Below, piece after piece: positions 1 through 64,000 of a DNA stretch of 64,000 nt. The first letter of the stretch is position 1; the number at the start of each line of letters is the position of its first letter. The DNA is taken from the NCBI GenBank assembly GCA_016784965.1, contig JADHTQ010000014.1:1-64000 (forward strand), in the 5' to 3' direction. Below the pieces are notes generated by a model, which ran no database searches, was not told the DNA's origin, and saw only the letters and a list, made by a program, of their open reading frames with translations. Source of the stretch: Bacteriovoracaceae bacterium (GTDB lineage Bacteria; Bdellovibrionota; Bacteriovoracia; Bacteriovoracales; Bacteriovoracaceae). Made by a program: the position numbers and the translations under genes.

Positions 1-81
1 ACGATTTCTGAGGAGTTTTGGGCCTAATCTCGGCCATTTGGGTACAAAAATAAGAAAATTATTATGATTTTTATTGATCAT
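1..81 (-). CDS. Partial protein of unknown function, cut by the left edge
   Basis: An ATG at 79-81 on the minus strand opens a frame of 27 codons that runs off the left edge without a stop. The visible residues begin MINKNHNNFLIFVPKWPRLG and continue with a basic stretch. The next minus-strand gene upstream ends only 29 bases away, so the two could form an operon. The ribosome binding site is weak and too little is visible to name a family. An N-terminus with a hydrophobic strand followed by PKWPRLGPK would be compatible with a B12-binding/radical-SAM type protein, but that is a guess. Confidence 0.35.
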   Translation of the reverse strand, partial: MINKNHNNFLIFVPKWPRLGPKLLRNR

Positions 82-110
82 TTTAAATGGTTATCAATAT
101 TTAATGGATG

Positions 111-308
111 CTATGCGATAGGTGAAAAGTTCAGGTGAAAGTCAATGCTTCCTTGCAGGTGTATGTCTCTAAAACCCTGGCCTTTTTGAAATTCTAAAGT
201 GGAGTAAAAGCATAGACCTTCGTGTGCTTCCAACATAAAATAGCAAAATGCCGACTCTTCTTTTGGTACACGGATAGTAATGGAAAATAGTTGATTTAAT
301 TTCTTCAT
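111..308 (-). CDS. Small DUF4911-like protein
   Basis: A 65-residue protein with no signal peptide or membrane segment. I place the start at the ATG at 306-308, because a GAAAGAA ribosome binding site precedes it; an upstream in-frame start at 341 has no such site. The body reads IRVPKEESAFCYFMLEAHEG, then STLEF and a short C-terminal strand. This resembles the compact DUF4911 family, whose members carry a rVP...yf.lEa.dGl core. The function of that family is unknown. It lies divergent to the TPR lipoprotein gene. Confidence 0.55.
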   Translation of the reverse strand: MKKLNQLFSITIRVPKEESAFCYFMLEAHEGLCFYSTLEFQKGQGFRDIHLQGSIDFHLNFSPIA

Positions 309-399
309 AATTTCTTTCGTTGACTTAAGCCGGACATACACTAAAATAATAGTAAAGGCAATCTTTGTTTATATGACATTAGTCACGGAGGACAATGAA

Positions 400-1179
400 G
401 TGAGAGATGTTTTTAAGCTATTACTTACATTATGCTATCTGTTTTGTTTGGTATTGTTTACTACAAGTTGCGGGCATTTAACAAAGAGGATGGCCACAGC
501 AGATAGTGGAACATCTCCCTCTAAAAGCGTAGATACAGTGCCCAAAGTCCAATATGAACAACTTCTTTCCAAGTACGAAAAATTAGAAAGACGTGTAAGG
601 AAGATGGATGCACAGAATAAATCGGGTGATGACCAGCATTGGCAAGATCCAAGCATTATACTTAACGAAATTGATGTTAAAAAAAATACACCCAAACTTG
701 CTGAGACAGTGGATGTTTTTGGCAAAAATGAAATTGCAACAGCTACACCTGCACAGGCCAACCCCGCAAAAAACGTCAAAGTAGATAAAGTCTCTCCAAA
801 AATAGATCTCTATGAGGTCACTAACACTAATTTAGAAAATGAAATTGTGCAGCTAAGCAAGGCCCATAAATTGGCCGATCTAAAAAAATATGATGCAACT
901 ATATCAGTTTTGAAATCTCTGGAAACTTCCAAAAACATGCAAGTTAGAGTGCGCACTAAATATTTGTTAGGTGAGGTTTTATTTATCCAAAAAGAATATG
1001 ATCTGGCGATGCAAGTGTTTGAAGAGATCATTCGAGAATATGCCTTTTCAGGTTTAGTACTAAAAACTTTGGAACAGCTTATTGTGTGTAGTGACAAACT
1101 AAAGCTGATGAAAAAAAAGAAACAATATAGCTCCATATTATCTGATTTTTTTGGACAGCAAGTGAGGAATAATATTTGA
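400..1179 (+). CDS. TPR-type outer-membrane lipoprotein
   Basis: I choose the GTG at 400 as start: a GGAGG lies 8 bases upstream and the product then begins with a short basic, hydrophobic signal ending in the lipobox FTTSC-G. An ATG at 373 would add nine residues in front of the signal. After the lipid-modified cysteine comes a low-complexity and coiled-coil region (EQLLSKYEKLERRVRKMD). The C-terminal third holds helical repeats of tetratricopeptide type (YLLGEVLFIQKEYDLAMQVF), as in YbgF/CpoB-like and BamD-like lipoproteins. The stop overlaps the TTG start of the LysM gene, so the two are probably translationally coupled and act together in the envelope. The exact role is unknown. Confidence 0.75.
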   Translation: MRDVFKLLLTLCYLFCLVLFTTSCGHLTKRMATADSGTSPSKSVDTVPKVQYEQLLSKYEKLERRVRKMDAQNKSGDDQHWQDPSIILNEIDVKKNTPKLAETVDVFGKNEIATATPAQANPAKNVKVDKVSPKIDLYEVTNTNLENEIVQLSKAHKLADLKKYDATISVLKSLETSKNMQVRVRTKYLLGEVLFIQKEYDLAMQVFEEIIREYAFSGLVLKTLEQLIVCSDKLKLMKKKKQYSSILSDFFGQQVRNNI

Positions 1180-3332
1180 TTAGATCGCTATTTTTAATAC
1201 TTATGCTTTTTATGGGATCCTACGTAGTAGAAGGAGCAGACGATGCACTCGAACTACTTGAAGCTTCTGATATGGAGCTTCTAAAAGATAGGGAGCTACT
1301 AGACTCTTCCCAAGGTCAGGAGTTTAACATTTCAGGCCTGGAGGAGATAGACGATTTAGACTCCTTAAAAAGCGATACTGAGAGTATGGAGGGGTTTCGT
1401 ACTGCTCCTGAAATGACTAAAGAACAACTCATAGAGAAGCAATTGTTAGAAGGGGACAAAGATTCCACATCTAAAGATCCCGTAAAAGAAGAAATTCTAG
1501 TAGATGAAAAGGGAGTATCCAGTGAGGGGCAAAAAGTAACAGTGTTTGATGTGGGACCAGAAGAGAAGAAGCTTCTTGAGTTTTCAAAGTTTGTCGAGAG
1601 TAAAATTCCTTCAAGAGAGTGGAATGAGATTGCCGTCAAGTCAAAGGAGGGAAGCTATACAGTTCAAGAAGGTGATTGGCTGTGGAAAATTTCCCAGGAA
1701 TTGTTTGGCTCTGGTTTTTACTATTCAAAAATTTGGTCTTTAAATCCCCATATAAAAAATCCACACGAGATCAAACCCGGCATGGTGCTACTGTTTAGTA
1801 CGGGAGATGCTGACTCAATGCCGGACGTAAAGCTGAGTGAATTTGCTGAAGATGCTCTAACTAATGCGATGAAACAGGGGCCTGGAGTTAAAAAGACCCG
1901 CTTTTTTGATTTTTCCCAATTTGGTTCTTTGGCCGATGAACCACCGTGGCTACGACAGCGGGAAAAGTTAATATCTCAGGGTGTATATTTCCAATATGCT
2001 TCAGTGGAAACCTATGACGACTTAGTGAATGCCAGTGGAAAAGAGATGACAAAAGAGTACATGAACTACACTCCACCATTTACCCAAGTGGTGATAGAAG
2101 AGCTAGGTGATACCTACGATGAACATGGATTCGATAAAAGTTCTAGAATCCAATTTAAGTATAAGGAAGGTTTTTATCTGAATACTTTTGTGACTACTAA
2201 CATCGTAATTGATTTGGGCAAGATAGATTCTATGAGTGGGGAGAATATTTTTGCTGGAAAACTAAATAGGGTATTTGTGGAATTTGATGATGACTTAAAA
2301 ATTAAGCCTGGGGATCAATTTTCAGTTTATTCACCCATGGGCAAGGTGTCTCATAAATTATCTGATCGCAGTGGGTACCGCTATCAAATTTCTGCAGAGG
2401 TTAAAACTATCAGAAAAATCAACCAGTTATGGGAATGTCTGGTCACCGAAGTTACGGGGCTTGTCAAGCGTGGGGATAGGTTGACGACCTACATGCCCAA
2501 GATTAACAAAATCGTCAAAGGCTTTAGTAAAAGAAACATTGAAGGCACAGTGATTGGAGCTTTTAGGGATAGAAGTTCTATTTTTGCCCCGGGAGATGTT
2601 GTCTACCTCGACAGAGGGCGTGCAGATGGAGTGGAGCTTGGTACTGTTTTTGAAACTTACGGCTTTACCGATCGAGGTACTGAAAAGAAAATATCTTATG
2701 ACCCAGCATACAAAACTGGTGAAGTGGTAGTCATTACTCTGACCGACAATTTTGCCACCGGGGTGATAAGTTTAGGAATTGATGAAATATCTCTCGGGAC
2801 TTTAGTAGTGTCTAAAACTTTAGAACAAGCTGCAAAAGCATCGAGAATCAAGAGTCACAAGTTGCTAAAGGGTGTAAAAAAACTTGAGTCAGATGCTTTA
2901 GATGAACTTGACGTCGAGTTGAATTTAGATGATATTAGTGAAAATATTCTCGATAAAGCGGCCAGTGTGAAACTCACCGAGGATGAGTTGGATGAATTGG
3001 AGCGTCAAGAAAGAGAAAAGTCTGTCATTAAGGATCATGAAAAGGACTTAAGGGAATTGGAGAGACTTGAATCTGAACTTATTGACGCTGAGGATAAATT
3101 GAAACAGGCCAAACTCGATGAAGATCAGTTACTAGAAAATCAAAATCTTGATCATATTGAGAAAGATGGTACAGATGCTCCAGTAGATGCATTTATGTCT
3201 CTGAATGAGATTGAAAAAGAAGTTGGGCGAAAATACATGGAGCAGGATTTAAATTCCAAAGAAAATCCATACGGATTAACTGAATTTGATCTTGAAGAAA
3301 TAGATGAGTTGTTGAATACTGAACAAAAGTAA
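1176..3332 (+). CDS. Exported LysM-domain protein
   Basis: 718 residues starting at a TTG that overlaps the previous stop (TTGA), with AGGA 8 bases upstream. Residues 1-20 form a signal peptide (cleavage near VEG-AD). Residues 25-150 are acidic and low-complexity. A LysM peptidoglycan-binding domain spans about 160-208 (YTVQEGDWLWKISQELFG, then WSLNPHI and IKPGMVL). The middle (about 270-560) is beta-rich and unassigned. The C-terminal part after about 570 is acidic coiled coil. The LysM domain implies binding to the cell wall. Coupling to the TPR lipoprotein suggests a shared envelope job, which is inference. Confidence 0.85.
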   Translation: MIRSLFLILMLFMGSYVVEGADDALELLEASDMELLKDRELLDSSQGQEFNISGLEEIDDLDSLKSDTESMEGFRTAPEMTKEQLIEKQLLEGDKDSTSKDPVKEEILVDEKGVSSEGQKVTVFDVGPEEKKLLEFSKFVESKIPSREWNEIAVKSKEGSYTVQEGDWLWKISQELFGSGFYYSKIWSLNPHIKNPHEIKPGMVLLFSTGDADSMPDVKLSEFAEDALTNAMKQGPGVKKTRFFDFSQFGSLADEPPWLRQREKLISQGVYFQYASVETYDDLVNASGKEMTKEYMNYTPPFTQVVIEELGDTYDEHGFDKSSRIQFKYKEGFYLNTFVTTNIVIDLGKIDSMSGENIFAGKLNRVFVEFDDDLKIKPGDQFSVYSPMGKVSHKLSDRSGYRYQISAEVKTIRKINQLWECLVTEVTGLVKRGDRLTTYMPKINKIVKGFSKRNIEGTVIGAFRDRSSIFAPGDVVYLDRGRADGVELGTVFETYGFTDRGTEKKISYDPAYKTGEVVVITLTDNFATGVISLGIDEISLGTLVVSKTLEQAAKASRIKSHKLLKGVKKLESDALDELDVELNLDDISENILDKAASVKLTEDELDELERQEREKSVIKDHEKDLRELERLESELIDAEDKLKQAKLDEDQLLENQNLDHIEKDGTDAPVDAFMSLNEIEKEVGRKYMEQDLNSKENPYGLTEFDLEEIDELLNTEQK

Positions 3333-3379
3333 AATCCAAACTTAATTTAAAAAGCTTGAAACAAGAGAGAGATAGCGCT

Positions 3380-5812
3380 ATGAGTCAACAGGAAGCGGCC
3401 AATATTGAAAAAGAGCCTAAAGCGAAAGCACAGAAAAAACCTGCTGTTAAGAAGAAGGCAAAGACAACAAAAAAATCAAGTGCTAAAAAGAGGGAACAAG
3501 GTCCCTACTCTTTAGTAATTGTGGAATCACCCTCTAAGGCCAAAACAATAAAGAAGTATCTCGGCAAAGGATTTCAGGTTGTAGCTTCTAATGGACATAT
3601 AAAGGATTTGCCAAAATCAAAATTGGGTGTAGATGTAAAATCAAACTTTACAGTGGATCTGGTTCCCATATCCGGCAAAAAAGATAAAATTGAGCGAATT
3701 AAAGAATTGGCCAAGGGAGCAGATAAAATTTATCTAGCACCTGACCCCGATCGCGAAGGTGAGGCAATTGCTTTTCATTTATGTGAAGAGATTGGCAAGA
3801 AGAAGGAGATTTTCCGAGTTTTGTTTAACGCTGTTACTAAAACTGCGGTAAAGGCGGCCATTGAGACACCGACGGCACTTGATGTCTATAAGTATGATTC
3901 CCAAAAGACAAGGCGTGTATTAGATAGACTAGTGGGTTATAAAATCTCACCCATTCTATGGGAAAAGGTTCAGCGTGGGCTTTCAGCGGGGCGTGTACAG
4001 TCAGTTGCACTGCGAATAATTGTGGAGCGAGAGGAGAAAATCCTGGCCTTTACCCCCGAGCAGTGGTTTTCCATTCACGCAAAATTTATAAAAGATGGTA
4101 CAGAATTTGAAGCCAGATACTACGGAGAGGAGCTGACCAACAAAAAAGACTTGTTGGATGAAAAAGTGGTCTCGCAGATATTAAATGATATAAAAGGTGC
4201 AGGGAATCAGTTTAAAACAGTGGAAGTAAGAAGACGCGAGAGAAAACAGTCGCCAACCCCTCCTTTTACTACCTCTAAGTTGCAACAAGAAGCTGCAAAT
4301 AAGCTAGGATTTACGGCAAAAAAAACCATGAGATTGGCACAGAACCTTTATGAAGGTGTGCAACTGAGTGACCATGGCCTGCAAGGCTTGATTACTTATA
4401 TGAGAACAGATTCAGTGAGAACTGACCAAGAAGCCATGAGTAACCTTCAGGAGTACATTAAGCAGGAGTACGGTGAAGATTATTTGGCCCACGGGCCAAT
4501 TGTTTATAAGAAAAAAGGTTCAGCAAAAGTACAAGATGCTCACGAAGCGATCAGACCAACCAATATGAAATTTACCCCTGAGGCAGTTAAAGGTGACTTG
4601 GAAGCCGATGAGCTGAAGTTGTATACCATTATATGGAATAAGTTTGTCTCTAGTCAGATGAGCAAAGCGATCATTGATCAAACTACTCTAAACTTTGAAG
4701 TGGCCGGGCACTATTTTAGAGCAAATGGCTCTGTCATTAAGTTTGCAGGCTTTCGTACAGTGTATATGGAGAGTCTTGCTGAAAAAGTCTCCAAAAAAGG
4801 AGAAGAGGAAGAAGAGGGCAAACTCACTAGCAAGGGAGCACTGTTGCCTAAAGTGGAGGTGGAAGAGGTTCTAACTCCCCAAAGTGATCCAGGCTCAATT
4901 GAGCATTGGACTAGTCCGCCTCCGAGATATTCAGAAGCAACGCTGGTAAAAGAGTTGGAAGAGGAAGGAATTGGCAGACCATCTACTTATGCTGCCATCA
5001 TCTCTAATATTCAAGATCGCGGTTATGTAGATAAAAAAGAAAATCGCTTTGTGCCCAATGAACTTGGTATAGTCATCTGCCGCATGCTGATTGAGAGTTT
5101 TCCCGAAATAATGGACATCGAGTTTACCGCTAAGGTAGAGGCCAAACTGGACATGATAGAGGTGGGTGAAATTAAATGGAAGAAAGTGTTAAAGGATTTT
5201 TGGAAACCATTTGAGAAAACTCTCGAAAAAGCAAAAGAGGAGATGAAAAACCTCAAAAAACAGCTAATTCCCACCGGTGTTAAATGTAGAAAATGTGAAG
5301 GTGGAGAGTATTTTATAAAATGGGGTAGAAATGGCCAATTTTTAGCATGTTCTAATTACCCAGAATGCACCTCAACGGAAGATTTTGTAAAGCACTTGGA
5401 TGGTAGCTATGAGATAATCCCCAAAACTTACTCAAAAGAAAAATGTCCCGAATGTAATAAACGTATGATCGTTAAAAAAGGACGATTTGGTCGCTTTTTG
5501 GCCTGTGAGGAGTATCCCAATTGTAAAACTGCGATGCCTTATGTCTTAGAGGTCAACTGTCCAGAATGTAAAAAGGGAAGATTTGCCGAGAAAAAAAGTC
5601 GATATGGGAAAATATTTTATGGTTGTACCAACTATCCCGACTGTAAAAATGCCATGTGGACCACTCCTAGAAATTTTGATTGTGTTTCTTGCGGATATCC
5701 GGTAATGGTAGATCGGATGACCAAAAGAGAGGGCCGGCAACTGCAATGCCCTAAGTGCAAACATAAGGTTGACTGGGATTCAACTCCATTTGCAAAACTT
5801 GAACAGACTTAA
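3380..5812 (+). CDS. topA: DNA topoisomerase I
   Basis: Type IA topoisomerase that relaxes negative supercoils by single-strand passage. I take the ATG at 3380 as start (810 aa) because a GAGAGA site precedes it; a TTG at 3356 would add eight residues. A Lys/Ala-rich tail of about 42 residues precedes the Toprim domain (LVIVESPSKAK; acidic DPDREGEA motif). The catalytic tyrosine is about Y340 in ITYMRTDS. The C-terminus carries four CxxC...C zinc ribbons, starting CRKC, CPEC, CPEC and CVSC; the second Cys pair is spaced YPEC/YPNC/YPDC in the first three. Length and order fit bacterial TopA. The basic N-terminal tail is unusual compared with E. coli TopA. It lies 50 bases after the LysM gene, possibly in the same transcript. 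Confidence 0.97.
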   Translation: MSQQEAANIEKEPKAKAQKKPAVKKKAKTTKKSSAKKREQGPYSLVIVESPSKAKTIKKYLGKGFQVVASNGHIKDLPKSKLGVDVKSNFTVDLVPISGKKDKIERIKELAKGADKIYLAPDPDREGEAIAFHLCEEIGKKKEIFRVLFNAVTKTAVKAAIETPTALDVYKYDSQKTRRVLDRLVGYKISPILWEKVQRGLSAGRVQSVALRIIVEREEKILAFTPEQWFSIHAKFIKDGTEFEARYYGEELTNKKDLLDEKVVSQILNDIKGAGNQFKTVEVRRRERKQSPTPPFTTSKLQQEAANKLGFTAKKTMRLAQNLYEGVQLSDHGLQGLITYMRTDSVRTDQEAMSNLQEYIKQEYGEDYLAHGPIVYKKKGSAKVQDAHEAIRPTNMKFTPEAVKGDLEADELKLYTIIWNKFVSSQMSKAIIDQTTLNFEVAGHYFRANGSVIKFAGFRTVYMESLAEKVSKKGEEEEEGKLTSKGALLPKVEVEEVLTPQSDPGSIEHWTSPPPRYSEATLVKELEEEGIGRPSTYAAIISNIQDRGYVDKKENRFVPNELGIVICRMLIESFPEIMDIEFTAKVEAKLDMIEVGEIKWKKVLKDFWKPFEKTLEKAKEEMKNLKKQLIPTGVKCRKCEGGEYFIKWGRNGQFLACSNYPECTSTEDFVKHLDGSYEIIPKTYSKEKCPECNKRMIVKKGRFGRFLACEEYPNCKTAMPYVLEVNCPECKKGRFAEKKSRYGKIFYGCTNYPDCKNAMWTTPRNFDCVSCGYPVMVDRMTKREGRQLQCPKCKHKVDWDSTPFAKLEQT

Positions 5813-5846
5813 ATAAATTGAACAAAATATAATGAAGGGGGATAAG

Positions 5847-6497
5847 ATGACATCTAAAGTGGATAGCGTAAATCCAGCGAAAGAGACTATTGACCAATCC
5901 AAAGGGTTACTTCGAAGATGGTATAACAGTATCTTAGAGAGTTGTAATTCACCAATTGCAACGGTAATTCTTGGTATTGTTTCTTTTACAGAGAGTTGTT
6001 GCTTTATTATTCCTCCAGAAGTCATGCAACTTCCCATGTCATATGCCAACAGAAAAAAGGCATTCTACTACGCTTTTATTACGACTGTAACTTCTGTACT
6101 CGGTGCCATTGCTGGTTACTATATGGGGGCATATTTATGGGAAGAGATTCAGCCGTTGGCCTTTTCTTATATCCCAGGTTTTGCCAAGCATTTTGATCAC
6201 GTAGGAGAGTTATATAAAGAAAATGCTGTATCAGCTCTATTTTTGGCGGCCTTTACTCCAATTCCTTTTAAGGTCTTCACAGTGGCTGCGGGAGTATACT
6301 CTACCAAAATATCTATAACCATATTGATTGCAACCTCAATAGTAGGAAGGGGAGCACGATACTTTATCCTTTCAGCATTGGTCTACTTTTTGGGGGATAA
6401 AGCACAAAATTGGATAGAAAAGCATTTTAAGACTTTTACTATTGTCGTAGGGGCCTTGGTTATACTACTGGTTCTATTTTTAAAATTGCGCCACTAA
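5847..6497 (+). CDS. DedA/VTT-family membrane protein (YqaA-like)
   Basis: About 216 residues. The ATG at 5847 has a GGGGGAT site just upstream, so it is preferred to the ATG at 5832. After a soluble N-terminal stretch there are about four to five membrane segments. The family signature is visible: a proline/glycine stretch TPIPFKVFTVAAGV followed by SIVGRGARYFILSALVYFLG, typical of the DedA (SNARE-associated/VTT) fold. These inner-membrane proteins are linked to lipid scrambling and membrane homeostasis. The gene follows topA by 35 bases and precedes tRNA-Arg. Confidence 0.85.
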   Translation: MTSKVDSVNPAKETIDQSKGLLRRWYNSILESCNSPIATVILGIVSFTESCCFIIPPEVMQLPMSYANRKKAFYYAFITTVTSVLGAIAGYYMGAYLWEEIQPLAFSYIPGFAKHFDHVGELYKENAVSALFLAAFTPIPFKVFTVAAGVYSTKISITILIATSIVGRGARYFILSALVYFLGDKAQNWIEKHFKTFTIVVGALVILLVLFLKLRH

Positions 6498-6549
6498 TAA
6501 ACGGTTGGCCAATTTATAAAAAAACTTGTAAATTAAATGAACTATTTGC

Positions 6550-6626
6550 GCAGGTATAGCTCAGTTGGATAGAGTAGCTGGCTTCGAACCAGTTGGTCGG
6601 GAGTTCGAGTCTCTCTACCTGCGCCA
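6550..6626 (+). tRNA. tRNA-Arg (anticodon UCG)
   Basis: A full cloverleaf can be drawn. The acceptor stem GCAGGTA pairs with TACCTGC, followed by discriminator G and an encoded CCA. The D arm is GCTC...GAGT. The anticodon stem GCTGG/CCAGT encloses the loop CTTCGAA, with TCG at positions 34-36 (6584-6586), reading CGA. The T arm contains the GTTCGAGTC loop. It stands between the dedA-like gene and the convergent histidine kinase gene, whose stop lies seven bases after the CCA. Confidence 0.97.
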
Positions 6627-6632
6627 CTTTGC

Positions 6633-8156
6633 TTAACGATTTGGAATATCTACCCAAAAAGTGCTGCCAAGCCCTAAAGTACTTTCTACGCCGATGCGAC
6701 CCTTCATTAATTCCATCAACTGCTTACTAAAAAAAAGGCCAATACCTGCGCCTTCTACATTCTCATGATCAACATCCAGGCGTTCGTGTTTTTTAAATAA
6801 TTTACTTTGTTGCTCTTTAGAAATGCCCAGCCCTGAGTCTTTGATTGCGACTCTTAGATAGCCTTGTACAGAAGAGGAGCTATAAATTACCATACTACCA
6901 TTTTTTTTATTATACTTTATAGCATTGGACATCAAATTGATTAAAACTTGGGTTAGCCTGGTATGATCTGCATACACAAATTGATATTCTTTGGTACCAA
7001 GCTCATTTTTGATGACGACATTTTGCTCATTAGCAAGTGGAGTTAAAAGGGCGATACATTCATCGACAACTTCATTTAAAGACAATGTTTTAGAAGATAA
7101 CTTGAGTTTTCCCATCTCAATTGAGGATAGATCTATCAGGTCTGCAATCAAGTTCAGTAAGTGTTTGCCTGCACTTGATACTTCGCCGATATACGACTTT
7201 TGTGTAGTAGTTAGAGGACTGCTAGCTTCCTCTTGTAGTAGGTCTGTAAAGCCTATAATGGCGTTTAGTGGGGTTCTAAATTCATGACTAATGTGTGAGA
7301 GAAAATTAGATTTGGCATTATTTGCTCGCTCAGCTTCTTCTTTGGCGACTCTAAAAAGCTTTAAAAGTTCAAAGCGGTTACTTACCTCCAGGGCAACTAG
7401 TAGGATTATTATGATGATAACTGCCCCTCCACCAATCATCCATGCCAAATTGTTGGTGGATATTGCTTTTGGTGGCATTTTTACAACTTCTGGAGATGCT
7501 ATATAAAAAGTTGCTGCCATTGCAGTATAGTGCATCGCCGCGATAGCGCTACCCATAACGATTGATGGCAAAAAGGTGAAATGTTTAGATTTGCCCTCAG
7601 TAAGAAAAGAGCTCTCAACCCAAATCTTTAGTTTTAAAGAGAAGGTTGCAAGAATTACGGCGATAACAATAGATAGTGCAAACAGCAGTGGATGGTAGAG
7701 CATTTTGGCACTTAAGTGCATGGCCGCCATACCAGTATAGTGCATTACCCCTATTCCTCCACCCATTAAAATACCACTTAAAATTAAGGTTTTAAGCTTA
7801 ATTTGAGTGTTTGCAGTGGTGCTAATAACTACAGCACTAGACATAATGGCAGGTACAACAGAAATTAGTGTTATCCAAAAATCGTAATGAACAGGAGTCG
7901 GCAACTCAAATGCCAGCATCGCCACAAAGTGCATGGACCATATGCCTACACCTTGGACCGTAGCTCCAATTAGGGGCCACCCAAAATAACTTGAAATACC
8001 AGAATGTTTGCGATTTGTAATTTTGGTAGATATGGAAAAGGCAACATAAGATGCTAAAGTAGCAATGACAATTGATAAAACCACTAGAGTCGGATCGTAA
8101 TGGCCCACTAAAATGTTAGTCATATCAGTATTTTTTTCTAAAAACATTAACATCAT
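6633..8156 (-). CDS. MHYT-domain sensor histidine kinase
   Basis: 507 residues. The N-terminal 260 residues form a seven-helix MHYT sensor with the three conserved M-H motifs (SMHF near 75, MHYT at 138-141 and 208-211). This domain is proposed to bind copper and sense a diatomic gas such as O2, CO or NO. The kinase part has the HisKA H-box FLSHISHEFRTPLNAI (phospho-acceptor H291), an N-box with NLMSNAIKYNKK, G1 DSGLGIS and G2 GAGIGLFFSK. There is no receiver domain and no response regulator next to it, so the partner is elsewhere. The start is uncertain: several ATGs lie within 36 bases and none has a strong ribosome binding site. Confidence 0.93.
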   Translation of the reverse strand: MMLMFLEKNTDMTNILVGHYDPTLVVLSIVIATLASYVAFSISTKITNRKHSGISSYFGWPLIGATVQGVGIWSMHFVAMLAFELPTPVHYDFWITLISVVPAIMSSAVVISTTANTQIKLKTLILSGILMGGGIGVMHYTGMAAMHLSAKMLYHPLLFALSIVIAVILATFSLKLKIWVESSFLTEGKSKHFTFLPSIVMGSAIAAMHYTAMAATFYIASPEVVKMPPKAISTNNLAWMIGGGAVIIIIILLVALEVSNRFELLKLFRVAKEEAERANNAKSNFLSHISHEFRTPLNAIIGFTDLLQEEASSPLTTTQKSYIGEVSSAGKHLLNLIADLIDLSSIEMGKLKLSSKTLSLNEVVDECIALLTPLANEQNVVIKNELGTKEYQFVYADHTRLTQVLINLMSNAIKYNKKNGSMVIYSSSSVQGYLRVAIKDSGLGISKEQQSKLFKKHERLDVDHENVEGAGIGLFFSKQLMELMKGRIGVESTLGLGSTFWVDIPNR

Positions 8157-8281
8157 AACACTATAGGTCCCATTTATAAAAAATAACTTGTTAAGTAGTA
8201 TGGGTGACTTTAGTGTATATAGATGTTTAAATTATTAATGAATTATTGTTTTATCTTAATTATTATAGGCAGCACGTATAG

Positions 8282-9016
8282 ATGACAAAATTATATATAT
8301 CAGATTTAGATGGAACGTTACTAAATGCTAAGGGAGAGCTTTCTGCTTACTCCAGACATCAGTTAATCCATCTATTAGAGCGTGGAGTTCACTTTAGTGT
8401 TGCAAGTGCCAGAAGTTTATCATCTATCAAACACTTGATGAAGGGAATACCTCTGCAGTTACCAGTGATTGCTTTAAATGGTGCTTCAATCTCCTCTTTG
8501 GCCACTGGTATTCATGATGTAATGCATGTGATTGATGAACATTTGCTAAATAAAATTTGTGCAACCGTGCAGGAGCATGGTTTGCGCCCTTTTTTTTCTG
8601 CAAATGATGGAATCAAACATAATCTTCATGGAAATGAACAGGTTAGTTGTATCACAATTACAGGTGATGAGCATAAAACCAAAAACCTTTTGTCAATTCT
8701 GCGCGATCAATACCAAGATCAGCTGCAAGTCCAGCACTTTCAGGATCACTACTCCCCTAAAAAATTTTGGATTATGATTCAAAACAATATGGCACGAAAA
8801 GACTATGCCTGCTTGGCACTTGCAAATAGTTTAAATATTCCCATGTCCCAAGTAACCGTTTTTGGGGATGAGTTTAATGATATTGAGATGCTTGAGGTAT
8901 CTGGGGTTGGTGTTGCTATGGGGAATGCAATTGAAGCGCTAAAGCAGGTGGCAGATGAAGTAATCGGCACAAACCTCGAAGACAGTGTTATTAAATATTT
9001 ACTTGCAAATAGTTAA
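8282..9016 (+). CDS. HAD-superfamily (Cof-type) phosphatase
   Basis: 244 residues. Motif I is SDLDGTLLNAKGELS, holding the nucleophile and acid/base aspartates. Motif II is the serine/threonine of SVASARS. The acidic motif IV is FGDEFNDIEMLEVSG, and the end is VGVAMGNA. These identify a Cof/YidA-like HAD hydrolase with an alpha/beta cap, which removes phosphate from sugar phosphates, nucleotides or flavin precursors. The substrate cannot be read from the sequence. The gene is transcribed alone, divergent to the MHYT kinase across 125 AT-rich bases. Confidence 0.9.
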   Translation: MTKLYISDLDGTLLNAKGELSAYSRHQLIHLLERGVHFSVASARSLSSIKHLMKGIPLQLPVIALNGASISSLATGIHDVMHVIDEHLLNKICATVQEHGLRPFFSANDGIKHNLHGNEQVSCITITGDEHKTKNLLSILRDQYQDQLQVQHFQDHYSPKKFWIMIQNNMARKDYACLALANSLNIPMSQVTVFGDEFNDIEMLEVSGVGVAMGNAIEALKQVADEVIGTNLEDSVIKYLLANS

Positions 9017-9024
9017 GGTAGACG

Positions 9025-9702
9025 TTACTTGTCAGGGCCATTGGGGAATCCCAGCAGTATGTAGCGCCTGGACAGTTGTTGGAAAATAGAGATATCTTTA
9101 TTCATTAAAATGGCAGCATTGCCAAATTCATAAATAGTAACTTCTTCATTAACAGGTTTTTTAACGGGTCTTTTTGCAAGCATCTTTGGCGGCATTAACT
9201 GTCTGGGGGACTGTTTATTAGTTTTGTTTGTGAATTTTTTAATTTTTTTAGCTTTAGCAGCTACCTTGGGGGCTTGGGTCAATCCAAAAAAGTTTGCCAT
9301 AAACTCAGAGGTTGAAATTCCCTTTTTGATCAAGCGCTTCTTGGCCCTTTTTCTCAATGTTTCAAAGATCTTTTTTTCCATAGCAGCAGAGTCTACAGTT
9401 GGTTTGTCGAAATCTTCATTAATGTTTTTTATTTTATTTTCTAACTTCTTTTTAACTTTTGCATCGTAAGCAAATCTTTTTTTAACAAACTCAGGGTCTA
9501 AAATATTACCAGTTGGTCCACCGTATGTTTTTGCGATGGAGTCCATAATACCTTGTAGCTCTTTTATATGTTTTTTATTTTTCTTACAGCGCTTTTTGAT
9601 GCTTTGAATTTTGCAAGGTAGTTTATCTTCAGCTGCCTTAATAGAAGCTGAAATGACAAGACTGAGTGTAAAAAAGCAGATAAATAATTTTTTATTGGCC
9701 AT
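9025..9702 (-). CDS. Exported basic protein of unknown function
   Basis: About 225 residues from the ATG at 9700-9702, which has an AGGTG site six bases upstream and overlaps the end of the preceding gene by 11 bases. A GTG nine bases earlier is less likely. Residues 1-23 are a signal peptide (cleavage near IKA-AED). The mature part is very rich in lysine, with PFVKKR/KKLENKIKN-type helices and two cysteines near its N-terminus. No family is recognised. The overlap with the 836-aa membrane protein indicates translational coupling, so the two products probably work together. Confidence 0.65.
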   Translation of the reverse strand: MANKKLFICFFTLSLVISASIKAAEDKLPCKIQSIKKRCKKNKKHIKELQGIMDSIAKTYGGPTGNILDPEFVKKRFAYDAKVKKKLENKIKNINEDFDKPTVDSAAMEKKIFETLRKRAKKRLIKKGISTSEFMANFFGLTQAPKVAAKAKKIKKFTNKTNKQSPRQLMPPKMLAKRPVKKPVNEEVTIYEFGNAAILMNKDISIFQQLSRRYILLGFPNGPDK

Positions 9703-12202
9703 TTTTTTCACCTGATTTAATCTTTTTAACTCTTTTAATTGACTTTAACAAAATTGGAAAGGCCGTTTTCGCATATCGTTTGGTCAAAAGTGCAAAGATG
9801 CTCACATCACTAGTTTTGCTTATATCTATAATATCTTTGCCCACAGCCCCCTTGTCTTCGTCATCATCATCTTCTTGTACTACTGCCACTTGCTCCACAC
9901 CGGTTTGATCACCACCTGAGAGAGTGAAGTCAAAAGGTGAAGGTACTGCTGCTTTTTGACCACCTTGCTCAGCTTGTGCTTTATCTTCTGGTTTTTGCTC
10001 TTGATCCTCTTGATCACCTTTTTGTCCACTGGAGGCAAACGTCCCGCTTGCTTGGTTAGACAATTCTCCAGGGGCAATACCAGAATTAGAAGTTAGTGGA
10101 TCAGAAGAATAGAAACCTGGACGTTTTTGGCCACTTCTGCTTGCAACAGAAGTGGCTCCCATTTTTGGAGCAATAAGTTTTCCTCCAGAAGCTCTTGAGA
10201 GTTTTTGGCCGCTACCTTTGTTGCGGGCATGTAGCTGTTTGGCGTTGCCTTTTTTTAAGTTACTTTTTCGTGCACTGTGAATATCGATTCCGCCTCCGGT
10301 AAGAGAGCCTGGAGTATTGCCTCCAATACTTGTAATAGTATCATCACTGTTACCAGGATTCGTACTGGTGGGATTAGTCATTACTAGGGGAGCTCCACTT
10401 CCTCCAAGACCTACTGTGGTTGAAAATGAGTCACAATCAGGGCCAAGGCATGGCATAATTTGCTCGACAACTGGAGTTGGTGTGTTACCTGGGGTATCGT
10501 CGTCATCTGAGTTGTTATTGTTGTTATCTTCGTCATCTTCTTCGTAATTGATATCGTCTCGCTCATTGAATATCAGCGCTTCTTGATGGTCTCTTTCTGC
10601 TTGAGTTATACATGCCTGTCTGGCAGGTTCTGAAACAGCACGTTCAAGGCAACCTCTAAGGTCTTGGTACATTTGATGACAAGCTGTCTGTGCTCTTTGC
10701 CCTGTTGCCTGGGCCAAACACTCTTCTAACATGCGGTTGGTCACTTCAGTACAGGCGGCTTGATTTTGCGTGGTAGTTCCAGCAGATGAAGTACAGACAT
10801 CATCTGAACTGATGCAGCTGTTGTCTTTAATAATAAAACACTGAGGAGTTTCCTCCTCTTCGTCACCTGACACGAGATTGTCAGAGTCATGGTGCTGTCG
10901 ATAAATACTTAAGATTTGATCGATTTTATCGATGTTTTCTTGCATGGTCTGTGCTGTTTGTTTACTCATAGTGCTTGCATAGTAGCAAGCAGCGGCCATG
11001 GCGGCCCAAACCCAGCGACGTTTTCCAGGGTCTTCAAAAGTCTCTTTGAACATCATTTCAGAGTCTTTTTTAGTACCCTTAAGCATAGCAATAGCAACGG
11101 CACCAAGACCTAACATTTTAAACATACTGCCGCCAGCGTAGGCCATGGGAAAGATCGCGTTAAACAGTTGGTAGTGCATTGTTCCCCAACTAAATTCAGT
11201 CACTTCAGCTTCAACACCATCTTCGCTATCACCTTCATTCTTTTTAGCGGTAAATAGATCGTGAGGATACATCTGTTCTATATGTTGTAATCTTGCTCTG
11301 AGACCTGCTGTGGCCTGAGTCATTCTTTGACCAATGGGGTAAGCACTACAAGCCGTTGCCGCCGACTCTAAGGCAGCATTGGAGGCAGCAGCATTTGCCA
11401 TTGCCTGCTTGAGGGTTGTCAGGTTATCAGGTTTTTCCTCCTGCGGGGTGCTGCTAGTACCACTTTCACTGCCAGGCATAAAGGAGTAACTATTTTCTAC
11501 TGATTGTCCGAAAGTGTCCAACTCAGCTTGCCTTAAGGCCATGGTGGCATTATGAAAGTTAGCATAGGGTGTTGCAAGGCCAGCGCGACAAGCAGCTTCA
11601 GCTGGATCGGAAGTGGGGGGGGTATTGTATGCTGCAGTTACTTGCTCAACTTGTTCATCTTTTCTATTTCTGGCCAGTTCCCCATTTTTATGTTTGGTCG
11701 TGGCCAACAACACTGCACCACCGAAGGCCAAGGCAGCAACTAACTGTAGTTTAGACTTGGTCTTTGCGGCATCTTTGATCGAAGAGAACATTTCTCGCTG
11801 TTTTAGTAGAGACTGCCTTTGTACCTCAGATACCCCGCTTACATTATATGTCATCGTTTTGTTTTTGATCTCCTGATATTTCATAAAGGCCTGAATTTCA
11901 GCAAATACAAAGACGGCGGCTCCAATGTAAACGGCATAGATATCGTTAGCTTTACTTTTTTGTAACTTTTCACCTTTGTAGTTTCTGGTAATTATCAACA
12001 GATTCATGCAGGCAACAGCGATACCTAACATAATGATCAAAGAGATAAATTCTTCTGATTTGTTGACATCTTCAAAAGTTACAGTGGAAGTTGTTTCTTG
12101 AGCAGACGCACTACTTGAAAAGCTGACAAATGTATCCTGGATTTGTAAATTCAGAAGTAAAAAACAGATCAGTAATGTAAGACATTTTCGTAAACTACTC
12201 AT
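9692..12202 (-). CDS. Large envelope membrane protein, Cys-rich and acidic
   Basis: 836 residues from the ATG at 12200-12202, which has the same AGGTG-N6-ATG arrangement as its downstream neighbour. A signal peptide ends near ASA-QETT. Hydrophobic segments follow at about 50-75, 90-110 and 155-172, and more around 355-415 (two to three). A segment near 455-550 holds about nine cysteines in a helical pattern (CTEVTNRMLEEC, ACHQMYQDLRGC). Then come a polar low-complexity region with a run of Asp/Asn, a basic Gly/Ser-rich stretch and an acidic patch (VVQEDDDDEDKG). No family is recognised. It could be an assembly or secretion component, but nothing shows this directly. Confidence 0.65.
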   Translation of the reverse strand: MSSLRKCLTLLICFLLLNLQIQDTFVSFSSSASAQETTSTVTFEDVNKSEEFISLIIMLGIAVACMNLLIITRNYKGEKLQKSKANDIYAVYIGAAVFVFAEIQAFMKYQEIKNKTMTYNVSGVSEVQRQSLLKQREMFSSIKDAAKTKSKLQLVAALAFGGAVLLATTKHKNGELARNRKDEQVEQVTAAYNTPPTSDPAEAACRAGLATPYANFHNATMALRQAELDTFGQSVENSYSFMPGSESGTSSTPQEEKPDNLTTLKQAMANAAASNAALESAATACSAYPIGQRMTQATAGLRARLQHIEQMYPHDLFTAKKNEGDSEDGVEAEVTEFSWGTMHYQLFNAIFPMAYAGGSMFKMLGLGAVAIAMLKGTKKDSEMMFKETFEDPGKRRWVWAAMAAACYYASTMSKQTAQTMQENIDKIDQILSIYRQHHDSDNLVSGDEEEETPQCFIIKDNSCISSDDVCTSSAGTTTQNQAACTEVTNRMLEECLAQATGQRAQTACHQMYQDLRGCLERAVSEPARQACITQAERDHQEALIFNERDDINYEEDDEDNNNNNSDDDDTPGNTPTPVVEQIMPCLGPDCDSFSTTVGLGGSGAPLVMTNPTSTNPGNSDDTITSIGGNTPGSLTGGGIDIHSARKSNLKKGNAKQLHARNKGSGQKLSRASGGKLIAPKMGATSVASRSGQKRPGFYSSDPLTSNSGIAPGELSNQASGTFASSGQKGDQEDQEQKPEDKAQAEQGGQKAAVPSPFDFTLSGGDQTGVEQVAVVQEDDDDEDKGAVGKDIIDISKTSDVSIFALLTKRYAKTAFPILLKSIKRVKKIKSGEKNGQ

Positions 12203-12226
12203 ACTAAACACCTGGTTAATTGTTAA

Positions 12227-12574
12227 TCAATACCCAAGCCCGCTCTGCATATATCTGATATATTTTTTTATTTTTTCAATTGCATTTTTTTCTAAATCTG
12301 AATATTCTACTCCAAAATAAAAGGGGCAATTGCCACTTCTATGTCTAATAACCCCTTCTCCGCTAAAGCTTAGGCCTATTGGTAGGGTTATTTTAAATGC
12401 AACTTTAACATTGACTTGTAATTGTTCATTGTATTCTGGGAGGTAGATTCCAACTCCTCCAATGCTAATATCTTTAGCAGTGGTTTTTTCATTGATGGCA
12501 TCACCTGTTAACTCAATCTTTATTGGTTCGTTTTGGTCGGGTATGAAACGCTCGTATTGTCTTCTATTTCTCAA
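12227..12574 (-). CDS. PilZ-domain protein
   Basis: 115 residues covering one PilZ domain. The c-di-GMP-binding RxxxR element is RRQYER at residues 4-9 and the D/NxSxxG element is DISIGGVGIYLP near residue 55. PilZ proteins bind cyclic di-GMP and relay it to motility, adhesion or secretion machinery. It ends 24 bases before the start of the large membrane protein gene and may share a transcript with it, which would link that pair to c-di-GMP signalling. That link is inference. Confidence 0.88.
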   Translation of the reverse strand: MRNRRQYERFIPDQNEPIKIELTGDAINEKTTAKDISIGGVGIYLPEYNEQLQVNVKVAFKITLPIGLSFSGEGVIRHRSGNCPFYFGVEYSDLEKNAIEKIKKYIRYMQSGLGY

Positions 12575-12643
12575 TTAGCACCTACACATTACATGATTAA
12601 TATTTAAAGTCTTTATAAATGATAGTATATCAAAGAAAGAAAA

Positions 12644-12667
12644 ATATATAAGAAAAAACTTATATAT
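12644..12667 (-). terminator. AT-rich hairpin terminator of the zinc-ribbon gene
   Basis: Perfect 9-bp arms (12644-12652 and 12659-12667) around a six-base loop, directly after the stop of the FmdB-like gene on the minus strand and followed there by a T-rich stretch. The low GC content makes it a weak intrinsic terminator. Confidence 0.5.
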
Positions 12668-12907
12668 TCACGATTGTCCACAGCGATTTGGGGTGCAACC
12701 ACCGCCGCTCATACAAGGTGGAGAGTCAATACTTTTTGTTCTGCCGTGCTTTAGCTGGCCTATATCTTTAGTTAAAACTTGGGTTAACTTATTGGAATTA
12801 CAGTGGGGACAAGTCTGCTTGGACAACTCATCTTGCAACTGTTGCAATTTGAGATTTAGTGCAAAACGCTCATGACAATTTTCACATCTAAAGCTGTACG
12901 ATGGCAT
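12668..12907 (-). CDS. FmdB-type zinc-ribbon regulatory protein
   Basis: 79 residues from the ATG at 12905-12907, which has a strong GGAGG six bases upstream; an upstream in-frame start would have none. The N-terminus MPSYSFRCENCHERFALNL and the second pair CPHC form the two-knuckle zinc ribbon of the FmdB/CxxC_CxxC_SSSS family, a small putative regulatory family. The tail is Gly/Cys-rich (PPCMSGGGC). A small dyad, TATAGC-AAAAC-GCTATA (12945-12961), lies about 40 bases upstream of the start and may be an operator. Confidence 0.85.
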   Translation of the reverse strand: MPSYSFRCENCHERFALNLKLQQLQDELSKQTCPHCNSNKLTQVLTKDIGQLKHGRTKSIDSPPCMSGGGCTPNRCGQS

Positions 12908-12944
12908 ATTTCCTCCAAATTTAAGTGCCAACAAAACTTGACGG

Positions 12945-12961
12945 TATAGCAAAACGCTATA
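12945..12961. promoter_or_regulatory. Inverted repeat upstream of the zinc-ribbon gene
   Basis: Arms TATAGC and GCTATA flank AAAAC, 38 bases upstream of the start codon at 12907. It sits where an operator would, in the 145-bp divergent region shared with the Ser/Thr kinase gene. No regulator is identified. Confidence 0.3.
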
Positions 12962-13052
12962 AAATAAAGATAGGTTAACAGACGGATAAGTTCAATATAA
13001 AAACGAGCATTTTAGGCCAATCTTTAAATATAATTGTACAAGAAGGAGCAAC

Positions 13053-14279
13053 ATGAGTACCGAAGGGAATAAGAAGTTAAAACGCTTTGGCAAGTATTTA
13101 CTGTTAGATCATCTGGTAGATGGAGGGATGGCCGAAATTTATAGATCGAGGGAGCTAGCTGAAAGTGTTGAACAAATGGTGGCAGACAAGATTGTTGCAG
13201 TTAAAGTTATACGTAGACAATACTCGCAGGACGAAAAGTTTAAAACGATGTTTATAGATGAGATAAAGGTGGCCTTTGGACTTACTCATCCCAATATTGC
13301 CCAAACTTATAACTATGGCGAAAAAGATGGAAAGCTATTTGCGGTTTTAGAATATATTCATGGAAAAAATTTAAATGAATTTATTAAAGCATTACAAGAG
13401 CACAAAAAGTGCTTTCCCATTGATGTTGCAGTATACATTACTTCTCAAATTTGCTTAGGGCTTGATTATGCTCACAAATTTGTTGATAAGTTGACAGGTA
13501 AAAGACAGCATCTCATTCATAGAGATATTTCTCCTCACAATGTCATGTTGGACTACGATGGTCAGGTCAAAGTAATTGACTTTGGAATTGCCAAAGCAGA
13601 CACCAATACAGAGCAAACTCAAGCAGGTACAATTAAAGGTAAGGTTGCATACCTTGCTCCTGAGTACTTAATGGAAAACATCAAACTGGATCCACGCTAT
13701 GATCAGTTTGCAGTGGGGCTAACTCTGTGGGAAATGCTCTTTGGAAGAAGGTTATTTGTTGGTGACAATGATATGGCAGTTATTAAATCCATCTATGATT
13801 GCAAAATTCCCAAACCAACATCACTACTTAAGAATTTTCCAAAAGAGTTAGAGAACATTATTTTAAAATCATTGAGCAGAAATCGCGATGATCGATATAA
13901 AGAGATGTCAGAATTTAATAAGGTGTTGACCAAGTTTTTATACTCCAACTTCCATGACTTTCATCCGGGACAAGTAAAAGATTTTCTACACAAATCATTT
14001 AAAGAAGAGATTACAGCACAAGGGCAAAGACTAAAGGCCTTTGGTGAGATAAACCTTGCTCCTTATTGCAAGGATTTAAAAGAAGAGTTAGAGGGGGTAA
14101 GACAAGAGCATACAACCAATGATGATCAACTCGCGAATGCCGATTCAAAGTCTGCAATACCGACTAGGGCCTTTGGAGCAACATCTCTGACTGACCTGAA
14201 GGATAAGACAATAAGCCCATTTGTTTTAAAGATGAGGCAGGAGCAACAAAAAAGAAAAGAAGCAAAGAAGAAAAAATAA
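13053..14279 (+). CDS. Hanks-type Ser/Thr protein kinase
   Basis: 408 residues. Kinase elements are in order: glycine-rich loop DGGMAEIYRSRE (24-34), VAVKVIRR with K51, catalytic loop LIHRDISPHNVM (D158), DFG at 176-178, and an APE-like LAPEYLME. The HRD-ISPHN loop is typical of kinases in Myxococcota and Bdellovibrionota. After about residue 300 there is no PASTA or membrane segment; the tail is charged and ends in lysines, so this is a soluble cytoplasmic kinase. A GAAGGAG site precedes the ATG. The next gene encodes a zinc-ribbon membrane protein and starts 20 bases after the stop, so the two are probably co-expressed. Confidence 0.95.
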   Translation: MSTEGNKKLKRFGKYLLLDHLVDGGMAEIYRSRELAESVEQMVADKIVAVKVIRRQYSQDEKFKTMFIDEIKVAFGLTHPNIAQTYNYGEKDGKLFAVLEYIHGKNLNEFIKALQEHKKCFPIDVAVYITSQICLGLDYAHKFVDKLTGKRQHLIHRDISPHNVMLDYDGQVKVIDFGIAKADTNTEQTQAGTIKGKVAYLAPEYLMENIKLDPRYDQFAVGLTLWEMLFGRRLFVGDNDMAVIKSIYDCKIPKPTSLLKNFPKELENIILKSLSRNRDDRYKEMSEFNKVLTKFLYSNFHDFHPGQVKDFLHKSFKEEITAQGQRLKAFGEINLAPYCKDLKEELEGVRQEHTTNDDQLANADSKSAIPTRAFGATSLTDLKDKTISPFVLKMRQEQQKRKEAKKKK

Positions 14280-14299
14280 AGATATGTTAGAATTAAACA

Positions 14300-14785
14300 A
14301 TGAAAAGATGCCCATACTGTGCTGAAGAAATTAAGGATGAAGCGATTCTGTGTCGCTTTTGTAAATCAAATCTAAAAGAGATCAAGTTAAAAGACATTGA
14401 TTTAGAAAAAATGAATATTGATGAAAGTGGTGACTTAACTCCAACCACCAGAGAGATGTTCATCAAAACTTTTGTTACTATTAAACACTTGGTTTTTGGT
14501 CAAGGATCAGTAACTGATACGGAAGATAAAAATATAAGTAATTTTATCTTGGAGCAGCGAAAGAGGCCGGTTTGTAAAAAAACGGCCAAAAAGCATGAAG
14601 AGGCCAAAAAGAAAGAAGAAATAATTCTGCGGAGTGATTTTATCAGAGAGGATCCACAGCTGCATAAGAGCTATTTTGGTAAACAAAAGTTATTACTCAC
14701 CATTGGCATTTTTGTCGGTCTAATATTAATGTTAAGCGGTCTTTTAATTTTGCTTAGAATGACTGCAAACATATTATCCAACTAA
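14300..14785 (+). CDS. Zinc-ribbon protein with C-terminal membrane anchor
   Basis: 161 residues. The N-terminus MKRCPYCAEEIKDEAILCRF holds a double CxxC zinc ribbon. A charged middle follows, and a single hydrophobic segment near 133-155 (LLLTIGIFVGLILMLSGLLI) makes it a tail-anchored inner-membrane protein with the ribbon in the cytoplasm. It lies 20 bases after the Ser/Thr kinase gene and could be its substrate or anchor. The family function is unknown. Confidence 0.75.
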   Translation: MKRCPYCAEEIKDEAILCRFCKSNLKEIKLKDIDLEKMNIDESGDLTPTTREMFIKTFVTIKHLVFGQGSVTDTEDKNISNFILEQRKRPVCKKTAKKHEEAKKKEEIILRSDFIREDPQLHKSYFGKQKLLLTIGIFVGLILMLSGLLILLRMTANILSN

Positions 14786-14821
14786 ACCTACTGTGAAATG
14801 ATTGTTTTTATTAGATTATTT

Positions 14822-14835
14822 GTTTTGTACAAAAC
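14822..14835. promoter_or_regulatory. 14-bp perfect palindrome upstream of the M28 peptidase gene
   Basis: GTTTTGTACAAAAC reads the same on both strands. It lies 114 bases before the peptidase start and about 90 bases before a TATAAT hexamer (14923-14928) that could be the -10 box of that gene. It may be a dimeric regulator site. Confidence 0.35.
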
Positions 14836-14922
14836 TAAAACCTAAGAGAAGATGAAACTACAAGTTTAACAAATGTTATCTCAAGGATGTGATTTATTTG
14901 TTTTAAAGCAAGTACTCATTCA

Positions 14923-14928
14923 TATAAT
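14923..14928 (+). promoter_or_regulatory. Candidate sigma-70 -10 box for the M28 peptidase
   Basis: A perfect TATAAT lies 21 bases before the ATG, with an imperfect TGTTTT about 18 bases upstream as a possible -35. A GGAGGG ribosome binding site lies between the box and the start. Confidence 0.4.
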
Positions 14929-14948
14929 AGATTAGGAGGGTTGGTTAT

Positions 14949-16160
14949 ATGAGTTGTAAAGTGTTTATTTCTGTCATTTTTTTCCATTTCTTATTTACCT
15001 TAAATTTTACAAGTGCCAACACAACTGATGATGAACTATGGGTGACAATAGGTAGTGATGTCTTGTCTGCTAAATCAAAGGCATCTATGTCTGACATTTT
15101 TGTTCACATTGAGCACTCCTTAGTGGGTGAGGTAAGCGTTGCAAAAATTAAAGCTGATAAAGTTTTTAAATTATCACACATCATGCATGAAGATTTCAAG
15201 CGGTGCGGTGGTTTTGTTGTTCATGACAGTTATGCGGAAGCTGTGCTTGCAGGCCAAGCACAAGCAAGTGATGTTGATCAACAAGTCGGACTTGTTGACT
15301 ACACTATTACAGAAGAAGAGACGGTCAACAAATTTATTGCAGAAGTAAAAGAGACTGAAATTACCAAAGTTATAAAGAAATTATCTTCATTTAAAACTCG
15401 CTATCACTCTTCAAGTACTGGTATGCAATCACAGCAGTGGCTCTATGATACTTGGAAAAAGTTAGGAGACGGCCGCTTAGATGTTAGTGTTGAAAAATAT
15501 ACCCATACAAAAACCAAGCAACCCTCCATAATTTTGACAATAAAAGGGGCTCACAGTCCAGATGATGTGGTGGTAATTGGTGGGCATGCTGATTCCATAG
15601 GTGGATTTTGGGGAGGAGCAAATGCTACTGCCCCTGGAGCAGATGATAATGCTTCGGGTGTTGCAACTATCACTGAGGTGATGAGGGTGATTTTAGTCAA
15701 TGGTTATCGTCCAAATAAGACTATTAAATTTATGGCCTATGCAGCAGAAGAGGTAGGGTTAATTGGATCAAAAGATATTGCAGGAAAATTTAGAAGAAAC
15801 AACGTCAATGTCATAGGGTCCATGCAATTTGATATGACCAATTTCAACGGGTCGGACAAAGATATTGTTTTTATGAGTGATTACACAAATGCTGCACAAA
15901 ATACCTACTTGGGAGCTCTTATTGATGAATACGTTCATGTGCCCTGGGGATACTCAAAGTGTGGCTATGCCTGCTCAGATCACGCCTCTTGGACAAGTAA
16001 CTCTTATCCTGCTTCCATTCCTTTTGAGTCAACTATGGAGGGGCGCAATCGCAAGATTCACTCAAGTCGCGACACCATAGATGTCTCCGGAGGTCACTCG
16101 CATCACGCAGTAAAATTTGCAAAGCTTGCGGTGGCCTTTATTGTAGAAATGGCAAAATAG
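14949..16160 (+). CDS. Secreted M28-family zinc aminopeptidase
   Basis: 403 residues with a signal peptide (residues 1-24, cleavage near TSA-NTT). The propeptide-like N-terminal region runs to about residue 140. The M28 catalytic domain shows the co-catalytic zinc ligands in GGHADS, PGADDNASG, AAEEVGLIGS (general base and ligand Glu) and DMTNFNG, with the final His in CSDHASWTS. This arrangement matches the Vibrio/Aeromonas leucyl aminopeptidase subgroup, exported enzymes that trim N-terminal hydrophobic residues. The end (SGGHSHHAVKFAKLAVAFI) fits the family end, so it lacks an extra C-terminal domain. In a predatory or scavenging lifestyle it would serve extracellular protein degradation. 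Its stop almost touches that of the convergent rubrerythrin-like gene. Confidence 0.93.
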   Translation: MSCKVFISVIFFHFLFTLNFTSANTTDDELWVTIGSDVLSAKSKASMSDIFVHIEHSLVGEVSVAKIKADKVFKLSHIMHEDFKRCGGFVVHDSYAEAVLAGQAQASDVDQQVGLVDYTITEEETVNKFIAEVKETEITKVIKKLSSFKTRYHSSSTGMQSQQWLYDTWKKLGDGRLDVSVEKYTHTKTKQPSIILTIKGAHSPDDVVVIGGHADSIGGFWGGANATAPGADDNASGVATITEVMRVILVNGYRPNKTIKFMAYAAEEVGLIGSKDIAGKFRRNNVNVIGSMQFDMTNFNGSDKDIVFMSDYTNAAQNTYLGALIDEYVHVPWGYSKCGYACSDHASWTSNSYPASIPFESTMEGRNRKIHSSRDTIDVSGGHSHHAVKFAKLAVAFIVEMAK

Positions 16161-16161
16161 C

Positions 16162-16686
16162 TCAAGAGTTCAAAACGTAAGGAAGTGGACCAACTCTTAA
16201 AAACCACAGCATTTCTAGTTTTTGTTTATGGCCAAGTTCAAGCCTGGCAAGCTTTATAAATGTATCTTTTGATTGTACTTTTTTACAAAGCTTGGCCATT
16301 GTCATATAGCACTTGTATGCCTCTTGTTCTTTTTTAATAGCGTATAACAGGAGATTTTTTACGGAAGTATCATGCAAAATATTATTTGCTTGTAACTGGT
16401 TAAAGTAATCAAAATCCTCAACTTTTGCTACATGAAATTTTGATGGGTCTTCTCCATAATACTTTTCTAGGATATTGATATGTTCATTTTCTTCTTCGGC
16501 CAGTTGGAATAATATGATTTTGGCATGATCATCCTCAACCTGCTCTGCGAGGTCTTTATAGAATAAATAGGCCTCTTCCTCTTGAATGATGGCAAACTCA
16601 ATTATATCGTTAAAACTCATTTGATTTACTATTTCTAATGATTTTGCCATATCATCTTCACTTTCTACACAAATAACTTGTTCCAT
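16162..16686 (-). CDS. Rubrerythrin/ferritin-like diiron protein
   Basis: 174 residues from the ATG at 16684-16686, which has an AAAGGTG site six bases upstream. It is a four-helix protein with two Glu-rich half-motifs. The first half has IIQEEEAYLFYKDLAE with EEENEHINIL. The second has AIKKEQEAYKCYMTMAK with LELGHKQKLEML. Paired E...ExxH motifs are the diiron signature of the rubrerythrin/ferritin-like family. It lacks the C-terminal rubredoxin CxxC domain of classical rubrerythrin. Members reduce peroxide or handle iron. A perfect dyad (16731-16745) lies 45 bases upstream and could bind an iron- or peroxide-responsive repressor. Confidence 0.85.
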   Translation of the reverse strand: MEQVICVESEDDMAKSLEIVNQMSFNDIIEFAIIQEEEAYLFYKDLAEQVEDDHAKIILFQLAEEENEHINILEKYYGEDPSKFHVAKVEDFDYFNQLQANNILHDTSVKNLLLYAIKKEQEAYKCYMTMAKLCKKVQSKDTFIKLARLELGHKQKLEMLWFLRVGPLPYVLNS

Positions 16687-16730
16687 TTTCACACCTTTTG
16701 TGGACACTGGTTTGACTTAGGGATTTAATT

Positions 16731-16745
16731 TGAGACAAAGTCTCA
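16731..16745. promoter_or_regulatory. Palindromic operator candidate of the rubrerythrin-like gene
   Basis: TGAGAC-AAA-GTCTCA, a perfect 6-3-6 dyad of 15 bp, 45 bases upstream of the diiron protein start. The TGA...TCA outline and 15-bp length recall Fur/PerR-family boxes, but it does not match their consensus exactly. Confidence 0.45.
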
Positions 16746-16790
16746 TTTAGATCCATCGATTTGTCAATACTTTTTTGTGGGCCGCTTATA

Positions 16791-16820
16791 GTCATAATGA
16801 CACTACGATGCCATAATGAC
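16791..16820. promoter_or_regulatory. Tandem dyads, candidate enhancer for the sigma-54 promoter
   Basis: GTCAT-A-ATGAC (16791-16801) is a perfect short dyad and GCCAT-A-ATGAC (16810-16820) is the same with one mismatch. They start 19 bases apart, about two helical turns, so both face the same side of DNA. They lie about 90-120 bases upstream of the sigma-54 promoter at 16910, the usual place for an activator binding site. Confidence 0.45.
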
Positions 16821-16909
16821 TCGGCTTAAATTAGGGACCTTAAGCATAAAAGCACATGGCGCAAAGCGTCTTGTGTTTGATAATTTTAAAAAATTGATTT
16901 ACAGCGACT

Positions 16910-16925
16910 TGGCACATCTGTTGCT
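16910..16925 (+). promoter_or_regulatory. Sigma-54 promoter of the giant coiled-coil gene
   Basis: TGGCAC-ATCTG-TTGCT is an exact match to the -24/-12 consensus with the correct five-base spacer. It lies 75 bases upstream of the ATG at 17001. The region 16687-17000 otherwise holds only the dyads listed here. Confidence 0.85.
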
Positions 16926-17000
16926 GTTTAAACCTTAAATAGCAACATCGAAATGAGTTTGGTGCCAATAATACCAAAAGTAACACAAAGGAATCATCAA

Positions 17001-20000
17001 ATGGAAAAGTCAACCTTTCAAACATTTAAAATGAGTTTAACAATGTTTATCTGCCTGTTGTTGCAGGCTTATGCAGTAGAAGCAGCTTCAACTACTGCTC
17101 CTGATTATGTGGATTTTCCCAAGTATCTTAAAATTTATAAAGACTTCAAACAAGTATCAGATTTAAAAAGAGAAAACGCCAAGGCAGCAAAATTGTCGGC
17201 GCAAGCAATAGACGAGGAGATTGCGACACTTAAAAGTTCAATAGCAAACAATCAAGCTACTATAAAAAATAGTCAATCTTCCATTGAGTTTATGGAGCAA
17301 GACATTCCTCGTATGGAACAAGACAATGAAAGGTTGGCAGCAATTATAATTGCTAATCGCAATACCATCTCAGAAAATCAAGTTAAAATTGATGGCCTAG
17401 ATAGTAGAGTGAGAGATTTAAAAGAAGATATTGCAGTAACTCGGGCCGAATATGAAGAAGTGGACACAAAAAGAGCAAGGGTTGCTCAAAGGTTACGCAG
17501 AAAAAATAGGGATATTGACACAATATCAGAGCAAATAAGATCTAATCGACAAACTTTAAGAGCACTCAAACAGCAACTTCAAGATAAAAGGCAAAAAAGA
17601 GACCAAGTTAAAAAAAGGATTGAACAGCTTAAGTTGGAGCTACCTCTAAAAAAACAAAAAAGGCAGAAGGCCCAAGAGAAACTAGCAGCAATTAACACTC
17701 AAATAACTAATTTAAAGCAGGCCATCGCCCGCTTAAATGAAGCAGTTGATCGCCTAAAAGGAAAAAAACAAACTGCAACCCAGGAGCTAGAAAATGCCCG
17801 TGCTACTTTTGCTCCCATGAAGCAAAAAATGCAGCAGTTAAATACTAAAATCACCAAGGCCACTGCCGACTATAAGAGTTTTTCTGATAAAGTGGTTGCC
17901 ACACAAAATAAAATAACAAATTTAAAAGCTCAAAGTGCTGGTTTTGTCCAAAAAATACAAGAGCTAGAAAACAAAAAATTTGCACTAGAAGAGAAAAAGC
18001 GAAACAAGATTGCCCAAAAAAGTAAATTAGAACAAGAGATGACAAAGCTGCGCCAAAACTTTCAAAAAGTTTCGGCCAAACAAAATAAAAAAAGAAAACA
18101 GCTTAAGGCCCTAAAAGATGACCCAAATGCACCAAATAGGGAAGCCAGAATGCAGGCGTTGCGCACAGAGATTACAAAGCTTGCTCAAAGGCAAAAACAG
18201 ATTACTCAGAAAATGAAAAATACACAGAGTAAGATAGATGCAATTCCTTCTCAGATCGCTCAAATAGAATCAAACATTCAAAAAACTCAAAATGGTATTC
18301 AAAGGCTAGAAGGCAAAATCCAAGCAAACGTGCAGTTAGTTATAAAAAATGAACAAAAGCTTGCAAGTCTTAGTGAAAAAATGGCACAGGCAAAGAACAA
18401 AAAAGACCAATTAGTTAGCAAAAAGCAGCAATTGAAGCCAAAGTTTGATAATGCTAAGGCACAAGTTACTGCTAAAAAGAATGCATTGGACACAGTGGTT
18501 ACCAAGTTACAACAAAAAATCGATACACGTTCACAAAAAAAGGCAAATCTAACACAAGCAAAAAACAAAAAAGTGGAAGTTAGTAATAAAATCGTAACCC
18601 TAACTGCTAGAATCAAGACCATCAAAGAGAAGCTACCAACACTTAGACAAAGGCTAAAAAAGCTTAATAATCAAGTGATACCCGATTTGATCGCCAAGCG
18701 AGATTATCAAATTACAGTTATCAACAATTTGGAAGAGGATTTAAGGGTAGCTGTGGCCAAAAGAGATCAACTAAAAGTAAGGCTTGCAAGAGTGACTAGA
18801 CAATTAAATGCATTAAGTGATGATCTTGCAGATTTTGTGGATGCCAAAAATGAATTAGAGAATCACATTTTGGCCTTAGAGTCATATAACCGCAGGCTTG
18901 CGGCCAGTAACCGTGCCAATCAAAGACAAATCGCTGAAAATGAACAAACGTCACAAGACTATAGTAATGAAATAATAAGGCTTACAAAGCTAATTGGTGA
19001 TTTACTCATTGCAATTAATAATGACCAAGATGAAATTGCTATTAAAACACCACAGGCAGCTGCCGCTTGGGCCACATATACTGACTTAGATAAAGATGCC
19101 ACTCAAGCTGAGGCCCAGACTGCACAGAAGCTTGCTAAATATAAAGAGATTAAAGCAAACTATGATGAGCAGCTTCTGCTGGCAAAACAAAATGGACAAA
19201 CGCAAGGTGATCAAGACGGAGATGAAGAAGGTGAAGGCCCAGGTACTGATGCTGGTGATGCTTATGGAGCTAATGAGGGGACAGTTCTTGGTACGGCCCA
19301 AGGTAGAGCTTGGGGCTTAAACAAAGGTAAGCAAGATGGTAGGGACCAAGGTAAAAAAGATGGATACCGTGACGGCTATACTACCGCTAATTATGAAGAA
19401 GGAAGGGCCATAGGTTATGAAATTGGTAAAGAGCAAGCGTATGCTACCGCCAGGGCAGAGGATTATCCAAGGGCCCAAGCTGTTAAAAAACAACAGCTTC
19501 TAAGTGTAGATCTGACAAATGTTATTTCTGTGGATAATACTGCTAACAATATCTTTCAATTAGCATTTTACCCCTCTATGATGGCCCCTGAGGTGATGCA
19601 ACCAGCGAGTAACTATTTTGCCCACCAAGATAACCTCTGTGAAACTGATTATATTGATTTTACCAATGCTTGTTTGGCCTCTTACAAGATCGCTTATGAT
19701 AAAGCTTACCAGAAGTCTTATGACGAAGCATTTGAAGCTGCCCGTGTAGTCGCAAAAGAAAATGCCAGATCTATTGCTTTTGAAGAGCATAAAATGGATA
19801 GATGGCAAGAGGGTTATGATTCAACATATGCCACTTCCCACGCAAAATGGACAGCAATCTATGCAAAAGAAGCGCAAAACGATGGTCAGGCCCAAGGCAT
19901 CAAAGAGGGTAACAGTGAGAATATTGAGCAGGCCCGCGCCTCCATGTACACTCTGGGACTTTCAGATATGCAAGAAGAGTTTGAAAATAATGCAGTTTTA

Positions 20001-20744
20001 AGACTACAAGCTGCTAGCATTAAAAAGGCGCCTGAGTCAGCTCATAGCACACCTGATGGAAAGTATATCGCTGGAGATAAGCTTTTAATTGATATCAAAG
20101 TGGCCAATTTCGGAGCAGTAGCATCAAATAGAGACCAAGTTAAAATTCGCCTAGAGGCCTTGACAAACAATGTTACGGTTGATGGCGTTTTTCATGACTT
20201 AGTCAATATCCCCGGTGGTACAATTGCCAACGTTTCTGCAGTGGCAAAAGCTCAAATCAAACAAACTACAGTACTACCTGAAACTATCAAAATAAAAGTA
20301 GTTGCCACAATGCCAGATGGTAAAGGCGTGATTACTCAGTCACAAGTGATCACTATTAAAACTAAACTGCATATGGTAACCAAAATGGAGCGACTTAGGT
20401 ATGAGGCCAAGCCGGTCATTTTTGAAACTCAGTTTATCAGCTTAGATGTAAAAAATGCAGCCCCTGTAGATGCGATGAGAGATTATAAAATTTCACTTAG
20501 TATCCCTAAAATTAATTTTCACCAAGAAAAAAACCTAGGAAAGATCAAGGCCGGCCAGAGCAAGTCTGTACAGTTTAGATATTCACTTCGAGATTGGGGT
20601 CTTGAAGGCAAGTCAATTCCTGTTAAGCTTACAGTGAAGTATGGCCCAGCAGTTACATCCTCTAAAGAATTTGTAGTGGTTGGATCAGAGGAGCAAGGTT
20701 GTGAGTGGGGAGACATTACTTGTAACGATGATGATGATTGGTAA
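17001..20744 (+). CDS. Giant exported coiled-coil protein with C-terminal beta domains
   Basis: 1247 residues from the ATG at 17001 (AGGA eight bases upstream; an ATG at 16953 would put 16 extra residues before the signal peptide). The signal peptide ends near VEA-ASTT. From about residue 45 to 740 almost everything is Lys/Gln/Glu-rich heptad coiled coil, resembling SMC arms but without any ATPase head. Next is a segment of about 90 residues (about 750-840) with glycine every three to four residues (EGTVLGTAQGRAWGLNKGKQ). A mixed helical part follows. Two beta-sandwich-like stretches near 1020-1230 (LLIDIKVANFGAVASNRDQV) resemble CARDB/Ig-type extracellular domains. The end is Cys-containing and acidic (CEWGDITCNDDDDW). 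It is probably a rod-like surface or periplasmic protein; function unknown. It is the only gene between a sigma-54 promoter and a terminator, so it is monocistronic. Confidence 0.85.
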   Translation: MEKSTFQTFKMSLTMFICLLLQAYAVEAASTTAPDYVDFPKYLKIYKDFKQVSDLKRENAKAAKLSAQAIDEEIATLKSSIANNQATIKNSQSSIEFMEQDIPRMEQDNERLAAIIIANRNTISENQVKIDGLDSRVRDLKEDIAVTRAEYEEVDTKRARVAQRLRRKNRDIDTISEQIRSNRQTLRALKQQLQDKRQKRDQVKKRIEQLKLELPLKKQKRQKAQEKLAAINTQITNLKQAIARLNEAVDRLKGKKQTATQELENARATFAPMKQKMQQLNTKITKATADYKSFSDKVVATQNKITNLKAQSAGFVQKIQELENKKFALEEKKRNKIAQKSKLEQEMTKLRQNFQKVSAKQNKKRKQLKALKDDPNAPNREARMQALRTEITKLAQRQKQITQKMKNTQSKIDAIPSQIAQIESNIQKTQNGIQRLEGKIQANVQLVIKNEQKLASLSEKMAQAKNKKDQLVSKKQQLKPKFDNAKAQVTAKKNALDTVVTKLQQKIDTRSQKKANLTQAKNKKVEVSNKIVTLTARIKTIKEKLPTLRQRLKKLNNQVIPDLIAKRDYQITVINNLEEDLRVAVAKRDQLKVRLARVTRQLNALSDDLADFVDAKNELENHILALESYNRRLAASNRANQRQIAENEQTSQDYSNEIIRLTKLIGDLLIAINNDQDEIAIKTPQAAAAWATYTDLDKDATQAEAQTAQKLAKYKEIKANYDEQLLLAKQNGQTQGDQDGDEEGEGPGTDAGDAYGANEGTVLGTAQGRAWGLNKGKQDGRDQGKKDGYRDGYTTANYEEGRAIGYEIGKEQAYATARAEDYPRAQAVKKQQLLSVDLTNVISVDNTANNIFQLAFYPSMMAPEVMQPASNYFAHQDNLCETDYIDFTNACLASYKIAYDKAYQKSYDEAFEAARVVAKENARSIAFEEHKMDRWQEGYDSTYATSHAKWTAIYAKEAQNDGQAQGIKEGNSENIEQARASMYTLGLSDMQEEFENNAVLRLQAASIKKAPESAHSTPDGKYIAGDKLLIDIKVANFGAVASNRDQVKIRLEALTNNVTVDGVFHDLVNIPGGTIANVSAVAKAQIKQTTVLPETIKIKVVATMPDGKGVITQSQVITIKTKLHMVTKMERLRYEAKPVIFETQFISLDVKNAAPVDAMRDYKISLSIPKINFHQEKNLGKIKAGQSKSVQFRYSLRDWGLEGKSIPVKLTVKYGPAVTSSKEFVVVGSEEQGCEWGDITCNDDDDW

Positions 20745-20772
20745 ATAACTTATAACAGAAAAAAGAGGGTTA

Positions 20773-20820
20773 AATGTTCCCAAATTTGGGTACCCATTTT
20801 TGGGAACATTATACCTTTTT
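20773..20820. terminator. Strong hairpin terminator after the giant coiled-coil gene
   Basis: Perfect 12-bp arms (20773-20784 and 20799-20810) enclose a loop that itself contains the palindrome TGGGTACCCA (20787-20796). CCTTTTT follows. It is 29 bases after the coiled-coil gene stop, and the convergent ATP-grasp gene ends just beyond it, so it may work in both directions. Confidence 0.8.
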
Positions 20821-20852
20821 AACATCTACTAGCTAATTGAATCCTTTTGAAA

Positions 20853-22406
20853 CTATCTTTTACAAAAATCATTGACTAACTTTAGTGTCTTATCAAAGAT
20901 GTGGTGTGCAGAAGCTTGTGTGGTGCCTATTGCGGTGTAGCCAATTTTGCCGTGATCATGGAGAGCACCTAGCAGGTGAAAAACGACCCCTGTGTTTTTA
21001 CTTTTATCAAAGAGAACTCCCTGGTGTTGCATAAATGCTAAAAAGGTATCAATCTTGGTTCCTTTAAGCGATGAATTTAAGATGTTGTCATTAGACATAT
21101 AAAAAACACTTGATCCATCTTGGGCCTTAAGCTTTCCACTATTTTCGTCGTAATTTGAATTGGTTAAAAACTTGGCCGTGCGGTATGGATGAGTGGTGCC
21201 ACCTTGACGGATATTAACTTCTATGGCCCATAATTCACATTGATCACCATTTTTGACACATAAAAAATCAACAGCACATACACCACGAATCCCATGTTTG
21301 CTCATTACATGGCCGATTTTTTTACTCGTTTTACTAATTTCTTGGCGATATTCACTTCTTGCAGGAAAGATACTACCTAAGAAGGTTTGCCCATTGTGAT
21401 CGAGGATCTGCTCATGGGTAGAAAGCATCTCCACTGTACCATCTGCATGAATGAATAGTTGAGCACTTGGTGATGTTTTGTTTTGACCTTCTATATAGGT
21501 CTCAATTATAGCACCTTCACTTAAGCGCTCTAAAAATTTGGCAAAATTTAGTGCTTTAGATTGAAATTGCAGATTTGCCAGTAAGTCGTATATTAGCTGA
21601 ATTTGTGCTTTGACATGCATCTTTGATAAATCTTGATAGTTAGCTGTTAAGTTTAAAATGGCATTTCCATCACCAGAAACACCAGTATTTAATTTTACTA
21701 GAAATCTTTTAGCATCAGGGTGCCTGGCCCACAACTCTCTTACAGCTGATATGAGCTGGCCCAAGTCTGCAATGTTGTTTACACCATCTGCAAATTTAAT
21801 TTTACTTTCTTGAAATATCTGGCGATTGCCACTTTTGGTTTTAAAGTATTCAAGATGAGGTAGTGTCCCAAGAAGTGGCACACCTAACCTTTGGGCCAAT
21901 TTCATTTCATCTTTGGATACTACAAAAGTAGTTAAATAGGTATTTAATTTGTTAAAGTGAGACTTTAGAATGCGTATAAATTCTCTATTTTCTAAAATCT
22001 TTACACTTAAGCATTTAGTAGTAGAGTCGTCGTTTAAGGCCATAAATTTTATTCTCTTTCGAGCTTCTTTTGGGTTTGGCAGAAAATTAAGTAAGTGATC
22101 AATGGCCTTTTGATCAATTGGAACTGAGGTTATATATATGATGGAGGTATTTTTTGATGAGGCCTTTAAGGTTTCCCAAAGTGCCCTGGACTCGTAGTGA
22201 ATAACTCCGGTAATATTTTCAACGTTGCGTGGATCGATACTTATCGATGAGATGACAATTATAGTGTGTTTTTTTCCAGAGGCCTCAAGCTGCATTACCT
22301 GATCTAATTCATAGTATTTACGCTCAAGTGTGTGGCGATAGAAATTTCTTACTTTAGAAATCGGTAACCTATTAATTAGAGGTGTAGGAAGAGTTAATGC
22401 ATTCAT
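20853..22406 (-). CDS. ATP-grasp ligase (preATP-grasp plus PGM1-type C-terminus)
   Basis: 517 residues from the ATG at 22404-22406. The N-terminal about 210 residues are a Rossmann-like preATP-grasp region (HTIIVISSISIDPRNVENI). The ATP-grasp part has KRFLVKLNTGVSGDGNA (ATP-binding lysine and glycine loop) and the metal-binding end WAIEVNIRQGGTTHPYRT. The last about 100 residues (GVVFHLLGALHDHGKIGYT) resemble the C-terminal domain of PGM1-like peptide ligases. Such enzymes join a carboxylate to an amine through an acyl phosphate. The substrate is unknown. The aspartoacylase-like gene lies 119 bases upstream on the same strand, so one may make and the other cleave an N-acyl amino acid or small peptide. 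This pairing is inference. Confidence 0.8.
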   Translation of the reverse strand: MNALTLPTPLINRLPISKVRNFYRHTLERKYYELDQVMQLEASGKKHTIIVISSISIDPRNVENITGVIHYESRALWETLKASSKNTSIIYITSVPIDQKAIDHLLNFLPNPKEARKRIKFMALNDDSTTKCLSVKILENREFIRILKSHFNKLNTYLTTFVVSKDEMKLAQRLGVPLLGTLPHLEYFKTKSGNRQIFQESKIKFADGVNNIADLGQLISAVRELWARHPDAKRFLVKLNTGVSGDGNAILNLTANYQDLSKMHVKAQIQLIYDLLANLQFQSKALNFAKFLERLSEGAIIETYIEGQNKTSPSAQLFIHADGTVEMLSTHEQILDHNGQTFLGSIFPARSEYRQEISKTSKKIGHVMSKHGIRGVCAVDFLCVKNGDQCELWAIEVNIRQGGTTHPYRTAKFLTNSNYDENSGKLKAQDGSSVFYMSNDNILNSSLKGTKIDTFLAFMQHQGVLFDKSKNTGVVFHLLGALHDHGKIGYTAIGTTQASAHHIFDKTLKLVNDFCKR

Positions 22407-22525
22407 AAGCAATCCAGTTTAAAAAGTATCATTAATATGAATTTAAATGCAAAATAACTGCCAGAGTTGATATCAGTAATTTCAAGGTTTTAAAATGTGT
22501 GAGTGTACACAGCTTTGATAGTTGT

Positions 22526-23473
22526 CTATTTTTTAATAGTTCTTTTTTTGCACAAAAAACCGGCGTCGTGATCTGTTATGTTCACATTGTTGGAGGGTAA
22601 AATCATGTAGCAGTCATCTGGAGCTTTAAATACTTTATTACTGCCGGTAGCAATAACTTCGCCTTTTTTGAAAAAGCAACCAGATTGTATGTTAGAGCGG
22701 GTATAGTTAAATCCATTATCGTCGGGCACTAATGCACAAAGAGTTTCATACTGGGTAATCTCATTGTTGGGATTATCTTTAAAAGTCACTTGATAGTTTA
22801 ATTGAGATGCAAGTATGGGACTAGTGAGTTCAAAGTGTTCCAAAAACTTATGAATGTGATACATGGCCACTTGGGTTGAGTCAGCTCCATTGTGATTACC
22901 ACACTCAACTACCAGACAACGGGCCCCAAGCTTGGAGCACTCTTCGATCATTACCCCTTGAACGTGTTCGGGGTGAAATGCCAGATGAGTAGAAATGGGG
23001 CTTAGGGTTTTGGCAAGCTCAAATGATTCCGGGCGGTTATAGTTATATACCAGCATTCTATTGTCACCACTGCTTACTGAGTGTAGGTCTAAAACAGCTT
23101 TTAAATTTTTTTTATTTTGCAAATACTCGGTGATTTGCCGTGCTCTATTTCCAGAATAGTTTGCCTCAAAGGTGCTATTAAATAGGCGATTTAAATCATA
23201 CTCTACGTAGCGGGTGTTTTGGAGATACGCCTTGGGGTTTGCCAGCAAAAAATGGATGGCCCCACGAATTAATACTTGTGGATTTTCTAAAAGGTAGCGA
23301 TAAAAAGCAAGTGAGGCAGACACTCCACTGTGTTCGTTGCCATGGGTGCCACTGACAATCAAAACATGGGGGCCCTCATTTGTACTTTGAATAGTCATTG
23401 CTCCTTCAAAGTCACTTTGGTTGGCATTGATGAAATTGATGTCATTTTGCCGGTTATTATCTATAATATCCAT
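22526..23473 (-). CDS. Aspartoacylase/succinylglutamate desuccinylase-family hydrolase
   Basis: 315 residues of the M14-like AstE/AspA family, zinc enzymes that cleave N-acyl amino acids. Zinc ligands are in VSGTHGNEHSGV (His and Glu) and LDLHSVSSGDN (His). YDLNRLF is the substrate-binding DLNRxF typical of aspartoacylase. The catalytic glutamate is probably in CLVVECGNH. The C-terminal about 100 residues form the beta domain. The start ATG (23471-23473) has no strong ribosome binding site. It is divergent to the PHP gene and upstream of the ATP-grasp ligase. Confidence 0.88.
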   Translation of the reverse strand: MDIIDNNRQNDINFINANQSDFEGAMTIQSTNEGPHVLIVSGTHGNEHSGVSASLAFYRYLLENPQVLIRGAIHFLLANPKAYLQNTRYVEYDLNRLFNSTFEANYSGNRARQITEYLQNKKNLKAVLDLHSVSSGDNRMLVYNYNRPESFELAKTLSPISTHLAFHPEHVQGVMIEECSKLGARCLVVECGNHNGADSTQVAMYHIHKFLEHFELTSPILASQLNYQVTFKDNPNNEITQYETLCALVPDDNGFNYTRSNIQSGCFFKKGEVIATGSNKVFKAPDDCYMILPSNNVNITDHDAGFLCKKRTIKK

Positions 23474-23508
23474 ATATTAAAAGTTATCACACTCTGAAGG
23501 AGTATGTA

Positions 23509-24261
23509 ATGAGTATAACTATTGCCGTTGACGCACACTGCCATTCAGTGGCTTCAGGCCATGCACTTTGTACCATCCAAGAGATAATTGAGCTTACCTA
23601 TCAAAGAGGGCTGCAAGGAGTTGCCATTACTGATCATCACCCATCACTGGCCCATAAAGGTGATAAATATGTAGCAGGCGCTCCCGATGACCTGTACTTT
23701 TATGTGCTTCTTAAAAGATATCAAAACATGTTTGAGCAAGTGAAGCTTTATAAGGGAATTGAACTCAATATTTTAGATAAACCACCCTGGGTTTGTGAAC
23801 TATCATCGTTTAGTGGTGATTTTGATATTAAAATTGCCGGCATTCACCCCTTTTCACATCTATACAATCCGACAACACAAAGGGATAGAAATACAGATAT
23901 CTTGTTAAAGGCCATTGGGAGTGGAGATAAACCTCTGTTTAAGATTCTTGCACACCCTGCCTTAGACAACCTGCCCGTAGACATTGAGGCAGTGACAAAG
24001 GCCTGTATAGAGCGCGATATTGCCCTTGAAGTAAATAACTCTAATATTTTATATAGAAAAGAATCCATTAAACCTATTAGCACTATGCTAAAAGTTGTTA
24101 AAAAATTTGGGGGCAAAATTGCCGTAGGTAGTGATGCTCACGTTCCCCATGAAGTCGGAAACTTAACCGAGGCGATCAAGCTGTTGGAGGAGTGTGAGTT
24201 TCCCCAAGAGTTGATTGTTAACGGCTCACTTTTGGCCTTTGATGATTTTATCGGCCACTGA
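23509..24261 (+). CDS. PHP-domain phosphoesterase (YcdX-like)
   Basis: 250 residues. Metal-binding motifs of the PHP family are in order: VDAHCHSVASGHA, AITDHHPSL, GIELNI, AGIHPFSH, ILAHPALDN and VGSDAHVPHEVG. The overall pattern, length and the trinuclear metal set fit the YcdX/histidinol-phosphatase-like branch, which hydrolyses phosphomonoesters. The natural substrate is not evident. An AAGGAG site precedes the ATG. The last 14 bases overlap the end of the convergent subtilase gene. Confidence 0.9.
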   Translation: MSITIAVDAHCHSVASGHALCTIQEIIELTYQRGLQGVAITDHHPSLAHKGDKYVAGAPDDLYFYVLLKRYQNMFEQVKLYKGIELNILDKPPWVCELSSFSGDFDIKIAGIHPFSHLYNPTTQRDRNTDILLKAIGSGDKPLFKILAHPALDNLPVDIEAVTKACIERDIALEVNNSNILYRKESIKPISTMLKVVKKFGGKIAVGSDAHVPHEVGNLTEAIKLLEECEFPQELIVNGSLLAFDDFIGH

Positions 24262-25888
24262 TATTTAACTCCCACTTAGTAAGAGTACCGGTGTATCCCG
24301 CAGTTCCATCTACAATTTTAATAGTCCAATCACCATTTGAGTTTTCACCATAAAAGGCATTAGACAACAACACCATATCAGTCATAGTGGTGGAATTTGA
24401 AAGGCCATTGTTTACGTTTAGAAGAATACTTTTGGTGCCAGCAGGAGAGGTCAGCTCTACCCCAATGTGGGGAATTCTTTGGTGTGTGATGTTCACTCTA
24501 AGTTGTATCGCTTCGACAGTGAGTGATTCTGAGACAGTAATCGAATCAGTTACTCCTGCTGCACTATTGTCGGGTATACTTCTTGATGTCGTGTCGGAAT
24601 AACTCCAGTCAAGATCCACGTAGGTACCAAGATCAATAGAGTAGCTAGAGGCCATGGCAACTGCTGCATCAGTATCTACTAGACCAAAGCCAAACCAGTT
24701 ATGAAAGTTAAAACCAGCAGCATTAGTGACCCATGCCTGCTCCCAAATGTGTCCGCTTGGAATGCCGGAAACATCACTTGAACCATAGTTAGGTAGATCC
24801 GGATTAATTTTTTCAGCGGTACTTGCTAGAATGTATCTTACATCTCGCCAAGTGAGGTCAGAGTTAGCTTCTAACATCAAAGCAATTACACCAGAGATGG
24901 CAGGTGCAGCAGCTGAAGTTCCGTTGAAAATAGAAGTATAGTTACAACTGTCGTTATTTACCCTGCCCAAGTCAAAAGAGCCAGAAGCACTACTATATTT
25001 TGAATAACCAATTTGGCAGGTAGATTGATCTGTCGTGATAATGGCAGGTGAATAGACACCCGTCTCACCACCTGGAGCTGAGACCCAATTACACGAGCAA
25101 AGGGATGAGTAACTAGCTGAGTCCCCATCAGCATTAATTGCTGCCACATTTATTGTATAGGGAGTAGCATTGTAGGGATCAGTGTTACCATTTAAGTCGT
25201 ATTCAAAATTGTTGCCGACAGCTTTTACATAGATAAGGCCTTTATTGCTGCGGTAATTAGTCGTTGCATACTTAAGCTGCGCTAGATAGTCAGCTTCAAT
25301 TGTGATAATCTGGGTATCGGAGTAGCCCCAAGATTGATTGACAATATCGAAGTTATCGCTGCCATCTGCTTGGTCTATCTGATTGGCACTTGATTGAGAT
25401 CGCAAAAAATTATAGCCGGCAATTGCTGCTCCAGCTGCTACACCTCGACCGCCAATATTGTTGTCTTTGGTGGCGGCAATAACGCCTGCTACACTGGTAC
25501 CATGATCGCCTGTTCCTGTAGTATTTGTTGGGTCAGTGGTGCTGTTGACGTAGTTTTTTGAAAGTCCACTTAAGACATTGCTTTGCAGATCTTCATGAGC
25601 AATTTCAAGGCCTGTGTCAGAAACTAAAACTTTAACTCCCGCACCACTAGTGTTGTTTATCTCAGTTTGCAGCATATTCAAATCCACTCCAGCACTCCCG
25701 CCTGTATCAGAAAATGCACTCTGCTCAGAGTTAAGTAGGTGCCAAGAACACCCTGCTAGGGGATCACCTTCAGAAATGGAGTCAGAAGAGCCGCAGTCAA
25801 TCTTGCTGGTAACAATTCCTGAGCTAGTAGTCCCACCTTGTCCACAACCAATAAGCAGAAGTAGAAATATGTTGATAAATTTATTCAT
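24248..25888 (-). CDS. Subtilisin-like (S8) lipoprotein protease with P-domain
   Basis: 546 residues. Residues 1-15 carry a lipobox ending LLIG-C15, so it is a lipoprotein. The triad is D91 (VLVSDTGLEIAHEDL), H129 (GTGDHGTSVAG) and S325 (FNGTSAAAPAISG), with the oxyanion Asn in AVGNNFEYD. The C-terminal about 110 residues are a proprotein-convertase P-domain (QRIPHIGVELTSPAGT). The family's WHLLNSEQSA start motif sits only about 35 residues after the lipobox, so there is no room for the usual inhibitory prodomain. The gene immediately upstream overlaps it (ATGA) and may supply that function. It probably acts on the outer membrane or in the periplasm. Confidence 0.95.
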   Translation of the reverse strand: MNKFINIFLLLLIGCGQGGTTSSGIVTSKIDCGSSDSISEGDPLAGCSWHLLNSEQSAFSDTGGSAGVDLNMLQTEINNTSGAGVKVLVSDTGLEIAHEDLQSNVLSGLSKNYVNSTTDPTNTTGTGDHGTSVAGVIAATKDNNIGGRGVAAGAAIAGYNFLRSQSSANQIDQADGSDNFDIVNQSWGYSDTQIITIEADYLAQLKYATTNYRSNKGLIYVKAVGNNFEYDLNGNTDPYNATPYTINVAAINADGDSASYSSLCSCNWVSAPGGETGVYSPAIITTDQSTCQIGYSKYSSASGSFDLGRVNNDSCNYTSIFNGTSAAAPAISGVIALMLEANSDLTWRDVRYILASTAEKINPDLPNYGSSDVSGIPSGHIWEQAWVTNAAGFNFHNWFGFGLVDTDAAVAMASSYSIDLGTYVDLDWSYSDTTSRSIPDNSAAGVTDSITVSESLTVEAIQLRVNITHQRIPHIGVELTSPAGTKSILLNVNNGLSNSTTMTDMVLLSNAFYGENSNGDWTIKIVDGTAGYTGTLTKWELNISGR

Positions 25889-26613
25889 AATGGAACTACC
25901 ACGTGTTCGAGTATTTCTAATGTGGCCTTTGTCACTCCCTTGGTACCTTTAATCTTTTTTAAGATCGCTGGTAAATTGTCATCGCTCATACTTTTAAAAA
26001 AGGCCAAACGAAGGTGCTCCACTGTTTTTTGATGAAGCACTGGAAGATTTTCAATTATGTCTTCTACTGCTTGTAAGTCATTGAATTTAACTTTGAAGAC
26101 GCCAGTTAGCAGTCCAACTTGTTTTGTTTGCTTGTTATAGACAGCAAATGGCAATGTCTCATTTAGCTCTTCATCATCGGAGCTAGTGACAAATCTATGG
26201 CCAAATTTAGTTAATAAAACCTTGGCCCGGGGGAAGTCCTCATATTTTTTAGCGATTTTTTGGGGAAAGACATTGGGAAGCAGTACAAACTGTTGACCGC
26301 GCTCATTTACAGCAAAGGTCCTCTTGCTGGGCAATGTGGGCAAAAGGCGCAAACTAAAGGGTTTAGGCCTAAAAGCATTTGCTCGCCCTCTCAAGGCCAT
26401 TTTTTTTAAATGCCTATCTACTTTTACTTTTATGCTGGCCGGCTTTCTTTTTGCGACTTTGGGCCGCTTTTTTATGGGTTGTTTTTTTGCTTTTTTTAGT
26501 TTTTTAGCAATAATTACTGCGGGTTGGGCCTTTTTGTCATGCTGCTGATTTAAAATATAAACCTCACATAGCAAGACTGAGAATATGAAAATATAGAAAA
26601 ATTTATGCGACAT
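25885..26613 (-). CDS. Membrane-anchored protein, candidate separate prodomain for the subtilase
   Basis: 242 residues. Residues 1-20 form a hydrophobic signal or anchor. Residues 25-75 are Lys/Arg/Pro-rich. The last about 120 residues form a compact alpha/beta domain (VGLLTGVFKVKFND...VEHLRLAFFKSMSDDNLPA) ending VTKATLEILEHVVVPL. Strand-helix pattern, size and a C-terminus of the type V-x-x-V-E resemble S8 propeptides. Its stop overlaps the start of the protease gene (ATGA), so the two are translationally coupled and made in equal order, propeptide first. A prodomain/chaperone role in trans is my inference; sequence similarity is not established. A TATAAT (26658-26663, minus strand) about 45 bases upstream is a possible -10 box. 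Confidence 0.6.
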   Translation of the reverse strand: MSHKFFYIFIFSVLLCEVYILNQQHDKKAQPAVIIAKKLKKAKKQPIKKRPKVAKRKPASIKVKVDRHLKKMALRGRANAFRPKPFSLRLLPTLPSKRTFAVNERGQQFVLLPNVFPQKIAKKYEDFPRAKVLLTKFGHRFVTSSDDEELNETLPFAVYNKQTKQVGLLTGVFKVKFNDLQAVEDIIENLPVLHQKTVEHLRLAFFKSMSDDNLPAILKKIKGTKGVTKATLEILEHVVVPL

Positions 26614-26756
26614 ATCTATTTACCCACCCACAGAGTCTATAACATGTCTACATCGGCATTATACCAGTGATCTTTAGTCTTCTTTTAAAAGTAAAATTCA
26701 CTTGATATTTTCTAAGCAAGTGCCGATAGAAATAGTAACTAGTTAAAAATTCATTA

Positions 26757-26777
26757 TATAGAAGAAACTTTTCTATA
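26757..26777 (+). promoter_or_regulatory. Inverted repeat before the ribosome binding site
   Basis: TATAGAA and TTCTATA (26757-26763, 26771-26777) flank a seven-base spacer and end where the AAGGAG ribosome binding site begins, 12 bases before the ATG at 26789. It could be an operator or a small leader hairpin. Confidence 0.3.
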
Positions 26778-26788
26778 AGGAGATTGTA

Positions 26789-27484
26789 ATGAATGCTCTT
26801 AAATGGTCTTTGCTTATAGTTTTACTGCTAAATATGGTAGTGCCCAGCGGGTTTGGTGCCTCTTTGTCCAGAAGGGTTTCAAGACTTACAACTAAGTCCA
26901 AAAAAACAAATAAAGATGTCTCCTCTTTAAAAAGAAAGGTATCTAAAGTTGAAAAAAGAGTTGCTGGGGTAGAAGTACAACAGCAAAAGGTTAAGGGTAT
27001 TGCTAAAAAATTTCAAAGCATAGAGGAGAAAATGACGTCTGTAGGTGTCATCCAAGACAAGTTGCAAGCAAAGCTTATGGCCCTTGAAAAAAGACCGGCC
27101 CCCAAGGCCAGTTCAGGACAACTGCTGAATAAAATTGATGTGAAGATTAAAAATAAAATTGATCACGAAATGACTGTCCTTAGCAAGCATATTAAGTTAG
27201 AAAGCAGCAAACATGAGGAATCATTTGCCAAGCTAGATACTCACTTTTTGATCCTCTATATTATTTTGGGAGTTCTAACAGTACTTGTTATTATTACCAT
27301 GTACTTAGCACTAAGAAGAGGCAAGACGGTGGTAAGAAAGAAAATGATAGTAAAAAGAAGTAAACAACCAGTTATCGAAAATGAAGTAGATACCCCACAG
27401 ACACCTGATGAAACACCTGACATGCCTCCAATGGTAACTAGTGATATGGCAGACAGCGAACACAAGTATAGGGATGATGATTAA
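26789..27484 (+). CDS. Exported coiled-coil protein with one membrane segment
   Basis: 231 residues. A signal peptide (residues 1-24, GFG-ASL) is followed by a basic coiled coil (residues 30-145: SSLKRKVSKVEKRVAGVE). A single membrane helix is near 153-173 (LILYIILGVLTVLVIITMYL). A basic stretch (RRGKTVVRKKMIVKRSK) and an acidic, Pro-rich tail follow. The coiled coil would sit in the periplasm and the tail in the cytoplasm. No family is recognised. The AAGGAG site is strong. The next gene begins inside its last codons. Confidence 0.65.
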   Translation: MNALKWSLLIVLLLNMVVPSGFGASLSRRVSRLTTKSKKTNKDVSSLKRKVSKVEKRVAGVEVQQQKVKGIAKKFQSIEEKMTSVGVIQDKLQAKLMALEKRPAPKASSGQLLNKIDVKIKNKIDHEMTVLSKHIKLESSKHEESFAKLDTHFLILYIILGVLTVLVIITMYLALRRGKTVVRKKMIVKRSKQPVIENEVDTPQTPDETPDMPPMVTSDMADSEHKYRDDD

Positions 27485-28010
27485 TAGAGACCATATCTTA
27501 AGATTATATTTTGTCATAGGGCTACTAGTTGGTGTCGCTTTTTCAAATGACTTGAGAGCTCAATCTAAAGAAGCAAGTCCAAATTCCCTTGATGATGAGT
27601 TAAATCAAACGCTGAAGGTATTTAGAGAGCTTGATAGCAACCAAATCAAAGAAATGATGTTTGCAAACTCAAAAGGGCAACCCTACGAACAATACCTCAA
27701 AAAAAATCCTAAGATCTTAGATTTTGCAGTTAGGGTCATGCAAGATAAATCGGCGATACCGTCTGTTTTAAAAATATCTAGGGATAAGACAAGGCTTATC
27801 TATTTTGGTCTAACGATTCTTGGAACCATTATCTTTGGATATGTTGCCTTTGATGCCAGTAAGAAAAAAAGGAATGCATTTGGCCGCATATTGTATGGCC
27901 TAAAAAAATTCCTAATTCTAACTACTCTTCGATTTATCGCCTTTTGTGGCTTTTTTTATAAAGACCTTACTCCGATATGGAACATCTTTGTGGATGTATT
28001 ATTGAAATAG
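27477..28010 (+). CDS. Exported small membrane protein of unknown function
   Basis: About 177 residues if translation begins at the ATG at 27477; ATGs at 27441 and 27474 are alternatives and the ribosome binding site does not decide. It overlaps the previous gene by eight bases, indicating coupling. A signal-like hydrophobic stretch ends near LRA-QSK. A helical soluble part follows, then one or two membrane segments near residues 105-125 (FGLTILGTIIFGYVAF) and 145-165. No family is recognised. Together with the previous gene it may form a two-subunit envelope complex. Confidence 0.55.
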   Translation: MINRDHILRLYFVIGLLVGVAFSNDLRAQSKEASPNSLDDELNQTLKVFRELDSNQIKEMMFANSKGQPYEQYLKKNPKILDFAVRVMQDKSAIPSVLKISRDKTRLIYFGLTILGTIIFGYVAFDASKKKRNAFGRILYGLKKFLILTTLRFIAFCGFFYKDLTPIWNIFVDVLLK

Positions 28011-28525
28011 ATTAACAAAAAAAGCATGTACTTTTTATAGACTCGGCAAAAAACAAATGACAACACGGGCCTTTAAAAACTATTTCTTCTAAAAAAATTG
28101 ACACTTCATCTTACATTTGCAGGTGTTTGATATTAAATATTTGAATGATGGAGGAGTTGCACTTTTTTAAATCCTTTCTTACATTAACCATCAATTCATC
28201 AAAAGAAATTGAATCTATGCAGTATACTGCAAAAATACAAACTTTGATGTCATCAAATGCGTGGCACAAGGGATGCAAAGAGCTATGGTAGACATTGAGG
28301 GGGTAGAACATACTTATAATGGCTCTTTAGGAGAACAGGAGTTTAATGAGATTTGTGCAGAGTCAAATTACGCAACAACTCTTTTTCTTACATGCATATA
28401 AGACTATCAACTTATTCAAAGCCTAATATTGACGCTAAACTCCTGAATTTAATAATAATAAAGGGTTTGACAAATAATTGCTAATGCAAGATTATGCTCT
28501 CAATTTATTTTAAGGAGTATTAAAG
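28011..28525. other. 515-bp gap with short coding-like fragments
   Basis: No full gene is seen. Two short plus-strand stretches read like protein in different frames. One opens at the ATG at 28148 (MEELHFFKSFLTLTINSSKE) and stops near 28292. The other runs from about 28213 to 28399 and contains GMQRAMVDIEGVEHTYNGS. Together they could be a decayed or frameshifted gene. A near-consensus sigma-54 pattern, TGGCAC-AAGGG-ATGCA (28262-28277), falls inside it. A sigma-70 promoter for the next gene lies at the right end. Confidence 0.3.
28467..28495 (+). promoter_or_regulatory. Sigma-70 promoter of the Gly-rich mini-protein
   Basis: TTGACA (28467-28472), a 17-base spacer and GATTAT (28490-28495) lie 31 bases upstream of the ATG at 28526. 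Confidence 0.6.
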
Positions 28526-28786
28526 ATGAATGATCTCGCAAAAGGTGGATTGACAAAAGGAACCGGCATAGGCGTTGGGTTGGGTTCAATTGCGGTAGCA
28601 GGTCCTGTGCACGGACTTTCAAGCGCTGGTATAACCAGCGGTCTTGGCGCATTAGGTGCAGGCTCTATGCTTGCAGGTCTCTTTGTTGCTGGCGCAATTA
28701 CGGTTGGAACCGTGTATGCCATCAACAGGGTAGTTGAAGCTGCTGGCGGAGTAGGTGATCTTTTAAAAACTGCATATGCAGAATAA
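28526..28786 (+). CDS. Gly/Ala-rich hydrophobic mini-protein
   Basis: 86 residues. A strong AAGGAG site 9 bases upstream and a good promoter show it is expressed. The first eight residues end in a double glycine (MNDLAKGG). The rest is low in charge and very rich in Gly, Ala, Val and Ser, with G-x-G and GxxxG spacing (GITSGLGALGAGSMLAGLFV) and a final amphipathic helix (VVEAAGGVGDLLKTAYAE). The pattern resembles bacteriocin precursors or glycine-zipper membrane peptides. No immunity or ABC export gene lies nearby, so the role stays open. Confidence 0.75.
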   Translation: MNDLAKGGLTKGTGIGVGLGSIAVAGPVHGLSSAGITSGLGALGAGSMLAGLFVAGAITVGTVYAINRVVEAAGGVGDLLKTAYAE

Positions 28787-29030
28787 AGATTTCTAAAACG
28801 CAATCATATATTTACAATTCATGCTTACTAAAGATGCCCAATTGTGTTGGCATTTAGCCGTTTTTTGCCAAACTTCACCAAACCTTAACAATTTAAAAAA
28901 TTCACTAACATTATGATATTTAAGCATAAAGCTACATTGCCAACAAACAGCAATACTATGTTGAGTTCGAGAGGTAAAATAGAAATATCCACATAAAAAT
29001 CCAATGTTTACCCAACATGAGGATGCTATC

Positions 29031-31796
29031 ATGAATACAAAAAGATATGTAAATTTACAATGTATGCTACCTTTTTTGTGTATTTTTATAATGTCTTGTA
29101 GTGGCCAGGACTCTAGTAAGTTGAGTGATTATAAAATCAGTTATAAAAATCACACAGGCGCATATTATCTCTTGGAAGCACAAGACTCCAAAGAAAACTC
29201 AAGCAAAACTATTAGTACTTTAGATATTGATAAAGATGGATTTATAGACATTATTGTGAGCGACACAGAGTTTGACGGCAAACGTGGGAGGGTAGAAGTT
29301 ACCTCCGGGGCAGATGGGAGCTTACTTTTTTCCAAAGAAGGTGAGGGCCAACATGACGGCTTTGGTAGCAGCGTTGCAGTTTTAGATATTGACGATGATG
29401 GTAATGATGATTTGATTATTGGTGCCCATTTGTATGATGGGATCAACAAAGTAGACACTGGCAAAATTTATATCTTTTCTGTTAGTGATGACTCTTTGAT
29501 CTTTGAACAAGAGGGAGAGCATAGTGAAGATTATTTTGGTTTTACAGTTTTAAGTAGTGAAGTTTGTCAGGGAGAATTAAATGATGTAGTTGTTGGTGCC
29601 CCAGGATTCGATGGCGAAAAAGGAATTGATACTGGAAAAATATATTTTAATTTTACAGACATGACCGTTGAAGGTGACCATGCAGGTGAGCATTTGGGAG
29701 AAACCATTTCAGTTGATGAAATAAATCGAACAAGAGAATGCAAAGAAGAGTTAACCGAAGAAACAGCACTAGAACCAAGTGATGCCAAAGAAGACAAAAA
29801 AGACAAAAAGGACAAAAAAGACAAGTTGGACCCTGAAGCTGAAATTATAAGATTAACTGGGGAGCTAGAGCTTGCCCAATTGACCAAAATTGAGGCAGAA
29901 AAAAACTTAGCAGATACTAATAATATGCTAGCAGATGCACTGGCAGAAGCTGCAGAGGCAATGGCAGCAAAAGTTAGTGCCGCCACGGTTAAAGATACCA
30001 CAGCTAGTGATGTAAGTAGGTTAACACAAGAATTACTTCTGGCAGAAGATGTAAAAAATACTTCACAAGAAGCATCATTGGCGGCCCAAGCAAACCTTTT
30101 AGCTGCTCAAATGGAAATGGCCGCAACAGAAGATAAAATACTACAATTGACTCAAGAGTTAGCAGTGGCCACTTCTTTGTTAGAAGATAAACAAATTGTA
30201 TTAAAACAGGCCACGCAGCAGTCTACAGAAGCTACCACAACTTTTAATCATGCAATTAAAAATGCAGAAGATGCAACGAGTGAGGCAACTAGATTGGCCC
30301 TGGAGTATGATAACCTTTTGGAGTCAGCAAAATCTAGTGAACAATTAATTAATGAGAGGGCCTCTAAGAGATTACAAGCTGATGAAACATTAAAAGCTAT
30401 GAGGACACAACAGGATCAGAAACTTGCTGCTTCTAGAGCTCTTGTGGATCAAAAAAGAAGTGATCGAAAACTTTTTAAAGATGAAAAGAGAGAAAAAAGA
30501 CGGGCAAAAAAAGATGAATTAGTGGCCCAAAACAGAGCAAAAAAAGATGAATTATATGCTTTGCAAAGTCAAAAGCTAAGTGACAGGCAGTTAGTTTATA
30601 TTAGTAGTAAAGAAGATGCCCAAAAAATCCAAGAAGAAGCTAAGAAAGTGGTAGAAGAAGCCACCCTAGAAGACTGCCAAATAGATGATGAAAAGACCCA
30701 TAAATCAAAAAGATATGAGCATAAACGACACTTTGGTAAGTATCTCCGAAAGTTTATATTTAGTAAGATCCGCAAGTCATGGAGTTTTCACCATTTTCAC
30801 CATAAGGATACACATTTTGAAAAAAGAGACCAAGAGCAATACCATGATGAGAAAACTAGAGAAATTAGCAGCAGATGTGATAATCAAACAACTCAACTAG
30901 AAAGTGCCAAAAAAATCGCAGATAATGCACAATTGGCCTTTGAAAGGGCCCAAGATCTCGTGATCCAAGGAGAAAAAGATTTGGTCTTATTGGCAGAAAC
31001 TTATGAAAGACAAATGGCCAAGAGGACAAAAAAAGATCAAGCCTTGAGTAAAAAAAGGAACAAAAAAGATGAGTTAAGGGTAAATAAAAGAGCAAATAAA
31101 GATGAAGTAGTGGCCAAACATAGAGCAGCAGAGGATCAAGAAATTTTAAGTAGAAGAATGCAAGAGGATGCACAAATTAAAGCTCTAAGGGCCAGTGAAG
31201 ATTCGGCCATATTAGAAAATAAAGACGAGTTTGATACTGCACTAGAGAGCGCAAAGCAAAAAGTTGAAGATGCACAACTTGTCGCCGCACAATTAAATAC
31301 TTTAGCTGAGTCTGCTAAAACTTATGCAGCTGAGTCCAAAGCAGATCAAAAGCTAGCAAGGCAAGCTACAATGGCCACAACCCAAGCTATAAAGTTAATC
31401 ACAGATCAACTTGCTCTTTTTGAAACAGATGTTTTGGAGGCTACAGTGGAAGAAGCAGCTGCAGTTTTACAACAGGCCAGTTTGGAGTTAGCTGTTGCAG
31501 TTAATGCAAAAAAGCAAGTAGAGAAACAATTGCAAAATGCCCAGACTTTAAGTGAGCAAGCACTTTTGGCATATAACAAAGCGAGTGAGTTATTGGAGTC
31601 AAAGCAAGCTGCAGTTGAGGAAGCTAGGTTGCAGGTAGAGCAAGCAAAAGCAGCACTAGAGCTTGTACTCCAGCAAGTAATCCTTCTTACTGATCAGCTA
31701 GAAGATGTTACAGCAAAGTCCAAAAAAGATAACAAACCAGATTGTAATCCTAACAGCAATATGAACTCAAGAGGATGCTCCGAAACAAAATCATAA
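29031..31796 (+). CDS. Lipoprotein with FG-GAP repeats and long coiled coil
   Basis: 921 residues from the ATG at 29031 (GAGGA upstream). The signal peptide ends in the lipobox FIMSC-S. Residues about 50-230 hold three FG-GAP/VCBS-type calcium-binding repeats (DIDKDGFIDIIVSD, DIDDDGNDDLIIGAHLYDG, DVVVGAPGFDG). A KDKK-repeat linker follows. The remaining about 660 residues are Ala/Glu/Lys coiled coil, with 14-residue repeats of the type RAKKDELxxxxR in two blocks. Between the blocks is a basic, His-rich insert of about 50 residues (RKSWSFHHFHHKDTHFEKRD). It ends with CNPNSNMNSRGC. The form suggests a surface rod with an integrin-like cap; function unknown. Confidence 0.85.
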   Translation: MNTKRYVNLQCMLPFLCIFIMSCSGQDSSKLSDYKISYKNHTGAYYLLEAQDSKENSSKTISTLDIDKDGFIDIIVSDTEFDGKRGRVEVTSGADGSLLFSKEGEGQHDGFGSSVAVLDIDDDGNDDLIIGAHLYDGINKVDTGKIYIFSVSDDSLIFEQEGEHSEDYFGFTVLSSEVCQGELNDVVVGAPGFDGEKGIDTGKIYFNFTDMTVEGDHAGEHLGETISVDEINRTRECKEELTEETALEPSDAKEDKKDKKDKKDKLDPEAEIIRLTGELELAQLTKIEAEKNLADTNNMLADALAEAAEAMAAKVSAATVKDTTASDVSRLTQELLLAEDVKNTSQEASLAAQANLLAAQMEMAATEDKILQLTQELAVATSLLEDKQIVLKQATQQSTEATTTFNHAIKNAEDATSEATRLALEYDNLLESAKSSEQLINERASKRLQADETLKAMRTQQDQKLAASRALVDQKRSDRKLFKDEKREKRRAKKDELVAQNRAKKDELYALQSQKLSDRQLVYISSKEDAQKIQEEAKKVVEEATLEDCQIDDEKTHKSKRYEHKRHFGKYLRKFIFSKIRKSWSFHHFHHKDTHFEKRDQEQYHDEKTREISSRCDNQTTQLESAKKIADNAQLAFERAQDLVIQGEKDLVLLAETYERQMAKRTKKDQALSKKRNKKDELRVNKRANKDEVVAKHRAAEDQEILSRRMQEDAQIKALRASEDSAILENKDEFDTALESAKQKVEDAQLVAAQLNTLAESAKTYAAESKADQKLARQATMATTQAIKLITDQLALFETDVLEATVEEAAAVLQQASLELAVAVNAKKQVEKQLQNAQTLSEQALLAYNKASELLESKQAAVEEARLQVEQAKAALELVLQQVILLTDQLEDVTAKSKKDNKPDCNPNSNMNSRGCSETKS

Positions 31797-31892
31797 TCAA
31801 ATGCCATTATATACTTTCAAAAACTTCCGAAGTATTGCAGTTTTGGCCTTTATGAATATAATATTTTATTATAAGATATAATAGAGGTACTA

Positions 31893-33224
31893 ATGAAAAA
31901 AATAATATTTCAGTTAACATTTATGACTTTGCTACTAACAACCTTTTGGCCAGACGTTGGTGCAACAGATGGACCACATTACTTTTTGCAGAAAATGGGA
32001 TTTTCAATTTTTACAACTCCTGCAAAAAATTTTAAGCTTAACAATCTAGATGGGAAACCGGTCTCTTTGGAGCAATACAAGGGCAAGTGGATATTTATTA
32101 CTTTTTGGGCCACCTGGTGTGGAACATGTCACACAGAAATTCCAGCACTTCAAAGGCTTCATCAACAATTTAAAAATCAAAACGTTGTTATTTTAGGCGT
32201 CTCTATTGATACAAGCAACATTGAGGATGTAAAAAAATTGATTAAAAGCGCTGGGGTGAGCTTTCCAATCTTGTTAGACGACAAAAATGAAGTGGTGACA
32301 AGTTATAGGGCCCACTCAATACCCAGTATGTACGTAATATCCCCCGACTGGAAAATTGTTGGTCTGACAAGATCAGCGGCAAATTGGGATTCTCCCTCTA
32401 TCGTGAACAGTTTAAAACAACTGATTACCTTTAAGACGGTCAAGGATGTAGAGCCCGAGAAAATGACCATTGGTGGTGGAGCCATTAGTATTCCTAAAGA
32501 ACTAGTTCCCCCGAGTATAAAAATTTCGATGGTATATGATAACTATCTGGTAGGAGAGGTCATTCCTATGGATGTTTTAGTTTCCTGGAGTGGTGACGCC
32601 AGGCAGTATACATTTAAAGAGCCAAAATTATTTTTACCAAAAAACGTTTTGCAAAAACAGTCAACCTCAGAAAGTAACACTAACATACTGGGTTCAACTA
32701 AAAGGTACAAATTTCCGCTGATCATCAATGAGGTTGGTGAGTATGAGCTTGGGCCTGTGGAGCTATCTTATCGATCTCGATTTGGTAAAGAGGATCAATA
32801 TTTTCGTGCCCCTGCAGTCAAAATATCTGTCATAACAGGGGCCATAGACCCTAAGCTGTACATTTACTTATTACCAGCGCTTGGAGTAATCTTGGTTTTG
32901 TCACTTGCCTGGGCACTGTTTTTAAAGAGACTTAAAAAAAGAAACTCAGAGCTAATAGCAAGTATGACTAGTGACTATGACTTTAGTGCAGAGATAAACG
33001 CCCTTTTTGCAACCAAAAACACTTCACTGGGCAATAAGTATGAGGTGGAGCTGTTGGAGCTTTATTGGAAAATTTTAAAAGATGCAAAAGCAGACAGAAA
33101 ACAGCAAGACGAAGCTTTTTTGGCAATTGAAAAAACTAAAATTGTGGGCCAGCGACTTAGTCCTGAGGAAGTAAGCTATTTTGAAAACCAAATAAAGAAG
33201 TTTATAAAAGATACCAAAGAGTGA
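31893..33224 (+). CDS. Exported TlpA-like thioredoxin joined to a BatD-like domain
   Basis: 443 residues. A signal peptide covers residues 1-25. A TlpA/ResA-type thioredoxin domain (about 45-180) has the redox motif WATWCGTCHTEIPAL and the cis-proline loop HSIPSMYVI. From about 205 to 325 comes a beta-sandwich (YDNYLVGEVIPMDVLVSWSG) like the BatD/oxygen-tolerance domain. A membrane helix follows near 330-350, then a charged cytoplasmic tail. The thioredoxin domain would reduce or carry electrons to periplasmic disulfides, and the fusion ties this to a membrane-anchored protein like those of aerotolerance operons. There are no other bat genes nearby. Confidence 0.85.
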   Translation: MKKIIFQLTFMTLLLTTFWPDVGATDGPHYFLQKMGFSIFTTPAKNFKLNNLDGKPVSLEQYKGKWIFITFWATWCGTCHTEIPALQRLHQQFKNQNVVILGVSIDTSNIEDVKKLIKSAGVSFPILLDDKNEVVTSYRAHSIPSMYVISPDWKIVGLTRSAANWDSPSIVNSLKQLITFKTVKDVEPEKMTIGGGAISIPKELVPPSIKISMVYDNYLVGEVIPMDVLVSWSGDARQYTFKEPKLFLPKNVLQKQSTSESNTNILGSTKRYKFPLIINEVGEYELGPVELSYRSRFGKEDQYFRAPAVKISVITGAIDPKLYIYLLPALGVILVLSLAWALFLKRLKKRNSELIASMTSDYDFSAEINALFATKNTSLGNKYEVELLELYWKILKDAKADRKQQDEAFLAIEKTKIVGQRLSPEEVSYFENQIKKFIKDTKE

Positions 33225-33360
33225 AAAAAATACACAGTCACAGGTAAATCATTACAGTAAATATAAAAGTCTAATTCCCTTTCATTTTTTCTATGTTATT
33301 CGACAAAAGAAGAATCGTTGGTTCACAAAAACTACTTACAAATTTATTTAGGAGAAATGT

Positions 33361-33879
33361 ATGAAAAACTTGCTTTTATTAACACTATTAGTATTTATCA
33401 GTACTGCTTCAAACGCAACCACTGGAACTAGAGGAGAGACAACACAATATTGTGGAGGATTTGGCGCAGTTCAATGTAGTGAAGGCTTTAGATGCAAACG
33501 TTATCAGGGGACAGATTTTGGTACTTGTGTAGCTACACCTTCAATACCACCTTACACTCAACCTGATTCAAGTCGTTGTGAGGCGGCCAAAAATATCGGA
33601 ACTCAGCTATCAAAAATATATATTGTTAATGATTTATATTGTACTAAAGATGCTGACTGCTCTGAAGTTAACTACGTGGGAGGAAGCTTGTGTGGTGCTC
33701 GTATGGTTAATGCCGTTGGGAAAGCAGGTTATGAATTAATGCTTGAGTCCACTCAGTACAAACGCATTAAGCAGATTGTAGATGCAGCAGATTTTTGTGG
33801 ACCAATTCCTTCGTGTGCACCAAGGCCTGAGGGAGAGCTTAAGTGTATTTCTGCCCAATGCCAATTTAAAATGCTTTAA
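33361..33879 (+). CDS. Small secreted cysteine-rich protein
   Basis: 172 residues. The signal peptide ends near SNA-TTG. Twelve cysteines are spread over the mature protein. An opening block (YCGGFGAVQCSEGFRCKRYQ) resembles the short Cys-rich, Kazal/EGF-like modules of secreted bacterial proteins. A second part begins RCEAAKN and ends CISAQCQFKML. Even cysteine number and export imply disulfides. An AGGAG site precedes the ATG. Function unknown; protease-inhibitor-like or surface-binding roles are possible. Confidence 0.75.
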   Translation: MKNLLLLTLLVFISTASNATTGTRGETTQYCGGFGAVQCSEGFRCKRYQGTDFGTCVATPSIPPYTQPDSSRCEAAKNIGTQLSKIYIVNDLYCTKDADCSEVNYVGGSLCGARMVNAVGKAGYELMLESTQYKRIKQIVDAADFCGPIPSCAPRPEGELKCISAQCQFKML

Positions 33880-34016
33880 AATTTATCTATTTAAACTATT
33901 TGGCATAACTATTAATTAAATTCCATATATTAATAATAATTGCTAAACAGTTTAAATGAAATATCGCATCATCAATATTCCGTTGTTTTTGTACCTGGTA
34001 GTTCTAGGAGAGATAC

Positions 34017-34931
34017 ATGTTGTTGAAATGCGATAGATACATCTTGATTTCAGTTCTGTGCACCATTATGGTAAGTGCCAATTCAGAGGTGTACGATATG
34101 AGAGCTGTCGTACCTTCAGATTGTCTACACTCACTGCAGCTTTTTGTCCCAGGACAACCTCTAAGTAAAACTCGTTTACTTAAATTAACACGACCAACAG
34201 TCGAACTTCTAAAGGATCTACTAAAAGATGAAATTACAAAACGCAAATTGATTATCCAGTTGGAAACAAAATTACACAGGCAGGGTAGGGGGATGTTATC
34301 CTTGGAGCGATCTGAGCTTAACGAGCAGTTAGAAGATCTCACGGTAGATCTAAAAGAGATTTTAAAGCAAAAAACAAAAGCACAAACACATATAACTTCA
34401 CTTGCAAATTTATCACTTGAAAGCAGTGGAATTGATCACACAGGTATTAGAAAAAAAATACATGACCTAGCTTTAATGCAATCAACTTCTGTGCCACAAC
34501 TAATTGACAGTATTGCTCACATTATGGCGCAAATTAAATTCAGACATACCACAGCATTAGATGCAGATGAGTTACTGGGAACAATAGAACAAACGATGCA
34601 AATACTTGCAGTGTTAAATAAAAATTTGGTTAGTTTTTTTGGCGAACAGAAGGTAGTTGAGATGGTAGGAGACTTGTCTTACATAATGATGAAATATAAT
34701 TCATCCTTTATGAGCAATTTTATTAATGATATGCGAAGTTTTGTAATGACTGAGTCATATTTTACCCATGTTTATGAAGGGCTTGGGCGTCTTTTGCAAG
34801 TTATGCCACGTGAGGTTGAACTCAAAAAAGAACAGATAATTCTTGAATATTTTTGTAAAAATGTACCTGACAACCTATTGCCATTTTGTGAAACAAGTTT
34901 TGTTATACCTATCATTAAACGGGTGCAATAG
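34017..34931 (+). CDS. Secreted helical protein, paralogue of 35846-36838
   Basis: 304 residues with a short signal peptide (cleavage near VSA-NSE). The mature part is mostly helical. It shares with the second copy a central THITSLANLSLE (THITALTSLSLE in the other) and the C-terminal pattern KEQ-I...FCKN/HVP-x-N-LL/VL-xFC. The two cysteines of that C-terminal block are conserved. AGGAGA precedes the ATG. No known family is recognised. The pair flanks a convergent/divergent hydrolase gene. Confidence 0.7.
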   Translation: MLLKCDRYILISVLCTIMVSANSEVYDMRAVVPSDCLHSLQLFVPGQPLSKTRLLKLTRPTVELLKDLLKDEITKRKLIIQLETKLHRQGRGMLSLERSELNEQLEDLTVDLKEILKQKTKAQTHITSLANLSLESSGIDHTGIRKKIHDLALMQSTSVPQLIDSIAHIMAQIKFRHTTALDADELLGTIEQTMQILAVLNKNLVSFFGEQKVVEMVGDLSYIMMKYNSSFMSNFINDMRSFVMTESYFTHVYEGLGRLLQVMPREVELKKEQIILEYFCKNVPDNLLPFCETSFVIPIIKRVQ

Positions 34932-34946
34932 ACACCCCGATGGGGG

Positions 34947-35672
34947 TCATTGTAAAAATTGGGTAACCATGTTTAAAATGGCCTCTCTATTTTCCACAAA
35001 GCTGTGATCTGTATCAAACTCTACATATTCAGGAGTTTTATTAAAATTATTTACAAAGTCTCTTGTTAAGGCCATGGGCACTTGATGGTCATGATCAGAT
35101 TGTATGATCTTAATATTTATTGAATCAATAAATTTCTTTTGAATAATTGCTCGCGGATTATGATTGGTCCTAATTGCTTGCAACTCACTCATGATCAAAG
35201 CAAAATTTTCGGCCTTTAAGGTATCAGGGTTTTCTTGAATTTCTGCTTTCAGTAGTGCTTCAAGCTGCTTGTCTGGAGGCACTAAACTAAATGGTGAAAA
35301 CAAAATAATTTTACTTACTCTACATTGTAAAACATCAGCTACATTTAAGGCGACAAGCCCCCCCCAACTATGGCCAAGTAAATATATTTCTTCATACTTA
35401 TTGTTTTGAGCAATTGATGTTGCAAAAGAGATAGAGTCTTTGATCGACTTTGCAAAACTGAAGTTGCCTTTGCTACTACCAAGCCCCTGGTAATGCAAGA
35501 GATAAGAGTCGATGTCTAAAGTAGTATGTACTAATTTTGCAATGTCGTAATTTTTTTTTGTTATCGGACTTTTGCTGGGATATCCGTGAAATAAAAGGAG
35601 TGCTTTTGTTGCACTCACGGATGTAAAAATGTTTGTGTAAATATCATCGCTGAGATTTGAGTGTTCAAGCAT
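34947..35672 (-). CDS. Alpha/beta-hydrolase
   Basis: 241 residues from the ATG at 35670-35672, chosen for its GGGAAGG site; an earlier ATG at 35732 would add 20 residues. The oxyanion region is LLFHGYPSKSP. The nucleophile elbow is GHSWGG, and the acid and His are in QSDHDHQVP and DTDHSFVENRE. The size and motifs match serine hydrolases of the lysophospholipase/acyl-hydrolase type. No signal peptide is present, so it is cytoplasmic. It is inserted between two paralogous secreted-protein genes on the opposite strand. Confidence 0.85.
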   Translation of the reverse strand: MLEHSNLSDDIYTNIFTSVSATKALLLFHGYPSKSPITKKNYDIAKLVHTTLDIDSYLLHYQGLGSSKGNFSFAKSIKDSISFATSIAQNNKYEEIYLLGHSWGGLVALNVADVLQCRVSKIILFSPFSLVPPDKQLEALLKAEIQENPDTLKAENFALIMSELQAIRTNHNPRAIIQKKFIDSINIKIIQSDHDHQVPMALTRDFVNNFNKTPEYVEFDTDHSFVENREAILNMVTQFLQ

Positions 35673-35845
35673 GGGGCCTTCCCTTTTTTTATTATGATCT
35701 ACAATCTTCTCAAATAGATTAGAGCAAGGCAAGATAGAGGACCATTTTTTTGCGACACGATTGTGAAAATAAAGACATATTTATTTGATAAAGTCTTAAC
35801 AAAGATGTGTTTACGTATCAGAAAGCACAATGTTTAGGCAAAATT

Positions 35846-36838
35846 ATGAATAGAAAAATTATTGATAAATTTTTATTATGTACTAGGTTGTTGCTTTTGT
35901 TAATTTATTGTCAGTCAACATATTCTGCCACTTATAACGAAGTTAGGGACAGTTTAAATATGTGTATTGCCAACCTGGATCAAATAAGCTCTCAAGATAC
36001 TACAACCCCACTCACACTAATTCGTCCAAGTAGCAACAAACGTCATGTATTTGATCGTGATACAGTTTTAGCACCTGCTATGAAGTTGATGCAACATTTG
36101 CAGTCACAAGAGCGCGAACTACTTGAGAGTATAACCCAAATCAATCAACAAATATCCACGACTGCGAAGCTTAACTTGAAAGGTCAGGCAAATCTTAGCA
36201 ACAAGCTAGAACAAAAAAAAAGGGCCCTCGCCGCTTGCAGGCAGCAAATACAATCCACAAAAACCCACATAACTGCCCTAACAAGCCTGTCTTTAGAGGG
36301 GGAGCAACACTTTATAAAATTAGTGACCCTTCTAGCTGATGTAGGTGAGCTGGAAAAAAGCAAAATTCCAGCAGTTGGTAATAAACTAACAGAGTGCAGC
36401 CATTTGCTCCGTATCGCCATCAACAATTTACAAATACAAGTAGTAAATGATGTAAGAGTTATTTCAAACATTTCTAGCGAGTTACATACATTGATCAGCT
36501 TAGTTAAAAACTTAAAAAAAGATTTACATCAACTGATTGGAGAAGAAATTACACCTTTCATTTTGAATCACAAGTTTGATCCACTTTTAAATCGTACATC
36601 ACTCCAGGGAGTAAGCTTCAATAATTTAGGGCCTCTTATCAAGCTAGCAGAATATATAGAGGGTCTTCAACTTCATTTATTGAATTCATCACACGAGATA
36701 GCTCCTATGGTGGAGCGCAGAAAAGAGCAGCTTATTACAGAGCATTTTTGTAAACATGTACCAAAGAATGTATTGCAATTTTGTGATACCAGCAAGATAG
36801 TAAAAATCTTTTTTTTAACAAATTCCCTCGTAGACTAA
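35846..36838 (+). CDS. Secreted helical protein, paralogue of 34017-34931
   Basis: About 330 residues from the ATG at 35846; a GTG at 35807 is in frame but would place 13 residues before the signal peptide. The signal peptide ends near TYS-ATY. The protein is helical and shares the THIT-x-L-x-x-LSLE and FCKHVPKNVLQFCDTS motifs with the other copy. The N-terminal half contains a longer coiled coil (QQISTTAKLNLKGQANLSNK) than its paralogue. No known family is recognised. Confidence 0.7.
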   Translation: MNRKIIDKFLLCTRLLLLLIYCQSTYSATYNEVRDSLNMCIANLDQISSQDTTTPLTLIRPSSNKRHVFDRDTVLAPAMKLMQHLQSQERELLESITQINQQISTTAKLNLKGQANLSNKLEQKKRALAACRQQIQSTKTHITALTSLSLEGEQHFIKLVTLLADVGELEKSKIPAVGNKLTECSHLLRIAINNLQIQVVNDVRVISNISSELHTLISLVKNLKKDLHQLIGEEITPFILNHKFDPLLNRTSLQGVSFNNLGPLIKLAEYIEGLQLHLLNSSHEIAPMVERRKEQLITEHFCKHVPKNVLQFCDTSKIVKIFFLTNSLVD

Positions 36839-36945
36839 CCATCTAAAATATAGTGAATTAATTACATACCCCATTGCTTCAAATGATATAGACTGCTATA
36901 CCTGTGACTCAACGCATTCATGAATAGGTAGGGGGTAGAATAGGT

Positions 36946-39633
36946 TTGTATTATTTAAATAAACTCCTCTTTATTGTAATTACACTATTAATCCTTGTTA
37001 ACTCAAATAGTTACGCACTTTCAACTGCTACTATTGATACCCAAATCAAACAAAATATCGCCATAATTTTTGCAGGTAGCTTGGAGCTAAATACTAAAAC
37101 TGCCAAGTATGATCCTCCTGCAAAGCCCCGATATGCCCTGTTGGGATATATTGCAGAAATTTTTGAGTTACCCCTCACTCTATTTGTTAGGCTTATATTT
37201 CCAACATACTGGCAAAACCTCAAAAACTCCGAAAAAATTGAGCGGATTACTGCTGCGGTTATGGAAAGAGTGGAAGAGAGCTCTGCTTTAAAAGAGTTGC
37301 TTATAGAGGTCTTTAGTGGTCATGATGAACTAAAGGCCCAGATTGCAACTTATACCTCACAATTTTTATACAATAATAGAAAGTGGAACCCCATTAAAAA
37401 GAAACAACTAATGCGTTTTAAAAAATATCTGCGCCTGCAGATGATTAAAGAAGTCACCAAAAGAAAAATAGCAAAGAAATTAGAGCTAACCCCAGACGAT
37501 CCAGCTGTACGACGAGGCACTACTTTTATGCTTAAACCTCTTATTGACTGTTTCAATAAGACAAGCGTTGAAGAGGGCACCCAAGGATGCCAAAGGTTTT
37601 ATGAGCGAACTTCTTATATAATGGCAGGACAAGTGATCCTAAATTATCATTTAGAGCAAAATCTGTTTAATCAGCTAAACCAATACTACTTTGATGTTTT
37701 AAAAGTAGGGATTCAACATTACAAGCAATGTGCTTCATCTGATTATTATAGGTTTATCGATGATCTCGACAATAAAGCAGTTAAGTTAAAAAAAGAACGT
37801 TTGCCAAAGCTAGAAGAGGAGCTGCTTAGAGAAGAGTTTGGCTACTACTCTCCCTTTCAGGGTTATAGCTCAGAATTTGATGATGTAGTTGAAGAAGTTC
37901 TACAGCTGGCCCAAGATCAAGCTACCTTTGAAGTTATGCAGTTTCGCAAAAAATTTGACACTCATAAAGAGGGGATTATAAAAAGATGTGTTTTATCTTC
38001 ATTATATCACTCCATAACGGCCACCATGGCGACAAAACTCACAATTGATTTAGGGCCCTTTATGGCCCAGGATGCAAAGCTTAAAACAACTAAAAAGGTG
38101 GTTGCACAGTTTCACCAATGTATTAAAAATAAAAGTGAAGGTGCTTTTATAACAAAGATATCGGGTTTGTCTGCATCGACGGATAAATATCAGCTTGAAC
38201 AAGTGGACGTAGAACAATTTAAACAAGATATTCAAGGTTGCATTGCGGAATCGGTGATAAATGCAGGTGAGATGGCCTTTCGCTCTAAGATACGCTCTAA
38301 TAAAGAATTAATTAAGTCCTTTGAAGGAATAAGACCAGGGTTTAGAAGCCATAAAAACCCCATGGAGTACCTTGAAGAGGTTGTTATACGTGATGGTTAT
38401 AACCATTGTATAAGGCTTACTACAAATCTTGATCCTTCAATGTGTGAGGGGCATGCAAAGGTAGTAGCTACAAAAGAAGCATTACTTATAAATTTAAAAT
38501 CAAATGCGGCCTTAAACTTTCCCAATCTAAACAACTCATATGAGGGTTCCATTGTAAATTGTTTTGCCCACATTACAGCAGACTTGGATCAATTGATTGT
38601 TAACCCCCTTAGTGCAAAACGGACAATGCCCGTAAGCTGCTTGGATGATTATATCACTCAATGTAAAATACAGGGTATTTCAGAATATGCTTATCACGTA
38701 ACTGGCAAAAAGCTTGAAGCTGCAATGAGGACTGAAGATTTCGGTTTGGCATATCATGAGTTAGAGGACGCAAAACTTGAGTCAGAGAGCTGTTTTTACA
38801 ATCGGCTGACTAAAAATAGATCTAACCCAGATCTCTTTAGTGCTTCTTTTATTGAGAAGATGAAAAACTACTGTAGCAAAAAGATTACTCTAGGTGTGGC
38901 AGTTACAGTTGGCCATCAAAGAGTCATTGAGGCCATAAATGAGGAGTTACCTCTGTCAGCTGATGCCATATTGCCCTTTGATCTTGTAAGGTTTAGGCGA
39001 ATGATTAGAAATAAGTCTAAAAAGAGGTTTGAGCGCTGTATAGCTGGAGAGTTCTATAAGTTTGACCAATCAAGTAAAACAATTAGTTTTTGTGAAAATG
39101 ATATTACAAAAACTCTAATGCAAGAAATTTATTTTGCGCAACTTAAGTTAAACATCAAAGATATCCTGGTAAACCCCAGTACATCGTATCAAAAAATTAT
39201 TTACAAACTGTTTGGTTTTACCCAAGAAGTGACTGACACACTAATTAAGCATACAGAGACTGCACTGAGTATCTGCTTTGATAAAAACTTAAAAATTCAT
39301 GACGATAGCAATGAGCTGCTCACTCAAAAAGGGCATCAATGCATGATAAATAGTACATATTACTTTATTGAGCGGCTAATAAGCTACATAAAAATTAATA
39401 ATACAAAAAAGCTAAAGCTAATTTCATTGCTGCTTGATAGCAATAACTCTGTAGAAAAAATTATGGCCCGCTTTAACACTTGTTTAGACAAAACGAGAAA
39501 GAATAATAAAGATATTAAAGGGGTGTTAGAGGGACTCACTAAATGTACTGATAATTGGCGTGATTATATAAGTCCTAGTAAAAAACCAATATTGCCCGTT
39601 TTAAGTACAGAGTGGATTGACCTGCAGGCGTAG
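36946..39633 (+). CDS. Large secreted helical protein of unknown function
   Basis: 895 residues starting at a TTG at 36946 behind a GGGGG-rich site. The only nearby ATG is followed by a stop after three codons. A signal peptide ends near SYA-LST. A hydrophobic stretch near residues 60-90 (EIFELPLTLFVRLIFPTYW) could associate with a membrane. The rest is helical with about 16 cysteines spread along it, often in the pattern (K/R)xxxxCxxxx. It is not similar to a family I know. It follows the secreted pair in the same direction by 107 bases. Confidence 0.7.
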   Translation: MYYLNKLLFIVITLLILVNSNSYALSTATIDTQIKQNIAIIFAGSLELNTKTAKYDPPAKPRYALLGYIAEIFELPLTLFVRLIFPTYWQNLKNSEKIERITAAVMERVEESSALKELLIEVFSGHDELKAQIATYTSQFLYNNRKWNPIKKKQLMRFKKYLRLQMIKEVTKRKIAKKLELTPDDPAVRRGTTFMLKPLIDCFNKTSVEEGTQGCQRFYERTSYIMAGQVILNYHLEQNLFNQLNQYYFDVLKVGIQHYKQCASSDYYRFIDDLDNKAVKLKKERLPKLEEELLREEFGYYSPFQGYSSEFDDVVEEVLQLAQDQATFEVMQFRKKFDTHKEGIIKRCVLSSLYHSITATMATKLTIDLGPFMAQDAKLKTTKKVVAQFHQCIKNKSEGAFITKISGLSASTDKYQLEQVDVEQFKQDIQGCIAESVINAGEMAFRSKIRSNKELIKSFEGIRPGFRSHKNPMEYLEEVVIRDGYNHCIRLTTNLDPSMCEGHAKVVATKEALLINLKSNAALNFPNLNNSYEGSIVNCFAHITADLDQLIVNPLSAKRTMPVSCLDDYITQCKIQGISEYAYHVTGKKLEAAMRTEDFGLAYHELEDAKLESESCFYNRLTKNRSNPDLFSASFIEKMKNYCSKKITLGVAVTVGHQRVIEAINEELPLSADAILPFDLVRFRRMIRNKSKKRFERCIAGEFYKFDQSSKTISFCENDITKTLMQEIYFAQLKLNIKDILVNPSTSYQKIIYKLFGFTQEVTDTLIKHTETALSICFDKNLKIHDDSNELLTQKGHQCMINSTYYFIERLISYIKINNTKKLKLISLLLDSNNSVEKIMARFNTCLDKTRKNNKDIKGVLEGLTKCTDNWRDYISPSKKPILPVLSTEWIDLQA

Positions 39634-39634
39634 T

Positions 39635-41002
39635 TTATTTATCTTTATTGTTATGGTGCCTATGATTATATTGATGAATTATATTTCCCATTCTAGATAG
39701 AAAGTTTAAGGGTTGAGCAAAAAATGTTTTTGTCACTTGATCGGTTTCTCCCGTTTTAATTAGGGCATAACGCACTAAAAAAGGGGTGACAAATTCGTTG
39801 ATGAGAGTTTTGCCGACAACTGCACTTACTACAATGGCTGCCATTTTAGGAGATATTGCTTCAATTATATATTTAGCATCAAGTGTTAACCCTATTGCCA
39901 CACCTGCAGATGGAAGAAGTGCCAGGCCCATATACTTTTTAATTGAAGAGGGGGATTGACTAATTTGAGCACCTGCGTAGGTACCTAAGTATTTTCCAAT
40001 AAATCTGGTTATAATAACTGTAAAAGATAGGCCCATAGTCTGCATTGCGATACTAATGTTTAGGTGAGCTCCAGCTAGTAAAAAGAAAACGCCAAAAAGA
40101 GGCTCTTCTATTTTTTCAATAACATCATGGGCCTCCATGGCCCTTTTATGCTTGCCAAAATTAATGATGATAAAGCCAAGTACCATGGATGACAAAAGCA
40201 GTGAAACTCCAAAACTACGGGCAAGACCTGCAGTTAAAAAGACAGCTCCTAAAATTAGCCCTAACATAACATCTCGAGGTGCAAAATATCTAATTAAGCG
40301 AGTAAGTAGCATCCCCATCAAGATGCCAATAATACATGATACACCGATAGAATAAACAGGAGTGAGTATGGCAGAACTTAAACAGGTCGCCTTGCCTCCT
40401 ATTAAACTTTTGGCCCAAACACTTGCAAATGCATAAATAATGAGCGCAAATGCATCATCAAGTGCTACCACCCCAAGAACAACGGATGTAAAAGGCCCGC
40501 GGGCCTTTAGCTCATGGATTAAGCTCAAAACTGCAGCGGGTGCTGTGGCTACAGAAATAGCACCAAACAGCAGTGCTGTGGTTAAAAATAGTTGGGGGTG
40601 ATGGCCATAACCATTTGTAACCGGCAGAAATGGTAACAATAGCAAGCAGCCAAAAAAGACAAACATAAAAGCACCAAGTGATTGGGTGATTGTTATCCAA
40701 ATAATACTTTTTTTAAGACCTGTGAGATTTTTGAGATCCAGGGCACCACCAATTGAAAAAGCAATTAGAGCAAGGGCCATTTCAGTTATAAGCGACAACT
40801 GGTCATCAATTAAGTGAGCTGATAATATTTCAACACCAGAGGGGCCAAGCACTATACCAATTGTGAGGTAACCAATGAGTCTTGGTAACCTTATAAGGTG
40901 GGCAAAGCGACCAGCAATTTGTCCCAGTAAAAAGATAATGCCGGTGTATGCTAATATATTTAACTGCAGTGGCCAATGTAAACCATTGAGTGGAGCTTCC
41001 AT
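39635..41002 (-). CDS. CPA2-family cation:proton antiporter
   Basis: 455 residues with about 12 membrane segments. The start is ATG at 41000-41002. Family features visible: IGYLTIGIVLGPSG near residue 45 (KefB/CPA2 N-terminal motif), FSIGGALDL, and a VVALDDAFALIIYA segment with the paired acidic residues of the ion site. The end reaches only to a short basic, His-rich tail, so there is no TrkA-N regulatory domain. It exchanges Na+ or K+ for protons across the inner membrane. It converges with the 895-aa secreted protein gene, the stops being two bases apart. Confidence 0.9.
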   Translation of the reverse strand: MEAPLNGLHWPLQLNILAYTGIIFLLGQIAGRFAHLIRLPRLIGYLTIGIVLGPSGVEILSAHLIDDQLSLITEMALALIAFSIGGALDLKNLTGLKKSIIWITITQSLGAFMFVFFGCLLLLPFLPVTNGYGHHPQLFLTTALLFGAISVATAPAAVLSLIHELKARGPFTSVVLGVVALDDAFALIIYAFASVWAKSLIGGKATCLSSAILTPVYSIGVSCIIGILMGMLLTRLIRYFAPRDVMLGLILGAVFLTAGLARSFGVSLLLSSMVLGFIIINFGKHKRAMEAHDVIEKIEEPLFGVFFLLAGAHLNISIAMQTMGLSFTVIITRFIGKYLGTYAGAQISQSPSSIKKYMGLALLPSAGVAIGLTLDAKYIIEAISPKMAAIVVSAVVGKTLINEFVTPFLVRYALIKTGETDQVTKTFFAQPLNFLSRMGNIIHQYNHRHHNNKDK

Positions 41003-41077
41003 AATAGCATTATTGTAAAAGCAATTGCTGTTTGCAAGGGGGTATCAGTCAGGAACTATTTGCCTCTTAAAAATAAA

Positions 41078-41479
41078 TCAATCTAAAATAGTATATTCAG
41101 CTTGGAATGTTCTGGTTTTAAAGCGTCTTTTTGCCTTGTTGTGGATTACAAATTTTTCAGATGATTCACCACCCCAAGCAATGAGCCAGGCAACAATTAC
41201 CAAGAATTTATTGGTGTTCCAATAGGCCATTGTGGCAAGTATTGCCACCAAAAGCCTTGGAGCAAATATGAGACCTATCCACCAAAAGAATCCTCCAAAT
41301 GGAACACTTGATAGCAGTAGAGTTAACCTAGGAAATGCAGTGATAAAGATAAGAAAAAAGATGCCGTGCACTTGCCAATAATTTACAACGCCAAACTCAA
41401 AGCTAAACAAGTTTATTAGTAGAGATGTTGCACCGGTGATGGCAAGAAAAATTATAATGATCTTTGTCAGGTTTTTCAT
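41078..41479 (-). CDS. Small integral membrane protein
   Basis: 133 residues with about four hydrophobic segments (LTKIIIIFLAITGATSLLIN, VHGIFFLIFITAFPRLTLLL, GFFWWIGLIFAPRLLVAILA and a fourth) and a basic C-terminus. AGAGGAT precedes the ATG. No function can be read. It lies 39 bases after the HD phosphohydrolase gene on the same strand and is probably co-transcribed with it. Confidence 0.7.
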   Translation of the reverse strand: MKNLTKIIIIFLAITGATSLLINLFSFEFGVVNYWQVHGIFFLIFITAFPRLTLLLSSVPFGGFFWWIGLIFAPRLLVAILATMAYWNTNKFLVIVAWLIAWGGESSEKFVIHNKAKRRFKTRTFQAEYTILD

Positions 41480-41517
41480 TGGTATCCTCTTAAAAAGGGA
41501 TGATTAGTTAGTGATAA

Positions 41518-42441
41518 CTATTTAATTTTTTTATGTATCTCTTGGAGTTTTTTTACAAGGTTATCGCGCTTAAAATGTGCTCGATGGTTTGCGTGTGGAT
41601 CTTTTAATACTACTTCTTTTAAATAGTGTAAGTGATGATCAATGGCGGTTTGATAAAGATCTTCATTAATATTAAAACGATCTCGAAAGTGCATAATCAT
41701 CAATTTATTAACCCCTCCAAGCTCGGTAATATAGCGTTTTTTTGTTGATTCGGCAAACTCTAATGTTTTAACCAGTAATTCTTGTTCATCTTTGTAGCCT
41801 GGAATATTTCCTTCTTGGAATTCATAAAATAAAAAGAGTAGCTTTTCCAGGTAAGTTCTATCTGCCATTTGTCCTAGAAAGTCAGCTGATCCTAAGATTT
41901 GTCCTAAACGCTTTACTTTTTTAGAAGAAAATTTGATAGTGTCAAGATTGACATCAAGTCCTGTACAACTAATCATAGAGACCATCTTGCGAATGTCGAG
42001 TTGAGTGAAATTTTTCTTTTGGCAGTAAACTTTTGTAAATTGGATACTTCTTTCTACGTGGCATGCAGTATATTTAGCACCTGTGCCGTCTTGATCTTCT
42101 ACCTTTTGTATGTAGCCTGTATCGTGCAATAGACCTGCAACTATTGCCAAACAGATACTATGTTTATCATACACTTGCCCATTTAGGTGGTTGGCATGAA
42201 TCAAGCGGGCCATGGCCAGCACAGTATCTAGGGTGTGATAGATATCGTGATACTGTGTGTTGCAAGCACGATACCCTGGGTATTTGCCCCCAAATAGATC
42301 GATAACATCCTTAAAGGTACTTTCAATAGTGGTGATGTCAACTTTTTTAGAAACCTTAGAAAGTATCAACTTAAGTTCTTCTATGACAACAGATAGATCT
42401 TTCATATCTAATAACATTGATAACTGTATGTGTTTTTCCAT
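41518..42441 (-). CDS. HD-domain metal-dependent phosphohydrolase
   Basis: 307 residues. Metal ligands of the HD superfamily are seen: YHDIYHTLDTVLAMARLIH (first His), AGLLHDTGYIQ (HD pair) and a later His in CHVERS, with Asp in GSADFLGQM. A GAGG site lies seven bases before the ATG and a TATAAT-like box about 40 bases upstream. The family includes cAMP/cGMP phosphodiesterases and (p)ppGpp-related enzymes; the HDIYHT... pattern with a widely spaced second His recalls the 3',5'-cyclic nucleotide phosphodiesterase fold. The substrate is not evident. Confidence 0.85.
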   Translation of the reverse strand: MEKHIQLSMLLDMKDLSVVIEELKLILSKVSKKVDITTIESTFKDVIDLFGGKYPGYRACNTQYHDIYHTLDTVLAMARLIHANHLNGQVYDKHSICLAIVAGLLHDTGYIQKVEDQDGTGAKYTACHVERSIQFTKVYCQKKNFTQLDIRKMVSMISCTGLDVNLDTIKFSSKKVKRLGQILGSADFLGQMADRTYLEKLLFLFYEFQEGNIPGYKDEQELLVKTLEFAESTKKRYITELGGVNKLMIMHFRDRFNINEDLYQTAIDHHLHYLKEVVLKDPHANHRAHFKRDNLVKKLQEIHKKIK

Positions 42442-42505
42442 TCACTAACCTCGAAAAATTGATGAGTATAAATATTATATACCAAATTAGTTGTTATGAA
42501 AAATC

Positions 42506-42549
42506 AGGAACCAATATTTCAATAAGGGGGGATGTAAATATTGGTTCCT
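42506..42549 (-). terminator. Hairpin terminator of the 871-aa membrane protein gene
   Basis: Perfect 14-bp arms (42506-42519 and 42536-42549) with a 16-base loop. On the minus strand it follows the stop of the 871-aa gene by 34 bases and is followed by GATTTTTC. It separates that gene from the HD phosphohydrolase gene. Confidence 0.75.
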
Positions 42550-42583
42550 CTATACAAGATTAGAAACAAGTTTAAGCTATTTT

Positions 42584-45199
42584 TTACTTTTGGCCCATCA
42601 TTGCAAGCCACATACGTCTACTAGTAATTCTATTGTTGGTATTTCTGTTTGTGTGTAGTTGTTGTTTTGCAAAAGCAAATGATTTGATCATTTTCCACCA
42701 GATTACTATTTTGCCCATATTTAGACTGCCTAGACGTAAATACTCCTCAGTACGTTTTTGCATCTGTTGCAGGTGTAGTGTTGCTTTGGATAGCTCTTTT
42801 TTTATGTGGTTTTGCTCAACTTGTAAGTTTTGGGTGCGCAGTTTATTGTAGTTAAATAGTTCATTTTTGGCCAACTTTGGATTAGAGGCCGCAACGTGCT
42901 CACTTTTTAACTGTAGCAACTGTTGAGTAATTTGTTCGTCCTTTTTAAGTAACCTTTTAATTAACAATTTTTGTTGGAAATAGTTGTAAAAAGAGGATCT
43001 GTCATTGCTTTGTGATGCTTCTTGCATACGTTTTGAAATATGTCCTATTAGGTGATGTTGCTTACTTTGAACCTTGTTGTCAATTTCACTAAAAGTAAAG
43101 TCTGTTTGCTGCAAGATCTCATCTAAAGAGGGAAGAACAATTTCTAGGTAGCGGTTTAAATGTTGCTTAGGATCTTTAATTAGAGCTTGAAGTGCCTTTA
43201 CTCTTTCATTGTAATCACTGGCCGCCTTTATGTGTAAGTCAGCAAAGTCACTGCGCAAGTAGTCCCAAAAACGTGCACTGGCAGATTTATCCAAAGGATC
43301 TATCACTTGAGGGTTAATCTCTTCTAGTAACTGGTAGAAGGCATCTACTAGCAAAATACTATTTGCAGGGATTAATCCGCCGTACACTTTTTTAACATCT
43401 TTTTCATCAAAAAATAAAAAGCACTGTTTTAGAAACTTTTCTTCCCACTCATTTAATTCGTCTTGCTTTCCTGTAATAATCTCTGCTTCTTTTTTGCCCT
43501 GTCTGGCCAAAAAGGGGCTTAAAAACACTATATCGGCCAGGTCAATTAAAACTGACATGATTAAAACCATTAACATAACAATTTGTGCCCAAAGCATCCC
43601 ATACTTGCCCTTAAGTAGCATAATCAGCTCATTAAATGACTTGTATTTAACTTTTCTGATACCTTTTTTAAGTGCTGTAACTGCTTTTACATTCATCGGA
43701 GGAAAAGTTATTGTAACGTTATAAGTTCTGGCCTTGGCGTAGCCTGAGCGATCAATTTGTCTTAATACTTTTATGTATTGCTCGATCATAGTTTTTAGCT
43801 GCACAACGGTACTGCGGTATTGCGAGGCAGTTTTGTTAAAGCTTTTTGTCATCGTCTTGGCAACACTATTTAAATCATAGTATTCAACAAATGCCATATT
43901 TAAAAAGTCTGGCAATGGACTGTCGTTTTTAATACTGGCATCCAACTTTTTTAAATGATTGTTTATCTCACTTTGTTGTTCTTTTACAAAATTTTCATAG
44001 CCTACTATTAAGGTGTCGATCTTTGCAGCTAGAGAAAGCTTAAAGTCTACTCCACTGGACTGAATGATAGCATCAATCTTATTGGATAATCTTTTACTGC
44101 GAGTTAGGTTAGAAACAATATTTTTGTTTTTATCATAAGCTCCATGAACTACAAAATTTTTACCCCAATACCTTGGACCTTGCCCCGATCGGCCACTAGA
44201 GGCCTTGCCACTTGCTTCTACCATAGGAAATTGGTTAAATTGGGCCTTAATCGTTTGCGCTTTTTGTTTTAGGGCCTCAACAGATTGATAAAAGGAGGTT
44301 ACAGAAGCCTGCTTGTCGCTCATTACAGTGTCAAAAGCTGCAGCCGCTTGAGCATGGATATGTGTATGCTCCTCAGTGATGTACTCAGACTTAGATAAAA
44401 GTGCAATTCCTCCATCATAATTAGTCTTAAGAGAAACCATTAGCATGATAGTAGAAAAGATCATAGTCCATGGATATTTAAAGTAAGCAGTTTGAATCCC
44501 CTTAAATACTTTTCCTGCAGATAAAATGCAGTGATAAAACGAAACCTTTAGGTGTAAAATGATGTATGAAAGCAAACACCCACCGATGAATGAGGTAATA
44601 AGGCGCAAAATCTCCCCCTGGTCACCATTAAACATTGATAAGATTGCAGCATCACTACCTTGTAAGAGATGATTTACTCCGTATCCCGTTGTAAAAGACG
44701 AAACGATAAAAGTAAGTACCCCTAAAATGCTTAAGGCCTTCGATCTAATCGGTTCTATAGTTTTTGGGCCATAACCGCATAGCTGCTTCATCGAGGTAGT
44801 AAAGTAAGCTTTGGCAGAATTGTGGAAGCAGCTAAATAGATCTTGGGCCAAGTGATAAAAAGAGTTCTTCTTTAAAAAGGGCTCATTATCTTTCAGTCGT
44901 GTATGATGAAAAAAGTCATGTAAATCTCTTGCCGTATTGCCATTTGGATTGCTTTCTACTTCTTTTTGCAAGACGTGAGCTTTTTGCATAATTATCTTAC
45001 CGCGATAATATTCTTGATGCGAAAAAATATTGGAACGTTGATTATCATCACTAAATAAATTGAAGATATTTACTGAAGGTTTTTCAAAAAAACCCTTGGG
45101 CCTTAACATCTGCCCTAGAAAATAATTATAATTTGTCATCAAGGGAGTCCGAGGATTGATTTTTGACCTTTTGTTTTTGCTATGAATATTATTTTCCAC
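42584..45199 (-). CDS. Multi-pass membrane protein with coiled-coil domains, copy 1 of 2
   Basis: 871 residues. I place the start at the GTG at 45197-45199: a GGAGGT lies five bases upstream, and the same layout occurs in the paralogue. The ATG at 45211 overlaps this ribosome binding site. The N-terminus contains NYNYFLGQML and the conserved LHDFFH block. Three membrane segments lie between about 160 and 270, and one near 560-585 (LWAQIVMLMVLIMSVLIDLA). Between them is a large helical, probably periplasmic domain. After the last segment come a cytoplasmic part (KGKKEAEII, FLKQCFLFFDEKDV) and an Ala/Gln coiled coil. It shares most of its length with the 837-aa protein. A consensus sigma-54 promoter lies 48 bases upstream. 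Function unknown; topology recalls DUF4407-like proteins. Confidence 0.85.
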   Translation of the reverse strand: MENNIHSKNKRSKINPRTPLMTNYNYFLGQMLRPKGFFEKPSVNIFNLFSDDNQRSNIFSHQEYYRGKIIMQKAHVLQKEVESNPNGNTARDLHDFFHHTRLKDNEPFLKKNSFYHLAQDLFSCFHNSAKAYFTTSMKQLCGYGPKTIEPIRSKALSILGVLTFIVSSFTTGYGVNHLLQGSDAAILSMFNGDQGEILRLITSFIGGCLLSYIILHLKVSFYHCILSAGKVFKGIQTAYFKYPWTMIFSTIMLMVSLKTNYDGGIALLSKSEYITEEHTHIHAQAAAAFDTVMSDKQASVTSFYQSVEALKQKAQTIKAQFNQFPMVEASGKASSGRSGQGPRYWGKNFVVHGAYDKNKNIVSNLTRSKRLSNKIDAIIQSSGVDFKLSLAAKIDTLIVGYENFVKEQQSEINNHLKKLDASIKNDSPLPDFLNMAFVEYYDLNSVAKTMTKSFNKTASQYRSTVVQLKTMIEQYIKVLRQIDRSGYAKARTYNVTITFPPMNVKAVTALKKGIRKVKYKSFNELIMLLKGKYGMLWAQIVMLMVLIMSVLIDLADIVFLSPFLARQGKKEAEIITGKQDELNEWEEKFLKQCFLFFDEKDVKKVYGGLIPANSILLVDAFYQLLEEINPQVIDPLDKSASARFWDYLRSDFADLHIKAASDYNERVKALQALIKDPKQHLNRYLEIVLPSLDEILQQTDFTFSEIDNKVQSKQHHLIGHISKRMQEASQSNDRSSFYNYFQQKLLIKRLLKKDEQITQQLLQLKSEHVAASNPKLAKNELFNYNKLRTQNLQVEQNHIKKELSKATLHLQQMQKRTEEYLRLGSLNMGKIVIWWKMIKSFAFAKQQLHTNRNTNNRITSRRMWLAMMGQK

Positions 45200-45246
45200 A
45201 AATACCTCCATTTTTTACAACAATCAATTTCGATAAATTTTTAAAT

Positions 45247-45262
45247 TGCAACATAAGTGCCA
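45247..45262 (-). promoter_or_regulatory. Sigma-54 promoter of the 871-aa membrane protein gene
   Basis: On the minus strand it reads TGGCAC-TTATG-TTGCA, an exact consensus match, 48 bases upstream of the GTG start at 45199. Confidence 0.88.
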
Positions 45263-45335
45263 ATTGATACCTGTGCAGCTTTTACGCGCATATGGCCTTG
45301 AACCTGTGGTGTAAAAAGTGTTGGATACCACATAG

Positions 45336-45358
45336 GTGTCGCACCAATTGTGTTGCAC
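45336..45358. repeat. Direct repeats GTGT(C/T)GCAC between divergent sigma-54 promoters
   Basis: GTGTCGCAC (45336-45344) and GTGTTGCAC (45350-45358), 14 bases apart start to start. A similar pair occurs at the paralogous locus (48572 and 48590). They lie between the two divergent sigma-54 promoters and are candidate activator sites. Confidence 0.5.
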
Positions 45359-45402
45359 ATTACAGCTAATTGATGAAGTATCTCACTGTAACTAGCTGTA
45401 AT
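45359..45402. promoter_or_regulatory. 10-bp inverted repeat upstream of the short gene
   Basis: ATTACAGCTA (45359-45368) and TAGCTGTAAT (45393-45402) are perfect inverted arms with a 24-base spacer, ending 14 bases before the rightward sigma-54 promoter. It may be a two-site operator or enhancer. Confidence 0.45.
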
Positions 45403-45415
45403 TTACATTCACTTT

Positions 45416-45431
45416 TGGCACACAAACTGCA
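45416..45431 (+). promoter_or_regulatory. Sigma-54 promoter of the 45-aa gene
   Basis: TGGCAC-ACAAA-CTGCA matches 15 of the positions expected for TGGCAC-N5-TTGCW, with the invariant GG and GC kept. It is 40 bases upstream of the ATG at 45471. Confidence 0.7.
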
Positions 45432-45470
45432 TTTAAAAGATTGTAATACAGCTGCAACAGGAGAAATACT

Positions 45471-45608
45471 ATGCGTGCAGTATTTGAGATATTTCTTGCG
45501 ATATTTTTCACCATAACAGTAGGGATTACATTGTTAAATCTATGTTCTACCATAAAGGCCCACGATTATAGTAAGGGCCATACATCCATTCTAATTGCCA
45601 AAGATTAG
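45471..45608 (+). CDS. 45-aa single-pass membrane peptide
   Basis: A small gene with AGGAG seven bases before the ATG. The product (MRAVFEIFLAIFFTITVGIT...) has one membrane helix at residues 4-25 and a short polar tail ending SILIAKD. It lies directly behind a sigma-54 promoter and opposite the 871-aa membrane protein gene, so it may be a small partner or regulator of that protein. No family is known. Confidence 0.65.
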   Translation: MRAVFEIFLAIFFTITVGITLLNLCSTIKAHDYSKGHTSILIAKD

Positions 45609-45693
45609 AGCATATAACTTAAAAAAACACAATAATTGACATAGACATTAGTTGCTACTTGTATGTAGAATGTAGTGTTATTTACACAATTCA

Positions 45694-45933
45694 TTGCAAG
45701 AGGAGACGCTTATGACTGATGTGCAAGTGAGTGACAAGGGATTTGTTCCAGCGGCTTTATTATGTCTTTTTTTAGGTGGTTTTGGGCTGCATAGATTTTA
45801 TGTAGGGAAGATAGGAACTGGGATATTGATGTTAATTACTCTAGGTGGATTGGGTATTTGGACTTTAATTGACCTGATACTCATAATTATGGGAGTCTTT
45901 AAAGACTCAAATGATTTACCTCTTAAACGTTAG
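45694..45933 (+). CDS. TM2-domain membrane protein
   Basis: 79 residues. A GAGGAG site precedes the ATG. The TM2 domain is complete: ALLCLFLGGFGLHRFYVGK with the GxHRFY motif, then a second helix GIGILMLITLGGLGIWTLID followed by LILI. TM2 proteins are small two-helix membrane proteins of uncertain role. It lies between the two paralogous membrane protein genes and its last 11 bases overlap the end of the convergent 837-aa gene. Confidence 0.85.
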   Translation: MQEETLMTDVQVSDKGFVPAALLCLFLGGFGLHRFYVGKIGTGILMLITLGGLGIWTLIDLILIIMGVFKDSNDLPLKR

Positions 45934-48436
45934 AGTGGCCATTTATCATCGATAACCACTTGCGACGACTATTGACTGCTTTTGTCTTGTGTTTAGTGCT
46001 GTAGAGGCCATGGGCACACAAAAATGAGTTGAGCATTTTTTTGCAAATTTCAAACTTACTAAGGTGTATAGTGTTATGAAGCAAGTAATTTTCGCTTCTA
46101 ATTTGCAGCAGATCTAATTCTGCTTGGGCCGCTTCCAGCTGCTGCTTGATTCGCTCTTGCTCTTTTATTAAACTTAGCTTGCGAAGCTTACTTACGTTGA
46201 ATGCTTCTTCCATATTGGTGGCAGTTACAACTGTGGCCAACTTATTTTCTTTATTTTTTAGCTCGACCTCTGCAGAGGATAGTTTTAGTAGCTGCTTTGC
46301 AATTTGCACTTCATCTTTGTGCAGTTTTGTTACTTGTCTTTTTTGTTGGTAGTAAAGATACATTGAGGGACCATCATGGTCACATGCAGCATCATTCATT
46401 CGTTTGCTGATATCTTCTAATATCTGATTTTGCTTTCCTTGCACTCTTCTATCAAGTTCGTCGAAAGTAAAATCAGCTTGATCTATGATTTTATCCAAAT
46501 GTGGCAAAATGATATCTAGGTAGCGCCCCAAGTAATAATCTGGGTGTAAAATTAAGTGTTGAATTGCCTCTACCCGCTCATTGTAATCAGTTGCCGCAAG
46601 GGTATGTAGTGGCCGGAAATCATTTTTTACATAATCCCAAATGCGCTCACCCAGTGATTTGTCAAGAGGATCAATTAATTGAGGATTGATCTCTTCTAAT
46701 AAATGATAAAATGAATCTACTAGCATTATACTATTTTGTGGTATTAGACCACTATATACTTGCAAAACATCCTTTTCATCAAAAAACAAAAAGCACTGTT
46801 TTAAAAATTTGTCTTCCCACTCGTGTAGCTGCTCTTGTTTGCCTGGAACAATTTCGGACTCTTTTTTTCCCTGTTTGGCCAAGTTAGGTGCAAGCAGTAT
46901 AATGTCGACAAGGTCAATTAAGACAGACAAAACTAATAACAACACCATAAAAAATTGCGCCCAAAGGACTCCGTATTGATTTTTAAATGTATGGGTCAGA
47001 TCATCATATGACATATGTTTAAGCTTTAAGTTTGCTGCACTAAACTGATTCATTGCACCTGAATTTAAAGATGGTAAGGATAAGACCAATGCGTCTGATT
47101 TGGTAAACGAATTATCTGATTGCTCAATTTGTCTAAGTACTTTTGCATACTGATCAATCAGGGTTTTAAACTTAGTGATAGTCTCACTATAATTACTATA
47201 AATAACATTAAAGCTTTTTGCTATTTGTTGTTTAGTATCGTTGATGTCATAGTAACCAACAAATGACTTATCAATAACAGTTGGCAGAAGACTATTTTGA
47301 CTATTTATAAAGTTATCTAGCTTATTTGTTAGTTTATTAATTTGAGAAAGTTGTAATTTGGCCGTATTTTCATAATCGCCGACAATCGCAGTGATTTTGG
47401 TCTCAATGGGTACTTTGAAATCTAGGCCACTTGCTTGCATAATTGCATCAACTCTTTTTGATGTGACCTTTGTGGTATCTTTTGCTGCTACTAAGGGGAA
47501 TTGATTGAAGTGGGTGATAACTGTTTGTGCCTTTTGTTTGATGGCAATAACCGATTCATTGATAGGTGCAAATGCAGCTGTTGTTTGTTTTAAAATGTGT
47601 GCATGCTCCTGATTGATGTGTTGTGACTTAGACAACAATGCAACTCCCCCGTCGTAGTTAGTTTTAAAAGAAACTAGTAGCATTAAAGTAGAAAAAAGCA
47701 TGGTCCAGGGGTACTTAAAATAAGCAGTTTTTATACCTTTTATAACTTTACCCGTCGATAGGATGGACCTATAGAGTGATACCTTTAAATGAATTATTAT
47801 ATATGATAAAAGACAGCCCACGATAGTTGCCGCTATGACTCTAAATATGGCCCCCTTATCACCTTGAAATAGTGATAATATGGAGTAATTGCTGTTTTCT
47901 TGTAAGTAGTGATTTAGTGCAAATCCCGTAGTAAAAGTTGAAAGTAAGAAGGTGATGACGCCCAGGATAGTTAGAGCAGTAGACTTAATGGGCATAATTT
48001 GAGTCGGACTAAAGTTGCATAGCTGTTTCATAGAGTTTATAAAGTGCTGTTTGGCAGCGCTATGAAAATAGATAAAAATCTGTTGCGCTAGTTTGTAAAA
48101 AGGGTTGCGCTTTAGGATAAGCTCTTGGTCTTTGTCTGCTGAGATATTAAAAAAATCATGTAGGTCTTTTGCAGTATGACCACCTGGGTTTTGGGTAATC
48201 TCATCTTTTAACTCTTGTCCTGTTTTCATCACTTGCTGACCTTTGGAGTAGCCATTGTAGGTAAAAAGATTAGAGCGTTGATTGCCGTTATTTAGCAGAT
48301 CAAAAATAGTTACCTTAGGTCTTTCAAATAAGGCAGAGGGATTGATCAGTTTTCCAATGAAGTAGTTGTAGTTATTGAGTAGGTGGGTTCGAGCATTATT
48401 TTGTTCACTTAAGGTATTTAATTTCTTTTTTTCCAC
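45923..48436 (-). CDS. Multi-pass membrane protein with coiled-coil domains, copy 2 of 2
   Basis: 837 residues from the GTG at 48434-48436, with GGAGGT five bases upstream exactly as in copy 1. It shares with copy 1 the N-terminal NYNYFIG and QRSNLF, the LHDFF block, the three-segment membrane region, the helical domain, the last membrane segment (LWAQFFMVLLLVLSVLIDLV), the FLKQCFLFFDEKDVLQVYSG block and RRKWLSM at the end. It lacks about 30 residues in the helical domain and has a different coiled coil near the C-terminus. A consensus sigma-54 promoter lies 43 bases upstream. The shared promoter and gene layout suggest a duplication of the whole unit. Confidence 0.85.
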   Translation of the reverse strand: MEKKKLNTLSEQNNARTHLLNNYNYFIGKLINPSALFERPKVTIFDLLNNGNQRSNLFTYNGYSKGQQVMKTGQELKDEITQNPGGHTAKDLHDFFNISADKDQELILKRNPFYKLAQQIFIYFHSAAKQHFINSMKQLCNFSPTQIMPIKSTALTILGVITFLLSTFTTGFALNHYLQENSNYSILSLFQGDKGAIFRVIAATIVGCLLSYIIIHLKVSLYRSILSTGKVIKGIKTAYFKYPWTMLFSTLMLLVSFKTNYDGGVALLSKSQHINQEHAHILKQTTAAFAPINESVIAIKQKAQTVITHFNQFPLVAAKDTTKVTSKRVDAIMQASGLDFKVPIETKITAIVGDYENTAKLQLSQINKLTNKLDNFINSQNSLLPTVIDKSFVGYYDINDTKQQIAKSFNVIYSNYSETITKFKTLIDQYAKVLRQIEQSDNSFTKSDALVLSLPSLNSGAMNQFSAANLKLKHMSYDDLTHTFKNQYGVLWAQFFMVLLLVLSVLIDLVDIILLAPNLAKQGKKESEIVPGKQEQLHEWEDKFLKQCFLFFDEKDVLQVYSGLIPQNSIMLVDSFYHLLEEINPQLIDPLDKSLGERIWDYVKNDFRPLHTLAATDYNERVEAIQHLILHPDYYLGRYLDIILPHLDKIIDQADFTFDELDRRVQGKQNQILEDISKRMNDAACDHDGPSMYLYYQQKRQVTKLHKDEVQIAKQLLKLSSAEVELKNKENKLATVVTATNMEEAFNVSKLRKLSLIKEQERIKQQLEAAQAELDLLQIRSENYLLHNTIHLSKFEICKKMLNSFLCAHGLYSTKHKTKAVNSRRKWLSMINGHSNV

Positions 48437-48478
48437 AAGTACCTCCATTTAAAAACAACGATCTTTTAAATGTTTAAA

Positions 48479-48494
48479 AGCAAAGTATGTGCCA
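48479..48494 (-). promoter_or_regulatory. Sigma-54 promoter of the 837-aa membrane protein gene
   Basis: On the minus strand it reads TGGCAC-ATACT-TTGCT, an exact consensus match, 43 bases before the GTG at 48436. Confidence 0.88.
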
Positions 48495-48571
48495 CTTAAT
48501 CAAAAATAGCAGCTGAGATTGTAAAATTGGGGAATTCCATATTAGTTTCACGGAAAAATGTCTGAGCAAAA

Positions 48572-48598
48572 GTGTCGCGTACTACGGTTGTGTTGCAG
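48572..48598. repeat. Repeat pair like that at 45336
   Basis: GTGTCGCGT (48572-48580) and GTGTTGCAG (48590-48598), 18 bases apart. They match the first seven bases or more of the GTGT(C/T)GCAC pair at the first locus and share the TTGTGTTGCA core. They lie between the divergent sigma-54 promoters. Confidence 0.45.
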
Positions 48599-48619
48599 CA
48601 AATATGTGGCAGCAATAGT

Positions 48620-48633
48620 TATCTAATTAGATA
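48620..48633. promoter_or_regulatory. 14-bp perfect palindrome upstream of a sigma-54 promoter
   Basis: TATCTAATTAGATA, 41 bases upstream of the rightward promoter at 48674. It could be an activator site or an IHF-type bend site. Confidence 0.35.
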
Positions 48634-48673
48634 TAATCAACGTGATTTTAATAAGATATTTAAGTGGAGAAAT

Positions 48674-48689
48674 TGGCACCTAATTTGCT
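48674..48689 (+). promoter_or_regulatory. Sigma-54 promoter of the 61-aa gene and possibly of the activator
   Basis: TGGCAC-CTAAT-TTGCT is an exact consensus match 66 bases upstream of the ATG at 48755. The NtrC-family gene begins 78 bases after the small gene, so this promoter could also drive it. Confidence 0.85.
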
Positions 48690-48754
48690 CAATTAAATTG
48701 TAACAAGAGCTGCAAAAATTACTAGAAGCGGCCCAAAGACAATGTGAGGTATAA

Positions 48755-48940
48755 ATGGATGCATTATGTAGAGTAGCAAAACACACTGGAATGCTAGTTG
48801 GAACTTTAGAGAATTTTTTTACTAACATGAACCAACCTACTTATGATTTTGCAAGCCAATCTAGGTGTATTCAGGATTTTTCTATGCCCGGTGGCTATAA
48901 TGATTTTTGTAATCAAGTGCTAGTAGTCAAGCGAGGTTAG
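48755..48940 (+). CDS. 61-aa protein of unknown function
   Basis: A small gene with GAGG 5 bases before the ATG. The product is soluble, has three cysteines and no membrane helix (MDALCRVAKHTGMLVGTLEN at the start, then NFFTNMN). It is behind a consensus sigma-54 promoter and opposite the 837-aa membrane protein gene, the same position as the 45-aa gene at the first locus. The two small products do not look alike. Its promoter and ribosome binding site support it as a real gene. Confidence 0.55.
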   Translation: MDALCRVAKHTGMLVGTLENFFTNMNQPTYDFASQSRCIQDFSMPGGYNDFCNQVLVVKRG

Positions 48941-49018
48941 TGATAATTTCTTAAAGCAATTATGCCCAAAAATGTGTTACACTGTCAGTAAATACTACTT
49001 CAAAGATAACTGGGCGAT

Positions 49019-50731
49019 ATGGGAAATATACTACTGGTTGATGATGAGGAAATGATCCTGTTTACACTTGGCGAGCTGTTAAAGTCTGAAGGCCATAGTA
49101 TTTCCACAGCTTCGAACATGTCTGATGCTTTAGAACAAATTGAAAAAACTACCTTTGATCTGTCGTTTGTGGATATCAGGTTGGGTGATGATGACGGCAT
49201 TGAATTGCTACGTGCTTTGAGGCAAAAAGATCAAAACTGTCCTGTAATTTTAATGACAGGGACACCTACCCTAGAAACAGTTACCGAGGGCCTTAGGCTT
49301 GGGGCCTTTGATTATTTGACCAAACCGGCCAGCCCAGTTGACTTGTTTCGTACAGTAAACTTGGCCCTTAAACAGAAATATTTGGAAGAGGAGTACACAC
49401 AAGCTCGTACAAATTTAGAGGCCATTTTTAAAAGTGTAAAAGATGGAATTATCACAGTAGATTTTGATTACCACCTACTAGAGACCAATGAAGGTGGAGG
49501 CCAGTCAATTTGTGGGATTGATCGCTCATTAATAGGTCATGACATCAGAAATATCAATCTTCCATGTAGCAGAAAGTGTTTAGCACTACTCACTAAGACC
49601 TTAACCACTGGGGTTGTTCATGAAGACAATTATGTTTGTTGTGGACTAGAGCAAAGTAGTGAAAAAATTGTCTCTATCACCTCTTCACCACTGATAAATG
49701 CCCATGACAATTCAATCGGAGCGGTACTAGTAATTCGTGATCAGTCGCGACTAATTGCTCTTGAGCGTGACTTACAAGACCGTCATAGTTTTCATCGCTT
49801 AGTTGGTAGCTCTGAGCAGATGCAGGCCATCTATCGTTTGATTGAAAACTTAAAAGATGTGTCTGCCAATGTATTAATTACAGGAGAAAGTGGTACAGGA
49901 AAAGAGCTAGTAGCAGAAGCTCTTCACCATTTGGGCAATCGAAGTCAAGGCCCTTTAGTTAAGGTAAACTGTGCAGCACTTCCCAACTCTTTACTTGAAA
50001 GTGAGTTGTTTGGACACACCAAAGGTGCCTTTACAGGTGCTGTAAGAGATCAAATCGGGCGGTTTGAGAGGGCCCAAGGCGGAACTATTTTTTTAGATGA
50101 AATTGGAGAGATCTCATCATCTATTCAGGTAAAGCTTCTTAGGGTAATACAAGAAAAAGAGATTGAACGCATAGGGGGACAAAAAACTATCTCAGTTGAC
50201 TTTCGGATTTTGGTGGCAACTAATGCTGATCTTCAAGAAAAAATTAAACAGGGGCAGTTTCGTGAAGACCTTTATTTTAGACTAAAAGTTGTTGAGGTCT
50301 CTATGCCACCTTTGAGGCAAAGAAGAGGGGACATTCCAGAACTTGTTAACCATTTTTTAGAAACTTTAGGAAAAGAATATCAAAGAAAAATTAATAAAGT
50401 CGACGATCAGGTGTTAGATTTATTGATGAACCACCCCTGGCCTGGAAATGTAAGGCAGCTTCGACATACTTTAGAGCATGCAGTAGTGTTATGCCACGGA
50501 CCGGTCATTGGTCTAAATCATTTGCCACCTGATTTTACAACAAAAGCTACTCCAGTCACAACACTTGAGCAAAAGGTCCAAGCTTCTCCCGAGATGGAAG
50601 CACAACAAATTAAAGAAGCTTTAATTGCGTGTGGAGGCAATAAGGCCAAGGCGGCCCGACGTCTAAACATGGATCGCTCAACGCTCTATCGCAAGATTGA
50701 TCGCTATGGAATCAGCATTAGTGTAGATTAA
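49019..50731 (+). CDS. NtrC-family sigma-54-dependent response regulator
   Basis: 570 residues. A receiver domain (1-125) has acidic D8/D9, phospho-acceptor D52 in FVDIRLGDDDG and lysine in LTKPA. A PAS-like domain (about 135-255) carries a cysteine cluster (LPCSRKCL, YVCCGLE). The AAA+ domain (about 270-500) has Walker A GESGTGKE, the sigma-54-contacting GAFTGA loop, and Walker B GGTIFLDEIGE. The C-terminal FIS-type helix-turn-helix is IKEALIACGGNKAKAARRLN. All elements look functional, so it should activate sigma-54 promoters. No partner kinase gene is adjacent. Its own gene may be driven by the promoter at 48674. The Cys cluster may bind a metal or iron-sulfur cluster; that is inference. 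Confidence 0.95.
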   Translation: MGNILLVDDEEMILFTLGELLKSEGHSISTASNMSDALEQIEKTTFDLSFVDIRLGDDDGIELLRALRQKDQNCPVILMTGTPTLETVTEGLRLGAFDYLTKPASPVDLFRTVNLALKQKYLEEEYTQARTNLEAIFKSVKDGIITVDFDYHLLETNEGGGQSICGIDRSLIGHDIRNINLPCSRKCLALLTKTLTTGVVHEDNYVCCGLEQSSEKIVSITSSPLINAHDNSIGAVLVIRDQSRLIALERDLQDRHSFHRLVGSSEQMQAIYRLIENLKDVSANVLITGESGTGKELVAEALHHLGNRSQGPLVKVNCAALPNSLLESELFGHTKGAFTGAVRDQIGRFERAQGGTIFLDEIGEISSSIQVKLLRVIQEKEIERIGGQKTISVDFRILVATNADLQEKIKQGQFREDLYFRLKVVEVSMPPLRQRRGDIPELVNHFLETLGKEYQRKINKVDDQVLDLLMNHPWPGNVRQLRHTLEHAVVLCHGPVIGLNHLPPDFTTKATPVTTLEQKVQASPEMEAQQIKEALIACGGNKAKAARRLNMDRSTLYRKIDRYGISISVD

Positions 50732-50738
50732 ATATTTC

Positions 50739-51068
50739 CTATGAAGTAAACATGTGTCCCGCTAAGATGCAATCTAGCAAGTTGTTAAAGGTGTCGTTGC
50801 TCATTCTATCAAATTTAATAGCAAAACCATCCCCAGTAACTCGGGTAATATGGCCTCGAATTTGAAACTTGGGGCCATTTTGGGTTTTGGAAAATTCAAT
50901 TTTGACTCTGGCCTGAAGGTTATATACAAATGAATTTTCAGTAACAACAAACATACCATTTAAACTCACGTTTTTTGCGGTATAATCGAAGTGTTTACGT
51001 CCCTCAACGTCAATGGTCATATGCAAGTCGCTTGCAACCCGGGGAGCTTCTCTTTTTTCTGCCGTCAT
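50739..51068 (-). CDS. PilZ-domain protein
   Basis: 109 residues from the ATG at 51066-51068, with GGGG five bases upstream. The longer reading from 51182 would add a hydrophobic N-terminus. RxxxR is REAPR (residues 6-10) and the NxSxxG element is NVSLNGMFV. This is a stand-alone c-di-GMP receptor. It converges with the NtrC-family gene, ending seven bases after that gene's stop, and is divergent to the DUF2157 gene. Confidence 0.85.
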   Translation of the reverse strand: MTAEKREAPRVASDLHMTIDVEGRKHFDYTAKNVSLNGMFVVTENSFVYNLQARVKIEFSKTQNGPKFQIRGHITRVTGDGFAIKFDRMSNDTFNNLLDCILAGHMFTS

Positions 51069-51188
51069 TAATACCCCATCGTTTTGTTTTTTAAAAATTA
51101 TTCCAAATAATAATAGTATAACATTAATTTTAAAAAAATTAAGCAGTAATATATTGAGGTGCACAGTCAAATCAACTATCATTAATTT

Positions 51189-52319
51189 ATGAGATTAGAA
51201 GTTATGCTTAAGCAGTGGGTAGAAAACAAAATTATCACCACTGAACAATCTGAAAAAATCAAGCGCTTTGAGCAAAAAAAACCCAGCTCATCTTGGGCCT
51301 ATTTAAGTATCTTAATTTTAGGGGCTTCAGTGATGGGCATTGGGGTCATCTCAATAATCGCTGCCAATTGGAATTTAACACCACCTTTTGTTAAGTTAAT
51401 AGTAAATTTTGCTTCATTAAGTCTTGTGGCGTTTGGGGTTTATCACAGTAAATTAAAGGGCCATCTACTTCGAAGTGAGAGCTTGTTGGTGCTGTTTATC
51501 ATCCTCTGTCTGGCATCCATTGGCTTGATATCTCAAGTTTATCACACCGGAGGTCATCTATATCAGGCCTTGATGTTTTGGTCGCTCATTACCTGTGTGG
51601 TACCTTTTATTTCAAAAAAATTATTTGTACCATTTATTTGGAGCTTTGGCTTTTTTACTGGATTTAGTTTAACACTTGCCGAATCACCAGCAGTGCAAGA
51701 AATTATCAAAATGAACCATCTCGTTGTGGCCATGCTTATGCCTTTAATATGTGCAGTGCTTATTATTATTATTAAGATTTTACTGGGTGAAATCTCTTTG
51801 ACACGTGCTTTAAGAATTTGGCTAATTGGCGGGGGGATTTTGGCCTTAATGAATGCAGAGACTGGGATTTATCGGATTTTTCGTTCTATCAAATATCTTG
51901 ATATGTACTCATTTGTTCCCGCATATATCTGTGTGGCCTTTGCTCTTGTGGGCATCTATAAAACTGATGAGTTTAAAAAAGCACAAAAAATTATTCTTTT
52001 GTTTACAATTATTTGCTATTTGGTGCCATTTCATCTGTTAATGTTTGAAGTAAAATCCAAATTTTTGATGGCCACCTTTACAATCCTAACCATGGGTGGA
52101 GCTTCAATCTTTTTTGCAAGTAGGAAGTATAGACGTACATTTGTCTTCATTATCACCTTAATTGGGATTCGTTTTTTGTTTTTATATTTTCAGGCCTTGG
52201 GAGGACTTGCTTATACCGGCTTTGGTTTAATTATTTCAGGCCTTATTATTATTGGATCAGTCGTAATGTGGAATAAATATCGAACACGGGTTGCCAATTG
52301 GGCAGAGGGGCTTATATAA
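51189..52319 (+). CDS. DUF2157 membrane protein
   Basis: 376 residues. A short cytoplasmic N-terminus (MLKQWVENKIITTEQSEKI) precedes about nine to ten membrane segments, as in the DUF2157 family (SSWAYLSILILGASVMGIGV). The next gene begins immediately after its stop and encodes a GDYXXLXY protein; this pair is a recurrent combination in bacteria. The biochemical role is unknown. The start could instead be the ATG six codons later (MLKQWV). Confidence 0.85.
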   Translation: MRLEVMLKQWVENKIITTEQSEKIKRFEQKKPSSSWAYLSILILGASVMGIGVISIIAANWNLTPPFVKLIVNFASLSLVAFGVYHSKLKGHLLRSESLLVLFIILCLASIGLISQVYHTGGHLYQALMFWSLITCVVPFISKKLFVPFIWSFGFFTGFSLTLAESPAVQEIIKMNHLVVAMLMPLICAVLIIIIKILLGEISLTRALRIWLIGGGILALMNAETGIYRIFRSIKYLDMYSFVPAYICVAFALVGIYKTDEFKKAQKIILLFTIICYLVPFHLLMFEVKSKFLMATFTILTMGGASIFFASRKYRRTFVFIITLIGIRFLFLYFQALGGLAYTGFGLIISGLIIIGSVVMWNKYRTRVANWAEGLI

Positions 52320-52802
52320 ATGCTGGACTCTAAAAAGTTTTTAATCACTGCTTTAGTCTTGCCGATTTTCTGCCTGTTGTGCCTTACCGGTTATAAAATA
52401 TATATCTTTTCAGTGGGAGAAGAGGTGACTCTTTCCATTGAAGGATATGATCCCCGCGATTTACTTTCAGGGCACTATCTAACATATCGGGTGATTTATG
52501 GAGTCAATGATGTCTGTAATGACAACAAATATCGTTCTAAAAAAGAAGGATTTATTTGCTTGGATTCCAAAAAATTTTCTTATAACAGGCCTTATAATTG
52601 TAATCTTTTTATTAAAGGTATATGTAAATATAAACGCTTTATAGCTGGTATTGAACGATTTTACATTCCACAATCAGCAGCAGTAAAGCTAGATAGATTA
52701 GTACGAGACAACAAGGGTAAAATAGTCGTATCCATTACCAAAAGTGGTGTGGCCCAAGTGAAAAAATTATTGATAAACGATCAGGCATGGGAGAATTTGT
52801 AA
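52320..52802 (+). CDS. GDYXXLXY-family protein
   Basis: 160 residues starting directly after the previous stop. An N-terminal membrane helix (FLITALVLPIFCLLCLTGYK) is followed by the family region YDPRDLLSGHYLTYRVIYG, which corresponds to the GDYxxLxY signature with H instead of D in the motif (GHYLTY). The middle contains cysteines (DVCNDN, FICLD, YNCNLF). It is the usual partner of DUF2157 proteins. Confidence 0.8.
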   Translation: MLDSKKFLITALVLPIFCLLCLTGYKIYIFSVGEEVTLSIEGYDPRDLLSGHYLTYRVIYGVNDVCNDNKYRSKKEGFICLDSKKFSYNRPYNCNLFIKGICKYKRFIAGIERFYIPQSAAVKLDRLVRDNKGKIVVSITKSGVAQVKKLLINDQAWENL

Positions 52803-52913
52803 TCTATCCAATTGTAAAAGTTTTGTAATATTGCCTCCTTCAGCATTTCTTTTTAACTAAACATCAAATAAAGTGAATGAGCGAAGAATTAAAAAAGAAA
52901 CTGAGATAAGTTG

Positions 52914-53900
52914 ATGTTGTATATTCATGGCTGTGGCCACTTTAGACCAGAAAATATTATAGACAATAAATTTTTAGAGGACCTCGATATCGGCACCACT
53001 GATGAGTGGATTCTAGAACGGGTAGGTATCAAGTCAAGACAAACTGTATTGCCACTGGATTATATTAGACAAACAAAAAATATAAATCCAGCAGCTGCCT
53101 TTGAGGCATCGCTGTACACTAATGGGCAAACGGGAAGCTGTGCCGCAAAGGCGGCACTGCAAGTTGCAAATTTAAGTAAAGATGAAATCGGAATGTTAAT
53201 CTCGGGAAGTTGTTCGCCCCAGCACAGCTGTCCTGCAGAGGCATGTACCATAGCAGCAGAGCTTGACATAGAAGTGCCAAGTTTTGATCTAAACTCGGCC
53301 TGCTCTTCCATTGCTGCCCAACTAAATTTTATCAATATGATGTCCAAGAAAAATTTACCAGATTACATTCTAGTAGTTAATCCAGAAAATAATACGCGAG
53401 TAGTTGATTACTCAGATAGAAATAGTGCAGTCTTGTGGGGTGACTGCAGTAGTGCGATGATTGTATCAAAAACTATCCCCTCTGATTTTAGAATTACAGC
53501 TACTGGCCTTGAGTCTTCGCCCAAAGGATGGGAAAAAGTTAAAATGCCAACTGCAGCTCACTTTAAGCAACAGGGGCGTACAGTGCAAACTTTTGCCATT
53601 AAAAGGACACTGTCACTAATAAAGAAAATGAGAGAATTAATTACGGTAGAAAAAATTAAACAGGTTAAGTTTATAGGCCATCAGGCAAACCTGATGATGT
53701 TAAATTCAGTTTGCAATATGGCAGAAATTTCAAGTGATCAGCACCTATATAACGTTGATGAATTTGGCAATTGTGGGGCAGCTGGTGCCCCTTCAGTTTT
53801 TTCGCAAAACTGGAGTCAGATAAATTGCGGGGATGTCGTGATGATGGCGGTAGTGGGCGCTGGTTTAAGTTTTGGATCAGTACTCATTGAGCGTGCTTAA
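52914..53900 (+). CDS. 3-oxoacyl-ACP synthase III (FabH-like)
   Basis: 329 residues from the ATG at 52914, reading from its own start region after a 111-bp gap. The Cys-His-Asn triad of KSIII is visible: C130 in DLNSACSSIAAQL, His in GHQANLMML and Asn in EFGNCGAAGAPS. Such enzymes start fatty-acid chains by condensing acyl-CoA with malonyl-ACP. It opens a tightly packed operon of fatty-acid genes, so it probably primes a dedicated acyl chain. Whether it accepts acetyl-CoA or a longer or branched starter cannot be seen. Confidence 0.92.
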   Translation: MLYIHGCGHFRPENIIDNKFLEDLDIGTTDEWILERVGIKSRQTVLPLDYIRQTKNINPAAAFEASLYTNGQTGSCAAKAALQVANLSKDEIGMLISGSCSPQHSCPAEACTIAAELDIEVPSFDLNSACSSIAAQLNFINMMSKKNLPDYILVVNPENNTRVVDYSDRNSAVLWGDCSSAMIVSKTIPSDFRITATGLESSPKGWEKVKMPTAAHFKQQGRTVQTFAIKRTLSLIKKMRELITVEKIKQVKFIGHQANLMMLNSVCNMAEISSDQHLYNVDEFGNCGAAGAPSVFSQNWSQINCGDVVMMAVVGAGLSFGSVLIERA

Positions 53901-53915
53901 AGAAGGAAAGAAGTT

Positions 53916-54497
53916 ATGAATTATAATGAGTTTTTGGATATCAGCACGTTAAATAAACAACAATTATTGGCATGGTCAAATCAAACTCTAGTGGATGATC
54001 CTCCGGGGCAAATCCCTTCACTTCCAGCACCACCAATGCTGATGTTTGATCGCATTACAAGTGTTGAACATATGGATAAAAAAGGAAGGATCATAGCACA
54101 ACAAGACATTGACTTAGACGCCTGGTTTTTTTTATGCCACTTTCGAAATGACCCTGTTCAACCAGGTTGCCTCGGAGTGGATGCCATTTGGCAGCTACTT
54201 GGAATGTATTGTGCCATTAGAGGAGGCCTTGGTAGTGGTCGGGCCTTGGGGTGTAAGGAAGTAGAGTTTTTTGGGCAGATTAGACCGTTTAATAAAGTAG
54301 TGACCTACGAGGTAGAAATTAGAAAGTATTCCAAAGTCCAAGGAACTTCTTTGGTGATTGGTACCGGCAAAGTATTAGTTGATGGACAACACATTTATAC
54401 CATTAATGATGCCAAAGTGGGGATCTTTGAAGGTATCCAATATGCAGATTATCCAAGTAAGTCGAAAAACTCGATAGGAGGTGGATATGGAGATTGA
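53916..54497 (+). CDS. fabA: FabA-type 3-hydroxyacyl-ACP dehydratase
   Basis: 193 residues. The hot-dog catalytic motif is CHFRNDPVQPGCLGVDAIWQ, with H75 and D89 matching the active-site His and Asp of FabA. ALGCKEVEFFGQIRP is also a FabA signature. FabA dehydrates 3-hydroxydecanoyl-ACP and can isomerise trans-2 to cis-3, introducing a double bond. A GAAGG site precedes the ATG, 15 bases after the FabH-like stop. Its presence beside a second dehydratase and a KSII suggests an unsaturated product. Confidence 0.88.
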   Translation: MNYNEFLDISTLNKQQLLAWSNQTLVDDPPGQIPSLPAPPMLMFDRITSVEHMDKKGRIIAQQDIDLDAWFFLCHFRNDPVQPGCLGVDAIWQLLGMYCAIRGGLGSGRALGCKEVEFFGQIRPFNKVVTYEVEIRKYSKVQGTSLVIGTGKVLVDGQHIYTINDAKVGIFEGIQYADYPSKSKNSIGGGYGD

Positions 54498-54939
54498 TAG
54501 AGTATTACAATTTGTACCTCAGCAAGAACCATTTCGCTTTATAGATGAAATTGTGGAGCTTGATAGCGAATACATTGTTGGTAAATACACGTTTAAAGAG
54601 AATGAATATTTTTATCGAGGGCACTTTCCCGGAGACCCCATCACACCGGGGGTTATTTTAACAGAGGCCATGGCCCAGACTGCAGTTGTTGCCCATGGCA
54701 TCTACCAAACTGCAATTTCTTTTGGAGAGGGCGAGCTTAAAAACTGGAGAACGGTTTTTACCGATTGTCAGATGGAATACTTCAAACCAGTTTATCCCGG
54801 ACAAACAGTAACCATTAAAGGACAAAAAGTATTTTGGAGAAAAATGAAATTAAAGTCTAAGGCCTCTATGTATGTAAATGGCAATGAATTAGTCGCTGAA
54901 GGCCTCATCTCAGGAATGGGGGTAAAAATTGGAAAATAG
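54487..54939 (+). CDS. FabZ-type 3-hydroxyacyl-ACP dehydratase
   Basis: 150 residues from the ATG at 54487, which has AGGAGG upstream and overlaps the FabA gene by 11 bases. The catalytic motif GHFPGDPITPGVILTEAMAQ holds H46 and E60 of FabZ-type hot-dog enzymes. It dehydrates 3-hydroxyacyl-ACP without isomerisation. A second dehydratase in one operon implies a specialised acyl chain. Confidence 0.9.
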   Translation: MEIDRVLQFVPQQEPFRFIDEIVELDSEYIVGKYTFKENEYFYRGHFPGDPITPGVILTEAMAQTAVVAHGIYQTAISFGEGELKNWRTVFTDCQMEYFKPVYPGQTVTIKGQKVFWRKMKLKSKASMYVNGNELVAEGLISGMGVKIGK

Positions 54940-56200
54940 AGTTGTAATTACAGGTTTGGGCGTTATCGCTCCAAATGGCCATGGGCCCGATGAATTTGCT
55001 AGAGCTTTGCAAGAAGCAAAATCGGGGATCAGGTTTATACAAAAGCTGGCCGAAGCTAAGTTTGGCTGTCAAGTGGCAGGGGTTCCGCAAAATGTTGATG
55101 AACTTAAAGGCAAATATTTTTGTGCAGGGGATTTGCTTGCCATGAACGATAGCATGATCTATGCCGCCATCGCTGGCATTGATTGTTGGAGTGATGCTGG
55201 GCTTGCAACAGTCAGTGACCAAAGTGATGTCGACTGGGATACTGGTGCAATTATTGGCACAGGTATTGGTGGTATGGATACCATTGGAGAAAAATTGATT
55301 CCCAAAGTTGATCAGGGAAGAGTCAAGCGACTTGGTAGTACCATGGTAGAGCAAGTGATGTGCAGTAGTGTAAGTGCAAAGCTTGGGGGTATTTTGGGCC
55401 TTGGGGGGCAAGTGACTACCAATAGTTCTGCTTGTACCACAGGGACAGAGGCCATTGTAAATGCATTCTTTCACATTCAAAGTGGACGTGCCAAAAGAAT
55501 GTTGGCCGGAGGATCTGAGGGCTCATCTCACTATATTTGGTCAGGATTTGATGGGATGAAAGTACTAAATACCAAAAGCAATGATATCCCAGAAAAAGCA
55601 TCAAGGCCTATGAGTCAAAGTGCTTCTGGCTTTGTACCGGGCTCAGGCGCCGGACTATTGATGTTGGAAGACCTTGAAAGTGCAAAAAAAAGAGGTGCAA
55701 GAATTTATGCAGAAATTTTAGGTGGGCATGTAAATTGTGGCGGACACCGAGGTGGTGGCTCAATGACGGCACCAAACCCTCAAGGGGTGGTTCGCTGCAT
55801 ACGAGAGGCGATGTATACTGCAAAAATTAAGTCAAATGAAGTTGATGCCATTAATGGTCACTTGACGGCGACATTTGCCGATCCTTTAGAGGTCAAAAAT
55901 TGGATTAGAGCACTGGAGATAACCCCAGAGCAAATGCCACCAATTAATTCAACAAAGTCTCTAATTGGTCATGGCCTGGGAGCTGCAGGGGGCATGGAAA
56001 GTGTTGCCACTGTCTTGCAACTATACCATGGTTTTGTTCATGGATCAGCTAACTGTGAAGACTTACACCCTGAACTTGAGATGATCAATAGTAGTGTGGT
56101 CCAGCAGACCAGATCATTTTTTGGGGATATTATTATGAAGTCAAGTTTTGGCTTTGGTGATGTAAATGGTTGTTTAATTTTTAAAAAATGGAGAAAGTGA
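54929..56200 (+). CDS. FabF-type 3-oxoacyl-ACP synthase (KSII)
   Basis: 423 residues from a TTG at 54929, behind a GGGGGT site and overlapping the FabZ gene by 11 bases. The thiolase-fold triad is present: C169 (TTNSSACTTGTEAI), His in NGHLTATFADP and His in SLIGHGLGAAGG. The NGHLTATFADPLE form of the second motif occurs in KS enzymes of specialised lipid pathways, unlike the HGTST of housekeeping FabF. It elongates acyl-ACP chains, here probably with the adjacent ACP. Confidence 0.92.
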   Translation: MENRVVITGLGVIAPNGHGPDEFARALQEAKSGIRFIQKLAEAKFGCQVAGVPQNVDELKGKYFCAGDLLAMNDSMIYAAIAGIDCWSDAGLATVSDQSDVDWDTGAIIGTGIGGMDTIGEKLIPKVDQGRVKRLGSTMVEQVMCSSVSAKLGGILGLGGQVTTNSSACTTGTEAIVNAFFHIQSGRAKRMLAGGSEGSSHYIWSGFDGMKVLNTKSNDIPEKASRPMSQSASGFVPGSGAGLLMLEDLESAKKRGARIYAEILGGHVNCGGHRGGGSMTAPNPQGVVRCIREAMYTAKIKSNEVDAINGHLTATFADPLEVKNWIRALEITPEQMPPINSTKSLIGHGLGAAGGMESVATVLQLYHGFVHGSANCEDLHPELEMINSSVVQQTRSFFGDIIMKSSFGFGDVNGCLIFKKWRK

Positions 56201-56445
56201 TGAATGAACATGAAATTTTTAAAAAGGTAGCTGGAGTTATCTCTCCCTATGTAAAAAACGAAACTGTATTAGACACAATGGCCCTAGACTCCAAAATTCT
56301 AGAAGATTTAGGAGTAAATTCGGCCCGCTTAATTGATATTGTACTAGCATTTGAAGATGTCTTTAACATTGAAGTTGATGATGAAGCCGCTGATAGTATT
56401 TGGACCATTGGCGATGCTGTAAAGCTTATTCAATCTAAAGTTTAA
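56200..56445 (+). CDS. Acyl carrier protein
   Basis: 81 residues. The ATG at 56200 shares its first base with the KS stop (TGATG). The phosphopantetheine site is S41 in DLGVNSARLIDIVLAFED, with NSA instead of the usual DSL. A downstream helix (FNIEVDDEAADSIWTIGDAVKL) matches the ACP fold. The direct successor gene is a phosphopantetheinyl transferase, in the same reading frame, separated by a single TAA stop. Confidence 0.92.
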   Translation: MNEHEIFKKVAGVISPYVKNETVLDTMALDSKILEDLGVNSARLIDIVLAFEDVFNIEVDDEAADSIWTIGDAVKLIQSKV

Positions 56446-56448
56446 TCT

Positions 56449-57120
56449 ATCAAAACATTCATTGGAAATGACTTAGTTGATATCTCGCCTAGAGAGGTTC
56501 AAGAAAAATATCTCGATCGTAAATTTATCGACAGAGTCATGGGTGAAAGTGAAAAAAAACTCCTTTGTAAGTCGCACGATCCAGCAAAAGTTGTGTGGGT
56601 ATTGTGGTCGGCAAAGGAGTCGGCCTTTAAGGCATTAAAAAAATTATTACCCGATCTAATCTTTTCTCCATCAAAGTTTAGGGTAAAAATTGATCAGCTA
56701 CCTCGCCAGATTGAGGACCCTGGTTTATTTGGTAGGGTTTATTATGGAGATTATAAGCTTTTAGTTTCGTGGGAGTTTGCTGACTTATGGCTTCACTGTG
56801 TGGCCACATTAAACTATGAGCAAAGAGACCAAATTAAACAAAGCTTTGAAATAAAACATTTGGATGAAGTAGAAGTGGCACAAGAGTCCTTTTCACCTGC
56901 AGAATTGCTGTCAATTCACTCTCAAGAATCGATGGCAGTCAGAGCACTTGGTAAGATGATGTTAGCTAAAATGGGACTTGTTGATGCACAGATTATTAGA
57001 TTACCACTTGCAAACAAGTTCGCCCCTCCTGCAATATACTGTAACAGTTATCCTGTAAATTCATGGGATTTGAGTATGTCCCATGATGGAAACTTTGTAG
57101 CTTGTGCTTTGACCTCATAA
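56449..57120 (+). CDS. Holo-ACP synthase-type phosphopantetheinyl transferase with non-standard start
   Basis: About 223 residues if it starts at the ATC at 56449. Family motifs: FIGNDLVDIS near the N-terminus (metal-binding Asp), KFIDRVMGESE, WVLWSAKESAFKAL (catalytic W-x-x-KES) and a C-terminal SWDLSMSHDGNFVACAL. The metal-binding Asp lies before the first ordinary start codon, the ATG at 56539, so that ATG gives an incomplete enzyme. In frame, between the ACP stop (56443-56445) and 56539, only ATC (56449) and ATT (56461) are possible non-standard starts. Starting at ATC gives M-K-T-F-I-G-N-D, the normal family beginning. It should convert the neighbouring ACP to its holo form. Readthrough of the ACP stop would give a fusion with a six-residue linker. 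Confidence 0.8.
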   Translation: MKTFIGNDLVDISPREVQEKYLDRKFIDRVMGESEKKLLCKSHDPAKVVWVLWSAKESAFKALKKLLPDLIFSPSKFRVKIDQLPRQIEDPGLFGRVYYGDYKLLVSWEFADLWLHCVATLNYEQRDQIKQSFEIKHLDEVEVAQESFSPAELLSIHSQESMAVRALGKMMLAKMGLVDAQIIRLPLANKFAPPAIYCNSYPVNSWDLSMSHDGNFVACALTS

Positions 57121-57132
57121 TCTTAAGAGATC

Positions 57133-58655
57133 TCATTCTCTGTCAGAGCGCAATAGTTTAATTGCATTCATGATTCTTTGCCAATTCGCTACTTCGGCAG
57201 ATGATTCAATCTCTTTTTGTAGATCAGCTGATACTTGCTGATCAATATACTCAAGCAGAAGATCAAGCTTTGTCAAAGTATCAGAGTCTCCATCACCATT
57301 AACTGCAGCAATCTCCAGTTCAGTCGATAGGTTTTAACATCAGAAAACAACTTACACATAGGTTCTTGTTGACACTGAGTCTCATCATCAACATATCCTA
57401 AAACATTAGTAGCAGTATTTCGAATATCTTGGGCCACAAAAGTAAAAATATGGGCCCCTTCAATAACTTCTGGGATGCGATAAAATCTGCTGTTAATGGT
57501 GTCTACCCATTCAACTAACCGAGATGCATTTTTATTTGTCAGTTGAACTTCGATGTCTTCATCAATCTCACTTTTTGAGGCCAGTTGTACAAAAAAGAGT
57601 ACTTTTACAAATTGTTGTCTCATATCTCCCCAAAAAAACTTTCTACCTTCAGCGAGATACCCTTCAATTTTTTTGATACTTTTGTCTATTTCTCCATAAG
57701 TAACTCCAAAATTCTTACGAGTTCTCATTTGTTTTAATTGGTCAAGTGCCGATCTGACTTGCTTGATACTTTCAGTAAAACTAAATTGACTTTTGGCACT
57801 TTCAAAATATTTATTTTCATTTTCATAGTCTCTTTCAAATATAAATACTTTACCTGCTTTTGATTTTATAAATAGTTGATCTCCATAATATGTAATAAAA
57901 GCAGAAACTTTATCGCGTCCTTTATCTAATCCTTTTTTTAAATATCCTCTTCTCATCTCCATTGTGCTAGAAAGATCTAAAGATACACCTTTATCCGCAC
58001 TTTGTTTGTTATATTGAAAACGCCTTTTCATCGTTACTGTTCTGCAATCTTTTTTGTTTCTATTAAAAAAGTCATATGAGGGAAGGAAGTTGTTCTGTTT
58101 TAAAATGTCTCTTTTTTGTCTGATAACAAAAGGAGTGGACTTTTTATGACTTATATCACTTGTAACAACATCGGAGTCGGTATCATTGCTCCACCAGTGA
58201 AGTTTTAAATTATGCACCATCTCTTTGAGAGGATTTATAGTATGAGCAAATTTGATAAAAAATTGGTCTTCTTTTGAAGTGTCCAAACTGATTGACGTTA
58301 CCATAGAATACTGATTTTGATAATTGGTAGAATGTTGGGCCTGTGCAACTTGTTGTGTATCTATTTTATAGAGTCTTGTTACTCTGTGTTTTGCATATTG
58401 TTTATAAAGTGGTACAAGAACCTTCATATTAAAAAAATATTTCTTAGGTACTTTAAACTGTGCTTTTAAAGGCCTTGAATTGCTGCAAATAACTTTAGTT
58501 ATTGGTCTCCATTTACTATTTTTAATTTCTGAGTTGTAAATTTCAGTGTCAACTTTTGTACATGGAACTCCTGCACATTGATCCATTGAAAAAAGTGCAT
58601 CTGGTATCAAGATGGCTGCTACTAGCAATATTTTACAAAATATTAAATTTTTCAT
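57133..58655 (-). CDS. Secreted protein with a frameshift near the 3' end
   Basis: The unbroken frame (57273-58655) gives 460 residues with a signal peptide (cleavage near FSM-DQC). Its last 18 residues are odd (YRLNWRLLQLMVMETLIL). The frame one base over continues from there with a natural sequence, NLSTELEIAAVNGDGDSDTL, then a charged helix, and stops at 57133-57135. The switch is at a run of four A on the minus strand (TTTT at 57332-57335 on the plus strand). Adding one A restores the frame, giving about 507 residues. This may be a real mutation, a sequencing error or slippage. The start overlaps the previous stop (ATGA). No family is recognised. Confidence 0.7.
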
Positions 58656-59509
58656 AATTCCCTCTTATTTTTTTTAATATTTTTTAGCTCAACGTACAAT
58701 TGTATTATTCTAGAAATGGCCACTAATTTATCAAAGACAGCACTTTTGCTCTCCCGGGCCACTTGGCGAAATTTCTTTATATATTCTTGATTTGCTCTAA
58801 AGTTAGTGATAATTTTTACTGTAAGTTCATCAATGTTGCGCTGTCCATCTCCACCGCGCATATTCATTAATGATTTAGAATCCTCATTTAACAACTGTGT
58901 ATAAGCTGTCATTTGCTTATCATTTTTAAGTAGGGGATTACTTAGTAGCTGTGATGATAACTCGGCCAGAGTCGATGCCAAAGTAGCGGCCATACTATGG
59001 TGAGGGTAATATACTTTAAATGTACCATCGTCTTCTTCTTCTAGCGAAAATCCCAACTGCCCGGCAAGCTGTTCAATATTATCTTTAATGAGATTTAAGT
59101 AATCTATGCGATGCTCTTTTTCTAAAATATCTTTTTGCGAATTATAAAATTGAAAAAAGATAAATGTTGAAATGTATACATTATCAGAATAAGAAAATTC
59201 GCCTTCTGGCACACCTCGATCATAACCTGTAAGGAGTTTTTTGACTTTATCAAGTAGTAGTGAGTATTGTCCAAAATCACTTTTTCTTAAATCATATTGT
59301 AAAAGTGATAGGTTAGAACAAATTGTCCAGACATACTCATATAAATAATAATCGGCCTTAAATATGTTATTTAAAGGACAGCTTTGTTTGACAAATTCTC
59401 TTACAGTTACAAAACCATTCACACCTTTGTCAGGTTGTGCAGAAACATTATTGATTATAATAAGGCCTGTTAAGCTAATTATGATATATTTATTTAATAG
59501 ATTAAACAT
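58652..59509 (-). CDS. Secreted protein of unknown function
   Basis: 285 residues from the ATG at 59507-59509 with AAGGA seven bases upstream. The signal peptide ends near VSA-QPD. The rest is helical, with a final coiled coil (EYIKKFRQVARESKSAVFDK). It is the middle gene of a three-gene unit: 16 bases after the previous stop, and overlapping the next start. Its MRGGDGQRNIDELTVKI segment recalls the NGDGDSDTLTKLD stretch in the shifted tail of the next gene. Confidence 0.65.
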   Translation of the reverse strand: MFNLLNKYIIISLTGLIIINNVSAQPDKGVNGFVTVREFVKQSCPLNNIFKADYYLYEYVWTICSNLSLLQYDLRKSDFGQYSLLLDKVKKLLTGYDRGVPEGEFSYSDNVYISTFIFFQFYNSQKDILEKEHRIDYLNLIKDNIEQLAGQLGFSLEEEDDGTFKVYYPHHSMAATLASTLAELSSQLLSNPLLKNDKQMTAYTQLLNEDSKSLMNMRGGDGQRNIDELTVKIITNFRANQEYIKKFRQVARESKSAVFDKLVAISRIIQLYVELKNIKKNKREL

Positions 59510-59525
59510 GTTGCTATCCTTCGTG

Positions 59526-60215
59526 TTATTTATCATCACAAACATTGAAAAAATTTCTCTTTTCAACTAAAGCTGCGATCTCTTTTCTCAAACTTATGAC
59601 GTTGTTTCTAATGTTAGGAGATGAACTTCTTGTTAGGTTTCTCATCACGCTCTCACCATTTTTGCAATAAGTGGATTGTAACAACTCATCGACATCCACA
59701 CCAACGTCTCTTCCGATATCAGAATCAATGGCAGCAGAAGAACTTACGTGAAGATCAATAATTTTTACATCAACTGTGTTTAAAAATTCAACCTGCGAAT
59801 CGGTTAGGTATTGCCTTGAATTTAAAAGTTCATTCATTACGGCCATTAACTTTTCGGTCGATTGATAGACTTGTCTCATAGATTTGGTAACAATTGTGTG
59901 GCGATATTTTTTTACAATTTTAGTTTTCTTTTTCTTGGCCACTAAGACTTGTACTTCAAAAGAATAGACTTTAGGATCAATATCTCCAAATCGAATTTCA
60001 AATGAGCTACTCTTTTTGGAGCCGGCGTCCAGCTTAATAGTATTTCTACTTCTATCATTATATTGATAAGAGTCAACACTACTGCCATTAATCATAAGGG
60101 TTGCAGTCGCCCCTGTAAATCCTTTAGAGAACTGTGCATACTCCTCGTTTGCAATAACGGTAAATGCAATTAAGAAAAAGTAGATACAAATTGTAAAATA
60201 AGCTGCAAGTTTCAT
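59526..60215 (-). CDS. Secreted protein of unknown function
   Basis: 229 residues from the ATG at 60213-60215. The signal peptide ends near VIA-NEE. The middle is beta-rich with KKKKTKIVKKYRHTIVTKS, followed by a helical C-terminal part (IRNNVISLRKEIAALVEKRN). It heads the three-gene operon. A TATAAC-like -10 box is about 55 bases upstream (minus strand), and the leader contains the direct repeat TCTGACATT twice at 60318-60335. No family is recognised. Confidence 0.6.
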   Translation of the reverse strand: MKLAAYFTICIYFFLIAFTVIANEEYAQFSKGFTGATATLMINGSSVDSYQYNDRSRNTIKLDAGSKKSSSFEIRFGDIDPKVYSFEVQVLVAKKKKTKIVKKYRHTIVTKSMRQVYQSTEKLMAVMNELLNSRQYLTDSQVEFLNTVDVKIIDLHVSSSAAIDSDIGRDVGVDVDELLQSTYCKNGESVMRNLTRSSSPNIRNNVISLRKEIAALVEKRNFFNVCDDK

Positions 60216-60364
60216 AATGTGCCGTCCGAGCTCGATCGACACAAATGGGGGCATAGTTTAAGATAAGTTTTGGTGTTATACTTTATGAAAATGCAGTGAG
60301 TAAGAATTAAATTCTGACATTTCTGACATTTGATTTGTTTGTAGAATTTTTTTTAAGTGGCCTT

Positions 60365-60850
60365 TTATAAATAAATGCCGCAAGATTCCCAAGAATTTGA
60401 GTTAGAAAATCTATCTTTCCACCACTCAAAAGTAGCTTCATCAATTTTATCTGAACGCCGCTCACTGGAAAAACAAGTATGTGCAAATTCATGAGCAACT
60501 AAAGCAGCAATACAGGCACGTCTTCTATTTTCGTTACTAGATAAACCAGCAAGCCATCCTTTATCAATCTTAACTTCTTTAAAGCCTGGATAGGCCAATC
60601 CAACCTTATTGCCGCTTAAGTTTTTACACTTGACCTTGCCTTTGGATTTGAAACGCTTTTCTAAACAAGTACTAAGATTATTAAAACCCCAAAAGTTTTT
60701 GACAAAACGTTCATAATTGCTCCATCTGTTTTTAATCGCGTGAATCGCAGATTTTATGTCGTTTGTTGCAGGTGAGCCGCAACTACTCACTGTATGAGAA
60801 AAGCTATTAGTGGTCAGTAAAAAGGTAAAAATTAGCATTAGTTTTTTCAT
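60365..60850 (-). CDS. Secreted HEXXH (metallopeptidase-like) protein
   Basis: 161 residues. A signal peptide covers residues 1-18 (SFS-HTV). The metal motif HEFAH lies in AALVAHEFAHTCF near residue 120, the pattern of a gluzincin-like active site, with a Glu further on (DEATFEWWKDR) that could be the third ligand. Six cysteines suggest disulfides. A GGGAGAG site precedes the ATG. A sigma-54-like promoter lies 50 bases upstream. I cannot assign it to a named peptidase family. Confidence 0.75.
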   Translation of the reverse strand: MKKLMLIFTFLLTTNSFSHTVSSCGSPATNDIKSAIHAIKNRWSNYERFVKNFWGFNNLSTCLEKRFKSKGKVKCKNLSGNKVGLAYPGFKEVKIDKGWLAGLSSNENRRRACIAALVAHEFAHTCFSSERRSDKIDEATFEWWKDRFSNSNSWESCGIYL

Positions 60851-60899
60851 GGTACTCTCCCTTCATATTCTTTAATAGGTTATTGATACGATGCTAGGT

Positions 60900-60915
60900 C
60901 GCAAGGTTAATGCCA
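60900..60915 (-). promoter_or_regulatory. Sigma-54-like promoter of the HEXXH protein gene
   Basis: On the minus strand it reads TGGCAT-TAACC-TTGCG. The invariant GG and GC and the spacing are kept; the sixth base and the last base differ from consensus. It lies 50 bases upstream of the ATG at 60850. Confidence 0.5.
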
Positions 60916-61178
60916 ATTATTTTGTTCTTTAATATCAATAAGTTAAATAATGGACCAAAAAAACAGTAGCAAGATGCTACCGAAATGAAAATACCCAACT
61001 AAAAGAAACGGGATCTAAAAGGGACCATTGTGCACGATTCTCTTGCGAGACACACAGCAGCTTTCACTGGCGAAAGTAATATTTACTAACGCCCATCTTT
61101 AACTTTGAGTGCAGGTTAATCTTTTGGCAGAAGAAGAGACATTATACATGGACTACTAAAAGATACGCCGAAAAATAG

Positions 61179-61207
61179 TTGACAATTGCTGTTTGAAATG
61201 GTTTAAA
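61179..61207 (+). promoter_or_regulatory. Sigma-70 promoter of the transposase gene
   Basis: TTGACA (61179-61184), a 17-base spacer and TTTAAA (61202-61207), 11 bases before the ATG at 61218. Confidence 0.5.
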
Positions 61208-61217
61208 ATCACCTAAG

Positions 61218-61907
61218 ATGAAAGCAATTAAACAGCTACAGTTAAATATAAAGACAAGAGGTAGACCCCTAAAAAAAGGGGACATAAGCAGGACTTCTAG
61301 TGGGAAAATTGCTCATATTCCTCGTCCTAATTTGAATAGTAAAACTCCAGTTCATATCAATATCAAAGTAAGGAAAGATATACCGAATTTAAGACGCAAA
61401 AGTATTTATAAAATGCTCAAAATTGGTGTTAAAAAAGCAAGGATTAAGGGATTGAAGGTTATTCACTTTGCCCTTGTTTCCAACCATTTGCATTTGATCA
61501 TTGAAGCTGATGGTAATAAGGAGCTCGCGCAGGGGATGAGATCATTGCTCATTAGTTTTGCCATGAATATTAATAATAGTTTAAAAAGAAGAGGAAGTCT
61601 GTTTGTAGATCGTTACAATATGGAAGTCATTAAAGTTCCAAGAAGAATGCGCTATCTTCTATCTTATGTATTTAAAAACAACTCTCAACATCAAAAAAGA
61701 AAGTTCACAACAGATCCATACTCCTCTCTTATCACTTTTAGTGACCAGGATGTCCTTTTTGGAAAACAGGTACCCATTCTCTTTGACCCCAAGGCCCAAA
61801 AAAAGCTAAAACATTTCCTGAGAAGCTTCCTATCTCCTCCTGAATCTTGGTTGGCGACTATTGGATGGAAGATTTCAAACAGCAGTATGATCTCAGATAG
61901 TATGTAG
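61218..61907 (+). CDS. Y1/REP-associated-type transposase (TnpA_REP-like)
   Basis: 229 residues. The single-strand transposase (HUH) motif is HLHLI in FALVSNHLHLIIEAD, and the catalytic tyrosine is probably in LLSYVFKNNSQHQK. The R-x-G-R-P...K start and the size match the RAYT branch of IS200/IS605-like proteins. No ends, target repeats or palindromic REP elements are seen around it, so it is a domesticated or isolated copy rather than a full insertion sequence. A sigma-70 promoter lies just upstream. Confidence 0.85.
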   Translation: MKAIKQLQLNIKTRGRPLKKGDISRTSSGKIAHIPRPNLNSKTPVHINIKVRKDIPNLRRKSIYKMLKIGVKKARIKGLKVIHFALVSNHLHLIIEADGNKELAQGMRSLLISFAMNINNSLKRRGSLFVDRYNMEVIKVPRRMRYLLSYVFKNNSQHQKRKFTTDPYSSLITFSDQDVLFGKQVPILFDPKAQKKLKHFLRSFLSPPESWLATIGWKISNSSMISDSM

Positions 61908-62169
61908 ATTAGTTAGGGGGTTAATTGATCACAGGGTGACTTTAGCTCTATCTGAAATCAAAGGGATGAACTTTTATGACATAGAGGGAAAATTACATGA
62001 AAAAAATACATGATTTTAGACATTTTGCACTTATGGTTATTCTGTGTACTGAACAAATTACTCGTTGAGTCAAACTTGCTTGAAAAAAATTAATATCTTC
62101 AATAAGATGCCGCCATTAATTAACCGTGCTTTGCACAGATTTGTTAACAATTTTAATTTGGAGAAAGAA

Positions 62170-62613
62170 ATGAAAGTTTTGTCACTATTAATGGTTCTAT
62201 TAATTTCTAGTAATGTTTATGCAGATGTTTGCAGTTGGAACGATAGAAGTATCGCCACACGGGCCAGAGCATTTATGACCGGATTTGAGTCTGTTTATAA
62301 GTATTGTTCACTTTGTGGAGACAAAGAGATGACTCAAGTTTACATAGGAACAGATGATCAAGACACTAAAGATAAAAAGGCCATTCACTTTAGAAAAAGA
62401 GAGTTGGGGTCTTATGCTACTTATTGGGCATTTATGATAAATGAAGGCACAGACTCTCAAACAAGTGTAGACTTGGCATATCTTTATGTAATGATGGAAG
62501 GAAAGTTTAAAAATGTTGGTGCCTTAGTTGGTTGTAGTGATGATTCTATGTGGGACGAAATTCCAGCTCAGATGGACATTGTTGGAAAATCAATCATTGT
62601 TAAAGGTAAATAG
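62170..62613 (+). CDS. Small secreted cysteine-containing protein
   Basis: 147 residues from the ATG at 62170 with GGAGA eight bases upstream; an ORF opening at 62065 would put 35 residues before the signal peptide. The signal peptide ends near VYA-DVC. The mature part has CSW, CSLCG and GCSDD cysteines and ends IDIVGKSIIVKGK-like (basic). It is probably a small exported protein with disulfides. No family is recognised. Confidence 0.7.
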   Translation: MKVLSLLMVLLISSNVYADVCSWNDRSIATRARAFMTGFESVYKYCSLCGDKEMTQVYIGTDDQDTKDKKAIHFRKRELGSYATYWAFMINEGTDSQTSVDLAYLYVMMEGKFKNVGALVGCSDDSMWDEIPAQMDIVGKSIIVKGK

Positions 62614-62625
62614 TTCACTTGGTTT

Positions 62626-63384
62626 TTAAACTTCCGCTACAATAATTTGTTTTGGCGAGTTGCTAGAAAAAGGGGACTCGTCAAAGTCACCAAATCGATC
62701 AATCATTTTTAGCCCATTATAATAAAGAAGTGCTTCCATTTCTAAAGGATAAAAGCATCTCATTGGCAATTGCTGGTCAGATTTTTTACCTGAGATTTGG
62801 TGCTGCCAGGTTACGTTATTTACTTGAAATTTAGCATTATAGCAGCAGGTCTCTTTGATGACTACATGTCTGCCATCGCCTAGTGAAAAGCGATATTTTT
62901 CAACTGGAGTGCCTGTGCCCTCTACAATATATTGTATATTGGGATTAAAAATATCAATAATGAAGACACCTCCCGGGCCCAAGTGTTTTTTCACATTTGT
63001 AAACACTTGCTCAACGTCGCGAAAATCGACCAGACATTGGAGAGAGTTAAAGGGAATAAAAATTAGCTTAAATAATTTATTGACCTCAAAACTTCTCATG
63101 TCCTGCTTTAAAAACTCTATTTCTAGATTGTGCCTTTTTGCTTTTTTGTGGGCGGCCTTAAGCATAGCATCGGTGTAATCGATACCTGTAATGTCGATAC
63201 CTTTTTGCGCCAGGGGGATAGTTAGTCTGCCTGTGCCACAACAAAGCTCTAAAACTGGTCCATTTGCCTTTTTACACCATGATTCATAGAAGGGTAGGTC
63301 ATAATCAAAATCGTTTAACTTATCATAAAGCAAAGAATCGTGAACTAATTCACCAAATTTAAATTCTTCAATTTCTTGGGCCAA
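62626..63384 (-). CDS. SAM-dependent class I methyltransferase
   Basis: 252 residues from a TTG at 63382-63384, which has AAGGAG six bases upstream; the earlier TTG at 63423 has none. Motif I is VLELCCGTGRLTIPLAQKG (SAM-binding glycine loop), the acidic residue of motif II is in GIDYTDAML, and DMRSFEV precedes the motif IV region FIPFNSLQCL. It is a small-molecule class I methyltransferase of the Methyltransf_25/11 type. No substrate is evident. Confidence 0.88.
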   Translation of the reverse strand: MAQEIEEFKFGELVHDSLLYDKLNDFDYDLPFYESWCKKANGPVLELCCGTGRLTIPLAQKGIDITGIDYTDAMLKAAHKKAKRHNLEIEFLKQDMRSFEVNKLFKLIFIPFNSLQCLVDFRDVEQVFTNVKKHLGPGGVFIIDIFNPNIQYIVEGTGTPVEKYRFSLGDGRHVVIKETCCYNAKFQVNNVTWQHQISGKKSDQQLPMRCFYPLEMEALLYYNGLKMIDRFGDFDESPFSSNSPKQIIVAEV

Positions 63385-63458
63385 TTTATGCTCCTTATTT
63401 ATTTTTTTAAAGTATAACAGCAAATTTGTAATTACTTCAATTGGTGTCTAGTTTTTAG

Positions 63459-63475
63459 ACAGTTGTTTCAACTGT
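63459..63475. promoter_or_regulatory. 7-bp inverted repeat upstream of a sigma-54 promoter
   Basis: ACAGTTG-TTT-CAACTGT, a perfect dyad 49 bases upstream of the sigma-54 box at 63524. It is a candidate activator site. Confidence 0.4.
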
Positions 63476-63523
63476 TAACCATACAACCTGGATCATTAAT
63501 AAATATTTTAGTTAGTTATCTGC

Positions 63524-63539
63524 TGGCACTAAGCTTGCA
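63524..63539 (+). promoter_or_regulatory. Sigma-54 promoter of the gene at the right edge
   Basis: TGGCAC-TAAGC-TTGCA is an exact consensus match, 47 bases upstream of the ATG at 63586. It is intergenic and oriented correctly. Confidence 0.87.
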
Positions 63540-63585
63540 TTACTTTGAGTAAAGATAAATACGTTTATTTTTCATGGAGAAAATT

Positions 63586-64000
63586 ATGAGAAAGTACATT
63601 TCATACACAGTTATTATTGCGGCAATGTCATTAACTATTCAATCTGTCACTTATGGATTCGGTGTTACAGGAAGAAGAGTCATGAAAAGACACCAAAAAA
63701 GAGGTGCTCCTAGAGTGTCAAGACGTGTTAGAGATCAACGCCCTATGAATGTTGAGCAACAATTAGAGTTTTGTCGCAACAAATACAGAAGGGCCAAAGA
63801 AGAGTTTCTAGCTGAGCAAAAAAGAGTTCAGGCCAGAAAGTCAAAAGCTACAAAAGAGATGCTTTGGGGATCAGTGACCACTATCGCTTCTATTATAATT
63901 AACAAAAACTCTGGTAATTCATTTACAAAAGCAGTTACAACGGGAACTGGCATTACTGGTGCCGGATATGCAATTCGTGGTGGATTTAGATATGGTAACT
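63586..64000 (+). CDS. Exported protein cut by the right edge
   Basis: The ATG at 63586 has GGAGA just upstream and 138 codons are visible without a stop. The signal peptide covers about residues 1-25 (IAAMSLTIQSVTYG-F). A basic part (RRVMKRHQKRGAP) is followed by a helix (CRNKYRRAKEEFLAEQKRVQ) and then a Gly/Ser/Thr-rich region with a hydrophobic helix (MLWGSVTTIASIIINKNSGN) and GTGITGAGYAIRGG. The family is unknown. It is controlled by a perfect sigma-54 promoter. Confidence 0.75.
   Translation, partial: MRKYISYTVIIAAMSLTIQSVTYGFGVTGRRVMKRHQKRGAPRVSRRVRDQRPMNVEQQLEFCRNKYRRAKEEFLAEQKRVQARKSKATKEMLWGSVTTIASIIINKNSGNSFTKAVTTGTGITGAGYAIRGGFRYGN

What the first reader, a model, noticed from the sequence alone, without database searches (positions are those of the whole stretch)
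48479..48689. A second divergent sigma-54 pair at copy 2, upstream of the activator gene
Exact matches TGGCAC-ATACT-TTGCT (minus strand) and TGGCAC-CTAAT-TTGCT (plus strand) flank repeats that resemble those at copy 1 and a 14-bp palindrome. The rightward promoter may read through the 61-aa gene into the NtrC-family gene, which would make the regulator autoregulated.
Basis: partly seen in the sequence, partly recalled or inferred. Interest (0 to 1): 0.75.

Follow-up and report, generated by a model that had tools for sequence, protein, structure and literature searches.

The report
Shared enhancer between divergent sigma-54 promoters
In an uncultured relative of predatory bacteria, a 209-bp spacer carries two back-to-back sigma-54 promoters around one activator-binding site, apparently driving an uncharacterised membrane protein one way and its small partner protein, probably with the activator gene itself, the other way: a known type of circuit controlling undescribed genes.

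Summary
Both sigma-54 sites are exact, correctly facing, and not chance: 5 exact sites in the window against 0.18 expected, and 27 in the 4.58-Mb genome against 0 for the reversed pattern. RpoN is present. The "repeats" resolve into one shared element, TGTNGCANCAANTNTGTNGCA, containing the NtrC-like dyad TGCANCA-N4-TGNTGCA. Its exact form occurs only twice in the genome, in the middle of copy 1 and of copy 2. The two spacers are paralogous and were duplicated with the ~850-aa membrane-protein gene in this lineage. Both promoter pairs and the enhancer survived while the proteins fell to 51% identity. The 61-aa gene is real: it belongs to a small family with a conserved N-terminal helix and C-terminal YxxFCxxxLPxKR motif, encoded near the big protein in all four relatives examined. 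Those relatives lack the sigma-54 sites and the activator. There is no terminator and no above-chance sigma-70 promoter in the 78-nt gap before the activator, whose sigma-54-contact, ATPase and phospho-acceptor motifs are intact. Positive autoregulation is therefore likely but unproven. The layout is that of E. coli zraP/zraSR. New member of a known kind, controlling undescribed proteins.

The parts
48480..48494 (-). sigma-54 promoter (-24/-12) TGGCACATACTTTGC driving the 841-aa gene leftward
   Evidence: exact consensus; ORF start 32 nt beyond the -12 element
48674..48688 (+). sigma-54 promoter (-24/-12) TGGCACCTAATTTGC driving the 61-aa gene rightward; predicted start of transcription about 48700
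   Evidence: exact consensus; gene starts about 80 nt after the first base of the site
48580..48611 (.). shared enhancer (UAS) block; core TGTTGCAGCAAATATGTGGCA 48591-48611, dyad TGCAGCA-AATA-TGTGGCA 48594-48611
   Evidence: 21-bp pattern exact only at 45337 and 48591 in the genome; dyad 11/12
48573..48579 (+). extra half-site-like TGTCGCG
48620..48633 (.). 14-bp palindrome TATCTAATTAGATA, between UAS and right promoter; function unknown
45923..48448 (-). copy-2 gene of 841 aa, multi-pass membrane protein family without Pfam match; true start may be GTG at 48434-48436
48755..48940 (+). 61-aa gene, member of a small family with C-terminal YxxFCxxxLPxKR motif found near the big gene
49019..50731 (+). 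sigma-54 activator (receiver - PAS-like - AAA+ - Fis-type HTH), 570 aa
   Evidence: Pfam; GAFTGA, Walker and receiver residues read from the translation
45326..45357 (.). copy-1 shared enhancer; core TGTCGCACCAATTGTGTTGCA 45337-45357
45248..45262 (-). copy-1 leftward sigma-54 promoter, exact
45416..45430 (+). copy-1 rightward sigma-54 promoter, one mismatch (CTGC), before a 45-aa hydrophobic ORF starting at 45471
42584..45211 (-). copy-1 gene of 875 aa, paralogue of the 841-aa gene
   Evidence: 51% identity; sisters in the tree with 100/99 support

Best explanation
The 209-bp spacer is a bidirectional sigma-54 control region. One activator-binding site near its middle (about 64 bp from one -24 element and 87 bp from the other) serves two divergent promoters. 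Leftward, E-sigma54 transcribes the 841-aa membrane protein; rightward, it transcribes the 61-aa partner protein and, by read-through, the adjacent activator gene. The activator, switched on through its receiver domain (phosphorylation by an unidentified, unlinked kinase) and/or its PAS-like domain, binds the NtrC-like dyad TGCANCA-N4-TGNTGCA here and at copy 1, and so turns on both big-protein genes, the small partner and itself (positive feedback). The control region was duplicated with the big gene in this lineage. Shown: promoter sequences, shared element, its restriction to two places, the duplication, the conserved gene family, the absence of a recognisable terminator. Inferred: that this activator is the one that binds, read-through into its gene, and what signals it.
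For: Exact, correctly oriented promoters. RpoN gene present. The 21-bp element is exact only at the two divergent spacers in 4.58 Mb. Of the dyad- or repeat-like hits whose loci were held, only these two places have a sigma-54 promoter pair within 400 bp. Copies 1 and 2 are sisters (100/99) at 51% identity, yet both spacers keep both promoters and the enhancer. The activator has complete Sigma54_activat, receiver and HTH_8 domains. The four relatives with the same gene pair have neither sigma-54 sites nor an activator in the stretches held, so promoters and activator are found together. No terminator or above-chance sigma-70 promoter before the activator. Published precedent for the layout: zraP/zraSR (PMC8249747). 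Activator genes usually lie next to their targets (PMC6615313).
Against: No expression or binding data. The genome holds many other activators of this class (75 first-look candidates), so another could bind. The 78-nt gap could hide a weak promoter: CTGTCA-N17-GATAAC at 48982, and a 9/12 match inside the 61-aa gene at 48818. The dyad is imperfect (11 of 12) at both copies. No integration-host-factor site reached 8 of 9 consensus positions in either spacer.
Confidence: 0.68

Rival explanations
1. The bidirectional sigma-54 region is real and is served by the local activator, but the activator gene has its own constitutive promoter in the gap or inside the 61-aa gene and is not autoregulated.
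For: Many activators are made constitutively (general knowledge); weak sigma-70-like sequences exist at 48818 and 48982.
Against: The match in the gap is no better than shuffled sequence, and promoter-like matches over the whole region are only modestly above shuffles; no terminator separates the genes; same strand with a short gap.
Confidence: 0.2
2. The shared element is bound by a different activator encoded elsewhere; the adjacent activator gene is a bystander or has other targets.
For: The genome encodes many activators of this class and the dyad resembles the general NtrC type.
Against: The element occurs exactly only beside these genes; relatives without the promoters also lack an adjacent activator; activator genes usually neighbour their targets (PMC6615313).
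Confidence: 0.1
3. Chance matches to the sigma-54 consensus in A+T-rich intergenic DNA.
For: The four relatives have no such sites at the same gene pair.
Against: Strong enrichment in window and genome, correct orientation on both sides, and preservation at both paralogous spacers.
Confidence: 0.02

Closest known systems
Escherichia coli zraP / zraSR intergenic region (ZraPSR system)
   Same: A bidirectional spacer recognised by RpoN holoenzyme; an NtrC-family response regulator binds the spacer and controls the target gene on one side and its own operon on the other (PMC8249747; PMC8743547).
   Different: No histidine kinase gene in the operon here; the activator carries a PAS-like domain; the controlled proteins have no family match to ZraP; the small partner gene precedes the activator; the spacer is present in two duplicated copies.
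NtrC-binding enhancer (TGCACYA...TGGTGCA, from my own knowledge)
   Same: Similar inverted half-sites TGCANCA / TGNTGCA.
   Different: Spacing of 4 instead of 3 and imperfect half-sites; a direct-repeat reading (TGTNGCA every 14 bp) fits equally; binding protein not identified.
Clostridial sigma-54 regulons with adjacent activator genes (PMC6615313)
   Same: Activator gene beside its sigma-54-controlled target operon; PAS-type sensory domains common in such activators.
   Different: Different phylum and target genes; divergent shared enhancer not described in the passages read.

Membership tests
sigma-54 (-24/-12) promoter | GG and GC at fixed spacing within TGGCAC-N5-TTGC | tested here: met
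   both exact
sigma-54 (-24/-12) promoter | genome encodes RpoN | tested here: met
   PF04552 match, E = 3.9e-63
sigma-54 (-24/-12) promoter | upstream activator sites at enhancer distance | tested here: inconclusive
   shared element 59-87 bp from the -24 elements; binding not shown
sigma-54 (-24/-12) promoter | transcription depends on RpoN | not testable with these tools
   needs RNA data
NtrC-family sigma-54 activator (49019-50731) | AAA+ sigma-54 interaction domain with GAFTGA motif | tested here: met
   PF00158 236 bits; GAFTGA read in the translation
NtrC-family sigma-54 activator (49019-50731) | receiver domain and Fis-type HTH | tested here: met
   PF00072 and PF02954 above cut-off
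ZraPSR-type system | divergent sigma-54 promoters with a regulator site between them | tested here: inconclusive
   promoters and a candidate shared site present; binding of the site not shown
ZraPSR-type system | histidine kinase gene in the regulator operon | tested here: not met
   no such ORF between 48689 and 51200; next gene is a PilZ protein on the other strand
ZraPSR-type system | regulator is ZraR by curated model | tested here: not met
   NF007689 381 bits against a cut-off of 760
ZraPSR-type system | target is the zinc-binding ZraP | tested here: not met
   no Pfam family for the 841-aa and 61-aa proteins; no NCBIfam match above cut-off

The most novel reading that the evidence does not exclude
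The big membrane protein and the small protein with the YxxFCxxxLPxKR tail form an undescribed two-part envelope module, found in 5 of 48 genera of this order. In this lineage alone it came under a dedicated sigma-54 feedback switch, and the switch was then duplicated together with one of the module's genes.
Probability: 0.45. Interest if true: 0.5.

Novelty: new member of a known kind. Interest (0 to 1): 0.42.

Why it matters
It gives a testable sigma-54 feedback circuit in an uncultured Bdellovibrionota lineage. It links an orphan activator to specific targets through a site found exactly only twice in the genome. It also marks two linked, undescribed protein families. The duplicated control region shows which bases survived, which narrows the functional site to about 32 bp.

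Tried and rejected
Searching the relatives' loci for the same promoters: none found, so conservation could be judged only from the paralogous copy. Integration-host-factor consensus sites between enhancer and promoters: none at 8 of 9 positions. AlphaFold model of the 841-aa protein: mean pLDDT 53.5, all-helical, too poor for a fold search, which was not run. Sequence search of solved structures with the big-protein profile: only noise. Pfam and NCBIfam on the big and small proteins: nothing above cut-off. The histidine kinase linked to the module in relatives: no full-length counterpart in this genome, mostly kinase-domain matches, so it is not proposed as the activator's partner. The class-level search returned the same 129 genomes as the order-level search.

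Full report
Observation. The exact pattern TGGCACN5TTGC occurs 5 times in the window against 0.18 expected from shuffles and 27 times in the 4.58-Mb genome against 0 for the reversed pattern. 17 of the 27 genomic sites lie outside long ORFs and upstream of a correctly oriented ORF, many of which begin with signal-peptide-like sequence. RpoN is encoded. These are therefore credible promoters.

Shared enhancer. The 'repeats' are one element. TGTNGCANCAANTNTGTNGCA matches exactly at 45337-45357 and 48591-48611 and nowhere else in the genome; the next best matches have two mismatches. It can be read as a direct repeat of TGTNGCA at 14 bp, or as an inverted repeat TGCANCA-N4-TGNTGCA at 45340 and 48594, which resembles NtrC-type sites (the NtrC comparison is from my own knowledge). 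A weaker second unit lies 14 bp upstream at both loci, giving a gap-free 32-bp block, 22 of 32 positions identical (45326-45357; 48580-48611). The block lies 59-87 bp from the four -24 elements. Of the dyad- or repeat-like hits whose loci were held, only these two have a sigma-54 promoter pair within 400 bp.

Duplication. The two spacers align along their length, and the interior without the promoters scores above 1000 of 1000 shuffles. The 875-aa and 841-aa genes are 51% identical and are sisters with 100/99 support in a tree with four relatives. So the big gene and its control region were most likely duplicated within this lineage. Both promoters and the enhancer were kept at both copies, although the rightward promoter of copy 1 has one mismatch (CTGC). 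Survival of these bases over such divergence is the best evidence here that they function.

Genes controlled. The big proteins have no Pfam match, no NCBIfam match above cut-off and no solved-structure match and show several hydrophobic segments. The 61-aa gene is real: six family members of 61-221 aa from five genomes share C-x2-A-x3-G-x3-G near the N-terminus and an FCxxxL[P]xKR motif near the C-terminus, with a variable linker between. They lie near the big gene in each genome: divergently in L050 and L053, upstream on the same strand in L052, and about 5 kb downstream in L051. The window genome has just one. In relatives the pair sits with an HD-domain gene and a histidine kinase gene, not with an activator, and without sigma-54 sites. 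Of 129 genomes in the order, only the window's and four others, in 4-5 of 48 genera, hold the full big protein; a sixth genome is a marginal partial hit.

Activator and autoregulation. The 570-aa protein has receiver, PAS-like (below cut-off), sigma-54 interaction and Fis-type HTH domains; GAFTGA, Walker motifs and receiver residues are present in the translation. Between the 61-aa stop (48940) and the activator ATG (49019) there is no terminator-like site and no unusual folding (z = 0.5). The best sigma-70-like match is equalled by 460 of 500 shuffles. Read-through from the rightward sigma-54 promoter is therefore the simplest reading, but it is inference.

Known counterparts. E. coli ZraR binds the spacer between zraP and zraSR and controls both, including itself (PMC8249747), and RpoN holoenzyme binds that bidirectional spacer (PMC8743547). 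The window locus works like that system but is not a member: no kinase gene in the operon, no ZraR model hit above cut-off, no family match of the targets. Novelty lies in the targets and in the duplicated switch, not in the mechanism.

Noticed in passing
window 48434-48448 and the equivalent start of the 875-aa gene (45211 downward): Both big genes read ATGGAGGTAnTTGTGGAA: a perfect GGAGG lies 5 nt before an in-frame GTG, so translation may start at that GTG (residue 5) rather than at the ATG; the conserved MEVxVE may reflect the ribosome-binding site.
   Followed up: no
window 16731-16745 (L106) and G000:C14:86261-86275 (L105): A different perfect element TGAGACAAAGTCTCA (inverted repeat) lies upstream of two other sigma-54 promoters (window 16910 and C14:86348), possibly the site of another activator; only five copies at up to one mismatch in the genome.
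   Followed up: partly
L001-L027 (genome-wide sigma-54 sites): Many predicted sigma-54 targets begin with signal-peptide-like sequence, suggesting a regulon directed at exported or envelope proteins.
   Followed up: partly
window 49019-50731, residues about 165-222: The PAS-like region of the activator holds several cysteines (CSRKC, CC) similar to a GKKC...CEKNC pattern in the closest activator of a relative (L039), which might bind a metal or cluster.
   Followed up: no
window 45471-45608: Copy 1's rightward sigma-54 promoter precedes a 45-aa hydrophobic ORF with a good ribosome-binding site, with no evident similarity to the 61-aa family; the aligned spacers stop matching at about its start codon.
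   Followed up: partly
L050, L051, L052, L053: In relatives the big/small gene pair lies beside an HD-domain gene and a HisKA kinase gene, with a cyclophilin gene also present in L050-L052; the window lacks this neighbourhood.
   Followed up: partly
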